Positions 1 to 59,994 of a DNA stretch of 59,994 nucleotides are shown here, one piece after another. The DNA lies in the IMG/VR virus record IMGVR_UViG_3300037459_000208, positions 1 through 59,994 of that record; one strand, 5' to 3'. Source of the DNA: a virus. Position 1 is the stretch's first letter, and each line of letters begins with the position of its first letter. The notes beneath the pieces are model-generated. The model was not told the DNA's origin. It saw nothing but the letters and a program-made list of their open reading frames with translations, and ran no database searches. The translations under genes were made by a program, and so were the position numbers.

Positions 1-127
1 GGGGGGGGAGGGGTCTCTTTCCCTCTCCCTCTGATCTTTATCTCCCTCTGCATCTCCTTCTGCTTAGGTCCACTTTTGTCCACACAGTCCACAGAGTCCA
101 CGGGGGTGTCAACAGGGCTGTCCACAG
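1..127. repeat. left copy of 127-bp terminal direct repeat
   Basis: Positions 1-127 are identical to 59868-59994, beginning with eight G and ending within the linker-coding part of the replication gene. The replication gene reading frame is continuous across the joint, so this is an overlap of a closed circle (127 is a usual largest assembly k-mer) rather than a proven physical terminal repeat. All features in 59868-59994 are second copies of those in 1-127. Confidence 0.97.
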
Positions 128-524
128 AGTCCACAGGGCTGTCAACGGCCTTCTCTTTGGCCCTCTTTTTCGCCTGCCATGCCGTCTTGTAAGCGCGGCG
201 ATCGTCAGGATCCCTAGAGTCCCTGTACTTTTGGTAATTCGTAATCCTCCAGCCCCAATTGCGCCCAGGGTCGAGCGGTATAATTCGTCTCCCGTCCTCA
301 TCTGGACTCCGCGAATGAGGGTCCGGAGAGGCAAGGATGCCGATTGCCCTTTCGACGTCATCAAGAGGGAGGTTGAGCCGCCTGGAGAGAGCCGGGAGCG
401 TCATGTCGACGACCCCGTCCTTCTCGGCTATGGCCAGCATGAGGACGAAGGCGAGCCGGGTGACCACGTCGACGTCCATGATAGTCCCGTCGACGATGCT
501 CGAGTACAGCTTCACAAAGGACAC
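1..524 (-). CDS. phage replication initiator-like protein, N-terminal part (continues at the right edge)
   Basis: Starts at GTG 524, with a GGGAGG Shine-Dalgarno at 535-540, and runs off the left edge; the rest is at 59354-59867, giving about 345 residues in all. The N-terminal ~105 residues look like the winged-helix domain of phage replisome-organiser proteins: a start like FVKLYSSIVDG, then LTLPALSRRLNLPLDDVE, a PDPHSRSPDEDGRR stretch and ITNYQKYRD. This is followed by a basic segment and a VDS-rich linker whose DNA is an array of GTCCAC units (68-146). The C-terminal part has a CxxC...CxxC zinc ribbon. The start overlaps the end of the upstream antitoxin gene by 13 nt. Known members bind the phage origin and recruit host helicase; the exact role here is inferred. 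Confidence 0.8.
   Translation of the reverse strand, partial: MSFVKLYSSIVDGTIMDVDVVTRLAFVLMLAIAEKDGVVDMTLPALSRRLNLPLDDVERAIGILASPDPHSRSPDEDGRRIIPLDPGRNWGWRITNYQKYRDSRDPDDRRAYKTAWQAKKRAKEKAVDSPVDSVDSPVDTPVDSVDCVDKSGPKQKEMQREIKIRGRGKETPPP
68..146. repeat. GTCCAC/GTCAAC array inside the replication gene; candidate origin
   Basis: GTCCAC occurs at 68, 78, 87, 96, 120 and 129, with GTCAAC at 108 and 141, at 9, 10 or 12 bp steps. One copy lies in TTGTCCACA (76-84), which equals the DnaA box described for high-GC actinobacteria, and another in CTGTCCACA (118-126). The array encodes the Val-Asp-rich linker of the initiator. Lambdoid phages carry their origin iterons inside the O gene in the same place, so an origin is a reasonable inference; a simple codon repeat is the alternative. 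Confidence 0.4.
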
Positions 525-724
525 GATCGGGTCGCCTCCCGGTCGAGCTCCCGTAGACGCTCGAAGTCCTCGAGGGATACGATGACAACCGCGGGCCGGT
601 TGTAGCGAGTGAGGAGGACGCTGGCACCTTCCTGGACCTTTTTCACGGTCCCCGAAAGGACGGACGGTAGCTCACGCAGGCCGATTTCTTCCATACCGAC
701 CAGGTTGTCAGACCTATTGACCAT
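512..724 (-). CDS. Phd/YefM-type antitoxin-like protein (no toxin beside it)
   Basis: 70 residues from ATG 724, preceded by AAAGGTG. The central part (SVLSGTVKKVQEGASVLLTR, then NRPAVVIVSLEDFERL) matches the Phd/YefM fold: beta strand, helix, a short strand ending in Arg, and the typical 'pAVViv..edfe.l' pattern. Such proteins bind their own operator and neutralise RelE/Doc toxins. No toxin-like ORF is adjacent: the next genes are the replication initiator downstream and a zinc protein upstream. It may be a transcription regulator of the replication operon or a decoy antitoxin against host toxins. Start by SD; a GTG nine bases upstream is possible. Confidence 0.75.
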   Translation of the reverse strand: MVNRSDNLVGMEEIGLRELPSVLSGTVKKVQEGASVLLTRYNRPAVVIVSLEDFERLRELDREATRSCPL

Positions 725-743
725 TGTCAACACCTTTGCCTAA

Positions 744-1091
744 TCATCGGTATCCGCCCTTCCAGGACGAGCGGGGAGACCTCCCGGCCCCTGGCGGCAG
801 GGAGACCGGTTCGAAAACCGACCAAGAGGCCTCTCCGCGCTCGGTCTGCAAATGCCTTCCCGTGGCCTCCGGCGTCCGGCGTTCCTCATCCGGAGTAGGA
901 GCGTGGTCCACGGTTCCGGTCTCGCTCCCCGAGGCTGCGGGGCGCGTCACGGACGGCTTCGTGATGGGTCGAGGGTGCTTGTGCTGCTCGTAGTTCACGG
1001 GAAGGTACCATTCGCCGCAGGTCCCACATCGTGCGCGCTTCTCCGTGTAGTGCCGAAGTCCGGCCTTCGGTTCGACGCCTCCGCAGGTCAT
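744..1091 (-). CDS. small zinc-finger-like protein
   Basis: 115 residues. A CGTCGEWY...YEQH..H stretch near residues 22-38 (Cys-Cys-His-His spacing) suggests one zinc knuckle; the remainder is polar and low complexity. The ATG overlaps the stop of the upstream gene (ATGA at 1088-1091), which supports the start and a shared mRNA with its neighbours. No function can be assigned. Confidence 0.6.
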   Translation of the reverse strand: MTCGGVEPKAGLRHYTEKRARCGTCGEWYLPVNYEQHKHPRPITKPSVTRPAASGSETGTVDHAPTPDEERRTPEATGRHLQTERGEASWSVFEPVSLPPGAGRSPRSSWKGGYR

Positions 1092-1444
1092 GGCAGCCGG
1101 AACCCCACGACGTCGGAGCCCTCATGGCGGTGGACCGTCAGCGGGTAGCGCCCGGCTTGAATCGTCAGAACCTCTTTGAAAAACGCTCCCAGCGAAACCG
1201 ATGCGCAGCCCGCGCCCGTCCGGGTGAGCTTCCATCCGTCCTTCGCGTCGGTTCCGGCCAGGCAGAGAAGCCGTAGATCGCGGTCGAGCAAGACGTAGAC
1301 TCTGCCGCCGGGGACGAGACCCGAGAGCTCCACGCCCCGTCGGTTGAGGATGATCCTCCCGTTGGCCGCCCTGGTGACCGTCGCCATGGGAAAGGGGCAA
1401 CACTGCTTGCCGCGAGCGGGCCGCTGGTACGTCTCCCAGGCCAT
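1088..1444 (-). CDS. unknown phage protein, 118 aa
   Basis: Start ATG 1444 is chosen because the upstream extension is low-complexity and overlaps the regulator gene. Residues near 25-60 read like a small beta-rich domain (IILNRRGVELSGL, VYVLLDRDLRLLCL). It sits second in the operon that begins with the RHH regulator and ends in the replication gene. The family is not recognised. Confidence 0.55.
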   Translation of the reverse strand: MAWETYQRPARGKQCCPFPMATVTRAANGRIILNRRGVELSGLVPGGRVYVLLDRDLRLLCLAGTDAKDGWKLTRTGAGCASVSLGAFFKEVLTIQAGRYPLTVHRHEGSDVVGFRLP

Positions 1445-1508
1445 TATGACGCCAGCTGCCCAGTCGTGTCGGCGCCGAGAAAGGCAAACCACTGCCTGGC
1501 GCCCCGCA

Positions 1509-1715
1509 TCAGGAGGCCCTGGCCGCCCCTGTCCGCTTGACGGGCACGACAGAAACGACGTTTTCGTCACTGAGATACTTCACTACCGCGGCGCGGATTG
1601 TCGCGGCCCTCGACCACACCGGACCGGATTCCCTGTTTTTCCTATCCCTGAGACTGTCGATGGCGGCGATCATCCCAGGCGGAAAACCCACGTTGATCTG
1701 TTTCATAGCATCCAT
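1509..1715 (-). CDS. ribbon-helix-helix (CopG/Arc-type) regulator, leaderless
   Basis: 68 residues. A short strand (KQINVGFPPG) is followed by helix MIAAIDSLRDRK and a second helix after SRAATIRAAVVKYL, the strand-helix-helix plan of RHH DNA-binding dimers. The first ATG lies exactly 6 nt after a -10 element and no Shine-Dalgarno precedes it, so the mRNA is probably leaderless. Tandem 11-bp pseudo-palindromes overlap the promoter, suggesting autoregulation. It heads the operon that carries the replication gene. Confidence 0.72.
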   Translation of the reverse strand: MDAMKQINVGFPPGMIAAIDSLRDRKNRESGPVWSRAATIRAAVVKYLSDENVVSVVPVKRTGAARAS

Positions 1716-1718
1716 ACA

Positions 1719-1750
1719 CCTACGATAGGACTACCATAGGCTAAAGTCAA
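1719..1750 (-). promoter_or_regulatory. promoter with tandem 11-bp operator, upstream of RHH gene
   Basis: Reading the minus strand: TTGACT (1750-1745), 17 nt, TATCGT (1727-1722), 6 nt, ATG. On the plus strand CCTACGATAGG (1719-1729) and ACTACCATAGG (1730-1740) are tandem 11-bp units, each nearly palindromic, covering the -10 and part of the spacer. Such adjacent short repeats are typical of RHH operators. Confidence 0.6.
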
Positions 1751-1852
1751 CAGGAATCTCCGGTAATCCCGGGGTGTTCTATTTCGCGCCCCGTAGGCGT
1801 CCGGAGACGAGCTTCCGGGTCATATGGAAACCGTGGTAACGTTGCGGCTGGG

Positions 1853-1945
1853 CCTGCCGAGCTTACCTCGGCAGGAGCCATTCTTGGGCGCCCAAGCGTC
1901 CCCTTCACGTCCTCCGGCTCCGGGGTTCACTTCAGCCCCGGGGCC
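1853..1945. other. cluster of three strong inverted repeats in a 326-bp gene-free gap
   Basis: Within the non-coding gap 1716-2041 there are CCTGCCGAG/CTCGGCAGG (1853-1861, 1867-1875, loop of 5), the perfect palindrome CTTGGGCGCCCAAG (1883-1896) and GGCTCCGGGG/CCCCGGGGCC (1916-1925, 1936-1945). None is followed by a clear U-tract on either strand, so they are not obvious intrinsic terminators. They lie just upstream of the replication operon. Confidence 0.6.
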
Positions 1946-2041
1946 AACCCGACCGAGCTGCGGTCGCAAGGTCCTCTTGCGGAAAAAGGGTCAGTTTGCC
2001 AAATTTCGCATACTGAAAACTTGCCCGCGCGCCGAACGGAC

Positions 2042-2938
2042 CTACTCGAGCGCCGCGTTGGTGACTCCTGGGCTTGACGAATCCAGGAGGAACTCCCAAC
2101 CCTGCCCCGTAGCGACCTCGACGACCCGAAGCTCGTAGGACCGTCCCGAGCTCAAGCCGGTGGCGGAGAACACGTAGGCGCCTCCGGGTCGCGGTTGGAC
2201 GTTGGCCAGGAGCTCCCATTTCCCGGGCGCGGAGAACCGGAAGATGACGGATCCCTCGTTCCCGCTGACGACGACGCCGTCGAGGTAGCCCATGTCGCCG
2301 TCCCTTCCCGAGCTCACGAGGAACCGGCCCGCCCTGAGGTAGCAGAGGTTGTCCTCCGACGCGTCGCATATCAGAGGGGGAGGCGAGGGGGGAACCTGGG
2401 GGGTGGCGTCACGGTCAATTTCGTATCTCAGGCCGGCGCCGTGCATCTGCACCAGTCCCTGAGGGCCGGCCGCGAACGGCGGCCGCTGACCGGCGATCTC
2501 CACGTCGAACGTCTCGCCGGAAGCTGTCGCCGGGAAGCTGGCGGAGAGATGCGGCGGCGTGCCCGAATCATAGCCGGCGGAGATCTTGAACTCTCCAGGC
2601 GCGACGTAGGTGTCGAACCCGGTCAGCTCGTGGCAAGTCACGACGTTCGGCGGGAATGAACTGGAGAAGGTGATCGTCTCCGCCGGCGCGGAGCTCGACA
2701 CGACGACATCGACGACGAAGGATAGGGGCATGACCCAATCGTTGGACAGGCACACCGTCACGCTGGTGACGGTGCCCCCGTTGGCAGTGGTGCCGAAGCC
2801 GGACATCGTGTGGTAGGAGCCATCGGGCGGCCACAGCCAGTCCAGGGAGCCATCGTAGAAGGAATCCGACCGGGCGATCAAAGGCGAGGCGGTCGCGGGG
2901 AGGAGAAAGGCGAAGATGAGCAGAGTAGCCGGCTTCAT
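2042..2938 (-). CDS. exported protein of unknown function
   Basis: 298 residues from ATG 2938, which overlaps the upstream stop (ATGA). The first ~24 residues form a Sec-type signal peptide (KPATLLIFAFLLPATASP). The mature part is Gly/Ser/Thr-rich and beta-like, with a pair CL...C. The last ~95 residues (LCYLRAGRF, a FRFSAPGKWELL stretch, FSATGLSSGRSYELRV) resemble, from memory, a C-terminal domain common in secreted proteins of Acidobacteriota-like bacteria. In a phage this is probably a host-derived accessory protein acting in the periplasm or outside the cell. Confidence 0.6.
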   Translation of the reverse strand: MKPATLLIFAFLLPATASPLIARSDSFYDGSLDWLWPPDGSYHTMSGFGTTANGGTVTSVTVCLSNDWVMPLSFVVDVVVSSSAPAETITFSSSFPPNVVTCHELTGFDTYVAPGEFKISAGYDSGTPPHLSASFPATASGETFDVEIAGQRPPFAAGPQGLVQMHGAGLRYEIDRDATPQVPPSPPPLICDASEDNLCYLRAGRFLVSSGRDGDMGYLDGVVVSGNEGSVIFRFSAPGKWELLANVQPRPGGAYVFSATGLSSGRSYELRVVEVATGQGWEFLLDSSSPGVTNAALE

Positions 2939-3207
2939 TCTCGGTTGCACCCTCGGCACTGACGGTTATACGGAAGCCGACCCAGGGCGACCGATCTTCT
3001 GACCGTTTTGAGCGTCGCCCACTTCAACACGGACTCCGTTCCACAAGCACATCTCACGATACAACGAAGGGCACACCCGGTGACCCGCCTGCCATCGGCG
3101 CCGATTTCCCTAGGCAGGATTCCGATGACTGTCCAAGAGCCCGCCCTAAGACCCAACTTCCGCCGTAGGTCGTCGGGAATTCCTGACGGGTGCTCCGCGA
3201 ACTTCAT
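2935..3207 (-). CDS. small zinc-ribbon-like protein, leaderless
   Basis: 90 residues. A sequence of the type WTVIG, then VRCACGTES and a C-terminal CRGC resembles the DNA-binding CDCG zinc module often found in phage HNH/AP2-associated proteins, but no nuclease domain follows. The ATG lies 6 nt after a -10-like hexamer without a ribosome binding site. It is co-transcribed with the exported protein downstream. Confidence 0.6.
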   Translation of the reverse strand: MKFAEHPSGIPDDLRRKLGLRAGSWTVIGILPREIGADGRRVTGCALRCIVRCACGTESVLKWATLKTVRRSVALGRLPYNRQCRGCNRE

Positions 3208-3213
3208 GCCACT

Positions 3214-3242
3214 ATCCTGTCCGCTCAGTCCCGGAGCGTCAA
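3214..3242 (-). promoter_or_regulatory. leaderless-type promoter for 3207 gene
   Basis: Minus strand: TTGACG (3242-3237), 17 nt, CAGGAT (3219-3214), 6 nt, ATG. The rest of the gap 3208-3563 shows nothing further that I can support. Confidence 0.5.
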
Positions 3243-3563
3243 GTTGCGAACGTCAAAACGGCCGAGCGATGCCCGACCGTTTCCCACTCTGGCAGATCGC
3301 CAACGACGGCGCTGCCTATCTAGCATTCAGCGTCCGGTTCACGCCGAGGTCCACCCGGATCCCTCGCCCGGTTGCGGTTCAAGCGCGTCTCTTGCACATT
3401 GCTGGCTCTCGCGTTTTCTGGTGTGGTTATCGCCCGAACCCCGGGCTATGGGTCTCATGTTCCCCGGCGTGGGGACCGGTTGGCGCTATTCTATCATGCC
3501 AAATCCCGCAGCCGTTTATCCGAGGCGCAACAACTTTTGCGACCGGACCGGGTCTAAAGGTAG

Positions 3564-3788
3564 GTGGGATCTCTGGACGCAATGATCCAGAAGGCCCAGG
3601 CGAAATTCCTGGCCGGCTGGATCTCGAAGGCCAAGGCGAAGGGCGACGAGCGCTTGCTGAGCAAGTGCTACCAGACCGCGGCCGTGCTGGATCTGTCTCA
3701 CCTCGTACCCTCACACTTTGCCCGCGGTTCGGCGCCCGGTATGACCGGCCGCGAAATCGTAAGGCGGGTGCTGGCGAGAGGACCCTGA
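3564..3788 (+). CDS. small unknown protein
   Basis: 74 residues from GTG 3564, or 68 from ATG 3582; AAAGG at 3556-3560 favours the GTG. It is helical and basic (QKAQAKFLAGWISKAKAKG). It ends 31 nt before the next gene. Function not recognised. Confidence 0.4.
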   Translation: MGSLDAMIQKAQAKFLAGWISKAKAKGDERLLSKCYQTAAVLDLSHLVPSHFARGSAPGMTGREIVRRVLARGP

Positions 3789-3839
3789 CCCACGCCCGCT
3801 CCTCAGTTAGGATACCGGGATGAGCCCGCTCCCGGTATC
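3785..3839 (+). promoter_or_regulatory. promoter plus perfect palindrome spanning a start codon
   Basis: CTGACC (3785-3790), 17 nt, TAGGAT (3808-3813), 6 nt, ATG 3820. GATACCGGG (3811-3819) and CCCGGTATC (3831-3839) are perfect 9-bp arms, with the ATG in the 11-nt loop. The palindrome overlaps the -10 and the first codons, so it could be an operator in DNA or a hairpin around the start codon in RNA. Confidence 0.55.
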
Positions 3840-4035
3840 GCCCGATCAGGTCGACGCATGGCTCGAGCTCCGCAAGTTCGCCCCAGGCGCCGCCGCTCTG
3901 GTCTTCGGAACCCTGTGGCTGTGGTGCATGCTGAGAATCATCAGGGACCACTGCGACTGGATCCACCGGGGGCGACGCGAGGCATACCTTGCCGGCCGCA
4001 AGTCGATGCGGCGCGGCGATCCAGGCGACGAGTAA
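3820..4035 (+). CDS. small single-pass membrane protein, leaderless
   Basis: 71 residues. One hydrophobic segment (PGAAALVFGTLWLWCMLRII) around residues 22-41 is followed by a basic, polar tail, predicting N-out/C-in. The ATG follows the -10 by 6 nt with no Shine-Dalgarno, and the start codon lies in the loop of a palindrome. Its function is unknown. The CGGCAC repeat array lies downstream. Confidence 0.6.
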   Translation: MSPLPVSPDQVDAWLELRKFAPGAAALVFGTLWLWCMLRIIRDHCDWIHRGRREAYLAGRKSMRRGDPGDE

Positions 4036-4131
4036 GACAGGCGCGCAGTCGAACGCGGCCCGGTTGCCCGTAGTCCCGCGGTGTTGGGACCAGCTCCAGA
4101 CGGGAAGGAACGATCTGCACGCCCGCCCAAA

Positions 4132-4274
4132 CGGCACAGGAGCGGCACACCAAACGGCACAGGAGCGGCACAGGAGCGGCACACCAAACGGCACAGGAGC
4201 GGCACACCAAACGGCACAGGAGCGGCACACCAAACGGCACAGGAGCGGCACAGGAGCGGCACACCAAACGGCAC
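4132..4274. repeat. 13-copy CGGCAC array phased at 11/12 bp
   Basis: CGGCAC starts at 4132, 4143, 4155, 4166, 4177, 4189, 4200, 4212, 4223, 4235, 4246, 4257 and 4269, so steps are 11 or 12 bp. At a higher level it is a 23-bp unit (ACCAAACGGCAC + AGGAGCGGCAC) with two extra 11-bp units. Every copy faces the same side of the helix. It lies in the gap between convergent gene ends (4035 and 4286). Iteron-type origin, partition site or operator array are the possible roles; none is proven. Confidence 0.9.
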
Positions 4275-4285
4275 AGGAGCGGGGC

Positions 4286-4732
4286 TCATGATCCACCACG
4301 CCTGGGGATTGAGTGCGGCAGGAGCGTGGGCAGCCTCTTAACGACGTTCGAGGCCCCAACCTCCTGCGCCGTCTGGCCGCCGGGAAGAACCAAGAATTCG
4401 AAGAATGCGACCCGGGCGCCGAATATCCTGTACCGTACGTTCCTGCTTTTTACATCGTGATACAGCATCGTAGACGCCTGCCGGCGGGCTGCTGCGCGGT
4501 CTTGTTTACGGGTCGGAAGTACGGGCCAGACGACGCGGAATAAGTCACCGTCCAGTGAAAATTCCATCATCATGGCCTCCCTGCCCCCCTCCCTGCCCGT
4601 AGCTTGCCGCACGACTTCGCCGCCGGACTGGACAATGAAGCGCTCGGCCTTGTCCAACCACGAGTCGAAGGACGATCGCCCGGTTTTCCAGTAGGGAAGG
4701 TCCTCGGCGAAAGGAAGATCTGCCACGGTCAT
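4286..4732 (-). CDS. conserved-looking phage protein, 148 aa
   Basis: The ATG at 4732 overlaps the upstream stop (ATGA 4729-4732). The sequence has a recognisable phage-type core: LPYWKTGRSSFDSWLDKAE, then FRVVWPVLP...AAARRQASTMLYHDVK and FFEFLVLPGG. I recall similar hypothetical proteins in phage recombination modules, but no function is established. It closes the minus-strand recombination operon just before the CGGCAC array. Confidence 0.65.
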   Translation of the reverse strand: MTVADLPFAEDLPYWKTGRSSFDSWLDKAERFIVQSGGEVVRQATGREGGREAMMMEFSLDGDLFRVVWPVLPTRKQDRAAARRQASTMLYHDVKSRNVRYRIFGARVAFFEFLVLPGGQTAQEVGASNVVKRLPTLLPHSIPRRGGS

Positions 4733-5490
4733 GGCCCCGCTCCTTCGTCCCACCGCCGGACGGTGCTTCGACCCACCCCGACTTTCTTCGCGACCTCAGA
4801 GCGTCCCATCCCTTCTCGCAAGAGCCTCAGGCCGGCTATTTTTTTCCGTGACTTTGGCCGGTTGCCATTGGGCGAGGCCGGCTTCTCGGTCTTGAGGGGG
4901 ACTCCGGAGGGCACAGCCTTCGCCATCTCCTCGGGGTCCTCGGCGCGCTTGCGCATGACCTTGAGCTCGTCGACCGCGTGCCGGGCGGTCGCCTCCGCCT
5001 CCATGAGCTTGCTCCCCTGCTCTGTGAGCTCGGCCCGTTGCCGCTCAACTTTCTCGTCGACGACGACGCCGTCCCCGTGGCCAACGGCGACCGCCGCCGC
5101 CATGATCTCAGGCAACCCGGCGACCGCCACGGCAAGAACCAGGGCGGGGATGTGGTCCGCCAACCATTCGGGGTTCGTCACGATCTCGACGCCTCCCATC
5201 TTCGGGATCCTCAGCAGACAGGCCACCGTGCCGAGGACGGTGGCCCCGAGCAGGATCACCACCCAGGCGATTGAGAGCTTGATTCGGTGGTGCTTATAGG
5301 TGGCGAGTCGCCAGGCAAGCCAGCACTGGCCACCGGTGAACGTGATAGACGTGGCCAAGGCGACGACCAGGACGACGACGAATGCCGCGCCCTCGAATCC
5401 CCTGCCGTCCAGGACGATGAAGAGGTACGCCATCCGGGGAGCGGCGACCGCGAGGGAGCAAACCACAAGCCAGGGGGCGAGACGGTTCAC
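4729..5490 (-). CDS. membrane-anchored helix-turn-helix protein
   Basis: 253 residues. The N-terminal ~150 contain about four hydrophobic segments (residues ~5-27, 35-58, 74-93, 112-136). A charged helical linker follows, and the last ~35 residues form a helix-turn-helix of resolvase/Hin type (LLREGMGRSEVAKKVGVGRS, then VRRW). A DNA-binding domain tethered to the membrane could act as a signal-dependent regulator or anchor phage DNA to the membrane. It overlaps both neighbours by ATGA, so its expression is coupled to them. Confidence 0.65.
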   Translation of the reverse strand: MNRLAPWLVVCSLAVAAPRMAYLFIVLDGRGFEGAAFVVVLVVALATSITFTGGQCWLAWRLATYKHHRIKLSIAWVVILLGATVLGTVACLLRIPKMGGVEIVTNPEWLADHIPALVLAVAVAGLPEIMAAAVAVGHGDGVVVDEKVERQRAELTEQGSKLMEAEATARHAVDELKVMRKRAEDPEEMAKAVPSGVPLKTEKPASPNGNRPKSRKKIAGLRLLREGMGRSEVAKKVGVGRSTVRRWDEGAGP

Positions 5491-5852
5491 CTTGTCTCCC
5501 CCTCTACATGCCCGGGCACGCTGTGAGCAAAGACCCGTCCACAGGGTTCATGCCGCTCCGTCTTTGCCCGCGAACGACCCAACCCTGGGACCCATACAAT
5601 CTCCCCGCAGCTTGGACATTTTTGAAGGTGGTGCGGTGCTCCGATCGTGATGTAGAGCGGCAGGGTCGGAAAGAGGCAAAGCCACACATCGTATCCGTAA
5701 CCCCGCGCCGCTGACTCCCAGTAAACACCGACCCAAAAATCGGCGAGCTCGAACTGTAAAGTGGCCGTCCAGTGCCTGCCCTCCCAGAGGTAAAGGAGGT
5801 TATAAGTCTCCCGGGTCAGAGATCTCCAATTCGACTTCGTCCCGATCGTCAT
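5487..5852 (-). CDS. unknown protein with zinc-ribbon-like tail
   Basis: 121 residues from ATG 5852 (ATGA with the upstream gene). Aromatic-rich first half (WTATLQFELADFWVGVYWES). The second half has CPSCGEIVW and later C, compatible with a zinc site. It looks like the small metadata-less proteins common in phage early operons; no function assigned. Confidence 0.6.
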   Translation of the reverse strand: MTIGTKSNWRSLTRETYNLLYLWEGRHWTATLQFELADFWVGVYWESAARGYGYDVWLCLFPTLPLYITIGAPHHLQKCPSCGEIVWVPGLGRSRAKTERHEPCGRVFAHSVPGHVEGETR

Positions 5853-6376
5853 CTCTTCACACCTAGATTCTCCCGCGCAAGATCCGTCAATTCCTCCTCT
5901 GTCTCGGCGAGCGCCGAGTCGGGGAGACTCCCGATGATCCGGTTGCACTCGCCCCGGATGTTCGTTCCTGGCGGGGCGTCCTTCTGGGCCTCAACCTCGA
6001 ACCGGATCAGGAGGTCGTCACCTTGCCAGGAGGGGTAGCACTTGGCGATCCTGTCGCCCGGATTGATGGGCAAAATCTTCCAATTCAACCCCACTTCCCC
6101 GTCGTCAAAATTGGCACCCGTCCAGATGGCTTCGACCAACCCCGCGTGCGGCTCGTCAAGAAAGTCGATGATCTCATCCAACAGGACCTCGGCGGAGTCC
6201 CACTGGGACGGGCGGATCTGCTCCGGAGCCTTCCGCTGAAGGTGGTTCCCGATCCCCCTCAGTTTGTCCCGCTCCTCGATCATCGGCTCGATCACGTCTT
6301 CCGTCGCCTCGGCGATCGGGTCGACGACTGCCAGGATTTGAAGGATGACGCGGCTGAGATGTCGTGGCGTGCTCAT
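5849..6376 (-). CDS. unknown protein, 175 aa
   Basis: Acidic, mostly helical protein (EATEDVIEPMIEERDKLRG; SAEVLLDEIIDFLDEP). No motif recognised. Only a weak ribosome binding site (GGAAAAAC) precedes ATG 6376. The 152-bp gap upstream contains an AGCCCCG/CGGGGCT inverted repeat but no clear terminator. Confidence 0.6.
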   Translation of the reverse strand: MSTPRHLSRVILQILAVVDPIAEATEDVIEPMIEERDKLRGIGNHLQRKAPEQIRPSQWDSAEVLLDEIIDFLDEPHAGLVEAIWTGANFDDGEVGLNWKILPINPGDRIAKCYPSWQGDDLLIRFEVEAQKDAPPGTNIRGECNRIIGSLPDSALAETEEELTDLARENLGVKR

Positions 6377-6528
6377 TGTTTTTCCAGTTCAATGGTTGGT
6401 AAAGATATCGTGCGCCGTTCTTTAACGCGGTTAGCCCCGGGGCATGCTGCTACCGGCGCCGCGGGGCTGCCTGAGGGTGTCTGCGTTACACATCACCTCC
6501 TGTTGAAAGATTGCTTCAAGTCAGCCGA

Positions 6529-7473
6529 TCATCGGCGATACCATCCCGCCGCAATAACCGCCGCCGAGGCCGGACACAGATCGTCAGGGAACTTTATGCC
6601 GACGGTTTCGATGACAATGACCATGTCTCCCGTCACGCTAGAAACGTAGACATGATCCACGTTCGACACGAGACTAGCTGTCATCTCAATACTGATGATC
6701 GCGCCGTCGTTTCCGTCGCATCCTATCGCCCCTCCGGGGTAGATTGAAATCCGCCCTTCCTGTGAGGTGAGCGAAATATCCGTCAGCTCGCCAGCCTTGC
6801 GGACCAGCCAGGTGTAGCGGTCTACGGCACGCGGCTGGCTGCCATCACGACCCCTGGCATCTGCGAGACAGTCCGCTCGCAGCTCGTCCTCTGCTGGGTT
6901 GCAGCTGACCTCGATCGTAATGGGAAATTCAGGCGGGCAGGCGTCACCGAATCCGTCGTCGTTGTTGTCCTCTTGTTGGGGGTTGTCGTCATTCTTGCAA
7001 TTGTCACAAAGGTTTCCAACGCCGTCAAAGTCGTCGTCCTCTTGCTCCGGGTTGGGCTCTTTCTTGCAGTTGTCTTTGCCGTTTTCGATGCCGTCAAAAT
7101 CGTCGTCCATTTGGTCGTTAGAGCAACCGTCCTCGTCGACGGACGCTCCGCGCGCGGTGTCGGGACAGAGATCATCTTCGTCAGGCACCCCGTCATCGTC
7201 TGAGTCAGCGGCCGTCGGTGGTGGGGGTGGTGGGGGTGTGTCATCGTTGCAGGTGTTCGTCGCGTCGTTCGGGCAATCATCACAAGCGTCGCCGATCTTG
7301 TCTCCGTCCGCGTCCTCCTGGCCGGGGTTGGAGATAAACGGGCAGTTGTCGGACCCGAATTCCTCCTCGGCGCCGTCCTTGTCGAAGTCCGCTACTACCT
7401 CGGTAGTAGAGTCGCAGGCGAACGAGAGCAGCAAACCAGCTCCGAGAAGCAGGTAGGTGAGTGTTTTCTTCAT
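6529..7473 (-). CDS. lipoprotein with thrombospondin type-3 calcium repeats
   Basis: 314 residues. Residues 1-20 are a lipoprotein signal (KKTLTYLLLGAGLLLSFAC), so Cys20 would carry lipid. Residues ~28-175 contain repeated Asp-rich units such as DADGDKIGDACDDCP, DSDDDGVPDEDDLCP and DDDFDGVGNLCDNC, the pattern of thrombospondin type-3 repeats that bind calcium, interrupted by a proline run. The C-terminal ~130 residues are a beta-type domain with no recognised family. Such repeats are common in bacterial outer-surface proteins and rare in phages. It may alter the host surface, for example superinfection exclusion. Confidence 0.75.
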   Translation of the reverse strand: MKKTLTYLLLGAGLLLSFACDSTTEVVADFDKDGAEEEFGSDNCPFISNPGQEDADGDKIGDACDDCPNDATNTCNDDTPPPPPPPTAADSDDDGVPDEDDLCPDTARGASVDEDGCSNDQMDDDFDGIENGKDNCKKEPNPEQEDDDFDGVGNLCDNCKNDDNPQQEDNNDDGFGDACPPEFPITIEVSCNPAEDELRADCLADARGRDGSQPRAVDRYTWLVRKAGELTDISLTSQEGRISIYPGGAIGCDGNDGAIISIEMTASLVSNVDHVYVSSVTGDMVIVIETVGIKFPDDLCPASAAVIAAGWYRR

Positions 7474-7492
7474 GGTTGATCCTGATTTCCTT

Positions 7493-8233
7493 CTAGGGGT
7501 TGTCGGATTGCGTGGCGTTCAGAATGAGGTTCAGGACAAGAATCTGACGAGGGGAAACGACCTGACTCGGCAAGACCACATCGTCGAACCCGTCCGCGGA
7601 GATCCTTATCTCATAGGCTCCCGGGTTGACCGTCAATAGAAACCTCCCCGCCGGGCCAGTCAACGTCGAGTCTCCGTTGATCGACACCCAAACGCCTTCG
7701 AGAGAACGACCTTCTTCGTCGGTGACTGACCCTCGAACTGCACCCAATTGGGACCCAGATGGCGGAGGCGTGGAAAGCGGCGGAGGCGGACTGTTTACCT
7801 CCTTGAAGACGAACCGCGGTTCTTTGGGCCGCTTCGCGTGCTTGGTCACCGTCAGCTTCTGGAGCAGGTTCAACCCGTCCCCTAAGCTCAGTGACCTCAA
7901 CGAAACGATGTCACCGACCGTCAGTCTACTGACTTTCTTGGACAGCTTGGCGAGCTCGGACAGGGCGCGGGTGAAGGTCATCTCAACCGTGGAGCTACAA
8001 TCGCCGCCTCTGGCGCCCAGGAGAAAGGTTGCCTCCAACGTCTTGCCGTCGACGATCGTGGGCACCGCTTCTGAGCAGACCTCCGTCTTCTCACTGAGTG
8101 CCGCCACGGGATTCAAGGCCCCGGTGAAGACAGCTCTCGCGTCGTTCCCGATCGCTCGACCCGTCGCGCACCCTGTCAGGGGTATCAGGAGCAGGAGGGC
8201 GATCCACGGACACCGCTGCGTTTTACTTCTCAT
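7493..8233 (-). CDS. lipoprotein with carboxypeptidase regulatory-like domain
   Basis: 246 residues from ATG 8233 (ATGA overlap). Signal peptide WIALLLLIPLTGC ends in a lipobox, Cys22. A middle coiled region is followed by a Pro/Ser linker and, from ~residue 165, a carboxypeptidase regulatory-like (transthyretin-fold) domain: GSVTDEEGRSLEGVWVSING, GPAGRF, PGAYEIRISADGF. This domain is typical of bacterial surface proteins. With the neighbouring calcium-repeat lipoprotein it forms a pair of envelope genes inside the recombination operon. Confidence 0.7.
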   Translation of the reverse strand: MRSKTQRCPWIALLLLIPLTGCATGRAIGNDARAVFTGALNPVAALSEKTEVCSEAVPTIVDGKTLEATFLLGARGGDCSSTVEMTFTRALSELAKLSKKVSRLTVGDIVSLRSLSLGDGLNLLQKLTVTKHAKRPKEPRFVFKEVNSPPPPLSTPPPSGSQLGAVRGSVTDEEGRSLEGVWVSINGDSTLTGPAGRFLLTVNPGAYEIRISADGFDDVVLPSQVVSPRQILVLNLILNATQSDNP

Positions 8234-8709
8234 GTTAGTCCTTTCTTCCAGTCTTTTGCCGAGACCTCGCAAACGGCGCCTTCGACCACCTCAAGTCGCA
8301 AATGCTCGTGGGTGTCGCGCGGAGCAGCTTGCACGAAGGCAGCGAGGGCGGCTTCTGCGGAGTCCGCGCCGTAGGTCAGGCCCCACCCCGTCAAACCCTT
8401 CTTCGACGCCTTGTCGATTCGTTTGCGGAGCTGTCGAAGGGATTCGACAGCCAAAACGATGCCATTGCTGCCAACAGGGAAGGTCATCCGGTCGGCGTGC
8501 CCAATTGGCTGCGCCAGCGACAAGAAGAAAAGCTCCGCCGCCGCGAGTAGTATGGTTTTGTTCTCCTTCTCGTTCCACCCTGGTGGATCCGGCGCCAGTT
8601 TCTCTTTCTCGATCATCGCGCCAAGGGCGAAATGGGCCGCCCTTCTCTCGTGCTCCGTCAACTTCAGAGGCTTAACGGCCCAAGTTGTTTCAACTTTATC
8701 ACTGCTCAT
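8230..8709 (-). CDS. unknown protein, 159 aa
   Basis: Helical protein with an Ala/Leu-rich centre (TILLAAAELFFLSLAQPIG) that is amphipathic rather than clearly membrane-spanning. It overlaps both neighbours (8699-8709 and 8230-8233). No family recognised. Confidence 0.6.
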   Translation of the reverse strand: MSSDKVETTWAVKPLKLTEHERRAAHFALGAMIEKEKLAPDPPGWNEKENKTILLAAAELFFLSLAQPIGHADRMTFPVGSNGIVLAVESLRQLRKRIDKASKKGLTGWGLTYGADSAEAALAAFVQAAPRDTHEHLRLEVVEGAVCEVSAKDWKKGLT

Positions 8710-8995
8710 TCGCTTCGATCTCCTCTTGTGGTTTGGTTGCGGTCATCCGGACCCCCTCGGAATCCGTCATATCCATCATGTTTCCGAAGGCACGAAGGGC
8801 GACCTCAACACGCTCGAGGAACGAGACAAGGTCTTGGGCGTGGATACTTGACAGCGGTTGCGCTTGTTCACCGGGCTTGCCGTCGGCCTGTCTCTTGAGG
8901 TGCGCAAGAACCTTGACAAGCTCGTCACCGTGGGCGATGAATGCCGAGGCGTCCTCCGGGTTCGCAGGCCCGTTAATGAACCTGTCCCAGCTCAT
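8699..8995 (-). CDS. unknown protein, 98 aa
   Basis: Acidic, helical (DELVKVLAHLKRQADG; DLVSFLERVEVALRAFG). It starts one base after the RecT stop region (8996) and overlaps the next gene, so it belongs to the same transcript as RecT. Function unknown. Confidence 0.6.
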   Translation of the reverse strand: MSWDRFINGPANPEDASAFIAHGDELVKVLAHLKRQADGKPGEQAQPLSSIHAQDLVSFLERVEVALRAFGNMMDMTDSEGVRMTATKPQEEIEANEQ

Positions 8996-10018
8996 CTAAT
9001 CCGTCCCCTCTCGCTCCGCCGCCCTCGCTCCGCACTCCGGGGAGCAGACGTTCTCTTCGGAAGGCTTACCGCAGCCCTTACATCCACCAATTGAGATGCC
9101 TGCCTCGACGATCGCCTCCATCACGTTATCAAACTCGGAGGATAGAATCTCTCCGACTCTGTTCGGAACGTCCCACTCTTGCATCTCGAAGACGGACTTG
9201 AGACGGACCTTTCTATCCTTGCACGACTTGACGATTTTATCCCCTTGCTCCGGGGTGACAAGAGCCGGTTCCTCGGAGGGAGATTCAGCAGCGATGTCCG
9301 CTGCCAGAAGCGGGCGACCATCGGATTCATGAAGCGTCACGAGGTCTCCGGATTCCATCTGGTCGCTTGTCGCCATGGCGAAGCGGGACTGCTCATCGGT
9401 CGGCCAGGCCTCCCGGGCTCCGGCGTACGACCAAACCGTTTTCAGAGTCTGCTCTTCCGGCCACTTTGTCCACACCTTGTCAGTCTGCGCACAATCTCGG
9501 CGCTTCTTGATTTGATCCTTTCGAAGGATCCAATAGTCGGTTGTTCCATCAGGAGAGACTAGCCTCAGGTAGGCAAGGCGAATCGTTTTCCATGTCCCCT
9601 CTTTGTCAAAGCTGGGCCGATGGAATAATCGGGATTCCGACGGATCGTAATCGAATTCATCGTGATCATGGACCACGAAAGGACGGCCTTCGTAATCCGC
9701 CAGACGGGCAAGGCGATGGTATCCCCGTGAAGAAATTTGCCAATTGACTTCCAACACACCATCGTTCTTGCGGGGAATCAACCACACGTCGGGCCTTGGC
9801 CCACCTGGGTAAAGTCCGCTCATAGCGGAGAGGGCGATGGCGTAGCCGACCGACTGCTCGGAGCATTCGAAAAGTTGCGGGCTTCCGGCACCGAAGGCCA
9901 GCGCCATGTGCTTTTTGCTTTCCGTGATCGCCTTTTCTCCGACGATGAAGGGTAGCTCTTCGATGATGCGCAGCGCCGTGTCACGCCCGCGTTCGATCGG
10001 TTGCAGTTCACTTGCCAT
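8996..10018 (-). CDS. recT: RecT-family single-strand annealing protein
   Basis: 340 residues from ATG 10018 (TAATG overlap with the upstream gene). The core at ~55-125 (EQSVGYAIALSAMSGLYPGG, VWLIPRKN, VNWQISSRGYHRLAR, FVVHDHDEFDY) matches RecT: the conserved 'G...P....aYlvPr' and 'eaqf.i.yrG' regions. RecT pairs with a 5'-3' exonuclease to anneal complementary strands. Unusual is a C-terminal zinc-type tail (GCKGCG...CSPEC). The exonuclease lies two genes upstream in the same operon. Confidence 0.85.
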   Translation of the reverse strand: MASELQPIERGRDTALRIIEELPFIVGEKAITESKKHMALAFGAGSPQLFECSEQSVGYAIALSAMSGLYPGGPRPDVWLIPRKNDGVLEVNWQISSRGYHRLARLADYEGRPFVVHDHDEFDYDPSESRLFHRPSFDKEGTWKTIRLAYLRLVSPDGTTDYWILRKDQIKKRRDCAQTDKVWTKWPEEQTLKTVWSYAGAREAWPTDEQSRFAMATSDQMESGDLVTLHESDGRPLLAADIAAESPSEEPALVTPEQGDKIVKSCKDRKVRLKSVFEMQEWDVPNRVGEILSSEFDNVMEAIVEAGISIGGCKGCGKPSEENVCSPECGARAAEREGTD

Positions 10019-10527
10019 TATGCCGCCTCCTTTTCGCGGTCTGCTTTCTTCTTTTCGCTCGGGATAACGGACGGATCCTCCCACCATCCTACTGGCCATT
10101 CCCGGCGCTCGCTTTCGGAGAGGATAGCCAAGCTGAAGAGCTTGGCGTCACTGGCTGGGTAGTGGTCCAGGGCGAAGCTGTTCAACCCGACGAGAAAGTC
10201 TTTCGACAGGAAGGAAAGATCCATAATTGACGTCCTGGTCAACGGCCGAACCTCATATTTGGTGACGACCACGGTGCGAGGGAAAACCTCCACCACCTCG
10301 GGCTCGTATGCATCGGCGCTTTCTCCGTCTCCTGTGTTCTCTGGAAGGGTAACGGCGTAAAAACGCCGCCCGTATCGGTAGACCTGGGTCACAAAGTTGA
10401 CCCATCTCGGGGACGAGTCTACTTCCCTGGTTCCTTCCACCAGGTCCCATCCTTCGACGTATTCCAGCTCGAAAAATTCTTCACGGGTCAGCTTGGGAAT
10501 CGATTCGGTTTCCTGTGGTATCGACAT
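10018..10527 (-). CDS. unknown protein between exonuclease and RecT
   Basis: 169 residues. AAGGAG precedes the ATG with good spacing. Aromatic-rich beta-type segments (WVNFVTQVYRYGRRFYAVTL) and a charged C-terminus. Its position between exonuclease and annealase genes suggests a role in recombination or single-strand DNA handling, but no motif shows it. Confidence 0.6.
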   Translation of the reverse strand: MSIPQETESIPKLTREEFFELEYVEGWDLVEGTREVDSSPRWVNFVTQVYRYGRRFYAVTLPENTGDGESADAYEPEVVEVFPRTVVVTKYEVRPLTRTSIMDLSFLSKDFLVGLNSFALDHYPASDAKLFSLAILSESERREWPVGWWEDPSVIPSEKKKADREKEAA

Positions 10528-10549
10528 CGGTTTCTCCTTTTTTTACGGC

Positions 10550-11347
10550 TCAAAGAGCCCTGATTTCTTCGTCCATCCTATCGCAGAAAACGCCTGTCAT
10601 AAAGGCTTCCGCGATACCTTTCTGCGCCTCAGCGACTTGCGTTCGGGCCGCGGCGAAGTCCTGTCCAAAGAGGTATCGGACAACAACTTTGTGAGGACTC
10701 CGAGAGCTCACAATGATCAGGGCGATGATCGGGAAACGCCCCCACAGATCTTCGATTCCTTGACCATAAAGCGCCATCTGGATGTACGTTCCGAGTCGCT
10801 TGGCATGTCTCCTGACTTGCCATTCCTCGGTGACGTCGACATCCCACGCTTTCAGATCTTGGAGGATGACGGTCCCGTCATTCGCTTGCGCCACGAAGTC
10901 GGCGCGGAGCCGATAACAGATGCCATCGACCTGCCAATGGTGGCACACCTGGCGGAGACACGGTCGGTGGATGAGCTCTCGAGCTCGTGGATGTCGGTCG
11001 ACCGCGGCCGCCATCTTGCGAGCCTTGACGTACGCCGCGGGAGTCATCTTGTCTCGTCCGACGTGACTCTCCCTTTTCGAGTCGGTGACGACGAAGCGCG
11101 ATCGGAACTGCCCCGGCTCGGTCAGCATGCAATCGACCGCGGAGCCGAGCACCATCGCGGCGCTGGGCTTCCCGGCGGTGACGACGCGCCCCTGGGCGAT
11201 GTCCTTCCAGGCGTTCAGTATGTGGCGCTGGTACGCCTCCGGGCTCCGACAGTAGAGCTTCAGGGCGCCGGAGCCCGTCAGGAGACCGGAGGCATAGTAC
11301 TCCCCGGGGGACGGCTGCCACGGCGGCGGGTGGTCGTCCCAAATCAT
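10550..11347 (-). CDS. RecE/RecB-like PD-(D/E)XK exonuclease
   Basis: 265 residues from ATG 11347, which overlaps the stop of a 42-residue ORF (ATGA). Family features in order: GALKLYCRSPEAYQ (~residue 23), the LGSAVDCMLTEP helix (~65), LRADFV (Asp of the motif, ~155), then ILQDLKA with the D/ExK pair, and a downstream Q-x3-Y-type element (YIQMALYGQG). Such enzymes resect double-stranded DNA from 5' ends to feed RecT. The catalytic residues appear intact. Confidence 0.75.
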   Translation of the reverse strand: MIWDDHPPPWQPSPGEYYASGLLTGSGALKLYCRSPEAYQRHILNAWKDIAQGRVVTAGKPSAAMVLGSAVDCMLTEPGQFRSRFVVTDSKRESHVGRDKMTPAAYVKARKMAAAVDRHPRARELIHRPCLRQVCHHWQVDGICYRLRADFVAQANDGTVILQDLKAWDVDVTEEWQVRRHAKRLGTYIQMALYGQGIEDLWGRFPIIALIIVSSRSPHKVVVRYLFGQDFAAARTQVAEAQKGIAEAFMTGVFCDRMDEEIRAL

Positions 11348-11472
11348 CGGCGCCTGCCAAGTTCGATTGCCAGTGATGCACCGCAAAACCAGCACAGGGC
11401 GGCCGTTGTTCCAAGGAACAGCCACACCGGTAGAGTGATGGCGGCCAGGAGAAGTTTTTTCTTCGTGGTCAT
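11344..11472 (-). CDS. tiny membrane protein, 42 aa
   Basis: ATG 11472 with GGAGG eight bases upstream; stop overlaps the exonuclease start. MTTKKKLLL is followed by a hydrophobic run through residue ~35 (AITLPVWLFLGTTAALCWFC), so it is a single-pass membrane peptide. Both signals support translation despite its size. Function unknown. Confidence 0.5.
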   Translation of the reverse strand: MTTKKKLLLAAITLPVWLFLGTTAALCWFCGASLAIELGRRR

Positions 11473-11493
11473 CGGTGCCTCCGCCCTTCGCTG

Positions 11494-11823
11494 TCACCGA
11501 GCGTCGCCGTGGAGGTTGACCCACGCTTTCGCGAGGCCTTCGGTCTCAGCTTCCAGTCCGGCCCAGCTCACCGGTGCCTTCTCCCTTCGGGTGACGTGGC
11601 TCATGAGATCCCGGAGGACCTCCCGGTCAAACGGGAGGAAGGGGCGGCCCCCCGAAAGGGACCGCCTTGGGAGGGTGGCGTAGGACGCAGCCCCGAGCCG
11701 GATGGCGACTCTGGTCGAGTCGCCCGGCGCGCCGCCGATTGGCGACAAGGGTGCGCGGTAGGAATCGTAGTTTTCATCAGCCGGACCCCTCGGGGCAACC
11801 TCCGGACGGCAGCAGGCCTCCAT
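11494..11823 (-). CDS. unknown protein, 109 aa
   Basis: The C-terminal half is plausible helix (FDREVLRDLMSHVTRREKAP, then LEAETEGLAKAWVNLHG). It overlaps the RHH gene by 47 nt, so the true start may be further inside. No family recognised. Confidence 0.45.
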   Translation of the reverse strand: MEACCRPEVAPRGPADENYDSYRAPLSPIGGAPGDSTRVAIRLGAASYATLPRRSLSGGRPFLPFDREVLRDLMSHVTRREKAPVSWAGLEAETEGLAKAWVNLHGDAR

Positions 11824-12121
11824 CAATGGCCTCTAAGTCGGTGATCACGACCCGGACGTAGGACCCTGGCACCAACTCTACAACTCCGTCGGAGCGATGG
11901 GCCTCACCGATGTCGAGGGTGTGCGAGTCGATCACGCGGGCGGGTAGGTCGAGTGCGCCTCGGTCCTGGAGCTCGGTCGCCCGCACACTCATGTGCCCCT
12001 TGAGCGTGTCGTTGACGTAGCGCCTGATGGATACCCCCCGGCTTCCCGCCTCGCGCCAGAGGTCCTCCTTCAGCGCCGCATCAATCCTCACGGTGGTGTC
12101 CTTGCCGCCGGCGTCCGCCAT
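11777..12121 (-). CDS. RHH-type regulator with C-terminal extension
   Basis: 114 residues from ATG 12121, preceded by AAGGAG. Residues 8-45 fit a ribbon-helix-helix: strand DTTVRIDAAL, helix EDLWREAGSRG, second helix VSIRRYVNDTLKG. The ~65-residue C-terminal beta-like extension is not recognised. It is the first gene of the recombination operon, reads away from a palindromic operator shared with the opposite operon, and is the natural candidate to bind it. Confidence 0.65.
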   Translation of the reverse strand: MADAGGKDTTVRIDAALKEDLWREAGSRGVSIRRYVNDTLKGHMSVRATELQDRGALDLPARVIDSHTLDIGEAHRSDGVVELVPGSYVRVVITDLEAIDGGLLPSGGCPEGSG

Positions 12122-12154
12122 CTTCTTCTCCTTGAAAGTTCTTCTCGCGTGGGG

Positions 12155-12203
12155 TTGACTCCACTGGAAGCAAAGCGTACACTGCTTCCACTGCATCCGT
12201 CAA
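12155..12203. promoter_or_regulatory. divergent promoters over one palindromic operator
   Basis: Plus strand: TTGACT (12155-12160), 17 nt, TACACT (12178-12183). Minus strand: TTGACG (12203-12198), 18 nt, TACGCT (12179-12174). Both promoters overlap the perfect palindrome TGGAAGCA (12165-12172)/TGCTTCCA (12183-12190), 10-bp spacer. A protein bound here would block both operons. Confidence 0.6.
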
Positions 12204-12245
12204 GACTTTTCTCGACGGATCTTGAGAATCGACCAGGAGGACACC

Positions 12246-12473
12246 ATGGCAACCCAAGAAAACGAAGCCACCGCGCCAGTCACCCCTCATTCCACGGCGC
12301 TGGGAAATCTCTACGCCGCGAAGGCGGAATTCTCCGCACTCGCGACCGAGGCAGGCAGGACCCCGGAAGGACGGTGCTACCACATCGTCGTGACCGACCT
12401 TGAAAAACTCATCTTCGTGGCGGAGGGGTACTTCCGGCCCTCGCCCGACGCCTCGAACGAAGGGACACCATGA
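12246..12473 (+). CDS. small unknown protein, 75 aa
   Basis: ATG 12246 follows AGGAGG. The C-terminal half (YHIVVTDLEKLIFVAEGYF) shows an alternating pattern. It is the first gene of the plus-strand operon driven by the divergent promoter. No family recognised. Confidence 0.6.
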   Translation: MATQENEATAPVTPHSTALGNLYAAKAEFSALATEAGRTPEGRCYHIVVTDLEKLIFVAEGYFRPSPDASNEGTP

Positions 12474-12823
12474 TGTCCGACGACAAGATCGCCTCGCGGC
12501 GCAAGATCCACAGACTGGGGTTCATCCTGGCCCTTCTTGCCATCGGGCTGGGATCCGGGTTGGGATACGAGATCGGCTGGGGGTGGGGCCTCGTGGCGAC
12601 CAGTGCCCTGTTTTCGGCTTACTTCGCCATGGGGCTGGCAGTCGCCGTCGGTGGCGCGCTGGTGATCACGGCGTCCGAGGTAGAGAAGAAAGCCCGTCCA
12701 CAAGCCTTCGAGGCTGTGATCAAAACCATACAAGGCTTCACCGGAGAGCGGATCCGCCCGGACGATCTGGTTGCGGCCCTCCTGGAGCTTCAAGACACGG
12801 AGAACGACCATGATCCGACCTGA
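12470..12823 (+). CDS. two-pass membrane protein
   Basis: 117 residues. Hydrophobic segments at ~17-35 (FILALLAIGLGSGLGY) and ~43-66 (LFSAYFAMGLAVAVGGALVI), then a charged cytoplasmic helix. Start overlaps the previous stop (12470-12473). A holin-like role is possible but it sits in an early-type operon, so this is only a topology call. Confidence 0.6.
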   Translation: MMSDDKIASRRKIHRLGFILALLAIGLGSGLGYEIGWGWGLVATSALFSAYFAMGLAVAVGGALVITASEVEKKARPQAFEAVIKTIQGFTGERIRPDDLVAALLELQDTENDHDPT

Positions 12824-12894
12824 GAACCTGAGAACCGTGAGCGCTGGAAGGCGATCACTGCCTGTCCAGTTGACCGCGCCAAGGAGTTAAGACA

Positions 12895-13212
12895 ATGACG
12901 CCATTTTCCGCCATTAAAGGCGGCGTTTTTGAAGCTCGCTTTCAAGACGCCCTGACCGAGATCATGGACGACATCTGCGACCCCAACAAGTCGATCGTCG
13001 ACTCCCGGGTGCTGACGATCAAGATCAAGGTCCAACCGACCGGGAGAGACGGAGCGAAGCTCATCCTCGATTCGGTCACCACAAAGCTTGGCAAGGTCGC
13101 CGAGTTGCCGACCGTGCCGATTCAAATCACGATGGAAGAAGGCGCCGCGGTCGCCTACGAAAAAAACTCAGAAGCGGATGGCCACGTCGGACTCCCCTTC
13201 CCTACGAACTAA
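12895..13212 (+). CDS. phage protein upstream of DUF2303-like gene
   Basis: 105 residues. The pattern DALTEIMDDICDPN, then LTIKIKVQPTG....KLILDSVTTKL resembles a small protein found repeatedly in recombination modules of phages next to the gene that follows here. Molecular role unknown. An AGGAG about ten bases upstream supports the ATG. Confidence 0.6.
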   Translation: MTPFSAIKGGVFEARFQDALTEIMDDICDPNKSIVDSRVLTIKIKVQPTGRDGAKLILDSVTTKLGKVAELPTVPIQITMEEGAAVAYEKNSEADGHVGLPFPTN

Positions 13213-13224
13213 AAGGAAATTGAC

Positions 13225-13944
13225 ATGAACAAGGAAGCCCTCGAGTACCTACAAGAGAACCTCGGCTTTGCCCGCGGCTTTGACGATGACGAAAAGCGCG
13301 TCTACGACCGCCGTGTATACCGCGTTCCGCCGCCGGTGATCCCGCGCGTAAGCACGCGCACCGTCTCGACCCTGTCGAGCTTCGCTGGCTACGTCAGCGC
13401 TGATCCCGACGGCCTCGACTTGAAGAACTGGGGATGGATCCATGTTGAAAGTCCGTCCCGGGTTGCCCTGGTGGGATCGCCCGACGAGGTCCGCCAGCGG
13501 GAGATTCCCCTGACATGTGAGTGCCCCGTCCAGGACTTGACGGCACTGATTCGCTTCGATGATCCCTCCCTGATGATCCCTGCCGTGATCGCCATGCACA
13601 ACGCTGGCGACAAGGATGACCTCCTGAAAATGCTCGCCACCGTGACAAAGACGAACAGCGAGGTTCTGTTGGACGACATGGGATCCCAAACGAAGAAGGT
13701 CGAGAGAGGTGCCGGCCTGAAAGGGTGGGAGGCTCAAAAGAACCCTCTAAGCCTTGCCCCGTTTCGCACCTTCCCTGAGATTGAGCAGCCCGTAGGATTG
13801 TTTGTCGTTCGCTGGAACGCAGACGGCGAGGTGCAGCTGAAGGCCTCACCGGACGAGCGGTGGCGCGTCAATGCGGCCCAGAGGGTGAGGGCTTTTCTCC
13901 TGGCGCTCCTTGGGGACGATTGGGAGGCGAGGACTTTTGCATAA
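13225..13944 (+). CDS. phage protein resembling recombination-module unknowns (DUF2303-like context)
   Basis: 239 residues. The arrangement WGWIHVESPSRVALVG, then a long helical middle and NPLSLAPFRTFPEIEQP followed by FVVRW matches, from memory, a widespread hypothetical phage protein whose signature is 'LAPyRTF.EveQP'. It pairs with the gene just upstream, as in other phages. The biochemical function is not known. Ribosome binding site AAAGGAA precedes ATG 13225. Confidence 0.65.
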   Translation: MNKEALEYLQENLGFARGFDDDEKRVYDRRVYRVPPPVIPRVSTRTVSTLSSFAGYVSADPDGLDLKNWGWIHVESPSRVALVGSPDEVRQREIPLTCECPVQDLTALIRFDDPSLMIPAVIAMHNAGDKDDLLKMLATVTKTNSEVLLDDMGSQTKKVERGAGLKGWEAQKNPLSLAPFRTFPEIEQPVGLFVVRWNADGEVQLKASPDERWRVNAAQRVRAFLLALLGDDWEARTFA

Positions 13945-14014
13945 GCCCGGCAAGAAGAAGGACGCCACGTTGCGCGCTGCCATCCTGGAGCAGCGCGTGA
14001 GCGCCGGGGAGTAG
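13937..14014 (+). CDS. possible 25-aa basic peptide
   Basis: TTG 13937 overlaps the previous stop and has GGGAGG eight bases upstream. The peptide is Lys-rich (HKPGKKKDATLRAAILEQRV). Supported only by the ribosome binding site and by filling the gap between neighbours. Confidence 0.35.
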   Translation: MHKPGKKKDATLRAAILEQRVSAGE

Positions 14015-14020
14015 CGACAA

Positions 14021-14470
14021 GTGGGACTACGGAACGACATAGAGCAAGCTGCCGACTTAGTCAACGGGACCCGGTGCATGGTCCTCCAGGAGGCGGCCAA
14101 GCTCTGCGCCGGCTACGCGGGCACCAAGATCACCCCGGAGAGCTTGGCCGTCGAGCTCCTCGGGAACGCTCGCGGCGCAGAGCCGGAAGGCAGAGACCTT
14201 GAGCTCGACTGGGACTCAGCCCTAGCGCTCCAGGTCGACGGATGGAAGATGGCGAAATCCACAGAAGCGAAATCCACGGAGGCGAAGGAGTGGGCTCACC
14301 TCGGAGGCCAGGAAATGCTCCTGGAGGTCAGCGAAATCATCGGCGCACTCACCCCAATGTCTCAGGAGGAGACGATCATGGAGATCGTAAAAGAGCTCGG
14401 CCGGCTCCGCGACCCCGACGTCATGGTCCACGAGTGCGATCTGGACGACATGGGGCCAGGTCCCGAGTAA
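14021..14470 (+). CDS. unknown acidic protein, 149 aa
   Basis: GTG start at 14021 with GGGGAG upstream. Helical, acidic, with a repeated KSTEA motif in the middle. A strong terminator follows 10 bases after the stop, so it ends the first transcription unit of the plus-strand region. Not recognised. Confidence 0.55.
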   Translation: MGLRNDIEQAADLVNGTRCMVLQEAAKLCAGYAGTKITPESLAVELLGNARGAEPEGRDLELDWDSALALQVDGWKMAKSTEAKSTEAKEWAHLGGQEMLLEVSEIIGALTPMSQEETIMEIVKELGRLRDPDVMVHECDLDDMGPGPE

Positions 14471-14480
14471 CGCTTTTTTC

Positions 14481-14520
14481 GGCCCGGCGGCGGCCCCTCC
14501 TGGCCGCCGGGCCTCTTTTT
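14481..14520 (+). terminator. intrinsic terminator
   Basis: GGCCCGGCGGC (14481-14491) pairs perfectly with GCCGCCGGGCC (14503-14513), 11-nt loop, followed by TCTTTTT. This is the clearest rho-independent terminator in the window. Confidence 0.85.
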
Positions 14521-14531
14521 GGAGCTCAACG

Positions 14532-14777
14532 ATGAAAGACTTGATCCGGTGGGTGCTGGCCGAGGCCGCATGGGTCGCCGCCCTGACACTCGGGACGGTT
14601 TTCCCCATCCTCGGTTTTGCACACAACTTCCAACACCCGCACCTCACGCAGATGCAAGTCCTGCTCTCGGTCCCAGAATGGCACTGGTTCCCCTTCACCG
14701 CCTTCGTGGCGGCGGCGTGGGCGGTAGTCCTGCTCGTCCGGGCTCTGCGGACTCGCCCAGCGAAGACAGACGGATGA
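14532..14777 (+). CDS. two-pass membrane protein
   Basis: 81 residues, GGAG eight bases upstream of ATG. Hydrophobic segments at ~6-31 and ~52-72 with a basic C-terminus. The size and topology would suit a holin, but it is translationally coupled (ATGA) to a helicase, not a lysis gene, so this remains open. Confidence 0.55.
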   Translation: MKDLIRWVLAEAAWVAALTLGTVFPILGFAHNFQHPHLTQMQVLLSVPEWHWFPFTAFVAAAWAVVLLVRALRTRPAKTDG

Positions 14778-16066
14778 GCTACGACCTGAGACCATACCAG
14801 CGAGCGGGCGCCGCCGCCGGCGTCCTCGCCCTCACCGACGGGCGGCCCAAGGATCACCCCTTGATCGTCATGCCGACCGGGTCCGGCAAGTCGCTCGTTG
14901 GGGCTGAGGTCATCTCTCAGCTACGGAACCATGGACCGTCGATCGTCCTACAGCCGAGCGGAGAAATCTTGCTCCAGAACCAGGCGAAGCTCCGAAGCTA
15001 CGGCATCGAGCCCGCGGTCTGGTCGGCGTCGATGTCCAGCAAAGAGACCGGCGACGGCGTGACGCTCGCCACGATCAAGTCCGTGGTCGAGCATACGGAG
15101 GCGTTCAGGCACATCAAGTTCGCGGTGGTCGACGAGTGCCACCTGGTCAACTCGGCACACAACCAAAGCACTGGCAAGCCCGGCCAGTACCGCCAGTTCT
15201 TCGACGCGCTCCCCGGAGTCCGCATCCTGGGCCTGACGGCGACGCCGTGGCGCATGGCCTCCAACAGCCACGGGACTGAGCAGAGATTCCTGACGCGGAC
15301 CCAGAAGAAGACCTTCAAGAGGGTGGTGCATTACACCCAGATCGGCGATCTTTTCCGGGACGGGTACCTTTGTCCCCTGAGGTACAAGTCCGTCGAGGTC
15401 TTCGAACCTGAGCAGCTGGAGCTCAACTCCGTGGCCTCCGATTTCACCGACACTTCAATTCAGCGCGCCCTCAGAGGATCCGACTTCAACCGTCGGCTGA
15501 TCAGCGGCATTCAGACGTTACTCGCCGCCGGACGAAAACACATCGCGGTGTTTACTCGATTCGTTCAGGGTGCAGGCGGGGCCAATGTCATCGCCGACGA
15601 ACTCGGCGAACCGGCGGGGGTTGTCCACGCCGGAATGCCGGCCGGGTTGCGGCGCCGGATCCTGGAAGGGTTTCAGGCTGGCGAGATCAAGGTCGTCGTC
15701 AACGTCGGGATCCTCGCCCTCGGCTTCGACTTCCCGGCCCTCGAGGCCGTGGTTGTCGGCGCGCCGACAATGTCACTCGGGAAGTGGTACCAGATGATCG
15801 GGCGGGTGGTGCGCACCCACCCGGGAAAGGAATTCGCCGAGGTCATCGACCTGTGCGGGAACCTGGAGAGGTTCGGCAAGATCGAGGACTTGGTCCTGAG
15901 GCCGGGGGGCGCGAAGGGGGACCTTTGGGCCTTCTGGTCGAAGGGCCGCGTTGACGCTGACGGGAGATCCCTGCCAGACCTCCAGATGACGAACATGAAC
16001 GTGCGGCCGCCGGACAACCCGGCGTCGAGGCGGGCGAAATACTGGGCGGGAAGGAATAGGCGATGA
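14774..16066 (+). CDS. superfamily 2 DNA/RNA helicase (RecQ/UvsW-like ATPase)
   Basis: 430 residues from ATG 14774, overlapping the previous stop (ATGA). N-terminal RPYQ element (Q motif), Walker A MPTGSGKS (33-40), motif II DECH (120-123), motif III TATPWR (155-160). The second RecA-like domain has an IAVFTRFV strand, GFDFP, and motif VI QMIGRVVR. Helicases of this type unwind recombination intermediates or remodel forks. It lies near RuvC-like and recombination genes. Confidence 0.85.
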   Translation: MSYDLRPYQRAGAAAGVLALTDGRPKDHPLIVMPTGSGKSLVGAEVISQLRNHGPSIVLQPSGEILLQNQAKLRSYGIEPAVWSASMSSKETGDGVTLATIKSVVEHTEAFRHIKFAVVDECHLVNSAHNQSTGKPGQYRQFFDALPGVRILGLTATPWRMASNSHGTEQRFLTRTQKKTFKRVVHYTQIGDLFRDGYLCPLRYKSVEVFEPEQLELNSVASDFTDTSIQRALRGSDFNRRLISGIQTLLAAGRKHIAVFTRFVQGAGGANVIADELGEPAGVVHAGMPAGLRRRILEGFQAGEIKVVVNVGILALGFDFPALEAVVVGAPTMSLGKWYQMIGRVVRTHPGKEFAEVIDLCGNLERFGKIEDLVLRPGGAKGDLWAFWSKGRVDADGRSLPDLQMTNMNVRPPDNPASRRAKYWAGRNRR

Positions 16067-16110
16067 GCGAAAAAACCACGATCGCCTGGACAGACCACAC
16101 TTTCACGTGA
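16063..16110 (+). pseudogene. 15-codon remnant of a DUF5131 N-terminus
   Basis: ATG 16063 overlaps the helicase stop (ATGA), as expected for a working gene, but the frame stops after 15 residues. MSEKTTIAWTDHTFT matches the first residues of DUF5131 proteins and the start of the intact copy downstream (MGQETNISWCDHTWN). The HNH gene between them marks the insertion point. Confidence 0.7.
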
Positions 16111-16111
16111 T

Positions 16112-16141
16112 AGAGTGGACTGAACAAACCAAGTCCACTCT
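16112..16141 (+). other. hairpin between remnant and HNH gene
   Basis: AGAGTGGACT and AGTCCACTCT form a 10-bp stem with a 10-nt loop, followed by TT and then the ribosome binding site GGAGGAA of the HNH gene. It could be a weak terminator or the 5' boundary of the inserted element. Confidence 0.55.
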
Positions 16142-16155
16142 TTGGAGGAATACAA

Positions 16156-16641
16156 ATGGCTCAGACAAAAGCAGGCGCTATCAAGACGTCCGCAGGCAAG
16201 GCAGGGATTTCCGTCGCTCGATACATCCAGCGGTACGAGAGTGGTGAAAAGTGGTGCTACGCGTGCAAGAGCTGGCACTACATAGGAGCTTTCGGCAAGG
16301 ACACGACCAGGCATGACGGTAAGTCTCATCTATGCCTGAGTGCGAGGCGGTCGCGGGCGAAAGCGCTCTACCGGCCCAAACCCCCGGTCACGAAAGGAAG
16401 GGTTTACGTCGTTTTCCGGGAAGGGGACAGAAAGCAAGCCAGGCGCAGAGTCAACTACCTGGTGCAGGAGGGACTCATACCCCCGCCGTCTTCTCTGACT
16501 TGCTCCGACTGTGGTCAATCGTGGGAAAAAGGCCTACCCAGGCATGAGTACGACCACCACAATGGGTATGCTGCCGATCACCACGAAGACGTCGAGGCAG
16601 TGTGCTCGTCTTGTCACCACAACCGGCACCCGGTGAAATAA
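16156..16641 (+). CDS. HNH homing-type endonuclease
   Basis: 161 residues from ATG 16156 with GGAGG upstream. Two zinc pairs: CYACKSWH (~residues 32-39) and CSDCGQSW (~116). The HNH core follows, with HEYDHHNGYAADHHEDVEAV and CSSCHHNRH. Codon use looks less GC-rich than in the flanking genes. It lies exactly between a DUF5131 N-terminal remnant and an intact DUF5131 gene, as expected of a free-standing homing endonuclease, and overlaps the latter by TAATG. Confidence 0.8.
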   Translation: MAQTKAGAIKTSAGKAGISVARYIQRYESGEKWCYACKSWHYIGAFGKDTTRHDGKSHLCLSARRSRAKALYRPKPPVTKGRVYVVFREGDRKQARRRVNYLVQEGLIPPPSSLTCSDCGQSWEKGLPRHEYDHHNGYAADHHEDVEAVCSSCHHNRHPVK

Positions 16642-17414
16642 TGGGTCAAGAAACAAACATCTCATGGTGCGATCATACTTGGAATCCGTGGATCGGGTGC
16701 CGCCACGTTTCCTCTGGCTGCGCGAACTGCTACATGTTCACGGGCATGAGGCGCAACGGTCGAGATCCTGCGCAGATCAGTAGGACGAAGACATGGGGGG
16801 ATCCGCGGAAATGGAACCACAAGGCGATGGCCGCCGGTGTAAGGCGCCGCGTCTTCACGTGCTCCTATTCCGACTTCTTCATCCACGATGCGGACCATTG
16901 GCGCCTCGAAGCTTGCCAGGCGATGGAATTTTGTCGCGCCCTGGACTTTCAGATCCTGACGAAACGTCCGGAGCGGTTCGGCGTCAACTTCTTGCCCGCC
17001 TCGAATTTCTGGCTCGGTGTTTCGGTCGAGAACAAGAAGCAGGGGCTGCCACGAATCGACATCCTACGGCGGACTCCGGCCGCGGTGCGCTTTCTGAGCA
17101 TTGAGCCGCTGCTCGAAGACCTCGGCGAAATCGACTTGACCGGGATCAACTGGATCATCATAGGCGGCGAGTCCGGTCCGGGAGCTCGACCAATGCGGAT
17201 CGCCTGGGCCGAGTCACTGATCGAGCAGGGCCGGGCGGCCGGGTGCCGCGTCTTCGTCAAGCAGACGGGAAGCGTCCTGGCGCGCAAGCGTAGGATGCGG
17301 GACTCGAAGGGCGCCAACCCGGCGGAGTGGCCGGCGTCCCTGTGCGTCCAGGAATCGCCCCGCGGTCACCCGTACTCGCTGCCACGCCAACCTGAACAGC
17401 TCTCGCTGCTATGA
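16641..17414 (+). CDS. DUF5131 (phage Gp37/Gp68) family protein
   Basis: 257 residues. MGQETNISWCDHTWNPWIGC with Cys20, Cys27 and Cys30 (GCANCY) is the three-cysteine signature of Pfam Gp37_Gp68; further family blocks are QILTKRPER, NFWLGVSVEN, RFLSIEPLLEDLG, WIIIGGESGPGARP and VFVKQTGS. The cysteines suggest a metal or Fe-S centre; the reaction is unknown. The gene directly follows the HNH endonuclease. Its first codons are less GC-rich than the remnant of the original start at 16063. Confidence 0.85.
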   Translation: MGQETNISWCDHTWNPWIGCRHVSSGCANCYMFTGMRRNGRDPAQISRTKTWGDPRKWNHKAMAAGVRRRVFTCSYSDFFIHDADHWRLEACQAMEFCRALDFQILTKRPERFGVNFLPASNFWLGVSVENKKQGLPRIDILRRTPAAVRFLSIEPLLEDLGEIDLTGINWIIIGGESGPGARPMRIAWAESLIEQGRAAGCRVFVKQTGSVLARKRRMRDSKGANPAEWPASLCVQESPRGHPYSLPRQPEQLSLL

Positions 17415-17442
17415 GCAAAGCGCAGGACAAAGGAGGCCGACG

Positions 17443-18009
17443 ATGAGAAAGATACTTCTCGGTTTAGACCTGGCAACCAGAACCGGAGTCAGCCGCTTTG
17501 ACGAGGACGGCACTCTCGTGATGACGTGCGCGTGGGACCTGAAGCCCACAAGGCACGAGTCACAAGGGATGCGGTGGGTCAAGTTTGAGGCATCTCTGAG
17601 GCGGTTGGACGAATCTCTTCCCCAGGAGTCCTTCGTTATTTTTTCCTACGAAGAGGTAAGGCGCCACGCCGGGACGAGCGCCGCTCATGTCTACGGCGGC
17701 CTCGTGGCGATTCTTCAGCGGTTTTGCATAGAGAAGAACTACGACTACTTCGGGATCCCGGTCGGGACCATAAAAAAGGCGGCAACCGGCAAGGGTAACG
17801 CGAACAAGCGAGCCGTCTTAGACGCAGCGCGCGCCCGGTGGGGCGACCTGATACCCGAGGGAGATTTCGACATAGCTGATGCTGCCTGGGTCGGACAGAC
17901 GGCATGGAACGAGCTGTACCCGTGCGCCGCCAAGCCGAAAGCGGCGCAAGGGGAGATTTTCAATGCTCAATCCAGTCCATTGCCTGAAAGGGTCGTTACC
18001 AGTGCTTGA
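17443..18009 (+). CDS. RuvC-like Holliday junction resolvase
   Basis: 188 residues, AGGAGG upstream of ATG. RNase H-fold signature: LLGLDLATRTGV with Asp9, SYEEVRRH with Glu70/71, then NKRAVLDAAR and a DIADAAW helix supplying the last acidic residues (~143-146). Phage members cleave branched DNA before packaging. It lies downstream of the helicase. Confidence 0.8.
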   Translation: MRKILLGLDLATRTGVSRFDEDGTLVMTCAWDLKPTRHESQGMRWVKFEASLRRLDESLPQESFVIFSYEEVRRHAGTSAAHVYGGLVAILQRFCIEKNYDYFGIPVGTIKKAATGKGNANKRAVLDAARARWGDLIPEGDFDIADAAWVGQTAWNELYPCAAKPKAAQGEIFNAQSSPLPERVVTSA

Positions 18010-18101
18010 CAGGACAGTTAGTAGGACCGGCTTCAGGAGGGCGATCCGCCGTCCTGGATCGTCTGCCTACTTCTGTCGCGCCTCGAATTCATGGACACCG
18101 A

Positions 18102-18452
18102 ATGAGAGAGCTTGAGGACCACTCCCTGATTGACGATGCCGCGTGGACCGCTCATCACCGCGCGGACTTGCGGTTGGACCTAGACGTCGAGCCAGCCGAA
18201 TGGGTGCGCTACGTCGATGGACTGACAAGCGATGCAAAGGGCTTTTGGCACGGCCTCACGGGCGCCCTCTCAGAGCGCGTGGGAGCCGACGATGCCTCGT
18301 GGCAGGAGATGATAGCGGTCCACGATCCGGCGCCGGCCGAGTGTGTGGGGGATACCTCCCATGATTTTTTCTACCTCATGGAGTGGCCGGGGGATTCGCC
18401 CAGGGTCCGCGCAAGGAAGCGGGGCTGCTACCAAAGGGCCATGGGCCGATGA
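18102..18452 (+). CDS. unknown protein, 116 aa
   Basis: ATG 18102 is used because the upstream extension to a TTG at 18006 has no protein-like character; no clear ribosome binding site precedes it. Acidic protein with WTAHHRADLRLDLDVEPAEW and FYLMEWPGD. Its stop overlaps the methyltransferase start (ATGA), so it may be its partner or just co-translated. Confidence 0.5.
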   Translation: MRELEDHSLIDDAAWTAHHRADLRLDLDVEPAEWVRYVDGLTSDAKGFWHGLTGALSERVGADDASWQEMIAVHDPAPAECVGDTSHDFFYLMEWPGDSPRVRARKRGCYQRAMGR

Positions 18453-19939
18453 GCGCCATCGACTGGCGCGTCGGCGATCTCCCGGAGGCGCTCGCCGACT
18501 TCGACGACAACACCTTCCACGCGTGCCTCTGCGATCCTCCCTACGGCTTAAGCGACCCGCCGCCGCCTGATCTTCTTCTCAAATGGCTTGCCGGCGAGGA
18601 CGTCGAGCACGGAGCGGGATTTCTTTCCAGAAAATGGGATAGCCTGCCGCCGCCTCCGTCCTTCTGGAGCGAGCTCTACCGCGTCCTCCGGCCCGGCGCG
18701 ATCGTGATGGCGTTCAGCCACTCCCGGACGTCCGACATGCAGACCATGGCGATGAGGATGGCCGGGTTCGAGATCCTGCCCGCCTTCGCTTGGCTTCATG
18801 CCGAGGCGCAAGCCCTCGGCGCCGACGTCGGGAAGCTCATCGACAAGGCGGCGGGGGCACAGCGGGAAGTCGTAGGAACGAAGGCGGGGCAGCCTGGATA
18901 CTCGCTCTCCGACGACTCCGGGAGCGGTTTGACGATCGGTCAAGGGCGGAGCGGGACAGGATCGGGAGATCCCGTGGCCGAATGCTCCATCACTGCCCCC
19001 GCAACGCCCCTCGCCCAGCTCTTCCACGGCCACCACAGCCGGCTGAGGACCAACTACGAGCCAATCTGCGTCGGCATGAAGCCTCTTGACGGAACGCTCG
19101 CGGAGAACGCTGCCAGGTGGGGATGTGCGGTCTTCGACGCCGAGGCGGGGCGCATTCCGACGGTGAGCGCCGAGGACGACGCGATGCTCCATTCAAAACA
19201 CCTCGAGGCGTCAGTGAATGCGCTAGGAAAAAGCTGGCTCCAGTCCGGATCTCGCGGGGGAGAGCGCGCCAACGGCTACAGCCCGGCCGGTCGCTTCCCG
19301 AGCTCGGTCCTGATAGAGCACCACTTCGACTGTCAGGACGGCGCGTGCGTCCGCGGGTGCCCCGCCGCCGTCCTCGCGGACCAGGGGGGAGAGCTTAGAA
19401 GCGGATGGACGAACGGGGGAAAGGCGGGAGCTCTGTGTTACGGGGGACGGACGGAGTACTTGCCGTATCTCCGTCTGGATCAGGGCGGTACCGCCGACCG
19501 CTTTTTCTTCCAATCCCGCCCCGTCAGGAAGGAGCGCTCCGCCGGCTGCGAGCGCATGCCCTGGGAGCGGGCGCCGGACCACCCGGACGGGTGGCGCATC
19601 GTCGACCGTGAGCGCTTCGACGACCTGCAGGAACGCGACCGCTTCGAGGGCAACCCACACCCGGCCCTCAAGTCCCTCGAGCTGACGCGCTACCTGTCCA
19701 AGCTCTTGAGGCAACCGGGAGAGGCGCGGATCGTAGTCCCGTTCTCCGGCAGCGGCTCGGAGGGCATCGGCAGCATGCTCGCGGGATGGGAAGAGATCGT
19801 GGCGTTCGAGCTGTCCGAGCAGATGGTCGAGGTGTCCCGCCGGCGCGAGGCGTTCTGGAGAGGAATTATGGACTCCGGGACCGAGGGCAGCGTGAAGGAG
19901 CTCGGCCAGCATCACCCTGAGCAGATGGGCCTATGGTGA
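18449..19939 (+). CDS. site-specific DNA methyltransferase, probably N6-adenine
   Basis: 496 residues from ATG 18449. Catalytic motif IV DPPYG is at 29-33, followed by YRVLRPGAIVMAFSHSR. A long middle region with Cys-rich stretch (HFDCQDGACVRGCPA) may recognise the target. The C-terminal VVPFSGSGSEGIG is motif I (AdoMet binding), so the order IV-TRD-I is that of the beta class. DPPY favours adenine-N6. No restriction enzyme is adjacent, so it probably protects phage DNA. Confidence 0.82.
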   Translation: MSAIDWRVGDLPEALADFDDNTFHACLCDPPYGLSDPPPPDLLLKWLAGEDVEHGAGFLSRKWDSLPPPPSFWSELYRVLRPGAIVMAFSHSRTSDMQTMAMRMAGFEILPAFAWLHAEAQALGADVGKLIDKAAGAQREVVGTKAGQPGYSLSDDSGSGLTIGQGRSGTGSGDPVAECSITAPATPLAQLFHGHHSRLRTNYEPICVGMKPLDGTLAENAARWGCAVFDAEAGRIPTVSAEDDAMLHSKHLEASVNALGKSWLQSGSRGGERANGYSPAGRFPSSVLIEHHFDCQDGACVRGCPAAVLADQGGELRSGWTNGGKAGALCYGGRTEYLPYLRLDQGGTADRFFFQSRPVRKERSAGCERMPWERAPDHPDGWRIVDRERFDDLQERDRFEGNPHPALKSLELTRYLSKLLRQPGEARIVVPFSGSGSEGIGSMLAGWEEIVAFELSEQMVEVSRRREAFWRGIMDSGTEGSVKELGQHHPEQMGLW

Positions 19940-20122
19940 CATGGAGACCTCGGGGCCGTCCTTCTTCTCTATGGCCTTCACCAGGGCTTCGTGGCGCTCC
20001 ACCACGCCGTCGAGCTTCCGGCGGAGCTCGTTGGCCCTGTCGAGGTGCTGGTCGGCCAACTCCTGGAGGGTGGAAAGGGAGTAGTCGTCGAGGTCGCCGA
20101 GCGGGTAAATCGGGACCCTCAT
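19931..20122 (-). CDS. small coiled-coil protein, 63 aa
   Basis: ATG 20122 overlaps the upstream stop (ATGA). Heptad-like helix STLQELADQHLDRANELRRK and LVKAIEKKDG. Ends convergently, overlapping the methyltransferase stop by 9 nt. Unknown function. Confidence 0.55.
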   Translation of the reverse strand: MRVPIYPLGDLDDYSLSTLQELADQHLDRANELRRKLDGVVERHEALVKAIEKKDGPEVSMSP

Positions 20123-20472
20123 GACGCGGGCTCTGGGGGTCGTTCGTCTTCGGCTTGGGCCGCGGTCTTCTTGATGATCGGACCGAGGAGCGCCATGCAC
20201 AGACTCCCGAGGTCAGATTCGTCCATCACTGAACTCTTCACCTGGAGCGCTGCAAGCCGAACGAGGGCCGCGGTTCCCCGCCGGCCGATTTGGTCCATCG
20301 CGTCTGCGCAGATTCCCATATCGGAGAACAGCTCGGCCGGATTCTTAGTCAACCAGATCGCTCGCGCGGCCTTCTCTTTGTCCGTCTTCGGCGTGGTGCT
20401 CATGACCGCCTCCTCCAGGTCCCGAACGCCACCGCGTCGGCGCGCATCCGTTGCGCCCGCTTGCCGTTTCAT
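20119..20472 (-). CDS. unknown protein, 117 aa
   Basis: ATG 20472 overlaps the upstream stop (ATGA). A second ATG at 20403 has GGAGGAGG close upstream and would give 94 residues beginning at STTPKTDKEKAARA, so both forms may be made. Helical and Ala-rich; no family. Confidence 0.5.
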   Translation of the reverse strand: MKRQAGATDARRRGGVRDLEEAVMSTTPKTDKEKAARAIWLTKNPAELFSDMGICADAMDQIGRRGTAALVRLAALQVKSSVMDESDLGSLCMALLGPIIKKTAAQAEDERPPEPAS

Positions 20473-20687
20473 ATGCCCATTTCCTCCAGCGCCAGGCTGA
20501 TCACTGCGCGGGCCGTTTCCGCGTGCATCGTGTTGTCTGGTTCGAGAAGGGGCGCGGCAGACTGTCGAAGACCACAGACATCGGGAACTAACCGTGTCTC
20601 GGTTTGTGCGGCGTGAAAAAGAGAGGATTTGTCCCTTGCGCCGAGAAGTTCCCAACTGAGGCGGACGACACTCAAGAGGACGGTCAT
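20469..20687 (-). CDS. small unknown protein, 72 aa
   Basis: ATG 20687 overlaps the upstream stop (ATGA). C-terminal helix MHAETARAVISLALEEMG. No motif recognised. Confidence 0.5.
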   Translation of the reverse strand: MTVLLSVVRLSWELLGARDKSSLFHAAQTETRLVPDVCGLRQSAAPLLEPDNTMHAETARAVISLALEEMGI

Positions 20688-21133
20688 GAGATTTCCTCCA
20701 ACGGCGCAAGCCACCGGTCGCGCTCCGCCTCGAGGCCAGCCTGGTAGTCGGTCAGTCCTTGTCGAACCTCACCGACGGGGTTCGCCTTAGAAACGGCGCC
20801 CTTCGCCTGGCGGACCAGGGCCGCCGTGGCGCCGGTGACGGGCCGGAGATAGCCGTAGGTGCCCTGGGCACACCAGAGGATCGCCAGCGCCAGCGCGGCG
20901 GCAACCGGCAGAACTCGTCCGGTGGCGGTAACCCGGTAACGCAACGCCGCGCCCGGATTAGACCGCCAATTGGCGACGAGGCCTTCGTCGACGAGCTGGC
21001 GAAGCGCCTTGTAGGTTGAACTCCGCGGGGCTCGGACGTCGAAGACAATCGACCGTGCCTTGCGTCCCGCTTCGGCGAGGGCGCCCTGGTCGGAGGCGAG
21101 GAGGGAGAGGATTTTTTGACTCAAGAGGTTCAT
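20684..21133 (-). CDS. winged-helix protein with a membrane anchor
   Basis: 149 residues. Residues 1-70 read like a PadR/MarR-type winged helix (SQKILSLLASDQGALAEAGR; RSSTYKALRQLVDEGLV; then LRYRVTATG). A hydrophobic segment at ~75-95 (VLPVAAALALAILWCAQG) and a helical tail follow. A DNA-binding domain on a membrane anchor is unusual and parallels the gene at 4729-5490. It lies in the minus arm of a divergent regulatory region. Confidence 0.6.
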   Translation of the reverse strand: MNLLSQKILSLLASDQGALAEAGRKARSIVFDVRAPRSSTYKALRQLVDEGLVANWRSNPGAALRYRVTATGRVLPVAAALALAILWCAQGTYGYLRPVTGATAALVRQAKGAVSKANPVGEVRQGLTDYQAGLEAERDRWLAPLEEIS

Positions 21134-21162
21134 GGTGTTTCTCCGGTGTTTTGGTGGCGGGA

Positions 21163-21318
21163 TCAGACCTTCTTGCGGGTGTCCGGGTTAGCTTCAAGGG
21201 CGGCGTATCGGGCGCGGCGGATGGCCATCCCGCGGAGGAGCTGGGCGCGTTGCTCTTGCTCGTCTCCCTCGGCTTTGATCTTGGCGGCGGTGGTGTTTCT
21301 GGCTTGAAGGGTCATCAT
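21163..21318 (-). CDS. small basic helical protein, 51 aa
   Basis: Starts at ATG 21318 (or 21315), first gene after the strong minus promoter at 21365-21393. Sequence is charged and helical (TTAAKIKAEGDEQEQRAQLL; MAIRRARYAALEANPDT). No family recognised; coding is inferred from position and composition. Confidence 0.45.
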   Translation of the reverse strand: MMTLQARNTTAAKIKAEGDEQEQRAQLLRGMAIRRARYAALEANPDTRKKV

Positions 21319-21364
21319 GGTCTTGTTCTCTGGTTGGTTGCGGGCTTTCCCGTCCAGTAGAGAT

Positions 21365-21393
21365 AAACTACCTGATCAAGATCGCGATGTCAA
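21365..21393 (-). promoter_or_regulatory. minus-strand promoter of the 21-kb switch
   Basis: TTGACA (21393-21388), 17 nt, TAGTTT (21370-21365). Start of transcription is expected near 21358, leaving a ~40-nt leader. Confidence 0.6.
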
Positions 21394-21410
21394 GGGGTGG
21401 GTAGAGATTC

Positions 21411-21439
21411 TTGACTTTATCTCGAAATTCCCGTATGGT
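21411..21439 (+). promoter_or_regulatory. plus-strand leaderless promoter of the 21-kb switch
   Basis: TTGACT (21411-21416), 17 nt, TATGGT (21434-21439), 6 nt, ATG 21446. The two -35 boxes of the divergent promoters are only 17 bp apart, so one bound regulator could affect both. Confidence 0.6.
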
Positions 21440-21445
21440 TTGGCC

Positions 21446-21715
21446 ATGGACAGCACAGAACCAACCACGTCAACGCCCCGCGCCCAGGTCTCGGCGCTCG
21501 TAGCCGACCTCATTATGGGCAGCTCGCCGCTCAAGGTGGCCCTCGATCTCTGGAAGTCCCACCACGGCCTGACCTACGAGGGAGTCTCGATCCTTCTGGA
21601 CCGCAAAAAAGGGTCTGTCTCCGCATGGACGAAGAGACCCGAAAAGCTGCAACCCCTTGGTCGGGACATCTCCGATCTCATCGGATACGAGCAGAGGCCC
21701 GGTGGAGCAGCTTAG
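21446..21715 (+). CDS. putative HTH repressor, leaderless
   Basis: 89 residues. Residues ~28-70 (LKVALDLWKSHHGLTYEGVS, then DRKKGSVSAWTKRPEKL) fit a helix-turn-helix with a second helix after the turn. No Shine-Dalgarno; the ATG coincides with the expected transcription start, as with lambda cI from PRM. Together with the opposite promoter it looks like a two-way switch. Exact family not established. Confidence 0.55.
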   Translation: MDSTEPTTSTPRAQVSALVADLIMGSSPLKVALDLWKSHHGLTYEGVSILLDRKKGSVSAWTKRPEKLQPLGRDISDLIGYEQRPGGAA

Positions 21716-22115
21716 CCTCCCTGGATTCGGCGGGAACCGGATTATCCGAACGGCGGACCTGTGGCGCCATGTGGTCGTGACCGAGGCGGGCTGCTGGGAA
21801 TGGTCCGGGACTAGAAACAATGCCGGGTATGGGATCGTTTCCGGCGGCGAGGTTCTTGTCGCCCATCGCTTGGCCTATCTCCTGAGCCGAGGAGTCGACC
21901 CTGGACCACTCCTTGTTTGCCACCGGTGCGACAACCCCCCCTGCTGCAACCCGGACCACCTCTTTCTCGGCACCCACGCGGACAATCACCGGGATGCCCA
22001 GATCAAGGGACGATCCAGCCCATACGGGCACAAGGTGAAGAGCAGGAGACCATTCGTCGTCGGCATCGCCGAGTACATAGCAGCCCTCGATCATGCCGAC
22101 GACGTATCGATCTGA
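21702..22115 (+). CDS. HNH endonuclease (HNH_3 type)
   Basis: 137 residues from GTG 21702 (AGAGG upstream), overlapping the HTH gene by 14 nt. Core: CWEWSGTRNNAGYG, then HRLAYLL, VCHRCDNPPCCNPDHLFLGT and NHRDAQIKGR, the complete HNH_3 pattern with zinc cysteines. Such small nucleases are usually free-standing homing enzymes; some act in packaging. Its position next to the switch suggests the former. Confidence 0.8.
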   Translation: MEQLSLPGFGGNRIIRTADLWRHVVVTEAGCWEWSGTRNNAGYGIVSGGEVLVAHRLAYLLSRGVDPGPLLVCHRCDNPPCCNPDHLFLGTHADNHRDAQIKGRSSPYGHKVKSRRPFVVGIAEYIAALDHADDVSI

Positions 22116-22143
22116 GAAATATTAGAGTTTCTCCAGATTCCCC

Positions 22144-22172
22144 TTGACTTGTTCGAGTCGGTTCGGTAGATT
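22144..22172 (+). promoter_or_regulatory. sigma-70-type promoter
   Basis: TTGACT (22144-22149), 17 nt, TAGATT (22167-22172), about 60 nt before the next gene. A GAGAAA/TTTCTC hairpin lies just upstream (~22114-22133). Confidence 0.6.
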
Positions 22173-22241
22173 GTCTCTACCGGCTGGGAAACAACCCGGT
22201 CGCGTCCGCAAGGGAGCGGGCGAAACAACCGGAGAAAGAAC

Positions 22242-22502
22242 ATGCAGACCTCGACCAGCTACACCGTCCGCCCGTCCTACTGCACCGGAAATAACGAAGA
22301 ATTCGATCTGTCGGCCGACGATCTCAGGACGTTCTTGATCTCAGAATTGGACGAAGCGACCGAACCCGGCGACGAGAGGCTGGATCCGGACCTTCGACTT
22401 GCCGAAGTCCTGGCCCTCGGGGATGACTTCGATGACTTCATCCGCTTCGACGTTACGAGGCCGGGGTGCCTGCAAAGCACGCTTGGCGTTTCCCCCGCGT
22501 GA
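22242..22502 (+). CDS. small acidic protein, 86 aa
   Basis: ATG 22242 follows GGAGAAAG. Acidic (LRTFLISELDEATEPGDERL; GDDFDDFIRFDV). First gene after the 22144 promoter. It is followed by a short AACCGACC tandem repeat (22543-22560). Acidic small proteins can be DNA mimics, but nothing specific shows this. Confidence 0.55.
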   Translation: MQTSTSYTVRPSYCTGNNEEFDLSADDLRTFLISELDEATEPGDERLDPDLRLAEVLALGDDFDDFIRFDVTRPGCLQSTLGVSPA

Positions 22503-22571
22503 ACCCGACCAACCGTTTTAACCGGGCGTTCCCTCCGACGAACCGACCAACCGACCAACCAGGAGACCACC

Positions 22572-22943
22572 ATGACGACCAAAATAAGCCGCCTCGATAG
22601 CGCCCTCTCCGAGATTATGGATTCCTACGCCAACACCATAGACCAAGACGAGCGCGTCAAGAAGTTGAGCATTGTGCATTCGGCTCATCGCGCCCTGACC
22701 GCCGAGATAGAAGCAGCGGCGGCAAAGGAGGAGGCAGCCTTTCGTTTATCGGCCGCGGCCCAGGATCATCGCCGCACCTGCGACGAAATGCGGTCGAAGA
22801 TTGAGGGGATTGCCAAGTCGCTTTCTTGGGGACCGGCCGATCCGACCAGGAGTTACCTGGTAACGGCCATGGGGGTGGCATATGAAGAGATGAAAAGCTC
22901 ACTATCGTTGCTGCTCTTGGCGGAGGAGGAAGAGGAATCATGA
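22572..22943 (+). CDS. coiled-coil protein, 123 aa
   Basis: AGGAG upstream of ATG 22572. Almost entirely helical with heptads (HRALTAEIEAAAAKEEAAF). Ends in EEEEES. Overlaps the next gene by ATGA. Unknown function. Confidence 0.55.
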   Translation: MTTKISRLDSALSEIMDSYANTIDQDERVKKLSIVHSAHRALTAEIEAAAAKEEAAFRLSAAAQDHRRTCDEMRSKIEGIAKSLSWGPADPTRSYLVTAMGVAYEEMKSSLSLLLLAEEEEES

Positions 22944-23770
22944 TCACCAGACCGAAGCACCCCGGCGACGACCACGACGAAAGCAGCGGCACGGCCGCCG
23001 TGCTCGGCAAGCAAAGCGACGTGGCGAGATACCCTACCGAAAGAGAGCTCGAGATCGAGCAATCGAACAATGAGTCGGCGGAGCACCACGCCGACCTTTC
23101 CGAGGCCGTCGACTTCAAAGCGACCAAGCGCCGGGAGCTCGCCGCTCAAGCCGCTGGCGCCAGGCCAGGTAGGACCGACCACCCCGAGGACGGAGCGACC
23201 GAAAATGCCAGATGCGACCACGGTCGTCTCCTCACCGAGGTTTGCGGAATGTGCTTGGCTAGTGAGGATCGGCCTATACCACCTCTTGACACGAGAGGCG
23301 CGTGGAACCAGTTGAAAGCCGAGCCCACCACTCTCCGCCCGGACACTCCGCCCGTGGCTCTCTTCCCCCACGAGACCTTGCTCGCCGCCCAGAGGGAGGC
23401 GGGTCCGCTCAACGCAGTCGCCAGGGGGACGGACGGGCTCTACCGGGCTCTCACCGTCCCAAGGAAGGAATGGACCGACATGAGCGTGGGCGACCAGGCC
23501 GGGTGGTGCGCGGCGCACGGCTTCGACCTGGACGATGAATCCCAGTGCCCATTTTGCGCCTCGGTCTTGACCGCAGGCGGGGTCACCCCTCCGAAAGCCC
23601 CCCGGAAGCCAGGGCAGGCTTACGGAGCCTACGCGGTATTCTGCGATTATTGCGGATTCTGCGGTCCGTACGTTTCGGACGAATGGTCTTCGAGTGGCAT
23701 TGAGAGAGCTTGGACTCTCTATCGGGGAGCGATACGAAGCGCCAAGGGTAGGTGGAGGGAGATGACCTGA
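22940..23770 (+). CDS. zinc-binding protein, 276 aa
   Basis: Three cysteine clusters: CDHGRLLTEVCGMC (~92-105), CPFC (~208) and CDYCGFCGPY (~237). The first ~90 residues are polar and disordered-looking. The last part (DEWSSSGIERAWTLYRGAI) is plausible helix. No family recognised. It ends four bases from a convergent gene. Confidence 0.6.
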   Translation: MITRPKHPGDDHDESSGTAAVLGKQSDVARYPTERELEIEQSNNESAEHHADLSEAVDFKATKRRELAAQAAGARPGRTDHPEDGATENARCDHGRLLTEVCGMCLASEDRPIPPLDTRGAWNQLKAEPTTLRPDTPPVALFPHETLLAAQREAGPLNAVARGTDGLYRALTVPRKEWTDMSVGDQAGWCAAHGFDLDDESQCPFCASVLTAGGVTPPKAPRKPGQAYGAYAVFCDYCGFCGPYVSDEWSSSGIERAWTLYRGAIRSAKGRWREMT

Positions 23771-23773
23771 AGT

Positions 23774-23965
23774 TCACCCCGACGAGCTCCCCCGGCCCTC
23801 AACGGACGATTCGTCTTCCGGCTCCCAGGGGTCCCCAGCGTAGAGCTCGGCCGCTTCCGCGGCAGCCTGGCGCCATTCCTCGAAGGTTCCCTTGAAGACG
23901 CCGTCGAGCTTGGCCGTCAGGTAGGCCGCCAGGACTTCCGTGTCGACATAGTAGATCGTTCCCAT
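23774..23965 (-). CDS. small unknown protein, 63 aa
   Basis: MGTIYYVDTEVLAAYLTAKL, then a FEEWRQAAAEAAELYAG helix and an acidic tail. Reads as a real small globular protein. Upstream, TATCTG lies 6 nt before the ATG, similar to the leaderless genes, but no -35 is visible. Confidence 0.5.
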   Translation of the reverse strand: MGTIYYVDTEVLAAYLTAKLDGVFKGTFEEWRQAAAEAAELYAGDPWEPEDESSVEGRGSSSG

Positions 23966-24078
23966 GGCGACCAGATACCACGGGAAGCTTTCTTTTCATT
24001 ACGGCCAATGGAGAACTGGTGTCTACTAGGTCGAGCACGGAAGCCGGGACGTCGTCGCGAAAAGGAGTTTCTTTTACG

Positions 24079-24450
24079 TCACGATGTCGCCCGGACGCGG
24101 ATGAGACCAGCCCTCCGAACAACCCCCCACCCTAGGCGGGATCTTCGATACTCGAATTCGGGCGGCTTGGGATCCGGTGGCCACGGCAGAACTCGAAACA
24201 GAGCCTGGTCGGCCTCCTTCACGAGCCGATCCAGGGTCGCTTGCTGTTCCGAGGTTAAATCGATCACCTCGCCCACCACCAGAAAAGTGCCAGCGCCGCG
24301 ACGCCGTACATGAAGCAGAGGAGGATTTTGTCGATCAGTGGGAAGCACTCGGGGCTGCCTCGGGGCTGCCTTGGGGCTGCCTTGGGGCTGCCTTGGGGCT
24401 GCCTTGGGGGCCGTCCCCCAATTCCGGATGCCTGAGCCTTTCGCGCGCAT
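24079..24450 (-). CDS. doubtful ORF; C-terminal half may be a real gene
   Basis: The N-terminal half crosses an 11-bp tandem repeat and is low complexity. The C-terminal part, from a GTG near 24263 (IDLTSEQQATLDRLVKEADQ), is protein-like. The whole region 23966-24594 downstream of the tape measure gene has no ORF I can support firmly. Confidence 0.3.
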   Translation of the reverse strand: MRAKGSGIRNWGTAPKAAPRQPQGSPKAAPRQPRVLPTDRQNPPLLHVRRRGAGTFLVVGEVIDLTSEQQATLDRLVKEADQALFRVLPWPPDPKPPEFEYRRSRLGWGVVRRAGLIRVRATS

Positions 24451-24592
24451 ACCTCCTGTCGGCCGATGTCACCAGGAGGCTATTTGGTAAAGGATCGGTG
24501 AGATTCGAGTGCCTTCTTGCCGTGTCCATGCTCCACAGTTTACCAGAAACCGCGATGAATGAAGCCCGCGCGGCCAAGTCATCGTGGGACAC
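24335..24592 (-). CDS. possible small gene after tape measure
   Basis: GTG 24592 begins three bases after the tape-measure stop region and could be coupled to it. 85 residues, no recognised motif; the C-terminus is encoded by the 11-bp repeat. Confidence 0.3.
   Translation of the reverse strand: MSHDDLAARASFIAVSGKLWSMDTARRHSNLTDPLPNSLLVTSADRRYARERLRHPELGDGPQGSPKAAPRQPQGSPEAAPSASH
24351..24405. repeat. five tandem 11-bp repeats
   Basis: GGGGCTGCCT(C/T) is repeated five times without gaps from 24351 to 24405. Eleven is not a multiple of three, so the repeat rotates reading frames; a change in copy number would shift frame of any gene across it. Confidence 0.9.
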
Positions 24593-24594
24593 GT

Positions 24595-27500
24595 TCAGCG
24601 GGCCTCATCCCCTTCCCCCTCCGTGTGCTCCGCCGTCTCCTGGTTCGCCCCAAGGTTCATCCGCGCCACCCTAAGGGCGGCATCCGCCTGGTCCGCTTCC
24701 ATGTTGGCGATGTCCACCCTCGTGGCCCCCTGGGACTTGATCATCCTGGCCATTTCGGCCACCTGAGCCTTGAGGGATCGCACCTCGGAGACCAGGTCGG
24801 AGCTGTCGCCCCCGGCTGGGGCCACAGGGGCCAGGAACTGGCCGGCGTCGAAACTGACGGTGTCGGCGGGGCTCAGGACCCTCTCGTCGCGCCTCAAGAG
24901 CGCCAGGCCGGTCGACCGGGCGATCCCTCCGGAGTGGAACGTCTGAAGTCCGGAGAGGATCGAGCTCATGGTCCGAAGCTCACCCTGGACGCTGCCGGGT
25001 CCCGTGTTGCGACCGGTGAAGTCCAGCCCTTTGGTCATCTTTGCCTGGATTGAGCCGCCGACGCGGAGGGCGTCCTTCATCGTCCGGAGCTTGTCGATCA
25101 TGGCGGAATTCTCGTTCGTCAGAGCGGCCTCGGTGCCAGCGGTGCCGGCAATGATCGGCTGAAGCGCCGCGACGATCTCGGCGAAGTTTTCAGCCCCAAG
25201 CTGCTGGACGATCGGACCGGCGGGCCCCAGCGCTGCGACGATCTCGCCGAAGTCGAGGTCGGAGAGGTCGATCCCGCTCAGCTGATCAACGAAACCACCG
25301 AAGTCGAGACCGGCCGCGTCGAGCGAGTTGACCAGGTCGGCGAAGGGAAGGGCTCCGATCGCTTCGACGACGTCCGCAAAGATGTCCGCCCCGAGGACGT
25401 CCACGAGGTCGGAGATGGTGGCCTCGACCTGCAATTGGGTGCCGTTGAGGTTCTCCATGAGGGTTGCCAGAAGGTCCGCATCTATGATCCCGCCGCCGAG
25501 GGTCGCGATGCTGGTCTCAAGAGACGAGAACGAGGCAGCCGATGACGCCGCCGTCGGCTGCGCCGCCGTCGTCAGCTCAATCTCCGCCAGGGATGCCGCC
25601 TGAGCCTCCAGAATCTGCCGGTCGGTGGTGACGAGGATGTCGGCGGCCTCGACCTGCTCCAGGGTCGCGAGGATGGCGTCAAGGATCGGCTGTGTACCTG
25701 GTCCGGCCCCGAAGCGCTCGATCGTCTCGGTCCTGAACGCTTGCGACGCATCAGCCAGAGCTTCAAGCGCTTCGGCCCTTTGAGCGTTCGTCAAGGACTC
25801 GTCAAGCGCCGTCGCGGCGAGCTCCTCGAATCGCGCCTGGGCTTCGTCGAAGACGACCTTGTTGGACGGCGCCGTGAGATTCCTCAGAGCCTCGATTTCC
25901 TGGCGGATTCCGACCTTCAGATTCTCCTCGATCGCGTCCGACGCGAGGACGAGCCGGTCACCGGCATCGGCGAGAGCATCGGCGCCAGCTCCGACGATCA
26001 TCAGGCCAGCGACGACGTCGACGAAGCGCTCCTCGACGTCGTCGAGGGCGGCGGCGGAGGCGTTTAGAGCTTCGGCCGGACCGATCGCGTCGAGCGCCGT
26101 CTTGACGAACTCCGCCCGGGCGACCGCGAACGCGTCCGAGACCTTTGAGAGATCGAATCCGGCGCGGCTGGCCTTATCGCTGACGTCCTTGAGCTGCTGG
26201 GCCAGGGTTGCGGCCGACGACGCCGTCGGGCCGAGGCGCGCGCGCCTGAAGCCCTCAAGGATCCCTTCTATGTCCCTCCGGGCAGCCGACAGGTCGCTCG
26301 CCGAGGACCTCGCCGACCGCGTTCCGGTCCTTCCCCCGGGCACCGTGCCGGGGCCTCTCGTCGGATCCGTTGCCGTCGGTCGGCTCAATCGGGCAATGGT
26401 GTCGTCGATGAGCCGGCCCAGTGATCTCGACAGGGCTCCGGCCGCTTCCAGCATTTGGCGCGCCAGGATGAGCTCGGCTGTTTTGAGGGCTATGGCGATC
26501 TTTCCTTGCCGCGCGGCGATTCTGGCAGCTTCTGCGGTGTCTCCAACCCGCTCCGCCTCCGACCTCGCGAGGGCGAGTAGGGGACCAAGGACTTGATCCC
26601 GGACGGTCCTGCCGATTTGGCCAAGGCTCAATCCGAGCTTGTCCGCATTCTTGACGAGGAAGTTGATCGTCTTCACGGTCTCTTTGCCGGTCTCGTTGAG
26701 CTTGCTCAGAGCCCCACCGAGTCCCTTCAGGGCCGCCTTCCCGAGCGCTTCGAACTCTCGTCGCGTCGTCTCGCGGATGTTTTTCTTCGCCTCGCGGGCT
26801 GCGTCCGGGGAGAGATCCTCCCGGATTTTGACGTCCTCGATAGCTGCCGTCCGACGCTGGCCGATGTCTCTGACGGCGCCCTCGAGGTCGGAGGCGCGGA
26901 ACTGCGCGGCAGTGGTCTCCCAGGCGTCTCCCAGGGCCAGGAGATCGACGTCGGCCATGAGGCGGAGGCCCTCGGCGACCCCTTGGGTCCCGATCCCGGC
27001 CTCGGCGGCGAGATCGCGGAACTCTTCCACCCGGTCGTTCCAGGCTTGCTGCTCGGCAGACGTGGCGCTCAATTCCTGGCGGAATCCGAGCATCGCCTCG
27101 GCGAAGGACTCGGCGGCCGCCTCCGCCTCTCTTCTTGCCTCCTGGCGACGGCCACGGCCACCGCCCCGCTGTCCAGCAAGACCGCCGCCGGCCAACAGCT
27201 TTGCGAGCGCCTTATCCGCATCCGCCACGACCGCTTCGAAGAGAGCACGCGTCGCCCCGACCAGTAGCCCCTCAACTGCCAGAAGTTCTCGGGCGGCCTG
27301 GATTTGTTGAAAGAGAGCAAGCTGAGCATCAAGGGCGGCAAACTTTTGCAACTCGGCAGCCCCTACCTGAGCTCCCAAGACTTCCTGGGTCAGACTGATC
27401 AAACTTTTGCCCAGGCCCGACGCGGCCCCTTTCGCGGCTGCTTCGATCAAGGCCGGATCGATCGCAGCCGGGATGTCTTCGAGCGCTGCTGCGACCAGAA

Positions 27501-30500
27501 TCATGTCTTTTTCGACGTCCGTCATGGAGTCGTGGAACGAATCCGCGCCCTCAACTACCGATTCCATACCCTCGGCGACACGGTTGGCGGCGTCGTCTGC
27601 GAGCTCTCCGGTTCCGGTCAGGGTTTCATGTAGGCCAGATCCTGGCGTCCCGATGGCTTCACCGAGAGCGGTGACCCCAAGACTTCCTGATTCGCCGGAT
27701 CTACCAAGAGCGATGATGTCATCCGAAAGGCCGGTTATGGAAGAACCGGCCTCATCGCCACCCTGAATGATTCCACCGCCACCGCCACCGCCGATGCCAC
27801 CGCCCGCGGGACCAGGAACCCCGCCGAGGGGAAGCTCACCGATTTTAGTTCTCTGTTCCTGATCATCGGCTGCTTTTTGGATCGCCACGAGCTCTCTCTC
27901 TCGTGCCGCGGTTTCTAGATCCAAGGCTGCGGCAAAGGACGCTGCCTCTTCTGTCATTTTAATAAGTGCCGATATACCACTGTTAAACCCCGGTATAAAT
28001 TGCCCAAGGCCTTGTTCTATGTTCGCCCTGATCGCCTCTAATTCTTCGTTTCTAAGAATGATCAGCTTCTCAAACGCCGGACCGAATCCTGAACCAACGT
28101 CCAACATTTCTCCCAGCTTTTCACGCATGATGGAAAATTGAATGCCGAGATCTTCTACTAGTCTCGCCGCGTCCGCCATCCCGGCCTGATCTATCAATCG
28201 TGCGAAGTTTAGATTCTCACGAAGCTCGTCAAGATCGACGTTCTGCGTAGCGCGACTCAATACCGCTGCCACGGTGTCCCCGATTCCTCCGAAAGTTCCA
28301 CTCTTTACTTGCTTGGCGAGAACTGCCGCGATAGCTTCATCAGCGGTGTCGAAAATACCGATAAGTACGCCGGCGACGGAGGCTTCTACGGCCTTACCGT
28401 CGTTTCTTATTCGCAGCTCAATCATCGGCAATTCTTGAATAAATCCACCAGCGGCTATCCTGATTGAATCAAGGCCATCCGCCAGGCTTTTTAGTATTTT
28501 TTGCGCCTGTAGGTTCTCGGAAGCATTCTGGACCTCCGTGGTCGTCAGAAAGCCACGTTCGTTGAACCGTCCCTGGGGACCAACTGCGAAACCAACGCTG
28601 CCCGAGAATCTTTTAAGTTCCCTTTCGGATATTATGTTTTTCACAGCCGAGAAGAGAGCGACGAAGGCACCAATGACCGGCAAAGCGGTGGCCAGGACCG
28701 CTCCGGCTTGCGCTCCTTGGCCCCCGCCACCCCTACCGGCGGCTCCGATTGAACCGAGTGCGCCTATTGCAGCCCCGGCCCCGTCTCGTCCGTCCGCCCG
28801 ACCTGCGCCCGGTCGACCTCCGACTCCGGATGTAAAACCTCCAAGGACCTGAACGAAATCAAGTGCCTTGTCGATCAAATCGCCGATGTCGGAATCTATC
28901 TTCCCGATAAGATCAGCTATCCCCGCGGCAGCGGACTTGACTTGTTCGGTCTTCTCGATCGCTTCCTGGGCAATTATCTTCATCGACCCGAACGTCGACC
29001 CACCGGTTATCGGATTACCCTGAGGATCCAACCGTTGGAGACCGGGCTGAAAGCCACCAGGGAGAAAAGACGGAGAGATTGCCGAAGCAGGAATGACGGA
29101 ACGCAGCTTGAGTTGACCGCTGGCGACGTCAACCAGAGCCTTCGCGAGAGCCTTGGCTCGTTCTTCTTGTTCGCCGAGAAGATCCGTTAGACCGCCCGTG
29201 GCGTCGCCGGCGGCGCCGGCAATCTGAGGCGCCTCAGATTGAACGTCGAGGAGGTCTTCCTGAGAATCCTTGGCTCCGACCTGGGCTGTCGCGAGGACGA
29301 GGAATCCGGTCTCGAGCTCTCGGAGGTCACTGGCCATGGCCAAGATCGGGGCCCCCGTGCCTATGGGGGCGAATTTCGCCACGGCCTCCAGGGTGCTCGC
29401 GAGCTTTCCGAGCTGGACGCTCGCGAGGACCGCCAGGAGCTTCGGCAGGAGCGTCAGCTGCTTTATCGGCTTCGTGAGCCGGTCCGACAAAATCTTGAGA
29501 CCGACGGAGACCAGAGTTGTGATACCGGGTATTTCCTTCAACCCTTCGCCGAAGTCGCGCCAGGCTCCGATGAGGTCGGCGGTGTCCCTCAGGAGTTCGG
29601 ACATCGGATCGGAAAGCGGCCCGATGCCGTCGGCGAGCAGGAGCCGAAACTGATTCGTCAGACGCTGGCCGTCGGAACGAAGGGTCGAGAAGGCCGCTGC
29701 CGCCTCCTTGTTCAGGGCCGTGTTCTCTTCGGACGCCTTGCTCGAAACCCTGAGCCGATCGGCAACGCGGTCAGCGTTGACAGCCATGGGTAAAAGCGCT
29801 TTCGCCGTTCGCTTACTCGCCAGGCCAACTTTTTCGAGCCCAATAGAACTACGCTCCCCGAGCGTACCGAGACCTTTCAAAAATTGCAGCGCCGCGTCCG
29901 CGATGCTCCCCTCTGCCATGTCCCGAAGCTCGTCGGTGGTGACTCCGGCAATCAACGCCAGATCTTCGAGTCCTTCCCCGGTCTCGCGAGCCTTTAGGAG
30001 AGCTCCGAAAAGATCGAACAGGGCGGAGCCGACCCCCTCGGCCTTGGCTCCCATTTCCGCAAGGGCTGCTGCGAATCCTAATGTAGCCGATGCGCCGAGG
30101 TTGAAGTTTGCCGTTGACCGGGCGATCTCGTTTGCAATCGGCAAAATCTCTGCTTCCGTCGCTTTAGACGTATTCCCGAGCTTGGTCAAAGCCGCGCCAG
30201 CGTTGTCGATCTCGTCAATGGATTCTCGATTGATCGCCAGGATGCGCGCCAATCCCTTGATGGCGACATCACCGGCAAGGTCCGTCGCGGCCGCCAACTT
30301 GGCCCCGGTCGTGGCGGCGTTGGCGAGCCCGGCCTCGGTCTCGATACCCAACTGTCCAGCGACGGCCGCGAGCTCGATCAGGTTCTCGGTCGCGATGGGA
30401 ATCGGACCCGTCGAAAGCTCTTCCAGTCGATCGACAAGACGGGCGAGACCCTTGTCCCCGAGGTCGTCTGTCACCTTGCGGAGGCTGACTACAGCGTCCT

Positions 30501-31164
30501 GGAGGTCCGCAAACGCGTCGATACTCCCGAGGGCCAGCGCCCGGACCGCCCGAAATACCGACTGGATTCCGAAGTAGGCACCTACCAGAAGGGCGGCCTT
30601 TTTGGCCAGATCAGATATGGCCAGACCGTGGCGGACAGAGGTCTTGGCGGCCGATCTCTGTGCAGCGGTGAGCTCCAGAGTCTCTTTCTGCGCCCTGTCT
30701 AGATCCCTGGCGAGGTCTGCGCCCTCTTTGCCGAGCTTGCCAAGGTCATTCCCGTACGCGCGCGCGGCGGCCCCGGCCGCGCGCGCCGAGACGTCACCCC
30801 GCTTCATCAGGATGTTTGCAGCCTCTTGCTTTTTGGCCAAGAGGGCGAGCTTGTCGGCGGCGGACTTCGTGTCCCTCTTGTTACCGCGAAGCCCTTTGCC
30901 CCATTGCTCCGAAGCTTTTCTTATGGCCTTGAGCTCCTCGACGACACGGTCAAGGGACGTCTCAAATTTTTTTGTCACAACCTCGGAGGAACGAATCTCG
31001 TCAAGGATCCCCGACAGGCTATTCCTCGACTGCCGTCCGACCATGTCGTAAGCCTTCCCGACCTTTATAACGTCCGCATGCCACTTCTTCGCAGCCCTGA
31101 CGCGGGCTTGCTCTTCACGGGCAACCTGCGAGGTGTCGATTTCCAGAGGGATAACGGCAGGCAT
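24595..31164 (-). CDS. tail tape measure protein
   Basis: 2189 residues, by far the largest gene, directly after the tail assembly chaperones with a TAATG overlap. The N-terminal ~500 residues carry the phage tail minor protein core: ASRALRNSLSG-like start, helices through LGSIDAFADLQDAVVSLRKV, ATENLIELAAVAGQLGI, SIADAALQFLKGLG. Hydrophobic segments occur near 190-215 and 595-620. Several Gly-rich linkers lie at ~800-830 and ~1120-1150. Long helical regions follow. The length of this protein sets tail length; about 0.15 nm per residue predicts a tail of roughly 330 nm, which is long for a siphovirus. Confidence 0.92.
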   Translation of the reverse strand: MPAVIPLEIDTSQVAREEQARVRAAKKWHADVIKVGKAYDMVGRQSRNSLSGILDEIRSSEVVTKKFETSLDRVVEELKAIRKASEQWGKGLRGNKRDTKSAADKLALLAKKQEAANILMKRGDVSARAAGAAARAYGNDLGKLGKEGADLARDLDRAQKETLELTAAQRSAAKTSVRHGLAISDLAKKAALLVGAYFGIQSVFRAVRALALGSIDAFADLQDAVVSLRKVTDDLGDKGLARLVDRLEELSTGPIPIATENLIELAAVAGQLGIETEAGLANAATTGAKLAAATDLAGDVAIKGLARILAINRESIDEIDNAGAALTKLGNTSKATEAEILPIANEIARSTANFNLGASATLGFAAALAEMGAKAEGVGSALFDLFGALLKARETGEGLEDLALIAGVTTDELRDMAEGSIADAALQFLKGLGTLGERSSIGLEKVGLASKRTAKALLPMAVNADRVADRLRVSSKASEENTALNKEAAAAFSTLRSDGQRLTNQFRLLLADGIGPLSDPMSELLRDTADLIGAWRDFGEGLKEIPGITTLVSVGLKILSDRLTKPIKQLTLLPKLLAVLASVQLGKLASTLEAVAKFAPIGTGAPILAMASDLRELETGFLVLATAQVGAKDSQEDLLDVQSEAPQIAGAAGDATGGLTDLLGEQEERAKALAKALVDVASGQLKLRSVIPASAISPSFLPGGFQPGLQRLDPQGNPITGGSTFGSMKIIAQEAIEKTEQVKSAAAGIADLIGKIDSDIGDLIDKALDFVQVLGGFTSGVGGRPGAGRADGRDGAGAAIGALGSIGAAGRGGGGQGAQAGAVLATALPVIGAFVALFSAVKNIISERELKRFSGSVGFAVGPQGRFNERGFLTTTEVQNASENLQAQKILKSLADGLDSIRIAAGGFIQELPMIELRIRNDGKAVEASVAGVLIGIFDTADEAIAAVLAKQVKSGTFGGIGDTVAAVLSRATQNVDLDELRENLNFARLIDQAGMADAARLVEDLGIQFSIMREKLGEMLDVGSGFGPAFEKLIILRNEELEAIRANIEQGLGQFIPGFNSGISALIKMTEEAASFAAALDLETAARERELVAIQKAADDQEQRTKIGELPLGGVPGPAGGGIGGGGGGGIIQGGDEAGSSITGLSDDIIALGRSGESGSLGVTALGEAIGTPGSGLHETLTGTGELADDAANRVAEGMESVVEGADSFHDSMTDVEKDMILVAAALEDIPAAIDPALIEAAAKGAASGLGKSLISLTQEVLGAQVGAAELQKFAALDAQLALFQQIQAARELLAVEGLLVGATRALFEAVVADADKALAKLLAGGGLAGQRGGGRGRRQEARREAEAAAESFAEAMLGFRQELSATSAEQQAWNDRVEEFRDLAAEAGIGTQGVAEGLRLMADVDLLALGDAWETTAAQFRASDLEGAVRDIGQRRTAAIEDVKIREDLSPDAAREAKKNIRETTRREFEALGKAALKGLGGALSKLNETGKETVKTINFLVKNADKLGLSLGQIGRTVRDQVLGPLLALARSEAERVGDTAEAARIAARQGKIAIALKTAELILARQMLEAAGALSRSLGRLIDDTIARLSRPTATDPTRGPGTVPGGRTGTRSARSSASDLSAARRDIEGILEGFRRARLGPTASSAATLAQQLKDVSDKASRAGFDLSKVSDAFAVARAEFVKTALDAIGPAEALNASAAALDDVEERFVDVVAGLMIVGAGADALADAGDRLVLASDAIEENLKVGIRQEIEALRNLTAPSNKVVFDEAQARFEELAATALDESLTNAQRAEALEALADASQAFRTETIERFGAGPGTQPILDAILATLEQVEAADILVTTDRQILEAQAASLAEIELTTAAQPTAASSAASFSSLETSIATLGGGIIDADLLATLMENLNGTQLQVEATISDLVDVLGADIFADVVEAIGALPFADLVNSLDAAGLDFGGFVDQLSGIDLSDLDFGEIVAALGPAGPIVQQLGAENFAEIVAALQPIIAGTAGTEAALTNENSAMIDKLRTMKDALRVGGSIQAKMTKGLDFTGRNTGPGSVQGELRTMSSILSGLQTFHSGGIARSTGLALLRRDERVLSPADTVSFDAGQFLAPVAPAGGDSSDLVSEVRSLKAQVAEMARMIKSQGATRVDIANMEADQADAALRVARMNLGANQETAEHTEGEGDEAR

Positions 31165-32179
31165 TATCTATTATTCCTGCTTTTCTCAATCGCAGAAGAA
31201 AGACCGGCGGCCGCCGACCTGAAAATCGAAAGCAATAGGTCTTTACTCTCGACGCTGTAGACTTTCATCATCGGACAAGCGGCGATGAAGTGGCTTGTCA
31301 TAGGGACACCTCTGTCACCAAGCATGCCGATGCCGTATTCGGAAAATGCCTTGAGGAAGAATTCGGCCTCCGGGTGTTCTGGCAAGTCTTCACCGTCTTC
31401 CTCCTCTTTAGGCTTCGGGAAGTAGGTTTTCTCACCGGTCAGCGAAATCCAGAACTTCCCGTTTTCGTCTTCCTCGGCATCATCCTCGGCCTGTGCTTGC
31501 TTTCGGGCTACGCTTCGCTCTGAGGCGCTTCCTCCAGCTCCCCGGAATTCCCGTTCAGCCCGATCGTAAATAGAACGTCCGACCCCTTGTGTTTCCGGAC
31601 GTGGTCCAGGAAGGGCAAAAAATGTTGGACGCTGTCCTCCAATGATTCACTGCAAGCTATGCACATTTCGAGCATGAAATCGTTGATCGTATCCGGATCG
31701 TACTCTGGAAGGTTGGTTTGACTTTCGAATACTCTCCACTTCTTGAATATCCGCTGGCGAAAAAACGTGCGCACCTCCATCGCCGGAAGGCCCGTTAAGT
31801 CGGTACCGTAGAAAGATCCTTCCCACCCCATGATCTGGTGGATTATCCTCTCCATCCTGACCTGTTTTTCCCCCGCGTTTGGCAGGCTGTCAAGATCACC
31901 GTCACGGAGATGGCCTTCCCATTTCTTTCCGCCGTGCTTCGTCATCAGCTCGCTGATTAGCTTCTCAGTGCCTTTGTTGACGAAATCATGGTTCTTAGGA
32001 CGGAGGATGGCAAAGTGGTTTGGAAACCTCAACTCAGGGTGCTTTCCGCGACACGAGATTCGGGTTCCTCGGTTCCTAAACTTACGGACCTCGGTCTCCT
32101 CGGCCTCGCTCAATTCCTCGCGCATCACTGAAGCGAGGATCTCGACGCCATCGGCTTGGTGTGTTTCGGTTGTGGGCAT
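31164..32179 (-). CDS. tail assembly chaperone G-T fusion made by -1 frameshift
   Basis: The 223-residue G protein (32179-31508) can be extended when ribosomes slip back one base at 31622-31616, giving a ~338-residue product that ends at 31164. The slipped frame is open from the slip site to its stop and reads as protein (GKFWISLTGEKTYFPKPK; HPEAEFFLKAFSEYGIGMLG; VYSVESKDLLLSIFRSAAAG). This is the arrangement of lambda gpG/gpGT, located, as expected, between the tail tube and tape measure genes. Its stop overlaps the tape measure ATG. Confidence 0.75.
31508..32179 (-). CDS. tail assembly chaperone (G-type)
   Basis: 223 residues. Position after the tail tube and before the tape measure gene, and the presence of a frameshift site, identify it as the short chaperone that coats the tape measure protein during tail assembly. 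Sequence shows FPNHFAILRPKNHDFVNKG, MRMERIIHQIMGW-type region and YDPDTINDFMLEMCIAC. Sequence families of these chaperones are very divergent, so the call rests on context. Confidence 0.7.
   Translation of the reverse strand: MPTTETHQADGVEILASVMREELSEAEETEVRKFRNRGTRISCRGKHPELRFPNHFAILRPKNHDFVNKGTEKLISELMTKHGGKKWEGHLRDGDLDSLPNAGEKQVRMERIIHQIMGWEGSFYGTDLTGLPAMEVRTFFRQRIFKKWRVFESQTNLPEYDPDTINDFMLEMCIACSESLEDSVQHFLPFLDHVRKHKGSDVLFTIGLNGNSGELEEAPQSEA
31616..31622 (-). promoter_or_regulatory. -1 ribosomal frameshift site U UUU UUG
   Basis: On the minus strand the codons CAT TTT TTG contain the heptamer T TTT TTG in the correct phase. Slippage leaves both tRNAs able to re-pair (TTT, TTT). The zero frame ends at 31508; the -1 frame remains open to 31164. 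Confidence 0.8.
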
Positions 32180-32189
32180 CGGTAATCCT

Positions 32190-33878
32190 TTACGATCCAG
32201 CCATGAAGGACCATGAACCCTCGGGGATTTCGATGTTCCCGGGAGCGTTGCTCACATGCGCCTTCATATCCATTTCAATGGTAGCCTCGAGCATACCGTC
32301 GCCTTCGCCACCGGGCCACGAGAAAGCCTTGATTTGAGCCGCCGCGAAATGCCACCATACCTGGTCTGGAATCGTTTGGCCGTCGTGCAGAGCGAAGGTC
32401 CAAATTAAATCAAAACGGACCTTCTGCGTGAATTCCTTGATCCCCAGTTTCGTGAGAGCCGCGGGACGATCGGAGAAGGCGTCTTCTTTGAGCCCCAACG
32501 GAAGGGAAGCGGAAAACCTCATCGTTCCGGGAATCGTGTCTTTCGGCTCAGTCTCAAGATCGCTGTCCTGTCTTGAGTTGTTGGAAGCGAGGGAGATCGT
32601 AAGACCGGTCGCTCCGCCAAGTCCTTCCGAGGTGACAGAGAAGTGGATCGCCTTCTTGCTCTCCAACGGCTGTGTCCCATGCGGGACGATCCCGATCGTG
32701 TGAAGCCCTCCCGGGTTTCCGTCACCGGTTCCGGTCGACTTCCCTACGGGGGCCATGAAGGCCGGAGTGAACGGCGGAGTTGCGCCATGAAAGGTCACTG
32801 CGTTGGTGTCAGTAAAGTCCCCACCGGCGAGGACAGCCGGAGCAAACGTGGCCGTTAGCGCTCCGGCGGTCGCCGGGCCAGCCGCTTCGAAGGTGTAGAC
32901 ACCTTCGGAACCCACGACGGAGAACTGATCACCCGCGGAAACGGATCCGGTTGAGGATCCGCCCGCCATCGTGATGGAAGTGGCGCCGGCCGCGACCGCC
33001 CCGTCGACGGTGACCGAGCCGTTGTCGTAGTCGCCCCCGGCCGGAGCCTGGGATTGGTCGAGCTGGCTGTTGAACGTGCATCCGCCGCCGTTCCACGGCC
33101 CCGAGTAGGCAATGTTCGAATCCGGAGTAACAGCGATTTCGAGGTCCCCGGGGACGCAACTGTTTGCGGCATGATGACGCTTCATGTCGAAGTTTCCCAT
33201 CCGCTGGTAGAATGAGAAGCACGCCAGAGGGGCGCTGCCCGCCGTCGCGTAGTTGCCGATCTGGACGGTCAACGTGGCCGTCTCCGCGGTCATCGGGGTC
33301 CCGTAGAATATCTTCGGGGTTCCCGCCGGAGCTGGGCCTTCCGTGTAACCGGGGACGATTTCGAGGACGTCGTCCGCTGCCGGATGGAGGAAGGCTTGAA
33401 CGACCACGTTCCGGTTGTTCTCGGGAAGGGCCGAACCGAATATGCGAATCGGGACATCCGCCTGCGTCAGGAAAGCGGCGAAGCTCGTCCCCGTGATCGT
33501 GATGGTAACCCCGATCTCGCCGGTTGACAGGGTCACGCCGGTCGCGACCGTGAAGGATCCAGTCACCGAAAGGAGCGCGGGAGGAACCGTTACACCGGTC
33601 CTCAGACAGGACAAAAGAAACCACGCACCCTGCTCGGTCCCTTCGTCCGTACCGGACTCTTGGAGGTTTGTGCCGTCCGACATGTTTTTGTTGGTCTCAA
33701 GGCTCTGGACGTGCCCTTGGTTGACGTCCTTCCCCTCGATGTTCGTTCCACTCCCCGCGATGGTGAACGCGCCGGTTCTCATCAGCCGAGCCAGGACGCC
33801 GGTCACCAGATCTGGACCCACCTGGGGGTTCCAGTATGTATCAGTGTGAATCTGTGATGCGAGTCCGCCTTCAGACAT
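32190..33878 (-). CDS. major tail (tube) protein with inserted domain
   Basis: 562 residues, starting TAATG-coupled to the upstream gene. N-terminal part (LVTGVLARLMRTGAFTIAGS, HVQSLETNKNMSDG) and C-terminal part (KFTQKVRFDLIWTFALHD-type, MLEATIEMDMKAHVSN) look like a tube-protein core; the centre (~100-420) is Gly/Thr/Ser-rich beta sequence, as in tail proteins with inserted Ig-like or decoration domains. It is larger than usual tube proteins. Identification is by composition and by its position just before the chaperones. Confidence 0.7.
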   Translation of the reverse strand: MSEGGLASQIHTDTYWNPQVGPDLVTGVLARLMRTGAFTIAGSGTNIEGKDVNQGHVQSLETNKNMSDGTNLQESGTDEGTEQGAWFLLSCLRTGVTVPPALLSVTGSFTVATGVTLSTGEIGVTITITGTSFAAFLTQADVPIRIFGSALPENNRNVVVQAFLHPAADDVLEIVPGYTEGPAPAGTPKIFYGTPMTAETATLTVQIGNYATAGSAPLACFSFYQRMGNFDMKRHHAANSCVPGDLEIAVTPDSNIAYSGPWNGGGCTFNSQLDQSQAPAGGDYDNGSVTVDGAVAAGATSITMAGGSSTGSVSAGDQFSVVGSEGVYTFEAAGPATAGALTATFAPAVLAGGDFTDTNAVTFHGATPPFTPAFMAPVGKSTGTGDGNPGGLHTIGIVPHGTQPLESKKAIHFSVTSEGLGGATGLTISLASNNSRQDSDLETEPKDTIPGTMRFSASLPLGLKEDAFSDRPAALTKLGIKEFTQKVRFDLIWTFALHDGQTIPDQVWWHFAAAQIKAFSWPGGEGDGMLEATIEMDMKAHVSNAPGNIEIPEGSWSFMAGS

Positions 33879-34132
33879 TACGATTCTCCTCTGCGGCCTG
33901 ACTTGGCCTTTCGTGGTTTCTGGTCACCCTCTTCGATGATCTCCAGGGCTTCTTCGGAGGGGAAAAGACTCCCGGACGGCGCGTGCGCCGCGAGTGGTTG
34001 TACGGTTTCCGCGGCCTCGTTTGCATGCGACCAGGTCAGCACCTCGGCGTAAGAATCCGCCTCGAACGCGGGTTTCCTGTCACCCGGCTGGCGCAGTGCG
34101 ACGAACTTTCCGTTTCGTTGAGTTTGAATCAT
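33878..34132 (-). CDS. small protein before tail tube gene, 84 aa
   Basis: Short basic start (IQTQRNGKFVALRQPGD) and an acidic, then basic C-terminus. Coupled to the tail tube gene by TAATG. Such small genes in this position sometimes encode tail-associated or decoration proteins; nothing specific is visible. Confidence 0.55.
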   Translation of the reverse strand: MIQTQRNGKFVALRQPGDRKPAFEADSYAEVLTWSHANEAAETVQPLAAHAPSGSLFPSEEALEIIEEGDQKPRKAKSGRRGES

Positions 34133-34140
34133 TGATCCAC

Positions 34141-34758
34141 CTAGTTGATCGTCTGGTTTCCGGTCCGCAACTCGTTTCTGCGGAGAGGTATTTGCTGCAA
34201 AATGACGTCGTAGGCACCCAATTCGCCCTGGGGCACAGGGCTGCTCATGTCGTCAATCTGTTGGATCTGAAAAATTGGATTGAAGCCCGTGAAATGTGGG
34301 GCGAAGTCCTCCGCGGGGATGACGACCCCCTGCCACAGCTGGCGGTAGGCGCCCGTGTACGCGCCTCGGATCGCGGGCGCCGTCGTCTTCGGGAGATGAA
34401 ACCACGCTTCGAGCGTGATGCGCTCTTCGATCTCTCTGATGTCTCCCGGCTGGACGATGGCGGTTGGACCACCCACGATCTTGTGGAGGACGTAGCCCGC
34501 ACCGGCTACGCCTGGCGATCCGATGAGGTCACGGGGCGAGAAGGGGCAAACGCCACCGACCCGCGGGTGCGCTCCCTGGATCGACGCGAGGCTCGCTGGT
34601 TGCTCGCTTCCCATCTCCCAGAACGGGCAGACAGGATCGTGGCCTCCGGAGGTCGGGGGGATCGACTGGGGGACGTCGAGGCCCGCGAGGACCAGCCGGC
34701 GCCACCTGACGGCGGGAACGTTGTAGACCTCGACGCGGGTTGCTTCGTCAACGCTCAC
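34141..34758 (-). CDS. unknown head-tail region protein, 205 aa
   Basis: GTG 34758 is chosen because AAAAGG lies nine bases upstream. Beta-rich sequence: VEVYNVPAVRWRRLVLAGLD, ITLEAWFHLPKT, LGAYDVILQQIPL. Its position between a gp10-like protein and the tail tube suggests a tail completion or terminator role. The 145-bp gap upstream (34759-34903) holds no gene that I can see. Confidence 0.55.
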   Translation of the reverse strand: MSVDEATRVEVYNVPAVRWRRLVLAGLDVPQSIPPTSGGHDPVCPFWEMGSEQPASLASIQGAHPRVGGVCPFSPRDLIGSPGVAGAGYVLHKIVGGPTAIVQPGDIREIEERITLEAWFHLPKTTAPAIRGAYTGAYRQLWQGVVIPAEDFAPHFTGFNPIFQIQQIDDMSSPVPQGELGAYDVILQQIPLRRNELRTGNQTIN

Positions 34759-34903
34759 CGTGCTATACCTTTTCTCGCTGGGCGGCCGGAAGGATCTGAC
34801 CGACCCTGAAACCACGGTCGAACGGCTGCTTCCCTACCTGGTCTATGGGTGGTGGCATCGACCATCCGGTCGCCTGGCAACAATTGGGTGCGTTCCGAGT
34901 GTC

Positions 34904-35275
34904 TCACGTCGAGATCACCCCCGCAGAGTTGATCGCCGCTGCGACCTGCTCGAACGTCTGATCGGTCGGGAGCCACAGCGACTGGACGACCAGCGACGTC
35001 GTCGACACGGACCGGCCCGGGACGAAGTCGGCCGCCACCAGGCGCGCTGCGTCGTTCGACGGGACCGGATAGTGCCGGAGTCCCGCGGGAGGCCGACTCG
35101 AGCCACCGTGCCGACCCTCTGCCCAGTTGACGACAACGCTGGCCCGGAGCTCCCCGGTGTCGAGCCGGGTAATCGAGATGATCATCCCGTTGGCCATCAC
35201 CAGGACGGCGAAGAGCCCTGCCCTGTACGCCTTGAGTCTGGCCGCAGCGTAGTCGCGCAGGAACGTGTCAGGCAT
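34904..35275 (-). CDS. HK97 gp10-like head-tail joining/neck protein
   Basis: 123 residues. The pattern ITRLDTGELRASVVVNW followed by a Gly-rich stretch is the 'vdTG.lr.sw' signature of gp10-like tail completion proteins. It overlaps the upstream gene by 8 nt and lies in the expected place, after connectors and before tail genes. Probably links the tail tube to the head connector. Confidence 0.6.
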   Translation of the reverse strand: MPDTFLRDYAAARLKAYRAGLFAVLVMANGMIISITRLDTGELRASVVVNWAEGRHGGSSRPPAGLRHYPVPSNDAARLVAADFVPGRSVSTTSLVVQSLWLPTDQTFEQVAAAINSAGVIST

Positions 35276-35672
35276 TGGGCGGCGCTCCGTGCTGGATCCT
35301 GATCACCGACAAGATGCCCATCGCGCCGGGCGACAATTCCGACGACGTTCCGAGGATGACGGACGGCAGGGAGTCCGCGGGAACGGATCCGTCCCGGTTC
35401 GTCTCCTCGATCACAATCGACTTGTCCGGAGGGGAGCCCAGCCGAGCCCTGATGTCGGTGGGCGCCAGGAGGGTTCTTTCCTCTCCGCCGCCCTCGGTCT
35501 CAAGGATCGCCAGAGCTGCCCGGTAACGAATCGAAACCCCCGCAGGCGGCAAGGGATCCGCCCCCAGGGAGTCGACGACCGGAAGCACCACGGTCGCCTT
35601 GTAGAAGCGAAGAGCGTCTTGACGCGAGAGCAACCTCGTCGCCCTTCGCCGCCTGATCGCCACGGAGCTCAT
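35268..35672 (-). CDS. probable head-tail connector component, 134 aa
   Basis: ATG 35672 with AAGGGG upstream. A beta-type sequence (VSIRYRAALAILETEGGGEE; ERTLLAPTDIRARLG; ISVIRIQHG-like end). The role is inferred from its place between connector and neck genes. The 115-bp gap upstream shows no gene. Confidence 0.5.
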   Translation of the reverse strand: MSSVAIRRRRATRLLSRQDALRFYKATVVLPVVDSLGADPLPPAGVSIRYRAALAILETEGGGEERTLLAPTDIRARLGSPPDKSIVIEETNRDGSVPADSLPSVILGTSSELSPGAMGILSVIRIQHGAPPNA

Positions 35673-35787
35673 TGGAAATCGCCCCTTCGCGATGAGCGGT
35701 GAACACCGCCATCAACCTCTACACACGGCGAGGTAGGCTTGAAGGATAAGGGCCGAGTGAGTCCCGGCGACTTCCGCGCATACCTTA

Positions 35788-36726
35788 TCAACCGGCACCC
35801 CCGAACGGGAACGATTCCACCAAGAGAGAAAAAATCTTTTGGCGCGATTGGAAGAAGTCCGCTGACGACCCGTCCGCGCCCCAGCGCTCCCGGTATTGCG
35901 CGCCACCGGCGTCAAGTTGTACCTCGACGAGCCCCGCGTCCTCCGCCGGCTCGTCCGCGTCCTCGCCGAGTAGGAGCGCCTCGGCGATCTCGTCGGCGTA
36001 AAGCAGGATCGCGTCCTCCCAGCTGTCGAGCCAGTCCACGATGATGGGACCGATCGCCGAGTAGGCGTTGAGACGCGGCCAGAGCAGGGTCTGCGTCGCG
36101 GGGTCGAATAGCGAGCTACCCCGCGGCTGGCAAAGCCTGACGACCTCCTGCTCCAGCCTGGCGGTTGCCTTGATCAGGGTCGGACCCTTCTGTGCCTCGG
36201 GGAGCGCCGACAACGAGACGTTGTTGGGATACGCCAGGGCCAGCCGCGCTTCGGCGTCTGAGATCGACGTGTAGACATTCGCGCCGAGGACGGGCGCGAC
36301 CTTCGACTGAACGATGAACGCGGTGCCCTCGAAGAAGGCGGCCTTGAGGTCGATCGACACGCCGACCGGAGCGACGAGCTCGAACTGTGCGAATTGCGAA
36401 AGCTGTCCGGGGGAGACTTCCTCGGGGGAAACATTGGTGAAAGCGTAGGTGAGAATCTGCACCCCGGTCGCCGTGACGGTCACGTCCGGAGACCATCGAA
36501 ACTCAGAGGTCAGCATGGTCGGAATCGTCGGACCCTTGAGCATGCGAACCTCACCCGGCGAACCGGTGTGGGCGTATGACGTGATGTCGAGCTCGATCCG
36601 GCCACTGATGAACGGCACCGGACTACCGAAGTTGAGAGGAGGGACCTCCACCCCGCCAACGCTACCCTTTTGGGTCGCGGTGACCGGGATCGCTTCGTCA
36701 TGGAGGACGGTGACGTTCTCGGTCAT
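35788..36726 (-). CDS. head-tail connector-like protein, two-part
   Basis: 312 residues, ATGA-coupled. The N-terminal ~155 are beta-rich (FGSPVPFISGRIELDITSYA; EEVSPGQLSQFAQFELVAPV). From ~160 (VYTSISDAEARLALAYPNNV, then LIKATARLEQEVVRLC and a helix DSWEDAILLYADEIAEALL) it resembles the helical gp6-type/DnaT-like connector module. It seems to be a fusion of a beta domain and a connector. Inferred from sequence style and context. Confidence 0.5.
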   Translation of the reverse strand: MTENVTVLHDEAIPVTATQKGSVGGVEVPPLNFGSPVPFISGRIELDITSYAHTGSPGEVRMLKGPTIPTMLTSEFRWSPDVTVTATGVQILTYAFTNVSPEEVSPGQLSQFAQFELVAPVGVSIDLKAAFFEGTAFIVQSKVAPVLGANVYTSISDAEARLALAYPNNVSLSALPEAQKGPTLIKATARLEQEVVRLCQPRGSSLFDPATQTLLWPRLNAYSAIGPIIVDWLDSWEDAILLYADEIAEALLLGEDADEPAEDAGLVEVQLDAGGAQYRERWGADGSSADFFQSRQKIFSLLVESFPFGGAG

Positions 36727-37556
36727 TTGTACGCCCTCACTGCCGCCGTTGCGTTCTCAAAAAGCTTGGGATCGAGGGTTGCTACGCCCTTTCCATCGAT
36801 CGTCGCGCATCCTTCGGTTTGGACCACCAGAGAATGCGCGAGCTGCATCACGGCGTCCGCGAAGCCGAGTAGGTCCCTAGTGAGGACCGCGGCCTCGGTG
36901 GCCGTCCATGTGATGCCGTTGTCCACAATCGCTTCCCCGACGACGCTCGGCCATACCGGTTCTGTGTTACCGGTTGTCCCGTCGATGTCCGCGAAGAAGG
37001 CCAACGGATTGGAGATGTCCGTCGGTAGGGTCCAACCCGGGAAGCTCCCCGACGATCGGGATCCTCCCTCCACCACCGTTGATTCCGGGAGCCAAGTAAA
37101 TATTTGCCCAGGCATCAGGAATCCGCCCGTGTAGGTCATTTTCCACTCAAGGTGGCTTGGGGCCCAACGCTTGTTCCCTGTCAAACGGTTTCGGCGCGCT
37201 GGACGGGACCATCCCCGGCTGCGGTAGACCCCCCACCTATTCCTCCCCGTCACCCTGGCGAGAGGCTCGTCTCCGAATTCCACCGGGTTTTCGTGAACGT
37301 CGGAAATCGTCGGAATCCCCTCAATCGGCCACCTCGCAAACGGCAGGACCTCCGTGTCTATACCGTCCGAGAGCTCCTCATAGGATTGACGCCACAAGGG
37401 GCGACCCATAAGGTCTTCGCTGCTTTCGATCAGACCAGAAACCCTGTCGGATAGGCGTTCGGCGTGGTTGGGCGCAAGCCCGGTTTCGTGAACGATGTCC
37501 ACCGGGACCAGAATCCGACGGTCGGTGGCCGGCGCTGTGGTCCGAATGTCCAGCAC
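36723..37556 (-). CDS. head-tail connector (gp6-like)
   Basis: 277 residues from GTG 37556. N-terminal helices (HAERLSDRVSGLIESSEDLM, GRPLWRQSYEE) are typical of gp6-like connector subunits. The middle is a beta domain with Trp-rich segments. The C-terminal ~60 (TRDLLGFADAVMQLAHSLVV) is helical. It follows the capsid genes directly. Confidence 0.55.
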   Translation of the reverse strand: MLDIRTTAPATDRRILVPVDIVHETGLAPNHAERLSDRVSGLIESSEDLMGRPLWRQSYEELSDGIDTEVLPFARWPIEGIPTISDVHENPVEFGDEPLARVTGRNRWGVYRSRGWSRPARRNRLTGNKRWAPSHLEWKMTYTGGFLMPGQIFTWLPESTVVEGGSRSSGSFPGWTLPTDISNPLAFFADIDGTTGNTEPVWPSVVGEAIVDNGITWTATEAAVLTRDLLGFADAVMQLAHSLVVQTEGCATIDGKGVATLDPKLFENATAAVRAYK

Positions 37557-37562
37557 GCTTGC

Positions 37563-38171
37563 CTACTTCGTCTTTTCGACGGTCCCGCCCGGGACGGTCC
37601 TCTTCGGGGAGGCCAAGGGTCCGCGTCTCTGCCTTTTCTTCACCTCGGTGTCGGCCTCGGCCTCAGCTTCTGCCGCGGCTTCCGCGTCCCTGGCTTCCGC
37701 GTCCCTGGCTTCAGCTGCGGCTTCCGCGGCGGCCTTTGCGGCGTCCAAGGCTCCCTTGGACGCGGCGATCGACTTGGCTTCTGCCCTGGCTTCCGCGCCC
37801 AGTGCGGCATCAGCGGCTCTGGCCGCCCTGGATTCCGCGGCCGCCCTGGCCTCCGCCGCGGGAATCCTGATGGCCGCGCCGCGCTCGATGAGCTGCAACG
37901 CTTCCGGCTCCGGGAAAAATGGATCGTCCGACGGGTTGTTCTTGCCATAGGGGCGGAGGAGACGCACCTGGACCTTGCGCACCTTCACGGTCCCGACCTT
38001 CGATCCCTTGGACGCGGCAACCTCTTCCGGCGTGGCCAATCTGGCCATCGTCCCCCCAGACTTCAGCGTCGTGCTGCAAAGCTTTCTCGCGGCTTCATCC
38101 GTCATCCCGATGACTTCCCCGACCTGGTTCGCCCCGTGGACGGCGTTGAGTTTGACTGGTGTGAGCTGCAT
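37563..38171 (-). CDS. protein with long Ala-rich coiled coil, 202 aa
   Basis: The first ~100 residues seem globular and include EALQLIERGAAIRI, a motif also present in the gene at 44927-45187. Residues ~105-175 are an almost pure Ala/Glu/Arg helix with DNA-level repeats (GCGGCTTCCGCG-like). Located between the capsid and connector genes. No function recognised. Confidence 0.6.
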   Translation of the reverse strand: MQLTPVKLNAVHGANQVGEVIGMTDEAARKLCSTTLKSGGTMARLATPEEVAASKGSKVGTVKVRKVQVRLLRPYGKNNPSDDPFFPEPEALQLIERGAAIRIPAAEARAAAESRAARAADAALGAEARAEAKSIAASKGALDAAKAAAEAAAEARDAEARDAEAAAEAEAEADTEVKKRQRRGPLASPKRTVPGGTVEKTK

Positions 38172-38173
38172 GA

Positions 38174-38656
38174 TTATGCCGCCGGTAGGGTGTCGACGCC
38201 GCCGTAGACATGGGTGACGGAGTAGGAAAAGGTGTCGGTTGCTCCGCGACTGAGATCGCCGGTGGTCTGGCTTCGGATAAATCCGCGGTGTGCCCGGATG
38301 TCCTGGTATCGGGCCTTGAAGACGCCGGTCTCGGTCGACCCACCGGATCCTCCGGTTGCAACGACCGTTGGGACGACGGTGTTATCTGTCTGGAAGTCGG
38401 CGGCGCCCGTCCCTCCAATGTCGGTCGCATCCTGCGCATTCAGAGCAAGGCTGAGGGTTTCGTTCTCGTCGAGCGTGGCCGTGAACTGGACATGGACCGC
38501 GAACGACTGCGCGTTCGCAGGCGGAGCGTGGAATGCGCCGTCGTCTTCGACGTTGTCTCCGGAGCCACCGGCCAGGCCGGTCACAGCGTGAGAGGAAAAC
38601 ACCGGGGTCTCGTGGGCTCCGATGTCAAGGCTTACTGTCTGTGCGTTCCTAGGCAT
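38174..38656 (-). CDS. capsid-associated protein, possibly decoration
   Basis: 160 residues from ATG 38656, twelve bases after the major capsid gene, with AAGAGGAAAG upstream. Beta-type, Gly/Thr-rich (SFAVHVQFTATLDENETLSL; TDTFSYSVTHVYGG). A head decoration or stabilising protein is the usual product in this place. Longer frames through the capsid gene are shadows. Confidence 0.55.
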   Translation of the reverse strand: MPRNAQTVSLDIGAHETPVFSSHAVTGLAGGSGDNVEDDGAFHAPPANAQSFAVHVQFTATLDENETLSLALNAQDATDIGGTGAADFQTDNTVVPTVVATGGSGGSTETGVFKARYQDIRAHRGFIRSQTTGDLSRGATDTFSYSVTHVYGGVDTLPAA

Positions 38657-38667
38657 GATCTTTCCTC

Positions 38668-39927
38668 TTAGAAGGAGACTCCGGTCAGTCGGAATCCAGC
38701 GTTTCCGCGCGGCATGAGCGTGCCGATTTTCTGACGGCCCCGCAGAACCTCGGTGTCCTCTTCGATGGTCGAAACGAGATCTCCTCCGGACTGGGTGTAT
38801 GAAGCGTTCTCGAACCATTGGACGTCCAAGGATGGCCCTTGGCCGACCAGGAATTGGTCCATGGCCTGGAAGATGATTTCGGTGTCGGACCCACCCCCGA
38901 GGTTCGTCGGCATGTTCGTTGTGGAGCCGAACGGAGAGCCGAGCCAAGTCCCCGTCAACATTTCCATCAGAAAAAAAGGAACGTCGTCGTTCGTCGTTCT
39001 CAGGCCGAACATGATGTGGTTCTTGGTACGCTCGGAGACGATCCAGGCCTTCCGGGACATGCCCCTGATGTTGCTCTCGTCGACTGATGTCATGATGACT
39101 TGCACGTCGTCGAGAACCAGAGGGAGCGTGCTTCCAGATGATGCCGCCGTCGCCGTGATGAGGGTTCTGAGGCCTTTGATTCGGTTGTTTAGTCCGGCTC
39201 CGTTGATGAGCTCGACGTCGAAGCCAGAGGAGAACGCGACCAGCATCATCTCTTCGAGTCGGCGGAAAACCGCGGGAGATGCAGCTTCTCGGTATTCGGC
39301 CGAGACGGGCATCAGCGCCATCGCCTTGCGCATGTTGCTCTCCCTCTCCCCCTCTTCCGGCTGCGTCAGAAGGGAAAGGGTGTTGACTTCTTCGACCCAC
39401 GTGATCGTCGGGAGGACCTCCCAGCCGTTGACGCCGAAGACGTTCCCGATGACGGGGATCATCTCGGGACGGAGGCCCAGGACAACGGACATGGCGACCA
39501 AGGGCTTGAGCCAGAGCTCAAGCATTTGGCCTTCGACGAGAAGACCGCCCTCGCCTGCGGTCGCAAGGTTGATCGTCTTGGACATCCGGGGACCGACCGT
39601 CTTCTCGAATGACGCCATGACGCGATCGAGGCCGCTCGTCTCGTCGGAGTACTTCTTCTTGATGGTGGAGCTTCCGCTGTCGCGCCCGGCCTTCGCCATG
39701 CTCCACAGGAAAGCGCCGAGGACCGGGTACCCGCTCGTGTGCTCTTTGATGACGTTCTGCCCCGCGATCAGGGCGGATTGTTTCTCGAATTGCGCTTCGA
39801 GAAGACTGTCGCGGTTCTTGAACGCTGCCTCGACCCTGTTCTGGACCTCTTCGTCCAGAAGCGGGGCGTACTTCAGGAGGTATTCGTCCTTCTGCGCCTG
39901 CGTCAGGTCGCTGACTTGAGTTCCCAT
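38668..39927 (-). CDS. HK97-fold major capsid protein
   Basis: 419 residues directly after the prohead protease. A helical N-terminal delta-domain-like segment (LLDEEVQNRVEAAFKNRDSL) precedes the mature region. The body has the HK97-type run of motifs: GEGGLLVEGQMLELWLKPLV, EVLPTITWVEEVNTL, SPAVFRRLEEMMLVAFSSGF, and near the end a TEIIFQAMDQFLVGQG E-loop/strand region and RGNAGFRLTGVSF. ATG with AGGAG upstream. Confidence 0.88.
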   Translation of the reverse strand: MGTQVSDLTQAQKDEYLLKYAPLLDEEVQNRVEAAFKNRDSLLEAQFEKQSALIAGQNVIKEHTSGYPVLGAFLWSMAKAGRDSGSSTIKKKYSDETSGLDRVMASFEKTVGPRMSKTINLATAGEGGLLVEGQMLELWLKPLVAMSVVLGLRPEMIPVIGNVFGVNGWEVLPTITWVEEVNTLSLLTQPEEGERESNMRKAMALMPVSAEYREAASPAVFRRLEEMMLVAFSSGFDVELINGAGLNNRIKGLRTLITATAASSGSTLPLVLDDVQVIMTSVDESNIRGMSRKAWIVSERTKNHIMFGLRTTNDDVPFFLMEMLTGTWLGSPFGSTTNMPTNLGGGSDTEIIFQAMDQFLVGQGPSLDVQWFENASYTQSGGDLVSTIEEDTEVLRGRQKIGTLMPRGNAGFRLTGVSF

Positions 39928-39935
39928 GAGTTCTC

Positions 39936-40949
39936 CTATGAGCTCGGAATTGCGCCTGTGAGGCGGATGATTTCGTCTTCTACTCGCCCGGATATGTGGT
40001 CCTCGGCGAGTTTTTCGTAAGCTTCTGGCGAGGGATCGGGTTCCTCGGGAGCAGCTGGATCCGCGTCATCCGGCGGCCTCTTGGACATAGCTCCGACCAG
40101 CGATGCCACGGACTCCAGAATCTCCTTGTGCCTGAGGTCGGCGGTTCCTGCCGCGTCGGCGTCCGCAACCGTATGCGAATTTCGCTTCCATGGTTCACTG
40201 GCGATCTCGTCCGGCGACATCTCGAACAGCGCCATTCCCTTCGAAGGGTCCAGCGCCTTGATGATCGCCTCGGCGGTTGCGATGTTGACCGTCAGGAGGC
40301 CGCTGTCCTGCCGCCTGTAGCTTGCGGCCCAGTCGCCCACAACCCCGTGATCGATTCCGGCCGCCTTCGCCCTCAGTAGAGCGTCGCGGTTGCTACCGAT
40401 GGGGACGTGCGAGGTCTCCAGGAGTTCCTGTTTGATGAAGTCGATCCCGAACGTTCGGCCCGAGTCCTCTGGCGCCATCTCAAATTTCAAGGGGAGGTAT
40501 CCGACCGAGCAGGACGCTCCGGCGTCCTTGAGAGCCTTCGTCTCAAGGCGGAACTCGATCATCTCCTTGACGAAACGGGCCATGGGACCGGGTCCGAGCT
40601 TGAGTGTGTTAAAGAGCTTCTCGTCCTCAACTTCGATGTGGACGGAAACACCGATCCATTGACGCGGGTCGTGGAAGGCGAGCCAGACGGGAGCTTTTTT
40701 GTAGGCCTTGAGGTCGAAGCCTTTGGCGCGAATGGTGTCCCGGTCGCGGTCCACGGATTCAGTCGACGCGACGAATTCGAATTCGTCGGTCTTGGTCGTG
40801 GCTTTGACCACGAGCCGGTCGCCGTCAAAGTCGTGGCACACCGGGGTGCCCGAGTGGTCCGCGTCGAGGTTTTTGTGGACCAAACGGCGGAAGTCGTCCG
40901 CGCTCAAAACCGGAGGCAAATCTGTAGGAAGCTGCGCGCTTTTTTCCAT
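39936..40949 (-). CDS. HK97-type prohead maturation protease
   Basis: 337 residues. VASTESVDRDRDTIRAKGFD, then VWLAFHD (His93) and ASCSVGYLP (Ser148) followed by ELLETSHVPIGSN: the His/Ser catalytic arrangement of the U35 family. The C-terminal ~110 residues are acidic and Pro-rich, probably scaffold-like. It faces away from the plus-strand cassette at 41008 and needs its own promoter or read-through; TAAAAC seven bases before the ATG is a weak candidate. Confidence 0.85.
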   Translation of the reverse strand: MEKSAQLPTDLPPVLSADDFRRLVHKNLDADHSGTPVCHDFDGDRLVVKATTKTDEFEFVASTESVDRDRDTIRAKGFDLKAYKKAPVWLAFHDPRQWIGVSVHIEVEDEKLFNTLKLGPGPMARFVKEMIEFRLETKALKDAGASCSVGYLPLKFEMAPEDSGRTFGIDFIKQELLETSHVPIGSNRDALLRAKAAGIDHGVVGDWAASYRRQDSGLLTVNIATAEAIIKALDPSKGMALFEMSPDEIASEPWKRNSHTVADADAAGTADLRHKEILESVASLVGAMSKRPPDDADPAAPEEPDPSPEAYEKLAEDHISGRVEDEIIRLTGAIPSS

Positions 40950-40972
40950 GCCATCTGTTTTAGCAGGAGTCC

Positions 40973-41001
40973 TTGACAGAAGGGAACATCAGACATAGGA
41001 T
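40973..41001 (+). promoter_or_regulatory. leaderless-type promoter of the 41-kb cassette
   Basis: TTGACA (40973-40978), 17 nt, TAGGAT (40996-41001), 6 nt, ATG 41008. This is the best -35 match among the five leaderless promoters. Confidence 0.7.
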
Positions 41002-41007
41002 GCTAGA

Positions 41008-41220
41008 ATGAAGAATGAAGTGAAGCAAGAGATCCGCAAGAGGCTCTACGATGACAGAGGGAGGCTCCTGCTGTACGGGACGAAACCGGAACCGCCTCCT
41101 CTCCGGAACGTCGGGGGGGAAGGACCCGATGACGCCGTTTTCGTCGGAATCTTCGCCGGTATCGTCTCCGCCCTTGCTTTCCTGTCTTTCCTGTCGATTG
41201 CGCTGGAGCTTTTTCAGTGA
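41008..41220 (+). CDS. small membrane protein, leaderless
   Basis: 70 residues. A charged N-terminal half is followed by one hydrophobic segment at ~44-68 (AVFVGIFAGIVSALAFLSFL). The start codon coincides with the predicted transcription start. It leads a four-gene cassette opposite in direction to the structural genes. Unknown function. Confidence 0.6.
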   Translation: MKNEVKQEIRKRLYDDRGRLLLYGTKPEPPPLRNVGGEGPDDAVFVGIFAGIVSALAFLSFLSIALELFQ

Positions 41221-41513
41221 CCTGCCCTCACTGCGGAAAGTCCCCCGAGGACCCCCTTCGCCCCGGGGCCATCATCGCGCTGCGCAGAATCGGGATGGGC
41301 TTGAGTCAGATGGACCTCCTGACCAGGGCAACCGACTACGCCACGGCCGCCGGGGACGAAGATCTCGCCGCCAGGATGCTTCGTCGGGATCAGCAATGGC
41401 TTTCCCGGATCGAGACGGTCAGCACCGGCACGCCGCCCTTCGCCGAGCTCGAAGCGCTCTGCGCCGTCCTTGACCTCGACCCGGCGAAGACGGCGAAAGG
41501 GGAGCGAGCGTGA
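41217..41513 (+). CDS. zinc ribbon plus XRE-type HTH regulator
   Basis: 98 residues from GTG 41217 (GTGA overlap). CPHCG at the N-terminus suggests a metal site, followed by an XRE-like helix-turn-helix (ALRRIGMGLSQMDLLTRATD; DQQWLSRIETVSTG; FAELEALCAVLDL) with an insert in the loop. Likely regulates its own cassette. Confidence 0.65.
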   Translation: MTCPHCGKSPEDPLRPGAIIALRRIGMGLSQMDLLTRATDYATAAGDEDLAARMLRRDQQWLSRIETVSTGTPPFAELEALCAVLDLDPAKTAKGERA

Positions 41514-41767
41514 TAGACCGAACGAGCGTCAATCGTTTCGCCCCGTGGTTCGTCTGGATCGCCTCCTCCTTCTTGATCTACTGGCTTCTCTCTTCGATCA
41601 TTCCGCGAGACTCTACCGATCGGCCTGGAGGGAGGTCAGGGATGATCCTACACGTCGACCACTTGACCGGGTGCCACTACCTGGCGCGCGTCTTTGGCGG
41701 CCTTGTCCCGCGTCTCGATGCGGACGGAAATCACATCTGCACCGGAGAACAAGGAGACGCGCCATGA
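41510..41767 (+). CDS. membrane-anchored DUF6440-like protein
   Basis: 85 residues. One hydrophobic segment near 10-32 (FAPWFVWIASSFLIYWLLSS), then a small domain VDHLTGCHYLARVFGGLVPRLDADGNHIC that fits the DUF6440 pattern ('d..TGv.Yl...gG..pllD.dG'). The frame is closed by TGA but remains open beyond it for another 47 codons coding a hydrophobic pair (see next feature). Confidence 0.6.
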   Translation: MIDRTSVNRFAPWFVWIASSFLIYWLLSSIIPRDSTDRPGGRSGMILHVDHLTGCHYLARVFGGLVPRLDADGNHICTGEQGDAP

Positions 41768-41911
41768 TGCTCCGGATGCCTCTCCTGGGCCAGCTGGATA
41801 GCGGTCTTGTTCGCGTCCTTTTGGCGCTCCGCCGACCTCGGTTTCGGCGTCATCGCCGGCGCCCTCATGTCCTTGGTCATTTTGTGGGCTCACGAAGCCG
41901 CCAGATCATGA
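41764..41911 (+). pseudogene. frame-disrupted small membrane protein
   Basis: ATG 41764 overlaps the previous stop (ATGA), but its frame soon becomes Arg-rich nonsense. The frame of the previous gene, entered after its TGA, encodes a convincing membrane hairpin (WIAVLFASFWRSADLGFGVI, then AGALMSLVILWAHEA) ending at TGA 41911. A +1 shift after the first few codons, a TTG start at 41807, or stop-codon read-through would each express it. Confidence 0.4.
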
Positions 41912-41951
41912 CCGGGTCTAGTTCGGCGTCGAAGATCGTTCCCTCCAGGGC

Positions 41952-42524
41952 ATGGCCAAGGCCGCCCCGTCCGCGCCGGAGCGATCAGTGACCTCCCTCC
42001 AGTGGCTCAACGACCTGGCGCAGTGGCTCGGCCGAATCTTCCCGCGTCTTACCTTGGTCCCTCCGACTCACTGCGGCGTCATGTTCGGACCAAGGGGCGG
42101 CACCCTTCACAAGGGCTCCGGGCTTGTCCCATGGTGGCCGATGGTGCAAACTCTTGAGCAAGTAGACGTCACGGTAGGGTCGATCGACGTGGCCGCCGTC
42201 GCGATGCCAGCCAGCGGGGACGAGATGATCCCGCGAGTCAGCTTCGTCGGGACAGTCGCAAGGTTTCAAGTCGAAGATCCGTGCGTCGCGGTTCGCCGAT
42301 CTCTCGACATCAAAAGGCTCGTGGATAACACCTGCCAGTCCGCTATCGGGACGCACTGGAGAGGAATAGACTCGGCAGACGTGGCGATCTCAAAGGCTCG
42401 TGACGAATCCATGGAAGACCTCGGGCAGTTCGGAATCTGTCTTCTATCACTGAGGCGGTCGCACCTCGGAACCGGAGTCGCTCTTTTCAACTTGGCCGAC
42501 TGGACCAACACGTCCAAGGAGTGA
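41952..42524 (+). CDS. Band-7/SPFH-like protein
   Basis: 190 residues. HCGVMFGPRGGTLHKGSGLV, PWWPMVQTLEQVDVTVGSID and a strand-rich region with VGTVARFQVEDPC followed by helices is the order of an SPFH (stomatin/Band 7) domain. A short hydrophobic stretch near 25-35 may help membrane association. In bacteria these proteins form membrane rings and are found in some defence and exclusion loci. Last gene of the plus cassette, ending 7 nt from the portal gene end. Confidence 0.6.
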   Translation: MAKAAPSAPERSVTSLQWLNDLAQWLGRIFPRLTLVPPTHCGVMFGPRGGTLHKGSGLVPWWPMVQTLEQVDVTVGSIDVAAVAMPASGDEMIPRVSFVGTVARFQVEDPCVAVRRSLDIKRLVDNTCQSAIGTHWRGIDSADVAISKARDESMEDLGQFGICLLSLRRSHLGTGVALFNLADWTNTSKE

Positions 42525-42531
42525 TCCGTTT

Positions 42532-43875
42532 CTACTCCTCGGGATCGAGGTGGCCGGTCCCGACTTCGAGCTCGTCCTGACCTTCGATAGCGCCGAACCC
42601 ACCAACAGACCGCCGTTCGTTCCTGGTGAAGTCCCCCGGGATGGACGTCACCATCTCCAAGCGATCGTCGGCGCTCTGCATCGGCCGGAGCCGGAAATCA
42701 AGGATCCATCCCCCGGGATACTCCGGAGGCGCGGAGACGCGGCGCCCGTTCCTCTTGACCATCCGGTCCATGAAGAAACGGGACTGCAGCCAGGAACGCC
42801 TGGCCTCAAGGTCGGGGTGGATCCGGTTCTCCCGGAGCGATTCTCGGGAGACGAGGGAGCTTGCACGGTTCGCATCGTCGGTCTGTCCGATCGCGGCCGG
42901 GGGTACGCCCAGGACCTGGAGGATGTCGTCACGACGGTTCTTGAGGCTCGATTCGCTGTCCATGTCGGCGGGCGAGTGATCGAGCTCCTTGACGGTGACG
43001 CCAGCTGACCTGCTACCCGGTTGACCCTCGGGGTATCCCAAAATGAGGGACGCTCCGGCGTTCTTGGCACCTTGGATCGAGTGAAACTCATTCTTGAAAC
43101 GCTCAAATTCCGTTGTGCCAAGGCCAGGAGCCATGATGATGTGCCGCATCAGAGCCCCGCCGTCCAGGAGCGCCGCCAGGTAGTCCGACATCGTCTCCTG
43201 GTGGTTCACCTCGTGCGCGGCTGCCTCGACCCTGCCGGCCGCTGACCCATAGGGATCGGATATCCTCGGCACCCGGAACCATGCCACGTCCTCCGGCTCG
43301 AAAAACTCACCCCCGAAACGAAAGTCGGGGCGCGTCGGCGTCGGAGGGTCGACTTCCAAGACCGGGAGCGGCCACCACCTCACGGGATGACCGAGCACCG
43401 GGTCCCGGAAGATGAGGTAGTAGAAAGACCCCACGGCGTCGATCGTCATAGCCTCCAGGCGGTCGACCTGCATTCCAGAGAGCTGGATCCACGGCGGACC
43501 GTCCTCGGTCCCCATCGCCAACATCGTCAGGAACGGGTGGTCGGTGACCTCGACGAGCTCTCCGGCATTGACGGCGTCGGACACAGCGACGCCGTGCGCA
43601 CCCTTCCGGCCGGCTGCAGCAAGATCTCGCCGGCGAGCTCCGTCTACTCCGCGAGCGGAACGAAGCAGAAACCACTCCGCCTCCGCCTTCTTGCTGGCCA
43701 CCGTGCCGCTGGCCAAGTGGACCCAGGGGTTGGTGTTTGACGTCGCCAAGAGTGCCGCGGGAGAAGCGGTGGCGCGCCTCCCGAAGGACGGACGTCCGCG
43801 GAGGCCGGCGCGCTCCGCGATGCGGGTTGCTTCGGGTGAGTCGATGGTCAGAGCTTTCGTCAGGGCTGACAGCAT
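42532..43875 (-). CDS. portal protein
   Basis: 447 residues from ATG 43875 (TGATG overlap). HK97-type portal pattern: NPWVHLASGTVASKKAEAEW, WIQLSGMQVDRLEAM, FYYLIFRDPVLG, EVNHQETMSDYLAALLDGGA, QVLGVPPAAIGQTDDANRAS and WLQSRFFMDRMV near the end. It forms the dodecameric ring at the packaging vertex and docks TerL. Confidence 0.85.
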   Translation of the reverse strand: MLSALTKALTIDSPEATRIAERAGLRGRPSFGRRATASPAALLATSNTNPWVHLASGTVASKKAEAEWFLLRSARGVDGARRRDLAAAGRKGAHGVAVSDAVNAGELVEVTDHPFLTMLAMGTEDGPPWIQLSGMQVDRLEAMTIDAVGSFYYLIFRDPVLGHPVRWWPLPVLEVDPPTPTRPDFRFGGEFFEPEDVAWFRVPRISDPYGSAAGRVEAAAHEVNHQETMSDYLAALLDGGALMRHIIMAPGLGTTEFERFKNEFHSIQGAKNAGASLILGYPEGQPGSRSAGVTVKELDHSPADMDSESSLKNRRDDILQVLGVPPAAIGQTDDANRASSLVSRESLRENRIHPDLEARRSWLQSRFFMDRMVKRNGRRVSAPPEYPGGWILDFRLRPMQSADDRLEMVTSIPGDFTRNERRSVGGFGAIEGQDELEVGTGHLDPEE

Positions 43876-44174
43876 CAGGTGTCCTCTCGGCGCTCGACAC
43901 GGACCGTCCCCTTCGCGCCCACCGCCGCCTCCAGCGTAAACTTCAGCTCGCCGAGCCCTGGCGTCCACCTGCTGTAGTGGTAGGTGAAAGGGCCACCCTC
44001 TTTCACGTAGTGGAAGTCCACCTCGACGCCGCCGTGAGTGACGACAAACCGAGTGGCGGCGTCAACGTCGAGGGAATAGAGGACCGTCAGGGCCTGCGGA
44101 GCCCTAGCGTCGGGTAGCGTGACAACGGCGTCCGTATTGGGGCCTGCCGGCGCGTCAAATCCGAGCTCTGCCAT
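43875..44174 (-). CDS. unknown structural-region protein, 99 aa
   Basis: Beta-type sequence (ALTVLYSLDVDAATRFVVTH; VEVDFHYVKEGGPFTYHYSR; ELKFTLEAAVGAKG). Coupled to the portal gene by TGATG. Possibly a minor head protein. Confidence 0.55.
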   Translation of the reverse strand: MAELGFDAPAGPNTDAVVTLPDARAPQALTVLYSLDVDAATRFVVTHGGVEVDFHYVKEGGPFTYHYSRWTPGLGELKFTLEAAVGAKGTVRVERREDT

Positions 44175-44278
44175 GCGGTCTCAGTCCCGCCCTCGTGATG
44201 GCAACTCTAGCGTCGGTTGGGATCGTTGGCGTGGGGACTGCCTCATGCCGTCAGGGTACCCGCACCCGGCCGAAAAAG

Positions 44279-44731
44279 TCAATGCCGAGTGGTTTGGCGG
44301 CCGTCTGCGGCACTGCCAAGACGGGCTCCCGAGAGAATCTTCTCTTGCTCTACGCGAGCCCTCCTGACGAGGACCCGATTTCTCCAAAACTGAATCGTCA
44401 TCGGGCGGAAGAGACTCCGAACCTTCAGGGCGAAAACCCTGGATCTGGCAACTTGGTCGAGCACGGGTCCGGCTCGTCCCCATCGAGCCAGGTTTCTTCT
44501 GGACACCTCGTCGGCCATTTCGCCCAGCCGCTCTCGCGCCGCCCGTGCGAGGTCTGCGTCGAGGTCGAGCTCGAAAGGGCTCACGAATGTCCCCGACTCG
44601 TCCTTGAAGAGGACCATACCCCGGGCGTCCGCGACCCTCCGGAGCACGCTGCCGTGTCTGTCCTCGGGATGCTTCGATAGGATAAGTCCCATCATCTCAT
44701 TGGCTCGTTCTTCCCGTTCCTGATCGTCCAT
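44279..44731 (-). CDS. unknown helical protein, 150 aa
   Basis: ATG 44731 with AAGGAG upstream. Charged, helical (ADLARAARERLGEMADEVSR; SLFRPMTIQFWRNRVLVRRA). Lies between TerL and portal. No family recognised. Confidence 0.6.
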   Translation of the reverse strand: MDDQEREERANEMMGLILSKHPEDRHGSVLRRVADARGMVLFKDESGTFVSPFELDLDADLARAARERLGEMADEVSRRNLARWGRAGPVLDQVARSRVFALKVRSLFRPMTIQFWRNRVLVRRARVEQEKILSGARLGSAADGRQTTRH

Positions 44732-44735
44732 GTCC

Positions 44736-44930
44736 TTACTCCTTTTCCGGTTCTTCATTCTTCTGAACTCCCAGCCACAAGAGCTCCGCCGCCCTCCGCA
44801 GCCCGATCCCGCCGAGGAGTAGGAGGCCGGTCCCAGGTCCCCAGACCCACCGTCCGGCCAGGTCGGCGAAGCCCCAGACGGTCAGGAGCCAGCCGGCGAT
44901 GGTGGCGACGGCGTAGCCGCGAGGGCTCAT
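44736..44930 (-). CDS. two-pass small membrane protein, 64 aa
   Basis: ATG 44930 overlaps the upstream stop (ATGA). Hydrophobic segments at ~8-27 (AVATIAGWLLTVWGFADLA) and ~32-47 (GPGTGLLLLGGIGL). Charged C-terminal tail. Holin-like in size; function not shown. Confidence 0.55.
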   Translation of the reverse strand: MSPRGYAVATIAGWLLTVWGFADLAGRWVWGPGTGLLLLGGIGLRRAAELLWLGVQKNEEPEKE

Positions 44931-45187
44931 TCGATCCAATCCTTGTCGAACCCTATTCGGAAAGCCTCGTCCTCCAATTCCAAGACCTCTTCCATCGATA
45001 GGAACCGCGGTTTCTCCGAGACCTCCTCCTCGTCTTCGTCCGAATCGGCACCTCTTGGTTTCTCAGGCGGCTCCGCGATGGTCTCCGGGTCCTGCATACG
45101 AATCGCGGCCCCACGCTCGATGATCTGCAAAGCCTCCGCCTCCACGTCGAGCCCTGACTCCAGGGTCTGGATTCTTCTCTCTCCCAT
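44927..45187 (-). CDS. small acidic protein sharing a motif with 37563-38171
   Basis: 86 residues. EALQIIERGAAIRM near residue 20 matches EALQLIERGAAIRI in the gene downstream of the capsid gene. The rest is strongly acidic. The shared motif suggests a common binding partner, perhaps in the capsid. Confidence 0.55.
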   Translation of the reverse strand: MGERRIQTLESGLDVEAEALQIIERGAAIRMQDPETIAEPPEKPRGADSDEDEEEVSEKPRFLSMEEVLELEDEAFRIGFDKDWIE

Positions 45188-45190
45188 CGC

Positions 45191-45694
45191 CTACCCCTTC
45201 GCCCTGTCGAGTGCCTGGAACCACTGGTCGATGATCCGGAGTGATTCCTTCCCTTCGGTCTCTATGAAGTGGGCGGACAATCCTGTCATCGCGGTCCTGA
45301 TCGCCTCCACGGGAACGATCCCGTGCGCGTGTTCTACGGAGTGCTCTACGAGCAACTCGCCGGTCGGATGGATCTCTTCCGTCTCGAAAACGAACGCGAT
45401 TGTCTCTGGCCAGCCCGGTTCGTTCAGCTCGACCGCGAGGAGGCGAGCGTCTTCGGGGAGCCCTTTCGTGACTCGTATCGTCTCTCCTGGGGCCATGACC
45501 CTGCCCTCGGTCGACAAATGGCGGATGAGATCCTCCGACCACCTGACCGTGACGCGGTTCGGCTCTGGACGAGTCGTCACGCAAGGCGGCCCGAGGCATC
45601 CGACAGACCCCTCGTAGCATTGACACGTCGCCATTCCGGCTCCTCTCAACAGACCGACCGGCTCATCCTTCGTGCTATGGTTCTTTTCAGACAT
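45191..45694 (-). CDS. unknown protein, 167 aa
   Basis: A cysteine-rich N-terminus (CQCYEGSVGCLGPPC) is followed by a beta domain (NRVTVRWSEDLIRHLSTEG; TIAFVFETEEIHPTGELLV) and a C-terminal helix (SLRIIDQWFQALDRAKG). No family recognised. Follows TerL in the same direction with a 75-bp gap. Confidence 0.55.
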   Translation of the reverse strand: MSEKNHSTKDEPVGLLRGAGMATCQCYEGSVGCLGPPCVTTRPEPNRVTVRWSEDLIRHLSTEGRVMAPGETIRVTKGLPEDARLLAVELNEPGWPETIAFVFETEEIHPTGELLVEHSVEHAHGIVPVEAIRTAMTGLSAHFIETEGKESLRIIDQWFQALDRAKG

Positions 45695-45769
45695 CGGCGG
45701 TTACTCCTGTGGCCGTTGGTGTGGCGGATCCGGGTTGTGTGATCTCCCCGGGTCCGTCTTTCTACGCTA

Positions 45770-47473
45770 TCACATGTCTTCGATGAAATTGTGAAGTCGG
45801 GTCGGTTCCGGCTCCTTCGCGGCGGTTCCCCCGGTTGCTCCGACGAACCACTCGCCGCCTGATACCTTGAACGCGTTGAAAAGAACGGCCATCGCGTCCG
45901 CCAGGTCGTCCTGACCCCCGGGCTCACCGGTGAACAAGTGAAGCCGATCGGCCGCCATTTTGTTCCAGGCGCCGGAAAGGAACAGAACCCCCCCAAATCC
46001 GTCACCGTCTGGATCCGGGCAGGCGCACACACCTTGTGTCGTGAACATGTTAACTGATTCGGACGGTACCATAAGTTTTCCGCATCGACGGCACTTCGCG
46101 GCGGCTTTCTGTGCGTGCTGGAGGGAGCGTGAGCGCTTTGGCTCCCTCTGGGATGCGAGATGAACAGTTATTCCGAGTCGTTCGAGATCCCCCTTCAGGC
46201 GTTCGCTGAACGCCTTCCCTACGGCTGGCTCATTGGGCAAAACCTGCTCCACACCCTTCCCGTCCCCGGTTGCGGTGTCAATCACCAGCTGCGCAAGGGC
46301 GGCGGCCGGAGGCGAGTACTCGACAGCGGACTCCCATAGCCACCTGTCCCCTACCGCACCACCGAGCGCGGATGCCGTCTTGTCAGACCCTCCCGCGTTG
46401 AAGTCCCACCCTCTGCCGCGACGCGTGGGCGCAGATATTATGCCGTCCTTGACGAGCTTCAGGACGGCATCGTAGGTCGGCAGATCAGCCAGTCCCACTC
46501 CGATAATCTGGTTCCACGCTTCGCAAAAGACGCCTCCGCCGGCGTTCTTCTCTGGCCGCTGGGAGTCGACTGCGTCGTAAAGCCTGGGATTGGTCCTGGC
46601 CCGGTCGTCGATTTGGACCATCACTGAATCTTCCTGGCAAAGCGGCTCTCCTGGGGACCTTGGATCGGGTAGGACTTGGCATTTCTCCGGGAAGGAAAAC
46701 GCCTTGATCGGAGCGTATCCAGGAAGGCAAAGAACGGTCCATTCCTCGAGACCGTAATTCTCCAGCCAGACCTCGATCCTGCCCCATAGATCACCGATTG
46801 CTAACCGTTGATGCATCAAGATTTGGCACGGGTTGCGTCCGGACGCGCTGGCCTGGGCGCGCATCTTCCAATCGTTTTGCCACCACTCCCAAACCGCAGC
46901 TTGAACTAGCGGGGATTGTGCCGACTCGAAGCTCTTAAACGGATCGTCGATCACCCCAAGGTCCCATCCGAAGCCGAGATTTCCGCTCGCGACGGTAACG
47001 GCTCGGAAAGTCCCTCCCTCTCTCGTTTCCCAAAGGTTGACCGCGCTCGAATCTCCTTTTAGTTTAACCCCTGATCGGATGAGCTTGGCCCGGGCGTTTC
47101 TCGAGTGATACCTCAGGAGTGTGTCCTCAGCGCAGCTCAGGTACATCTTCGACCGCGGCTCGTTCCTCATTCTGCACGAAGGAACCCCCTGCGCGACGAT
47201 CCGTGACTTCCAGGACCGCGGCGGAGCCATAATGACAAGATTTTCTACCTCTCCGTCGAGGACGGACTGGCAAGCTTCGATCATCGCCCCGACGTGCCAC
47301 CAGTTAAGATGCGGACCAGGGTCCACTTCCTGAAGGTGCGCGCGCAGAGATACCCCGGTCGCCCCTGTAGGCCGTTCGTCCACCGTTGTCCTTGTTCTGG
47401 CTGCCAGGTAGTCGCGAACCCCAAGTTTTATTGCTGGTATCATCTCTCCTTCGTCGCGCCCCACCAGTCGCAT
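45770..47473 (-). CDS. terL: terminase large subunit
   Basis: 567 residues from ATG 47473 (ATG 47443 also possible). ATPase: Walker A APPRSWKS (83-90), Walker B LGVIDDP (172-178), coupling region MHQRLAIGDLWGRI (~220). Nuclease: RGWDFNAGGSD with Asp357 and QDDLADA with Asp522/523. Between the nuclease motifs an insertion (461-485) has CRRC...CAC, a possible zinc knuckle, unusual for TerL. TerL translocates and cuts DNA at the portal. The preceding gene is an exported protein, not TerS. Confidence 0.88.
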   Translation of the reverse strand: MRLVGRDEGEMIPAIKLGVRDYLAARTRTTVDERPTGATGVSLRAHLQEVDPGPHLNWWHVGAMIEACQSVLDGEVENLVIMAPPRSWKSRIVAQGVPSCRMRNEPRSKMYLSCAEDTLLRYHSRNARAKLIRSGVKLKGDSSAVNLWETREGGTFRAVTVASGNLGFGWDLGVIDDPFKSFESAQSPLVQAAVWEWWQNDWKMRAQASASGRNPCQILMHQRLAIGDLWGRIEVWLENYGLEEWTVLCLPGYAPIKAFSFPEKCQVLPDPRSPGEPLCQEDSVMVQIDDRARTNPRLYDAVDSQRPEKNAGGGVFCEAWNQIIGVGLADLPTYDAVLKLVKDGIISAPTRRGRGWDFNAGGSDKTASALGGAVGDRWLWESAVEYSPPAAALAQLVIDTATGDGKGVEQVLPNEPAVGKAFSERLKGDLERLGITVHLASQREPKRSRSLQHAQKAAAKCRRCGKLMVPSESVNMFTTQGVCACPDPDGDGFGGVLFLSGAWNKMAADRLHLFTGEPGGQDDLADAMAVLFNAFKVSGGEWFVGATGGTAAKEPEPTRLHNFIEDM

Positions 47474-47489
47474 ACCATGTCCGACGCTA

Positions 47490-48407
47490 TCAGAATCCGG
47501 CGAATCCGGCATCGAGCTTGATAAGGAACAGGACCGCCAGGTCGGCCTGAACCTCATTCTGATTCTGCGCGATCACCTGTATGTCAGCCATCAACGGGAG
47601 CGGGAACGGGTCGGCCGGCAAGGTTATGATGGGCTGGGTGGAGTCCTTGTTCCCCGTGAGCTCTATCAAAGGTCTCCAGCCATAGTTTAGAAGCCACCGG
47701 CGCACCCAGAATTGGCCGGCAAGGTTTCCGCCCATGCCCCCGTCCTGCTTGGAAAATGTTCCAGCTACGGCCAGGACAAACTCCCGCCGGCTGCCCCCGG
47801 TCGTCCAGAACGCCACCTCTGACCGTACTCTTCCCGGAAGGATCCGGGTGATGGTGTTACTGCCGATCGTCACGGTGATGATGCCCTCCGGCGTTCCTCC
47901 CGGCGGATCAGATGCCGGGACGCCGGATTCCCCCGTCTGGAAGATCCTCACCCTCCTCGTCCCGGTTCCCGCCAGCGTCGTGCCGATCGGGAGACCTGTA
48001 AGCGCCACCCCGTCCACCACGGTCCCGAAGACGAAACCATTGACCGGCGTCGTCCCGTTCAGCGGTAGCGTTTGCGTGAGGATGGGGAAGTCCGTGTTCT
48101 CCAACCCAGGCGGGTTTTCGTAGAGGACCTGAAGAAGCACCTCCCGAGCTCCTGACCCCCCCGCGGTGTCGTTCGCCGAGGACGACACGACCGACAACTG
48201 TCCCGCGGCCGTCGGGAACGGGTCGCAATCACCAATCGCGTCACCGAGGAGCCGGTTGTTCGCATTGCTCCCTTTGACTCGGCCGGTGACTGCGAAAAAG
48301 ATTTGGGCGTCGGCCCAGGACACGGAAAGGGCCGCGACGAGCAGCAGCGATGAGACGATTCTGCGTGCAAACTTCCCGCCGTCTTCCCGTTGGTTGCCAA
48401 ATTTCAT
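47490..48407 (-). CDS. exported protein, 305 aa
   Basis: Residues ~14-35 (ARRIVSSLLLVAALSVSWADA) form a signal peptide with an A-x-A type cleavage site. The mature part is beta-rich, Gly/Thr-rich (FAVTGRVKGSNANNRLLGDA; NGFVFGTVVDGVALTG; LPLMADIQVIAQNQNEVQAD). It lies between tail-tip genes and TerL. Function unknown; either a phage surface protein with a secretion signal or a host-envelope modifier. Confidence 0.6.
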   Translation of the reverse strand: MKFGNQREDGGKFARRIVSSLLLVAALSVSWADAQIFFAVTGRVKGSNANNRLLGDAIGDCDPFPTAAGQLSVVSSSANDTAGGSGAREVLLQVLYENPPGLENTDFPILTQTLPLNGTTPVNGFVFGTVVDGVALTGLPIGTTLAGTGTRRVRIFQTGESGVPASDPPGGTPEGIITVTIGSNTITRILPGRVRSEVAFWTTGGSRREFVLAVAGTFSKQDGGMGGNLAGQFWVRRWLLNYGWRPLIELTGNKDSTQPIITLPADPFPLPLMADIQVIAQNQNEVQADLAVLFLIKLDAGFAGF

Positions 48408-48428
48408 GCCTTGTCTCCGTTCGCTGGG

Positions 48429-48503
48429 CTATCCGCCGCCAGGCTGATGGTCGTCGTCTTCCTCTTCTTCGTCGTCGTCCGTGCTGTTCCAAGGGTTATT
48501 CAT
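48429..48503 (-). CDS. 24-aa acidic peptide
   Basis: ATG 48503 overlaps the upstream stop (TAATG) and is preceded by AAAGGAG. Sequence NNPWNSTDDDEEEEDDDHQP is almost all acid. The ribosome binding site and coupling are as good as those of certain genes. Confidence 0.45.
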   Translation of the reverse strand: MNNPWNSTDDDEEEEDDDHQPGGG

Positions 48504-49171
48504 TACCCGTCTCCTTTGTTTACAGGTGGATCAAGTCCAAGGCGGAGCTCAACTAGAGACATCCGTCTCTTGAGAGTGTTTACGTGAACGATGGTGTTGT
48601 CGAGTTGGTAGTCGGTCGTATCGGCAACCGTTTGCATTCTCAAACGGTCTTCCTTCGCAGCTCCCTGCTCGACCTGTAGCGTCACCACTAGCAGGCCTTG
48701 CTCGCTCTGTAAGGCGCCGAGAGTTGCGAGCGCAATTACGATCTCCCGGTTTTCCTTTCGGATTTCGCGGACCTCGACGACGAGCTCGGTGATCGCCTCC
48801 GCGACCGCCGTCCTTTGCTCGGCCATCGCCTTGAGCTCCATCTTGAGCTCGGCGGAGACGGACGCCACTGACGCCTCGACGGTGTCCAGTGTCTTGTCAG
48901 CTCCACCTGCGCCGATCGCCACAGTGATGAGCCAGGCCACGAAGGCGCCGACCAGTCCGGCTACAGCTATCCAGTGGACCGGGAAGGGTGGACTGTGGAC
49001 TGTGGACGGTGGCACCGCCGGCTCGTCCGGAGCCGGGGAAGACGGGCGCGAGGGCGGCACTAGGACCGTCCTTCCTGTCCTGCTTCCGGCGAGCCTCTCT
49101 AGCAGTTCAAGAGTGGCCGCGCCGAGCTTTCGAACCGCTGAATCTTCGTCTTTTGTCCCGTTGCCCATCAT
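48503..49171 (-). CDS. membrane protein with coiled-coil domain, 222 aa
   Basis: Pro-rich N-terminal ~65, one hydrophobic segment at ~67-89 (WIAVAGLVGAFVAWLITVAI), then a long coiled coil (ASVSAELKMELKAMAEQRTA through IRKENREIVIALATLG). Topology resembles inner-membrane spanins but it is longer and has no partner beside it. Function unknown. Confidence 0.6.
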   Translation of the reverse strand: MMGNGTKDEDSAVRKLGAATLELLERLAGSRTGRTVLVPPSRPSSPAPDEPAVPPSTVHSPPFPVHWIAVAGLVGAFVAWLITVAIGAGGADKTLDTVEASVASVSAELKMELKAMAEQRTAVAEAITELVVEVREIRKENREIVIALATLGALQSEQGLLVVTLQVEQGAAKEDRLRMQTVADTTDYQLDNTIVHVNTLKRRMSLVELRLGLDPPVNKGDG

Positions 49172-49172
49172 C

Positions 49173-49525
49173 TTATCTCGTGTCCATGGTTGAGCGTTTC
49201 GCGATGGCTCGCGTCATCTCACTGAGACCCTGGCCGCCCACTTTCCGCCAGGCGAACTCCTGGCCCGGTTCCTTGCATGGCCGCATCGAAGGGAAGAGAG
49301 GTCTTTCCGCCTGGTCAAGTCCCTCCGGATCGTTCGGTTGGTCTTCCGACGCCAACCAAAAGCGCAGAGCGATCGCCGAGCCGCACGGTTCGGAGACGGT
49401 TTCTCCAGGGTGGAGCAAATTCCCCCGGCGGTGGAAACGACTGTTCCGAACTCGCACCATCCAAACGCCTCTTCGCACCAGTCGCAACACACTGTGCACG
49501 AACTACAGGCTGGCAGGTTGGTCAT
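49173..49525 (-). pseudogene. Cys-rich gene split by a frameshift
   Basis: ATG 49525 (ATGA with upstream gene) opens a Cys-rich frame (TNLPACSSCTVCCDWCEEAF) that becomes Arg-rich nonsense and stops at 49214. The -1 frame reads well from the same area (HPGETVSEPCGSAIALRFWL; RPCKEPGQEFAWRKVGGQGL) and stops at 49173, right before the next gene. The switch point is the run of five G at ~49422-49426; a sixth G would restore one ~117-residue protein. Either a real mutation, an assembly error or programmed slippage. Confidence 0.6.
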
Positions 49526-50406
49526 CTTAGCTCCACTATTTCCGCGCTCGCGGTGGCAACGTCGACCGCTATCCGGGGAGACTTAGAAGCCGCGGGAATC
49601 CCACCGAAGTAAGCGGACGACGAGAAGCTTTCAAGATCGTTGGGGTTTGGCCAGAAGAAGGTCTTAAGGCCGCGCGCCGGCCCACCCATCCATGCGTTTA
49701 CCTTCGCAGAGTTTGTCGCCAACAAAAAGGATAACGGGATGTCGTTCTTTCGCAAGGGGAAGCGTGGTGTCCATGATCCCCCTCCGCCGACGCTTCTTGT
49801 CGTCGGGCTCAAAGGCTCGTCCGTCTTGGTATTCGGCGCGAGAACCTTGCCGACACCGATGTCGAGGCTGGCGGAAAGAAAGGCTGCCTCCAGAGCAGAA
49901 TCCGGCCCGTTGCCTGACGTCGTATCGATGGTGATCCTACCGCTACGAATCACCGTCGGGGTGAAGCGGAAAGGGGAATGGTTCAACCGATTGACCAGGC
50001 GTAGCCGTTGGTCCTCCGTCAGGATGTCGGAATCCGGCCTGACGACACAGTCGAGCCCAGCTCCGGAATCAATATCCGCTGGACCGACTCCGACGGGTCC
50101 GTCCCACAGTTCGATCTGCATTCCGTCCGGAGGTTGCAGGTTGTTCCCTCCGATGACCAACGTGTCGATCATCTCATCCTCTCCGAAGTCGAACTCCACG
50201 ATGACGCTTCCGCCTCCGAGATCGGCCGATAACCACGCGGTTGCGTGGTCATCGTCGAGCATGCGGGAGGCTTCCGCGCCAACCTCTTCGGAGTCAGCGG
50301 TAACCGTCAGGCTGCCGTTCCCTTGCGTTCTCGCCAAGAAGTTGGGCGGGATCCCGCACAGAAACGAGGTGGACAGCGGATCGAATGGAACGAGCGATCC
50401 CATCAC
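49522..50406 (-). CDS. tail-tip or fibre protein with discoidin-like part
   Basis: 294 residues. EASRMLDDDHATAWLSADLG then VIVEFDFGEDEMI resembles the start of F5/8C (discoidin) carbohydrate-binding domains. The C-terminal part includes SFLLATNSAKVNAWMGGPAR. Lies among tail-tip genes. A receptor-binding role is possible. Confidence 0.5.
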   Translation of the reverse strand: MMGSLVPFDPLSTSFLCGIPPNFLARTQGNGSLTVTADSEEVGAEASRMLDDDHATAWLSADLGGGSVIVEFDFGEDEMIDTLVIGGNNLQPPDGMQIELWDGPVGVGPADIDSGAGLDCVVRPDSDILTEDQRLRLVNRLNHSPFRFTPTVIRSGRITIDTTSGNGPDSALEAAFLSASLDIGVGKVLAPNTKTDEPLSPTTRSVGGGGSWTPRFPLRKNDIPLSFLLATNSAKVNAWMGGPARGLKTFFWPNPNDLESFSSSAYFGGIPAASKSPRIAVDVATASAEIVELR

Positions 50407-50858
50407 ACTGTCCGTGGCGGATTCTGTACGCGCTCTTCGACGAGATCCCTCAAGGATTGCGTCCGTGCTTCGGAGCTCAGGATCTCGGCATACAAATCAT
50501 CGTTCTTTATCCTAAACTCCTCCATCACCGCCTTGTCAGCATCCGATGAGCCCGCGCTAGTGAGTATTTGATCGTTTAGGGCAATAATCAGAGCTGTCGA
50601 GACTTCATCGATATCGCCGCGGTCTACAGCATCATCAGGATGCCCCCGCGTCTCTTTCTTGCCGCTGATCCCGTCCTCCCACGAAATTCCTCTGTGATAG
50701 GCGACTCCAGCGAACCTCCGGACCTCTCCTGACGACAAGGTCAGCAACGCGTGGCCTTCGTCATCGCCCCCCCATCTCGCCTTAAAGCTCTCTCCTCTTG
50801 ATGTCAGTTCTACCGTTGCGCCACCTAAAGAACCAAGGGTTATAACTACTCTGCTCAT
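50403..50858 (-). CDS. unknown tail-module protein, 151 aa
   Basis: Starts with a beta domain (VVITLGSLGGATVELTSRGE; ARWGGDDEGHALLTLSSGEV) and ends with acidic helix (IKNDDLYAEILSSEARTQSL). Overlaps both neighbours (TAATG and ATGA). No family recognised. Confidence 0.55.
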   Translation of the reverse strand: MSRVVITLGSLGGATVELTSRGESFKARWGGDDEGHALLTLSSGEVRRFAGVAYHRGISWEDGISGKKETRGHPDDAVDRGDIDEVSTALIIALNDQILTSAGSSDADKAVMEEFRIKNDDLYAEILSSEARTQSLRDLVEERVQNPPRTV

Positions 50859-51436
50859 TACAGACTCCCCGCCGAGTGATCGTGAATGATGTTTTTACGA
50901 GTCGTTCCACCGTCAGTGCTCTTCGCGCAAATGTCCCCACTGTCTCCGAATCCTGTTCCATCGGATAGCCAAAGGATCCCCGCCCCTTCCGCAGGGTCGG
51001 AAGGTTCAGCGGTCTGTTCGGTCAGTCCTTGGCTGCCGCTGACGACGAGGTTCCCCGTGATGTTGACTTCGTCCGCCACATCGGTGGTGCCATCGGGTTC
51101 CACGCCGACCAGGAAAAGATTGTTCTGAGCCGTCCCCCCGACCCTCATCGGGATCAGATCGCCAGTCTCGTTTTTGAATTGGAACTGGCCCACCGCCTGC
51201 GCCCTGAAGATCCACTCTTTGCCGCCCACGGTAGAGGCGTCCAGATTGAGGGCGGCGTTCCCACCCGTGGGAGCGACTACGATGAGTGGGGACTCAAGAA
51301 TATGCGCCAAGGCCTGGGCAAGAGACAGAAGCTCGCCGGGGGGTTGAGATGGTCCGCCGAACGCGCTGTCCTGGACCGGCCACTTGTGCGTGTCGAGGGG
51401 TGTCGCAACGTCTGGGAAGCTGTCGTATTCCGCCAT
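50858..51436 (-). CDS. tail fibre-like protein, 192 aa
   Basis: Repetitive, Gly/Thr-rich beta sequence in fibre style (NAALNLDASTVGGKEWIFRA; NLFLVGVEPDGTTDVADEVN; GNLVVSGSQGLTEQ), ending ILWLSDGTGFGDSGD. Directly downstream of the large tail hub gene. Confidence 0.55.
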   Translation of the reverse strand: MAEYDSFPDVATPLDTHKWPVQDSAFGGPSQPPGELLSLAQALAHILESPLIVVAPTGGNAALNLDASTVGGKEWIFRAQAVGQFQFKNETGDLIPMRVGGTAQNNLFLVGVEPDGTTDVADEVNITGNLVVSGSQGLTEQTAEPSDPAEGAGILWLSDGTGFGDSGDICAKSTDGGTTRKNIIHDHSAGSL

Positions 51437-51448
51437 GGTGATGAATTC

Positions 51449-54079
51449 CTAAAGGTTGAGAAACTCTCCGTTCAGTGTGACGGGTTCGCCGTTCAGGGTC
51501 AGGGTTTGCGATTCGGCTAGGCTCATCACCTCAAAAAGCATTGTATCATCAGTCGAGAATTCTATCGACTCGACCACAGAGTCCTGACCGGCTTGCCAGC
51601 CCTTAATGGGGTCAAGACTGAACACGCGAACCGTGTCCCCCGTCACGGTCTCATAGAGCCGCATAGTCACGACGGGGACCTTGGTCCATTCCCGGTCCGC
51701 AAAAATGAGAGATGCCATCTTGTCGATGGCGGCGTCGGCCTCGGCCCTCTCCTGGATAGCCGATGGGATCGGGTCTGCCAAGTCGACAGCTCGCTCGCTC
51801 GCGTTGGCGTTATCCCGGGTTACGGTTTGCCCAGGGGCTTCCCATCTCGCGCGGTTCACCTCGGGAACCGCCGTTACCGCAGCGTCCCTGTCCTGAGGGC
51901 TATCGTTCTTCGCGTACAAGAGGGAAATGCTTCGAAGTTCTCGGCTCATAGAAATGGTTGAAACTCCGGCGTGATCAAATTCATTGATCTCGTCGTCTGG
52001 AACTCCCGGCAGTTGATACCCAAAAATGCGAAAGCTTTCCGTGTCTGGAACCCACTGGAAGCCGTTGGGTATCAAAAGTGTGTTGAGAAACTTCCTGGTG
52101 GATATCGATCCACCAAGCTCAGTGGACAACCCAACCGGGGCAAGGTTCAGAAAGCTCGATTCCTCGGTTACGACTCCGGTAAAGCCAAAGCGGCGCTCGA
52201 GGACGGCCTTGAATAGTCCAAGCTGTGACTCTTCCTCTCCCGTTGTTCCTTGGTAGCCTGAGGCTGTCACGGTTATTCTTCCGAGGTCTGGAATCTCTCC
52301 CCGGTCCAGGACTGCTATCCCTAGTTCCTCGACGATTTCGGCGGCGAACTTTCCAGCGCCTGTGATCGGCGTTCTGATAGTTCCCGGGTTGTTTAGGTTT
52401 GGAGGAGCGGGACCACCTAGACCCTCGACGGTTGTCAATACCTGGTTGTCGTCAGAAATATCCTCTACCGTAAAGATTCCGTTCGGTTCGCCGCCGGCAA
52501 AGATCAGTTCTATCGACTGACCCGGGAGGTCACCGTCGGGTTCCAGAATGTCAACGAAGCTCAATTCGGGCTGTCCGGCGCTGATCGTTATCTCGTCGGT
52601 GGTATTGTCAAAGTCGAAATTACCTTCCTTCACCACGTCCCAGGTCATCGGCGCTTGCTTTGATCTTATTTCGTGAACCTTGAAAAGAACTTCGGTGATT
52701 ATTTTCGAGTCGAACTCCGCTCCGCTGTCGGTCGTGGGCACGTTGTCGGCTCTGCCGTAACTTATCGGGATGGTGCGCCCGACGATGCCGTTGGCGTTCT
52801 CTGTAAGCGGGCCGTCTCCTACTGACACCCGGCGAGATGGGGTGATCTCGGACAGGGCTGCCAGGTCGACGCCTCCGTCTTCGTCCACACTTCCTGCAAA
52901 AGGCGTCGCAAATCTCCATAAATGTTCTGGTCTAATTGCTTCGGTTGCAGCCCAAGAGCGGGCGCGCCTCATGTTGATGGTTGCGAGCGTGAACGCATCG
53001 TTGTGCGTCCTAGCTTCCGCCGTGATAATACCCCACGGTGGACCAGCCGTGATAAAGCTTGGCCCCAGGAAGGGACTTCCTATCGTGAGCCGGGCCGTGC
53101 CGCCGGCGGCCGATACCTTCGCCGCGAGGGTGAACGACCCAACGAGGGATACGTTTCCGGCCGCGCGACCCTCTCCCGCGTAGACGTTGACCGTTTCTCC
53201 GTCCGTCTCAATCACCATGTGGACGGAAAACCACCCGTTGCGAGGCGGAATGAACCCGGTTGCGAACCGCTCCGCCTTGGCTATTAAGGTCAGGTCTCCG
53301 AGCGCCGCCAAGAGCAAACCCCACGAGCATGTCGTGATGGACGTCTGGTCGCCGCTGAGGACTATAATCCCGTCTGAGGTGAATTGTGGCGACGGGATGT
53401 CGTCGGCCACCCCGATCCATGTGAACGTATAGCCAGGGAACCCCGGCGCCGACCCGTCGACGTCGAACGCCGTAGTAGCGCTGGTTTCGAGCCAATTCCC
53501 CTGTTGGTCGTCGCTGCCTCCCGGGGTGAATCCGGTACGACCGATGTCGTACCCCCCGAACTTGTTCAGCTGCAAAGGCTCGTCGAGGTCGAGCTCTTCG
53601 TCCCTGTACGTGACCTCGATGACGTGTCCACCCTGGAGGGCTCGCGTGTCCGTGATGATCCCACGAACCGGGATGTCCCGATCGTCCCAGTCGAAGGCGG
53701 ATCCGTCGATCTGCCCTGGTCCCCATCCGCAGAGGTGGAACTTCTCGTCGAGCTCGACGCTTTTTAGCCTACGGGTCATCGCGGCGTCGGGACGGAACTT
53801 CCACCGATGCTCGCCGGCGCGCGAAGACGTCGTCCCCCAGAAGGAGCGATCGGAGTTCCCCTCCGATCGCGCGATGGCTTCGACCCACTTGACGGGGGAC
53901 CCGTCGACCCACCCGTCCCGGTAATGGATGACGGCGCCGTTGACCACGGCTCGATGGTTGTGGCCCAACATGAGGTGGAACTCGACCAGATCCCCCGTGA
54001 GCGTGTCATGCCCGCCGAGGACGACTACCCACCAGGCGTCGGCGTTGGGGTGGATCCGGAGCTGGGAGAAGATGCTCAC
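51449..54079 (-). CDS. large tail tip/hub protein with lectin-like insertion
   Basis: 876 residues. N-terminal ~180 (LVEFHLMLGHNHRAVVNGAV; HYRDGWVDGSPVKW) is hub-like; residues ~190-400 look like a concanavalin/LamG-type domain (VDGSAPGFPGYTFTWIGVAD; FSVHMVIETDGETVNVYAGE). The C-terminal half (VGRTIPISYGRADNVPTTDS; ITVTASGYQGTTGEEESQLG; IRIFGYQLPG-like) resembles baseplate hub proteins of long-tailed phages. Probably contacts the tape measure at the tip, and the lectin-like part may bind cell-surface sugars. Lies between the small and large terminase genes. Confidence 0.6.
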   Translation of the reverse strand: MSIFSQLRIHPNADAWWVVVLGGHDTLTGDLVEFHLMLGHNHRAVVNGAVIHYRDGWVDGSPVKWVEAIARSEGNSDRSFWGTTSSRAGEHRWKFRPDAAMTRRLKSVELDEKFHLCGWGPGQIDGSAFDWDDRDIPVRGIITDTRALQGGHVIEVTYRDEELDLDEPLQLNKFGGYDIGRTGFTPGGSDDQQGNWLETSATTAFDVDGSAPGFPGYTFTWIGVADDIPSPQFTSDGIIVLSGDQTSITTCSWGLLLAALGDLTLIAKAERFATGFIPPRNGWFSVHMVIETDGETVNVYAGEGRAAGNVSLVGSFTLAAKVSAAGGTARLTIGSPFLGPSFITAGPPWGIITAEARTHNDAFTLATINMRRARSWAATEAIRPEHLWRFATPFAGSVDEDGGVDLAALSEITPSRRVSVGDGPLTENANGIVGRTIPISYGRADNVPTTDSGAEFDSKIITEVLFKVHEIRSKQAPMTWDVVKEGNFDFDNTTDEITISAGQPELSFVDILEPDGDLPGQSIELIFAGGEPNGIFTVEDISDDNQVLTTVEGLGGPAPPNLNNPGTIRTPITGAGKFAAEIVEELGIAVLDRGEIPDLGRITVTASGYQGTTGEEESQLGLFKAVLERRFGFTGVVTEESSFLNLAPVGLSTELGGSISTRKFLNTLLIPNGFQWVPDTESFRIFGYQLPGVPDDEINEFDHAGVSTISMSRELRSISLLYAKNDSPQDRDAAVTAVPEVNRARWEAPGQTVTRDNANASERAVDLADPIPSAIQERAEADAAIDKMASLIFADREWTKVPVVTMRLYETVTGDTVRVFSLDPIKGWQAGQDSVVESIEFSTDDTMLFEVMSLAESQTLTLNGEPVTLNGEFLNL

Positions 54080-54273
54080 GGTCTCGACGGCCCCGTCAAT
54101 AGAAGGCGGCGGTTACGTCGTCTCCGCCGGGAGCGCCAAACCGCAACGTCAACCAGCATGACGGATGGGGCCCTGTCCCGGGTCTCACATTGTTCAATTT
54201 CCGCCGCGACCCGGCCTAATGCCGTGAGCAACTGGGCGCCGGTGCGGAGATTGAGATATCGGACCGGGTTCAA
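54076..54273 (-). CDS. possible 65-aa basic protein
   Basis: TTG 54273 or an internal ATG at ~54160; stop overlaps the hub start (ATGA). The first half reads as protein (NLRTGAQLLTALGRVAAEIE) and the end is Arg-rich. Weak support. Confidence 0.35.
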   Translation of the reverse strand: MNPVRYLNLRTGAQLLTALGRVAAEIEQCETRDRAPSVMLVDVAVWRSRRRRRNRRLLLTGPSRP

Positions 54274-54573
54274 CGCGAGCTCCTTCTACGCCAGGCCGGT
54301 GAAACCGCGTGGCCGGTTCGGTGGGTCGGCAAGGTGGCGTGGTGTGGCGTCGCTGCGTTTCATCCGGTCGTCTCAGGTGACACGGGCGGGAGCGGCGGTC
54401 CAAGTTTCCCGCCGCTCCCTTCCGACGGCCGGCGGGGAGGACGTTCCCGCCGCGCCGAAAGAGACCCTACCACGAAATTTCTCCCGTACGGTCCACGGAG
54501 TGATCCGCGGCTAGGCCCCTAGCCCAGGACGCGCGGTCGTAGCGTGGCAGTGGTGCCGCGCAAGCGGAGCGTC
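54274..54573. other. structured 300-bp gene-free segment
   Basis: No convincing ORF on either strand. Inverted repeats: GGGAGCGGCGG/CCGCCGCTCCC (54388-54398, 54409-54419), GGCTAG/CTAGCC (54509-54514, 54519-54524) and the nested pair AGGACGC/GCGTCCT around GCGCGG/CCGCGC (54526-54575). No U-tracts. Possible packaging site, non-coding RNA or origin. Confidence 0.55.
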
Positions 54574-54696
54574 CTACTCCTCGCCTGTCCGCTCACGCGC
54601 TAGACGGCACCACAGCTCCCCGGCGATCCACGGGACGAGGGGTAGCAGCATCCCCGCGAGGGCCACGACGGTCAGGAAGAGGGGATGATCCGTCAT
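54574..54696 (-). CDS. tiny membrane protein, 40 aa
   Basis: ATG 54696 overlaps the upstream stop (ATGA). One hydrophobic segment (LFLTVVALAGMLLPLVPWIA) and a charged tail. Third of three small membrane genes in a row. Confidence 0.55.
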   Translation of the reverse strand: MTDHPLFLTVVALAGMLLPLVPWIAGELWCRLARERTGEE

Positions 54697-54854
54697 CCCG
54701 GCTCGTCTCCATTCCAGGGGCGCGACTGTGACTTCGCCTCGATCCGATCGAAGACCTTCGTCAGGAGGACGGCCAGGCCGACGAAGCACCCGACGCCGAC
54801 GAATCCGGCGATCTCTACCGCCAAAGCTCGGCCGCGATCTCCCGGCTGAATCAC
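54693..54854 (-). CDS. small membrane protein, 53 aa
   Basis: GTG 54854 with GGGAGG eight bases upstream and GTGA overlap. Hydrophobic segment ALAVEIAGFVGVGCFVGLAV (~10-29), then a charged tail. Lysis-type size but no endolysin is near. Confidence 0.55.
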   Translation of the reverse strand: MIQPGDRGRALAVEIAGFVGVGCFVGLAVLLTKVFDRIEAKSQSRPWNGDEPG

Positions 54855-55051
54855 CTGCGTCCCTCCCGTGGCGCGGCCTCCGGGTCGAACCCCAACATGC
54901 GCGCGATGAAGACACAAGGGACCGCGATGAGGAAGTACGCCGCGCAAAGACAGAGGATCGCCGCCCGTCTCCAAGCGTTGTGGTTCTCCCATGACCAGGG
55001 GTCGTCGGGCCGTGGCCAGCTATTCGGAGAGCGGCCAGGGCGACGGCCCAT
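54851..55051 (-). CDS. small membrane protein, 66 aa
   Basis: ATG 55051 lies one base after the upstream stop. A polar N-terminus (residues 1-30) precedes one hydrophobic segment (AAILCLCAAYFLIAVPCVFI). First of the three-gene membrane set. Confidence 0.55.
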   Translation of the reverse strand: MGRRPGRSPNSWPRPDDPWSWENHNAWRRAAILCLCAAYFLIAVPCVFIARMLGFDPEAAPREGRR

Positions 55052-55052
55052 C

Positions 55053-55385
55053 TCAGAGTTCAAAGTCGACCCCTTCCGCGGCCTCTAGGCGTTCGCCGAT
55101 CACCCACTCCTCGATGTCGATCTCGGCTTCCTCCAGTTCGCAGCCTGTCTCACTGATTAAATCATCCTCGACTTGGTCGGCCTCTTTTTGGGTAGCCTTG
55201 ACGGCGAACACGTGGCCGCGCGCCGTGACCAGGAAGACCTTGGGCGGTTCGTCCTTCGGCATCTCCGCCAGCATCCGAACGATTTCCCCCGCCACCATTT
55301 GGAGCCCGTAGTAGGACATGCCGGAATCTTTCATCCTTCCCCTGATCCACGTCGCCAGCGTCGCGAGCGCCTCACGGTCGGTCAT
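55053..55385 (-). CDS. unknown acidic protein, 110 aa
   Basis: ATG 55385 overlaps the methyltransferase stop (ATGA). Helix LATLATWIRGRMKDSG, strand PKVFLVTARGHVFAV, acidic C-terminal helix. No family recognised. Confidence 0.55.
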   Translation of the reverse strand: MTDREALATLATWIRGRMKDSGMSYYGLQMVAGEIVRMLAEMPKDEPPKVFLVTARGHVFAVKATQKEADQVEDDLISETGCELEEAEIDIEEWVIGERLEAAEGVDFEL

Positions 55386-56476
55386 ACTACCTCCCATCGG
55401 AGTGTGTCAACGCCTGAAACCTGACACAGTTTTCGGAAAGCCATTGCGTAAACGAACGGGACCTGTCCGTCCCCAAGGGCTTCAATGCGCTCCACTCGGT
55501 CGGCCACCCCATGAGCCACTCTACCCAAGTCGGGTTCAGCGGGCCACCTGGGATGACTTCCTTCAGGTCTCGACCGCGACGCGCCAGAAGTTTCTCCCGA
55601 TCCTTGAATGCCCCGCCCGTACCGTCGCTTCTCTTCGGTGTCGGGAAGCTCTCGGCGTAAGGCTTGCGGAGCACGCCGTTCCCCGCCGTCCGGGCTTGCT
55701 CCTGATCCTGGATCGTCAGCATCGAAGCGGTGGGGGTTGGGAACCCTTTTCTCCTCAGACGCAGAGCGTCTGACTCCCGGATACCAATTACCGCCCCGAG
55801 GAGAGTCAGATTTCCCCTCTGATGTATCCTCGATGTTCCGGCGTCTGCCTTCTTCGGGGTGGGCCATCTCCTCGACATCGTCTCCAGGCTTGGCCTCCCC
55901 CGGCTCGCCACGTTGTTCCCCGTTCCATTCCCCGAGCTCCCGTACCTCGCGACGGAAGGGGTCGGGAACTCCGCGACGTGTGGCCAAGATCCAGAGGCGG
56001 TCCCTTTGGTGAGGGGCGCCGACGGAGGACGCTGAAATGCAATCCCAGACCGCATCATACCCGCTCTCGGCCAGGTCTCCGAGAATTCGTCCAAAGTACC
56101 AGTGAGCAAGGAGAGCTGGTACGTTCTCCAGGAAGACGATTCCCGGTCGTACTTCGCGAATGACCCGAATGGTGTCGGGCCACATGTTTCGACTGTCGTC
56201 CTCGCCTCGTCGCTTTCCGGCGGCGGAGAACGGCTGGCAGGGGAATCCTCCGCTGATGATGTCGACTCGTCCGCGCCATTTGGTCCCGTCGAATTGGCGG
56301 ACGTCTCCGAATATCGGGAATTCGGGGAGGAATCCGCCCCGTTGGCGAGCTCGGAGTACGTCCTGGCGGTACTGGATCCACTCGACGGCGCAGACGCACC
56401 GTTGCCCGATGAGCAACCCGCCGAGGATTCCGCCGCCAGCCCCGGCGAAAAGTTCAAGCGTCCGTTTTCCATTCAC
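55382..56476 (-). CDS. DNA C5-cytosine methyltransferase
   Basis: 364 residues from GTG 56476, which touches the lipoprotein stop (TAGTG). Motif I LELFAGAGGG (7-16), motif IV GFPCQPFS with Cys80, motif VI ENVP (117-120), motif VIII QRDR (157-160), and a C-terminal GRVAHGVADRVERIEALGDG region with LGDGQVP, where the usual motif X Asn is Asp. The middle (170-310) is variable. A single-domain enzyme of this kind modifies phage DNA against restriction. No restriction enzyme beside it. A second long frame fully overlaps it. Confidence 0.85.
   Translation of the reverse strand: MNGKRTLELFAGAGGGILGGLLIGQRCVCAVEWIQYRQDVLRARQRGGFLPEFPIFGDVRQFDGTKWRGRVDIISGGFPCQPFSAAGKRRGEDDSRNMWPDTIRVIREVRPGIVFLENVPALLAHWYFGRILGDLAESGYDAVWDCISASSVGAPHQRDRLWILATRRGVPDPFRREVRELGEWNGEQRGEPGEAKPGDDVEEMAHPEEGRRRNIEDTSEGKSDSPRGGNWYPGVRRSASEEKRVPNPHRFDADDPGSGASPDGGERRAPQALRRELPDTEEKRRYGRGIQGSGETSGASRSRPEGSHPRWPAEPDLGRVAHGVADRVERIEALGDGQVPFVYAMAFRKLCQVSGVDTLRWEVV
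55387..56472 (-). CDS. overlapping second frame within the C5 methyltransferase gene
   Basis: 361 codons, open from ATG 56472 to 55387, i.e. starting 4 nt and ending 5 nt inside the methyltransferase frame. The product is Ser/Thr/Pro-rich. It reads as a phage family that I recall as separate database entries: FAKYDRESSSWRTYQLSLL, FSETWPRAGMMRSGIAF, four [FW]PTP motifs at ~55-residue spacing, and LNPTWVEWLMGWP near the end. The ATG could use the same stop-coupled reinitiation (TAGTGAATG). If expressed it is an overprinted protein; otherwise an unusually well-preserved shadow. Expression is not shown. Confidence 0.4.
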   Translation of the reverse strand: MENGRLNFSPGLAAESSAGCSSGNGASAPSSGSSTARTYSELANGADSSPNSRYSETSANSTGPNGADESTSSAEDSPASRSPPPESDEARTTVETCGPTPFGSFAKYDRESSSWRTYQLSLLTGTLDEFSETWPRAGMMRSGIAFQRPPSAPLTKGTASGSWPHVAEFPTPSVARYGSSGNGTGNNVASRGRPSLETMSRRWPTPKKADAGTSRIHQRGNLTLLGAVIGIRESDALRLRRKGFPTPTASMLTIQDQEQARTAGNGVLRKPYAESFPTPKRSDGTGGAFKDREKLLARRGRDLKEVIPGGPLNPTWVEWLMGWPTEWSALKPLGTDRSRSFTQWLSENCVRFQALTHSDGR

Positions 56477-56931
56477 TACTCGCCCGATCTTTCCCGCCGG
56501 ATTCCGCGTAGGCTGTCATCGCCAAACTTAAAAGCGTCCCATCTCCCGCGGCAGACGTCGACCTGGTGTTGTTCGAACGTCACGAACGAGCGCAGCTTCC
56601 TTCTTTCTTGCCGCGCCCACTCAATCTTCCCCTCAAGGTCGACGACGTGAGCCAGGCAACCGCCTTCGATCTCCGTTCGGATCACGGCCTTGTCTTCCTC
56701 GCACGCCTTCGCTTCTTCCGTCAGCCGGTTGACCGAGTCGTTAGCAAGGACGTATCTCGTCTGTTCGTCGCCAAGGTCTCTGCCGAGATTCGCCACCTCT
56801 TCCTCGAGAGATGCCACCTCAGCTTCCAGGGTTCCGACAAGGTCGGGGTCGGAGCCGGCGCAACCCCCAAGGGTCAGAGCCAAAAGTGGAAAGATAAACG
56901 CTATCCAATTAGTTTCCATTTTTCGTTGCAT
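56476..56931 (-). CDS. coiled-coil lipoprotein
   Basis: 151 residues (or 147 from the second ATG). Signal peptide ending in LTLGGC gives a lipobox. A long coiled coil follows (TLEAEVASLEEEVANLGRDL). Resembles an outer-membrane spanin in topology, though longer than Rz1 proteins and without a partner beside it. Directly upstream of the methyltransferase. Confidence 0.6.
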   Translation of the reverse strand: MQRKMETNWIAFIFPLLALTLGGCAGSDPDLVGTLEAEVASLEEEVANLGRDLGDEQTRYVLANDSVNRLTEEAKACEEDKAVIRTEIEGGCLAHVVDLEGKIEWARQERRKLRSFVTFEQHQVDVCRGRWDAFKFGDDSLRGIRRERSGE

Positions 56932-56969
56932 CGGTTTCTCCTTGCTTGCTTGTGTTTATGGACCGGGGT

Positions 56970-57248
56970 TTACCACGACACCACTTCAATCGTCGATTGA
57001 CCACTCGGAGAGTAAAGCCTGATTTCGCCACCGCGACCGGATACTTGATCACGAACCATGTCGAGCGCGTTCAGGCGGTCCACGGGAGTCCCTCCGGCCT
57101 GCGCCCACTCGAGGGACGCGCGAACGTCAAAGGTTTCGACCCACAAGAGAGGCTTGCCCTGAGTATCGACCGAGACCCAAAAGTCCGCGGAAGAAAAAGT
57201 GTCCCCTTCGCGCCGGTACTGGGCGATGACTTGCAGTCCACAGATCAT
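56970..57248 (-). CDS. unknown protein, 92 aa
   Basis: ATG 57248 overlaps the upstream stop (ATGA). Beta-type first half (FWVSVDTQGKPLLWVETFDV), ending IRLYSPSGQSTIEVVSW. No family recognised. Confidence 0.55.
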   Translation of the reverse strand: MICGLQVIAQYRREGDTFSSADFWVSVDTQGKPLLWVETFDVRASLEWAQAGGTPVDRLNALDMVRDQVSGRGGEIRLYSPSGQSTIEVVSW

Positions 57249-57958
57249 TTCTTATCTGACCACCATTTGAGAACTGCGTCAAACTCATCACTGATACCCG
57301 GCGCGCGCTCGTCAATCGCGCCGGCCAGCTCTCCGAAAAGTACCATGACTTCTCGCGTGACGATCAATTGGGTTGCCGCGTCCAACCCTAGAAGCTTGCT
57401 GAGGCGAGCGCTGATTTTCTCCAACCTGTCAATGCATTGAAGCCTCAGCTCTGGGTTGTCCTTTGCCGACAAGAGTATCGCAGTCACAATCCTGGTGCGA
57501 TCCTCCGCCCGTGCCGTTTCGATGTCCGTCCACTTTTCGATAAAGCCTTCTGTGTCAGCTGCCCATTTCCTAAGAACCTTCGCCTTCATGCGGCAAGCCG
57601 CTGCGGCTGATAGGCCCGGGTTATCGTTGGCAATCTGTCTTAGAGTGAGACCAGACAGGGTTCCCTCCCAGACGATCAATTCGTGCTTCTTCCTGATAGC
57701 CTTTCGCTGAGCCTTCAAAGCGTTTTGGTGGTCTGAGGCTTTCGGGTCAATGTCTCCTGTTGTTCGGTGGTGCCGCTCGTTCCACGCTTTCTCCACCCTC
57801 GTGAAGATTGCTTCGAGCTCATCGGGCTCAACATTCAGATCGTCCGCAAGGTTGTAGATTGCTCTCCCGGGCGACGATGCAAACCTGACCACATTCGTGA
57901 CCTGATTGTTGCCGATTGCGCTATCTTCGATTGCTGTTCTTTCGTTTTCCATGTTCAC
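57245..57958 (-). CDS. second small-terminase-like protein
   Basis: 237 residues from GTG 57958 (GTGA overlap) or ATG 57952. A central helix-turn-helix-like region (LSGLTLRQIANDNPGLSAAA) and a helical body. The C-terminal 28 residues (LAGAIDERAPGISDEFDAVL, then KWWSDKK) match those of the upstream TerS (AAAIDERAPEIKEKFDAVME), so the two proteins share a tail module. Possible second TerS or a partner that binds the same target. Confidence 0.6.
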   Translation of the reverse strand: MNMENERTAIEDSAIGNNQVTNVVRFASSPGRAIYNLADDLNVEPDELEAIFTRVEKAWNERHHRTTGDIDPKASDHQNALKAQRKAIRKKHELIVWEGTLSGLTLRQIANDNPGLSAAAACRMKAKVLRKWAADTEGFIEKWTDIETARAEDRTRIVTAILLSAKDNPELRLQCIDRLEKISARLSKLLGLDAATQLIVTREVMVLFGELAGAIDERAPGISDEFDAVLKWWSDKK

Positions 57959-58452
57959 TTATTACTGGCCATCCATTCCATGACTGCGTCAAACTTCTCT
58001 TTAATCTCCGGTGCGCGCTCATCAATCGCCGCAGCTATTTCTCGAAAGACATCACCGGCCATGATGTGCGCTTCAATGGTCAAACGATCCTTCTTGCCCC
58101 AACGCTCTGGATATTTCCTTTCGAGGAAGGTCATTGCCGCTTGCCACGAGTCGTCCATGTGGACACGTACTTTCGACACCGCGTATTCCTCGGCGGTCGC
58201 AATGGCTTCTTTTACGTCCTCAAAGAACTCTAGATAAATTAGCTCTCCGTCTGGGACCCTTTTCCCCGAATTTCTCAGGGCCAAGGCTTCCTCTCCTCTC
58301 CCCTTCCAGTTGAAATAGGTCTGCTCGGATATAGCCGATTTCATCCACGCGATATTCTCGTAATTTCCTTCTTTGATGATGTCTACGATCTTATCGTGGC
58401 GTTGCCGGGTAAGCCGGGTCGGCTGTCCGGGTCCTCGTTTTTTCTTAGCCAT
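57955..58452 (-). CDS. terS: terminase small subunit
   Basis: 165 residues, GGAGG upstream of ATG 58452. Classic TerS start GQPTRLTRQRHDKIVDIIKE, then helix-turn-helix NYENIAWMKSAISEQTYFNW, GRGEEAL and WQAAMTFLERKYPERWGKKD. Binds the packaging site and stimulates TerL. It lies about 10 kb from TerL, with tail-tip genes in between. Confidence 0.8.
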   Translation of the reverse strand: MAKKKRGPGQPTRLTRQRHDKIVDIIKEGNYENIAWMKSAISEQTYFNWKGRGEEALALRNSGKRVPDGELIYLEFFEDVKEAIATAEEYAVSKVRVHMDDSWQAAMTFLERKYPERWGKKDRLTIEAHIMAGDVFREIAAAIDERAPEIKEKFDAVMEWMASNK

Positions 58453-58612
58453 GATTCCTCCGGTGGGTTGAAGCGCTTGGCCATGGCAGGGATTGACGCG
58501 TCAGAACTTCGTCCCATTCACCACGAAGTCCGCAGTCCATACACCTGCGTCCTTCGCAAGTGTGGACGATCCTGTCGAGCGGATGAGGGCAGTGCTTTTG
58601 ATCCCCGGTCAT
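58445..58612 (-). CDS. zinc-knuckle protein, 55 aa
   Basis: ATG 58612 overlaps the upstream stop (ATGA); end overlaps the TerS start by 8 nt. KHCPHPLDRIVHTC and RRCMDCGLRGEW give CxxH/C and CxxC pairs. First of five tandem tiny zinc genes counted from TerS. Confidence 0.55.
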   Translation of the reverse strand: MTGDQKHCPHPLDRIVHTCEGRRCMDCGLRGEWDEVLTRQSLPWPSASTHRRNHG

Positions 58613-58812
58613 TTCTTGTCCGCCATTTCCCCCGCGGCCAAATCTTCCGCGATAGACGAAACGCTGTATCCCGACCTACCGGACTTGTCAATCAACATAG
58701 CAATCCTGGCCGATAAAGGAAGCGGTGCTCTTGACGGGAATGAGACTCCACAGTAAAGACACCTGCGGTTGCTGTAGTCGCCAGTCCTTTGACAGTCTGC
58801 ACATTTGATCAT
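58609..58812 (-). CDS. zinc-ribbon protein, 67 aa
   Basis: ATG 58812, AAGGA upstream. CADCQRTGDYSNRRCLYCGV is a complete CxxC-x11-CxxC ribbon; the tail (LSARIAMLIDKSGRSGYSVS) is helical. Probably nucleic-acid or protein binding. Confidence 0.6.
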   Translation of the reverse strand: MIKCADCQRTGDYSNRRCLYCGVSFPSRAPLPLSARIAMLIDKSGRSGYSVSSIAEDLAAGEMADKK

Positions 58813-58919
58813 TTCTTCGTTCCTTTCGGGTACGGTATTCTTGGACATCCGGCGCAAACTCCCCACGAGTCGAGCTCCCTGTCCCTATCGCAGATGATGC
58901 ACCGGACGACCCTTCTCAT
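58809..58919 (-). CDS. zinc-knuckle protein, 36 aa
   Basis: ATG 58919 with ATGA overlaps on both sides. CIICDRDRELDSWGVCAGC is a compact CxxC-x12-CxxC site filling most of the protein. Confidence 0.55.
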   Translation of the reverse strand: MRRVVRCIICDRDRELDSWGVCAGCPRIPYPKGTKK

Positions 58920-59182
58920 CGCACAGACCTCTTTAAGTGGCGACGGACCGCCTCGAGGACGTCGCTGTCTTGCGTCTGGTCCAGGCAGTCGAGGCACATC
59001 CACCGGACGTCAAGAGGATCGCCCCGGAACGCTGCGCCGTACAGACGAACCGACGGAATCCCCGGCCAAGTAATCTTCCTGCACGGGAAAGCGTTGCAAG
59101 GCTGCGCCGATCTACGACATACGATCGAAGCAGAAATGATCAAAACGTGCTTCCCGGGTTCTTCATGGTGTCCTCGGTCCAA
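58916..59182 (-). CDS. zinc-site protein, start uncertain
   Basis: 88 residues from TTG 59182, or ~74 from TTG 59143 (GGGAAG upstream). CNAFPC and CLDCLDQ give two Cys pairs around a strand LYGAAFRGDPLDVRW. C-terminal helix SDVLEAVRRHLKRSV. Overlaps the next gene by ATGA. Confidence 0.5.
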   Translation of the reverse strand: MDRGHHEEPGKHVLIISASIVCRRSAQPCNAFPCRKITWPGIPSVRLYGAAFRGDPLDVRWMCLDCLDQTQDSDVLEAVRRHLKRSVR

Positions 59183-59357
59183 GAAGCACGGCGAGACGCT
59201 TCATCATTTCCCGTCCTTTGACATTGTTTCGCCACGCCGATCTCCGATCCTCTTCGGCGGATCCCGAAGTTGCCGTTTGTAACCGGCGCCCACATTCCAA
59301 ACAATTGACGTCCTTGAATCCGGCCGCCAGCGCGCCCTCTCGCATAACACTTCTCAT
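59163..59357 (-). CDS. small zinc-type protein, 64 aa
   Basis: ATG 59357 overlaps the replication gene stop (ATGA). NCLECGRRL gives one Cys pair; the rest is basic and helical. Only one pair is visible, so metal binding would need a partner or a dimer. Confidence 0.5.
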   Translation of the reverse strand: MRSVMREGALAAGFKDVNCLECGRRLQTATSGSAEEDRRSAWRNNVKGREMMKRLAVLLGPRTP

Positions 59358-59994
59358 GGCGCTGTCCATCCGGTCGGCCTTCCGTCGTCGCCAAGTTGGT
59401 AGGTGTAGCCGACGTAGAGCGGGCTGACGTCATCCGGGTCGTTGTGCGGTCCGTAGTGGGCGAGGTCGCATCTCATGCAATTGGTCGGCATCACGAGCCC
59501 TGGCGTCTCGACGGCCTCGCCGCACGTTCCACAGTCCCCGTTTCCCGCCGCCTTCGCGTAGTCCGTGGCGCCGCCGGCCGCCACCAGCTCGGCGCGATCC
59601 TTGGCTCGGTCGATGACGATCGTTGGGGTGATCGTCCGCCAGGCGCCGGCGATTGCCAGCCGGTAGACGTCGACGACGAACGCCCCGTAGGTGGGGACGA
59701 GCTTCGCCAGCAGTGTCAGCTCCGCCTTCCAGGAGGCGGCCGGCTTGGCAGGTCCTGGCATCGTGGTCATGCGGTCGCGCAGCAGGTCGACGGTGAGGCC
59801 GACCTCGGCGAGCGATTGTGGGATCCGGATCTCCCCCGGGTCCGGATTCTTCTCTCCACTTCCACCCGGGGGGGGAGGGGTCTCTTTCCCTCTCCCTCTG
59901 ATCTTTATCTCCCTCTGCATCTCCTTCTGCTTAGGTCCACTTTTGTCCACACAGTCCACAGAGTCCACGGGGGTGTCAACAGGGCTGTCCACAG
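59354..59994 (-). CDS. replication initiator-like protein, C-terminal part
   Basis: Continuation of the gene that starts at 524 (frame is open across the joint). This part holds the VDS-rich linker, a helical domain (LTVDLLRDRMTTMP; AELTLLAKLVPTYGAFVVDV) that may contact helicase or DNA, and a zinc ribbon CGTCGEAVE...NCMRC near the end. Stop overlaps the next small gene (ATGA). Bases 59868-59994 duplicate 1-127. Confidence 0.75.
   Translation of the reverse strand, partial: VDSPVDTPVDSVDCVDKSGPKQKEMQREIKIRGRGKETPPPPGGSGEKNPDPGEIRIPQSLAEVGLTVDLLRDRMTTMPGPAKPAASWKAELTLLAKLVPTYGAFVVDVYRLAIAGAWRTITPTIVIDRAKDRAELVAAGGATDYAKAAGNGDCGTCGEAVETPGLVMPTNCMRCDLAHYGPHNDPDDVSPLYVGYTYQLGDDGRPTGWTAP
59868..59994. 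repeat. right copy of the 127-bp terminal direct repeat
   Basis: Identical to 1-127. The sequence to its left (CACCC) is the natural junction when the circle is closed at 59867/1. Confidence 0.97.

Follow-up and report, generated by a model that had tools for sequence, protein, structure and literature searches.

A phage C5-methyltransferase very likely divided into two subunits, with the specificity subunit nested in the +1 frame inside the catalytic one

A C5-methyltransferase gene of a phage is open in a second frame of the same strand over nearly its full length. Both frames are selected as protein, and the selected frame switches at the border between the catalytic and target-recognition (TRD) regions; dual coding, frame-wise selection and the family relations were established by computation. 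It is very likely that the locus specifies a two-subunit C5-methyltransferase, a working orphan enzyme whose specificity subunit (beta, frame two) would be nested in +1 inside the catalytic subunit (alpha, frame one). Alpha would provide the catalytic domain with motifs I-VIII, followed by an unselected linker to motif X, and beta, from an ATG 4 nt 3' of the start of alpha, would contribute motif IX together with the TRD. Each chain would be translated separately, from adjacent GTG and ATG codons behind a common upstream stop, and the pair would assemble into an active orphan methyltransferase; phage DNA would thereby be modified, most likely against host restriction.

The window (the whole stretch of DNA analysed, 59,994 nt of IMG/VR record IMGVR_UViG_3300037459_000208) comes from a phage record of about 60 kb and has PHROG matches to portal, terminase, head and tape-measure proteins and to a RecT-like protein. 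A first-pass annotation of the sequence had described two ORFs on the same strand, 364 and 361 codons long. Both were found again, in a +1 relation, with the beta ATG 4 nt 3' of the alpha GTG and the two stops 5 nt apart (Table 1). The arrangement of codons at the junction TAGTGAATG makes coupled initiation of alpha and beta possible.

Table 1. Features of the nested locus and of other ORFs in the window
Feature	Position	Strand	Remarks
Alpha (frame one), C5-methyltransferase catalytic chain	55382-56476	-	364 aa, GTG start; motifs I-VIII and X, no IX
Beta (frame two), nested, phrog_1008	55387-56472	-	361 aa, ATG start, +1 relative to alpha
Junction TAGTGAATG	56470-56478	-	Stop TAG of upstream ORF shares 1 nt with alpha GTG; beta ATG at +4
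Alpha motif I, FAGAGGG	56429-56449	-	
Alpha motif IV, PCQ	56234-56242	-	Catalytic Cys
Beta conserved block SFAKYDRESSSWRTYQLSLLTGTLDEFSETWPRAGMMRSG	56044-56163	-	
Alpha motif VI, FLENVP	56117-56134	-	Overlies beta SWRTY
Alpha motif VIII, RDRLWI	55988-56005	-	
Target-recognition (TRD) region	55559-55975	-	Beta: [FW]PTP repeats, constrained in relatives; alpha: low-complexity, open, drifting neutrally
Beta motif IX, LNPTWVEWLMGWP	55501-55539	-	Overlies alpha EPDLGRVAHGVAD
Alpha motif X, EALGDGQVP	55457-55483	-	Usual form GNGQVP
ORF directly upstream of alpha	56476-56931	-	Stop overlaps alpha start
ORF adjoining terminase small subunit	57245-57958	-	
Second DNA methyltransferase	18383-19939	+	

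Frame one matched PF00145 (6.2e-40, 138 bits, cut-off 22) with residues 5-170 only, and phrog_363 with 7.5e-67. The catalytic motifs I, IV (PCQ), VI (ENV) and VIII are present, and their alignment columns are invariant or nearly so. Matches of frame one to Pfam and PDB profiles stop after motif VIII, with no TRD or motif IX match in this frame; the motif IX pattern was located in the +1 frame and is absent from frame one. Motif X is present, the form in the window being GDGQVP and not GNGQVP, and the tails of nested frame-one products aligned to canonical motif X (hhalign, P = 61%, E = 8e-5). The initial claim that frame one has every core motif therefore stands for I, IV, VI, VIII and X but not for motif IX, which is missing. 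Lacking a constrained TRD (see below) as well as motif IX, frame one alone would be an incomplete enzyme.

Frame two matched phrog_1008 (8e-31; residues 46-328 on positions 11-279 of a profile of 329), which is labelled 'DNA methyltransferase' in the PHROG category other. None of the Pfam or NCBIfam families matched it, and direct profile searches against Pfam and PDB returned nothing. Its relatives occur in at least 598 IMG/VR stretches, in 147 phage records and, among one-per-species genomes, in 310 stretches; the 80 best-scoring of these genome loci span at least 16 bacterial phyla as well as Thermoplasmatota archaea, and an archaeal plasmid, from Methanomethylovorans, also has one. Judged by sequence comparison, the arrangement is conserved in phages and prophages from a wide range of bacterial phyla and from some archaea. 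Patterns in frame two had been likened to those of independent phage proteins; in the cases examined, these proteins are in fact encoded over methyltransferases or beside them. Overlap with a methyltransferase is in practice the rule, always in the same +1 phase (255 of 257 loci; the halves lie side by side in the other two), in a sample largely selected by frame two. For this reason loci were also gathered by frame one alone. The records of Streptomyces phage Samy and Paenibacillus phage Tadhana have both ORFs annotated.

The proposal that the gene is overprinted was strongly supported by every computational test suggested with it, from homologues to shuffled controls. Of 300 synonym shuffles of the window alone that left the frame-one protein and codon usage unchanged, none produced a +1 frame as long as 361 codons. 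Among the loci selected by frame one, the real frame two scored above all 30 synonym shuffles in 80 of 80 (median 365 vs 157 bits), about a dozen of these loci sharing a contig with the training set according to contig names; the genome loci gave the same outcome (80/80). Stops in the +1 frame of the frame-one-selected loci numbered 172, against 518 expected, and depletion was absent from 13 methyltransferases of the ordinary kind, which carry motif IX in frame (261 stops vs 266 expected), none of which had a frame-two match. All of these loci are related, so the counts are not independent.

Selection was examined in 92 pairs of nested loci with 76-96% DNA identity, any gene being used at most twice. 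Relatives served for the measurement of constraint, since none of the nested loci compared exceeds about 60% identity to the window in the catalytic domain. An earlier dual-frame count over all pairs was saturated at doubly silent sites; it was redone on closer pairs and split into transitions and transversions, with single-chain controls, and the doubly silent sites in it are few. Over motifs I-VIII, the differences at frame-one codon positions 1, 2 and 3 were.129,.072 and.275, the normal pattern of DNA read in frame one. Over the TRD they were.368,.140 and.169, which is the pattern of DNA read in frame two. Amino-acid identity in the same pairs was 87% for frame one and 68% for frame two over motifs I-VIII, and 59% and 78%, respectively, over the TRD; over motifs IX-X the constraint acts on both frames. 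No such flip was seen in single-chain actinophage methyltransferases, where the ratio of position 3 to position 1 is 1.7-2.0 over the full length. Staggered genes, in which only the second frame is open downstream, showed the same flip as nested ones (0.31 and 0.37, respectively), and it was also found in very close pairs (0.24) and in loci with GC <53% (0.40).

Amino acids of frame one are hardly or not selected in the TRD, since transitions that change frame one and are silent in frame two were as frequent as doubly silent ones (.188 vs.192; the transversion ratio was.72). Frame one is kept open there, with 18 stops observed vs 547 expected from shuffles that preserve frame two, and is uninterrupted in 148 of 153 loci (8 expected); it would therefore be read through a near-meaningless stretch to motif X. 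Selection on frame two extends over its whole length, because changes that alter it and are silent in frame one are suppressed in the N-terminal half too. Over motif I the SN/SS value of frame two was.36 for transitions and.26 for transversions; the same measure in single-chain controls gave 1.14 and.57. The beta start codon is likewise under selection beyond what alpha needs: where frame one begins with start-Asn-G.., the codon for Asn2 is AAT, which makes the frame-two ATG, 112 times and AAC 3 times, while AAT accounts for 28% of the other Asn codons of the same loci.

Relatives with other architectures point to the part of the enzyme that frame two would supply. Motif IX of beta, NPTWVEWLMGWP, was assigned via homologues in which this segment precedes motif X. 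In the single-chain proteins ShiLan gp70, Stultus gp4 and RitaG gp71, one frame runs from motif VIII into (L)LPTPxxxD repeats, on to FxEWMMGxPxGW or a near variant and then to GNGV(V/C)P (motif X); another single chain (L369) reads VIII, WPTPTAQDGK, QLNPDWVECLMGFPIGWTDI and KALGNAV, i.e. VIII-PTP-IX-X. In the staggered pairs (Blue7 gp92/91, Myxus gp85/84, Familton gp7/6, Samy, JaNo, L201, L222 and L228), alpha terminates past motif VIII, and PTP repeats, an EWMMG/EWLMG motif (IX) and then motif X follow in the +1 ORF. The +1 ORF of the nested type, to which the window belongs, ends after motif IX, and motif X stays in frame one.

Motif IX was sought by profile-profile comparison because PF00145 had no match on the staggered betas. 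The nested frame-two motif aligned with the C-termini of single-chain phage proteins (P = 97%, E = 6e-11), which in turn aligned with canonical motifs IX-X (P = 95%, E = 3e-8), as did staggered frame two (P = 80%, E = 1.5e-5); the direct comparison of nested frame two with canonical motif IX was not significant (P = 0.7%). The motif IX pattern matched nothing in 14 of the frame-one-selected loci. Eight of these were read: seven have variants of the motif, for example NFIQHVMGFP and TEWMMAWP, and in the eighth (L136) an HNH sequence is inserted. Of the remainder, two have a near-consensus motif under a looser pattern and two others are truncated by the contig end. Taken with the single-chain and staggered relatives, nested beta is very probably the TRD and motif IX half of a C5-methyltransferase, and not the unrelated Ser/Thr/Pro-rich protein for which it could be taken at first sight.

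The AlphaFold2 model of frame two alone had a mean pLDDT of 54 and no confident fold, and Foldseek found no PDB match for it. In the model of a single-chain relative, the catalytic and motif IX-X parts were confident (blocks >90) and the PTP/TRD region was unmodelled; this model matched M.HhaI across the whole chain.

The main rival to a two-subunit enzyme is a doubly frameshifted single chain, in which frame one would be translated through motif VIII, a slip would lead into frame two for the TRD and motif IX, and a second slip would lead back to frame one for motif X. The order of the selected frames (one, two, both) is the order that such a product needs, and true fused single chains are known in actinophages. 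Two slips of opposite sense would be required, however, and three features do not fit: the N-terminal half of frame two is constrained though unused in the slipped product, the frame-two ATG is conserved at +4, and frame one is open through the TRD, which a slip-and-return product does not need. We therefore regard programmed frameshifting as very unlikely. That frame two encodes a separate protein with a job of its own, for example a regulator or an anti-restriction factor, overprinted on the methyltransferase, seems very unlikely. It would suit the conservation of the N-terminal half beyond the TRD and motif IX and the absence of a confident solo fold, but frame one would then be left without a constrained TRD and without motif IX, and the same segment is the C-terminal half of the methyltransferase in relatives.

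The third positions of frame one might instead be held by a DNA or RNA element, such as a packaging site or a regulatory structure, and the 5' end is indeed conserved nearly at the DNA level (TGAATGAGYTGGCTCTTTTCGCRGGCGCTGG) in many loci. We consider this highly improbable, as doubly silent changes are frequent in the catalytic region (~.33) and frame-two-changing ones are not (.10-.14), and an Rfam search of the window found nothing. Finally, the notion that frame two is a mere shadow, with motifs forced by the conserved motifs of frame one and GC-rich codon use, deserves next to no credence: the shadow is real and substantial, synonym shuffles keeping a median of 157-168 bits on the frame-two profile, yet it does not explain a frame two that outscores every shuffle, that is better conserved than frame one in the TRD even in the GC-poorer loci and that persists beyond frame one in staggered loci, so that shuffles and codon-position flip together rule it out.

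In a report by Lee et al. in NAR in 1995, the small chain of M.EcoHK31I is said to be encoded in another frame inside the gene of the large chain. This enzyme (YGGCCR) is a natural two-polypeptide C5-methyltransferase whose large chain carries motifs I-VIII and X, with the predicted TRD assigned to it, and whose small chain carries motif IX only (PMC3404938). The window pair resembles it in having motifs I-VIII and X in the large chain and, as seen via single-chain and staggered relatives, motif IX in the nested chain; it differs in that the constraint on the TRD sits in the nested small chain, and the likeness is drawn here from the division of motifs. From this placement of motifs and TRD, the pair may be expected to work like M.EcoHK31I with another division of the TRD. 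In small Enterobacteriaceae restriction-modification plasmids, a possible source of M.EcoHK31I, the methyltransferase was annotated as one gene and no split pair was seen. The other two-polypeptide case, M.AquI (CYCGRG), has a small chain made of the distal TRD and motifs IX-X (PMC3404938). The staggered relatives Blue7 gp92/91, Myxus gp85/84, Familton gp7/6 and L201 are similar to it, with motif X in the small chain, whereas the window pair is nested and has motif X in the large chain.

A hidden HNH endonuclease, the ShiLan domain, lies out of frame within a mycobacteriophage methylase gene, as a mobile and patchily distributed insertion read in the third frame (PMC11855218). It shares with frame two the placement of a second protein out of frame inside an actinophage methylase gene; unlike the ShiLan-domain HNH, frame two contains no HNH and would be part of the proposed enzyme. 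A comparable insertion was observed at L136:2925-4469 (IMGVR_UViG_3300036713_000251), where an HNH-endonuclease-like sequence, CELCGSVKNLQMHHKDRD...LCASCHNRHH, follows motif VIII in the +2 frame and the beta frame is open through it to motifs IX and X; a third frame may be coding here, which brings the ShiLan domain to mind. The literature searched contained no account of PHROG 1008 and PHROG 363 as two frames of one locus, nor a description of the enzyme part supplied by phrog_1008, and the overlap, although widespread, is apparently undescribed there. One literature match to phrog_1008 was a prefix match to phrog_10089 and was discarded.

Annotation usually discards long same-strand overlaps, and it is difficult to demonstrate that a partner frame is functional. 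The present evidence comes from comparison, with relatives that carry these domains on a single polypeptide or in staggered genes acting as internal controls. The locus is probably among the most widespread long gene-in-gene overlaps of prokaryotic viruses, one in which the two products would be obligate subunits, selection is handed over at a domain border, the losing frame stays open but drifts, and nested, staggered and single-chain forms interconvert. If this is correct, the annotation of hundreds of phage and prophage methyltransferases describes half an enzyme or uses the wrong frame and has missed the specificity domain, and the family amounts to a natural experiment on two frames sharing DNA and on the passage between split enzymes and fusions. 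It would also follow that the annotated methyltransferase protein alone, recoded, is an inactive enzyme.

In a tree of the catalytic domain (79 rows), nested forms occur on either side of the deepest (midpoint) split. Single chains are concentrated in one clade (100/99), which they share with staggered forms and whose nearest relatives are nested, and staggered forms are scattered (11 changes). The nested form may be older, with fusions and splits by frame change coming later; the root of the tree is not fixed and no direction is claimed. The tree fits several origins, i.e. frame two born on frame one, a single chain split by frame change, or the reverse.

Two further loci have irregular architectures. 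In Mycobacterium phage Jarcob (L090), gp69 and gp70 look as though ShiLan (L089) gp70 had been broken close to motif VII; motif VIII, the TRD and motifs IX and X pass to the +1 frame, such that the frame-two N-terminus and the methyltransferase C-terminus form one ORF. The break may be a natural split, decay or a sequence error. In a Paenibacillus viral contig (L356), an apparent in-frame deletion fuses alpha motifs I-VIII to the beta TRD and motif IX, with no motif X.

The 151-aa ORF directly upstream of alpha has a lipoprotein-like N-terminus (LTLGGCAGSD) and a coiled-coil-like stretch, and a PHROG search gave no match for it. The 237-aa ORF that adjoins the terminase small subunit matched phrog_645, labelled Rnase E (2.8e-7); given the packaging context, this label may be wrong for it. 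The second DNA methyltransferase of the window, on the strand opposite to the C5 gene, matched phrog_67 and phrog_6025 and, weakly, N6_N4_Mtase, and has a long spacer between its halves.
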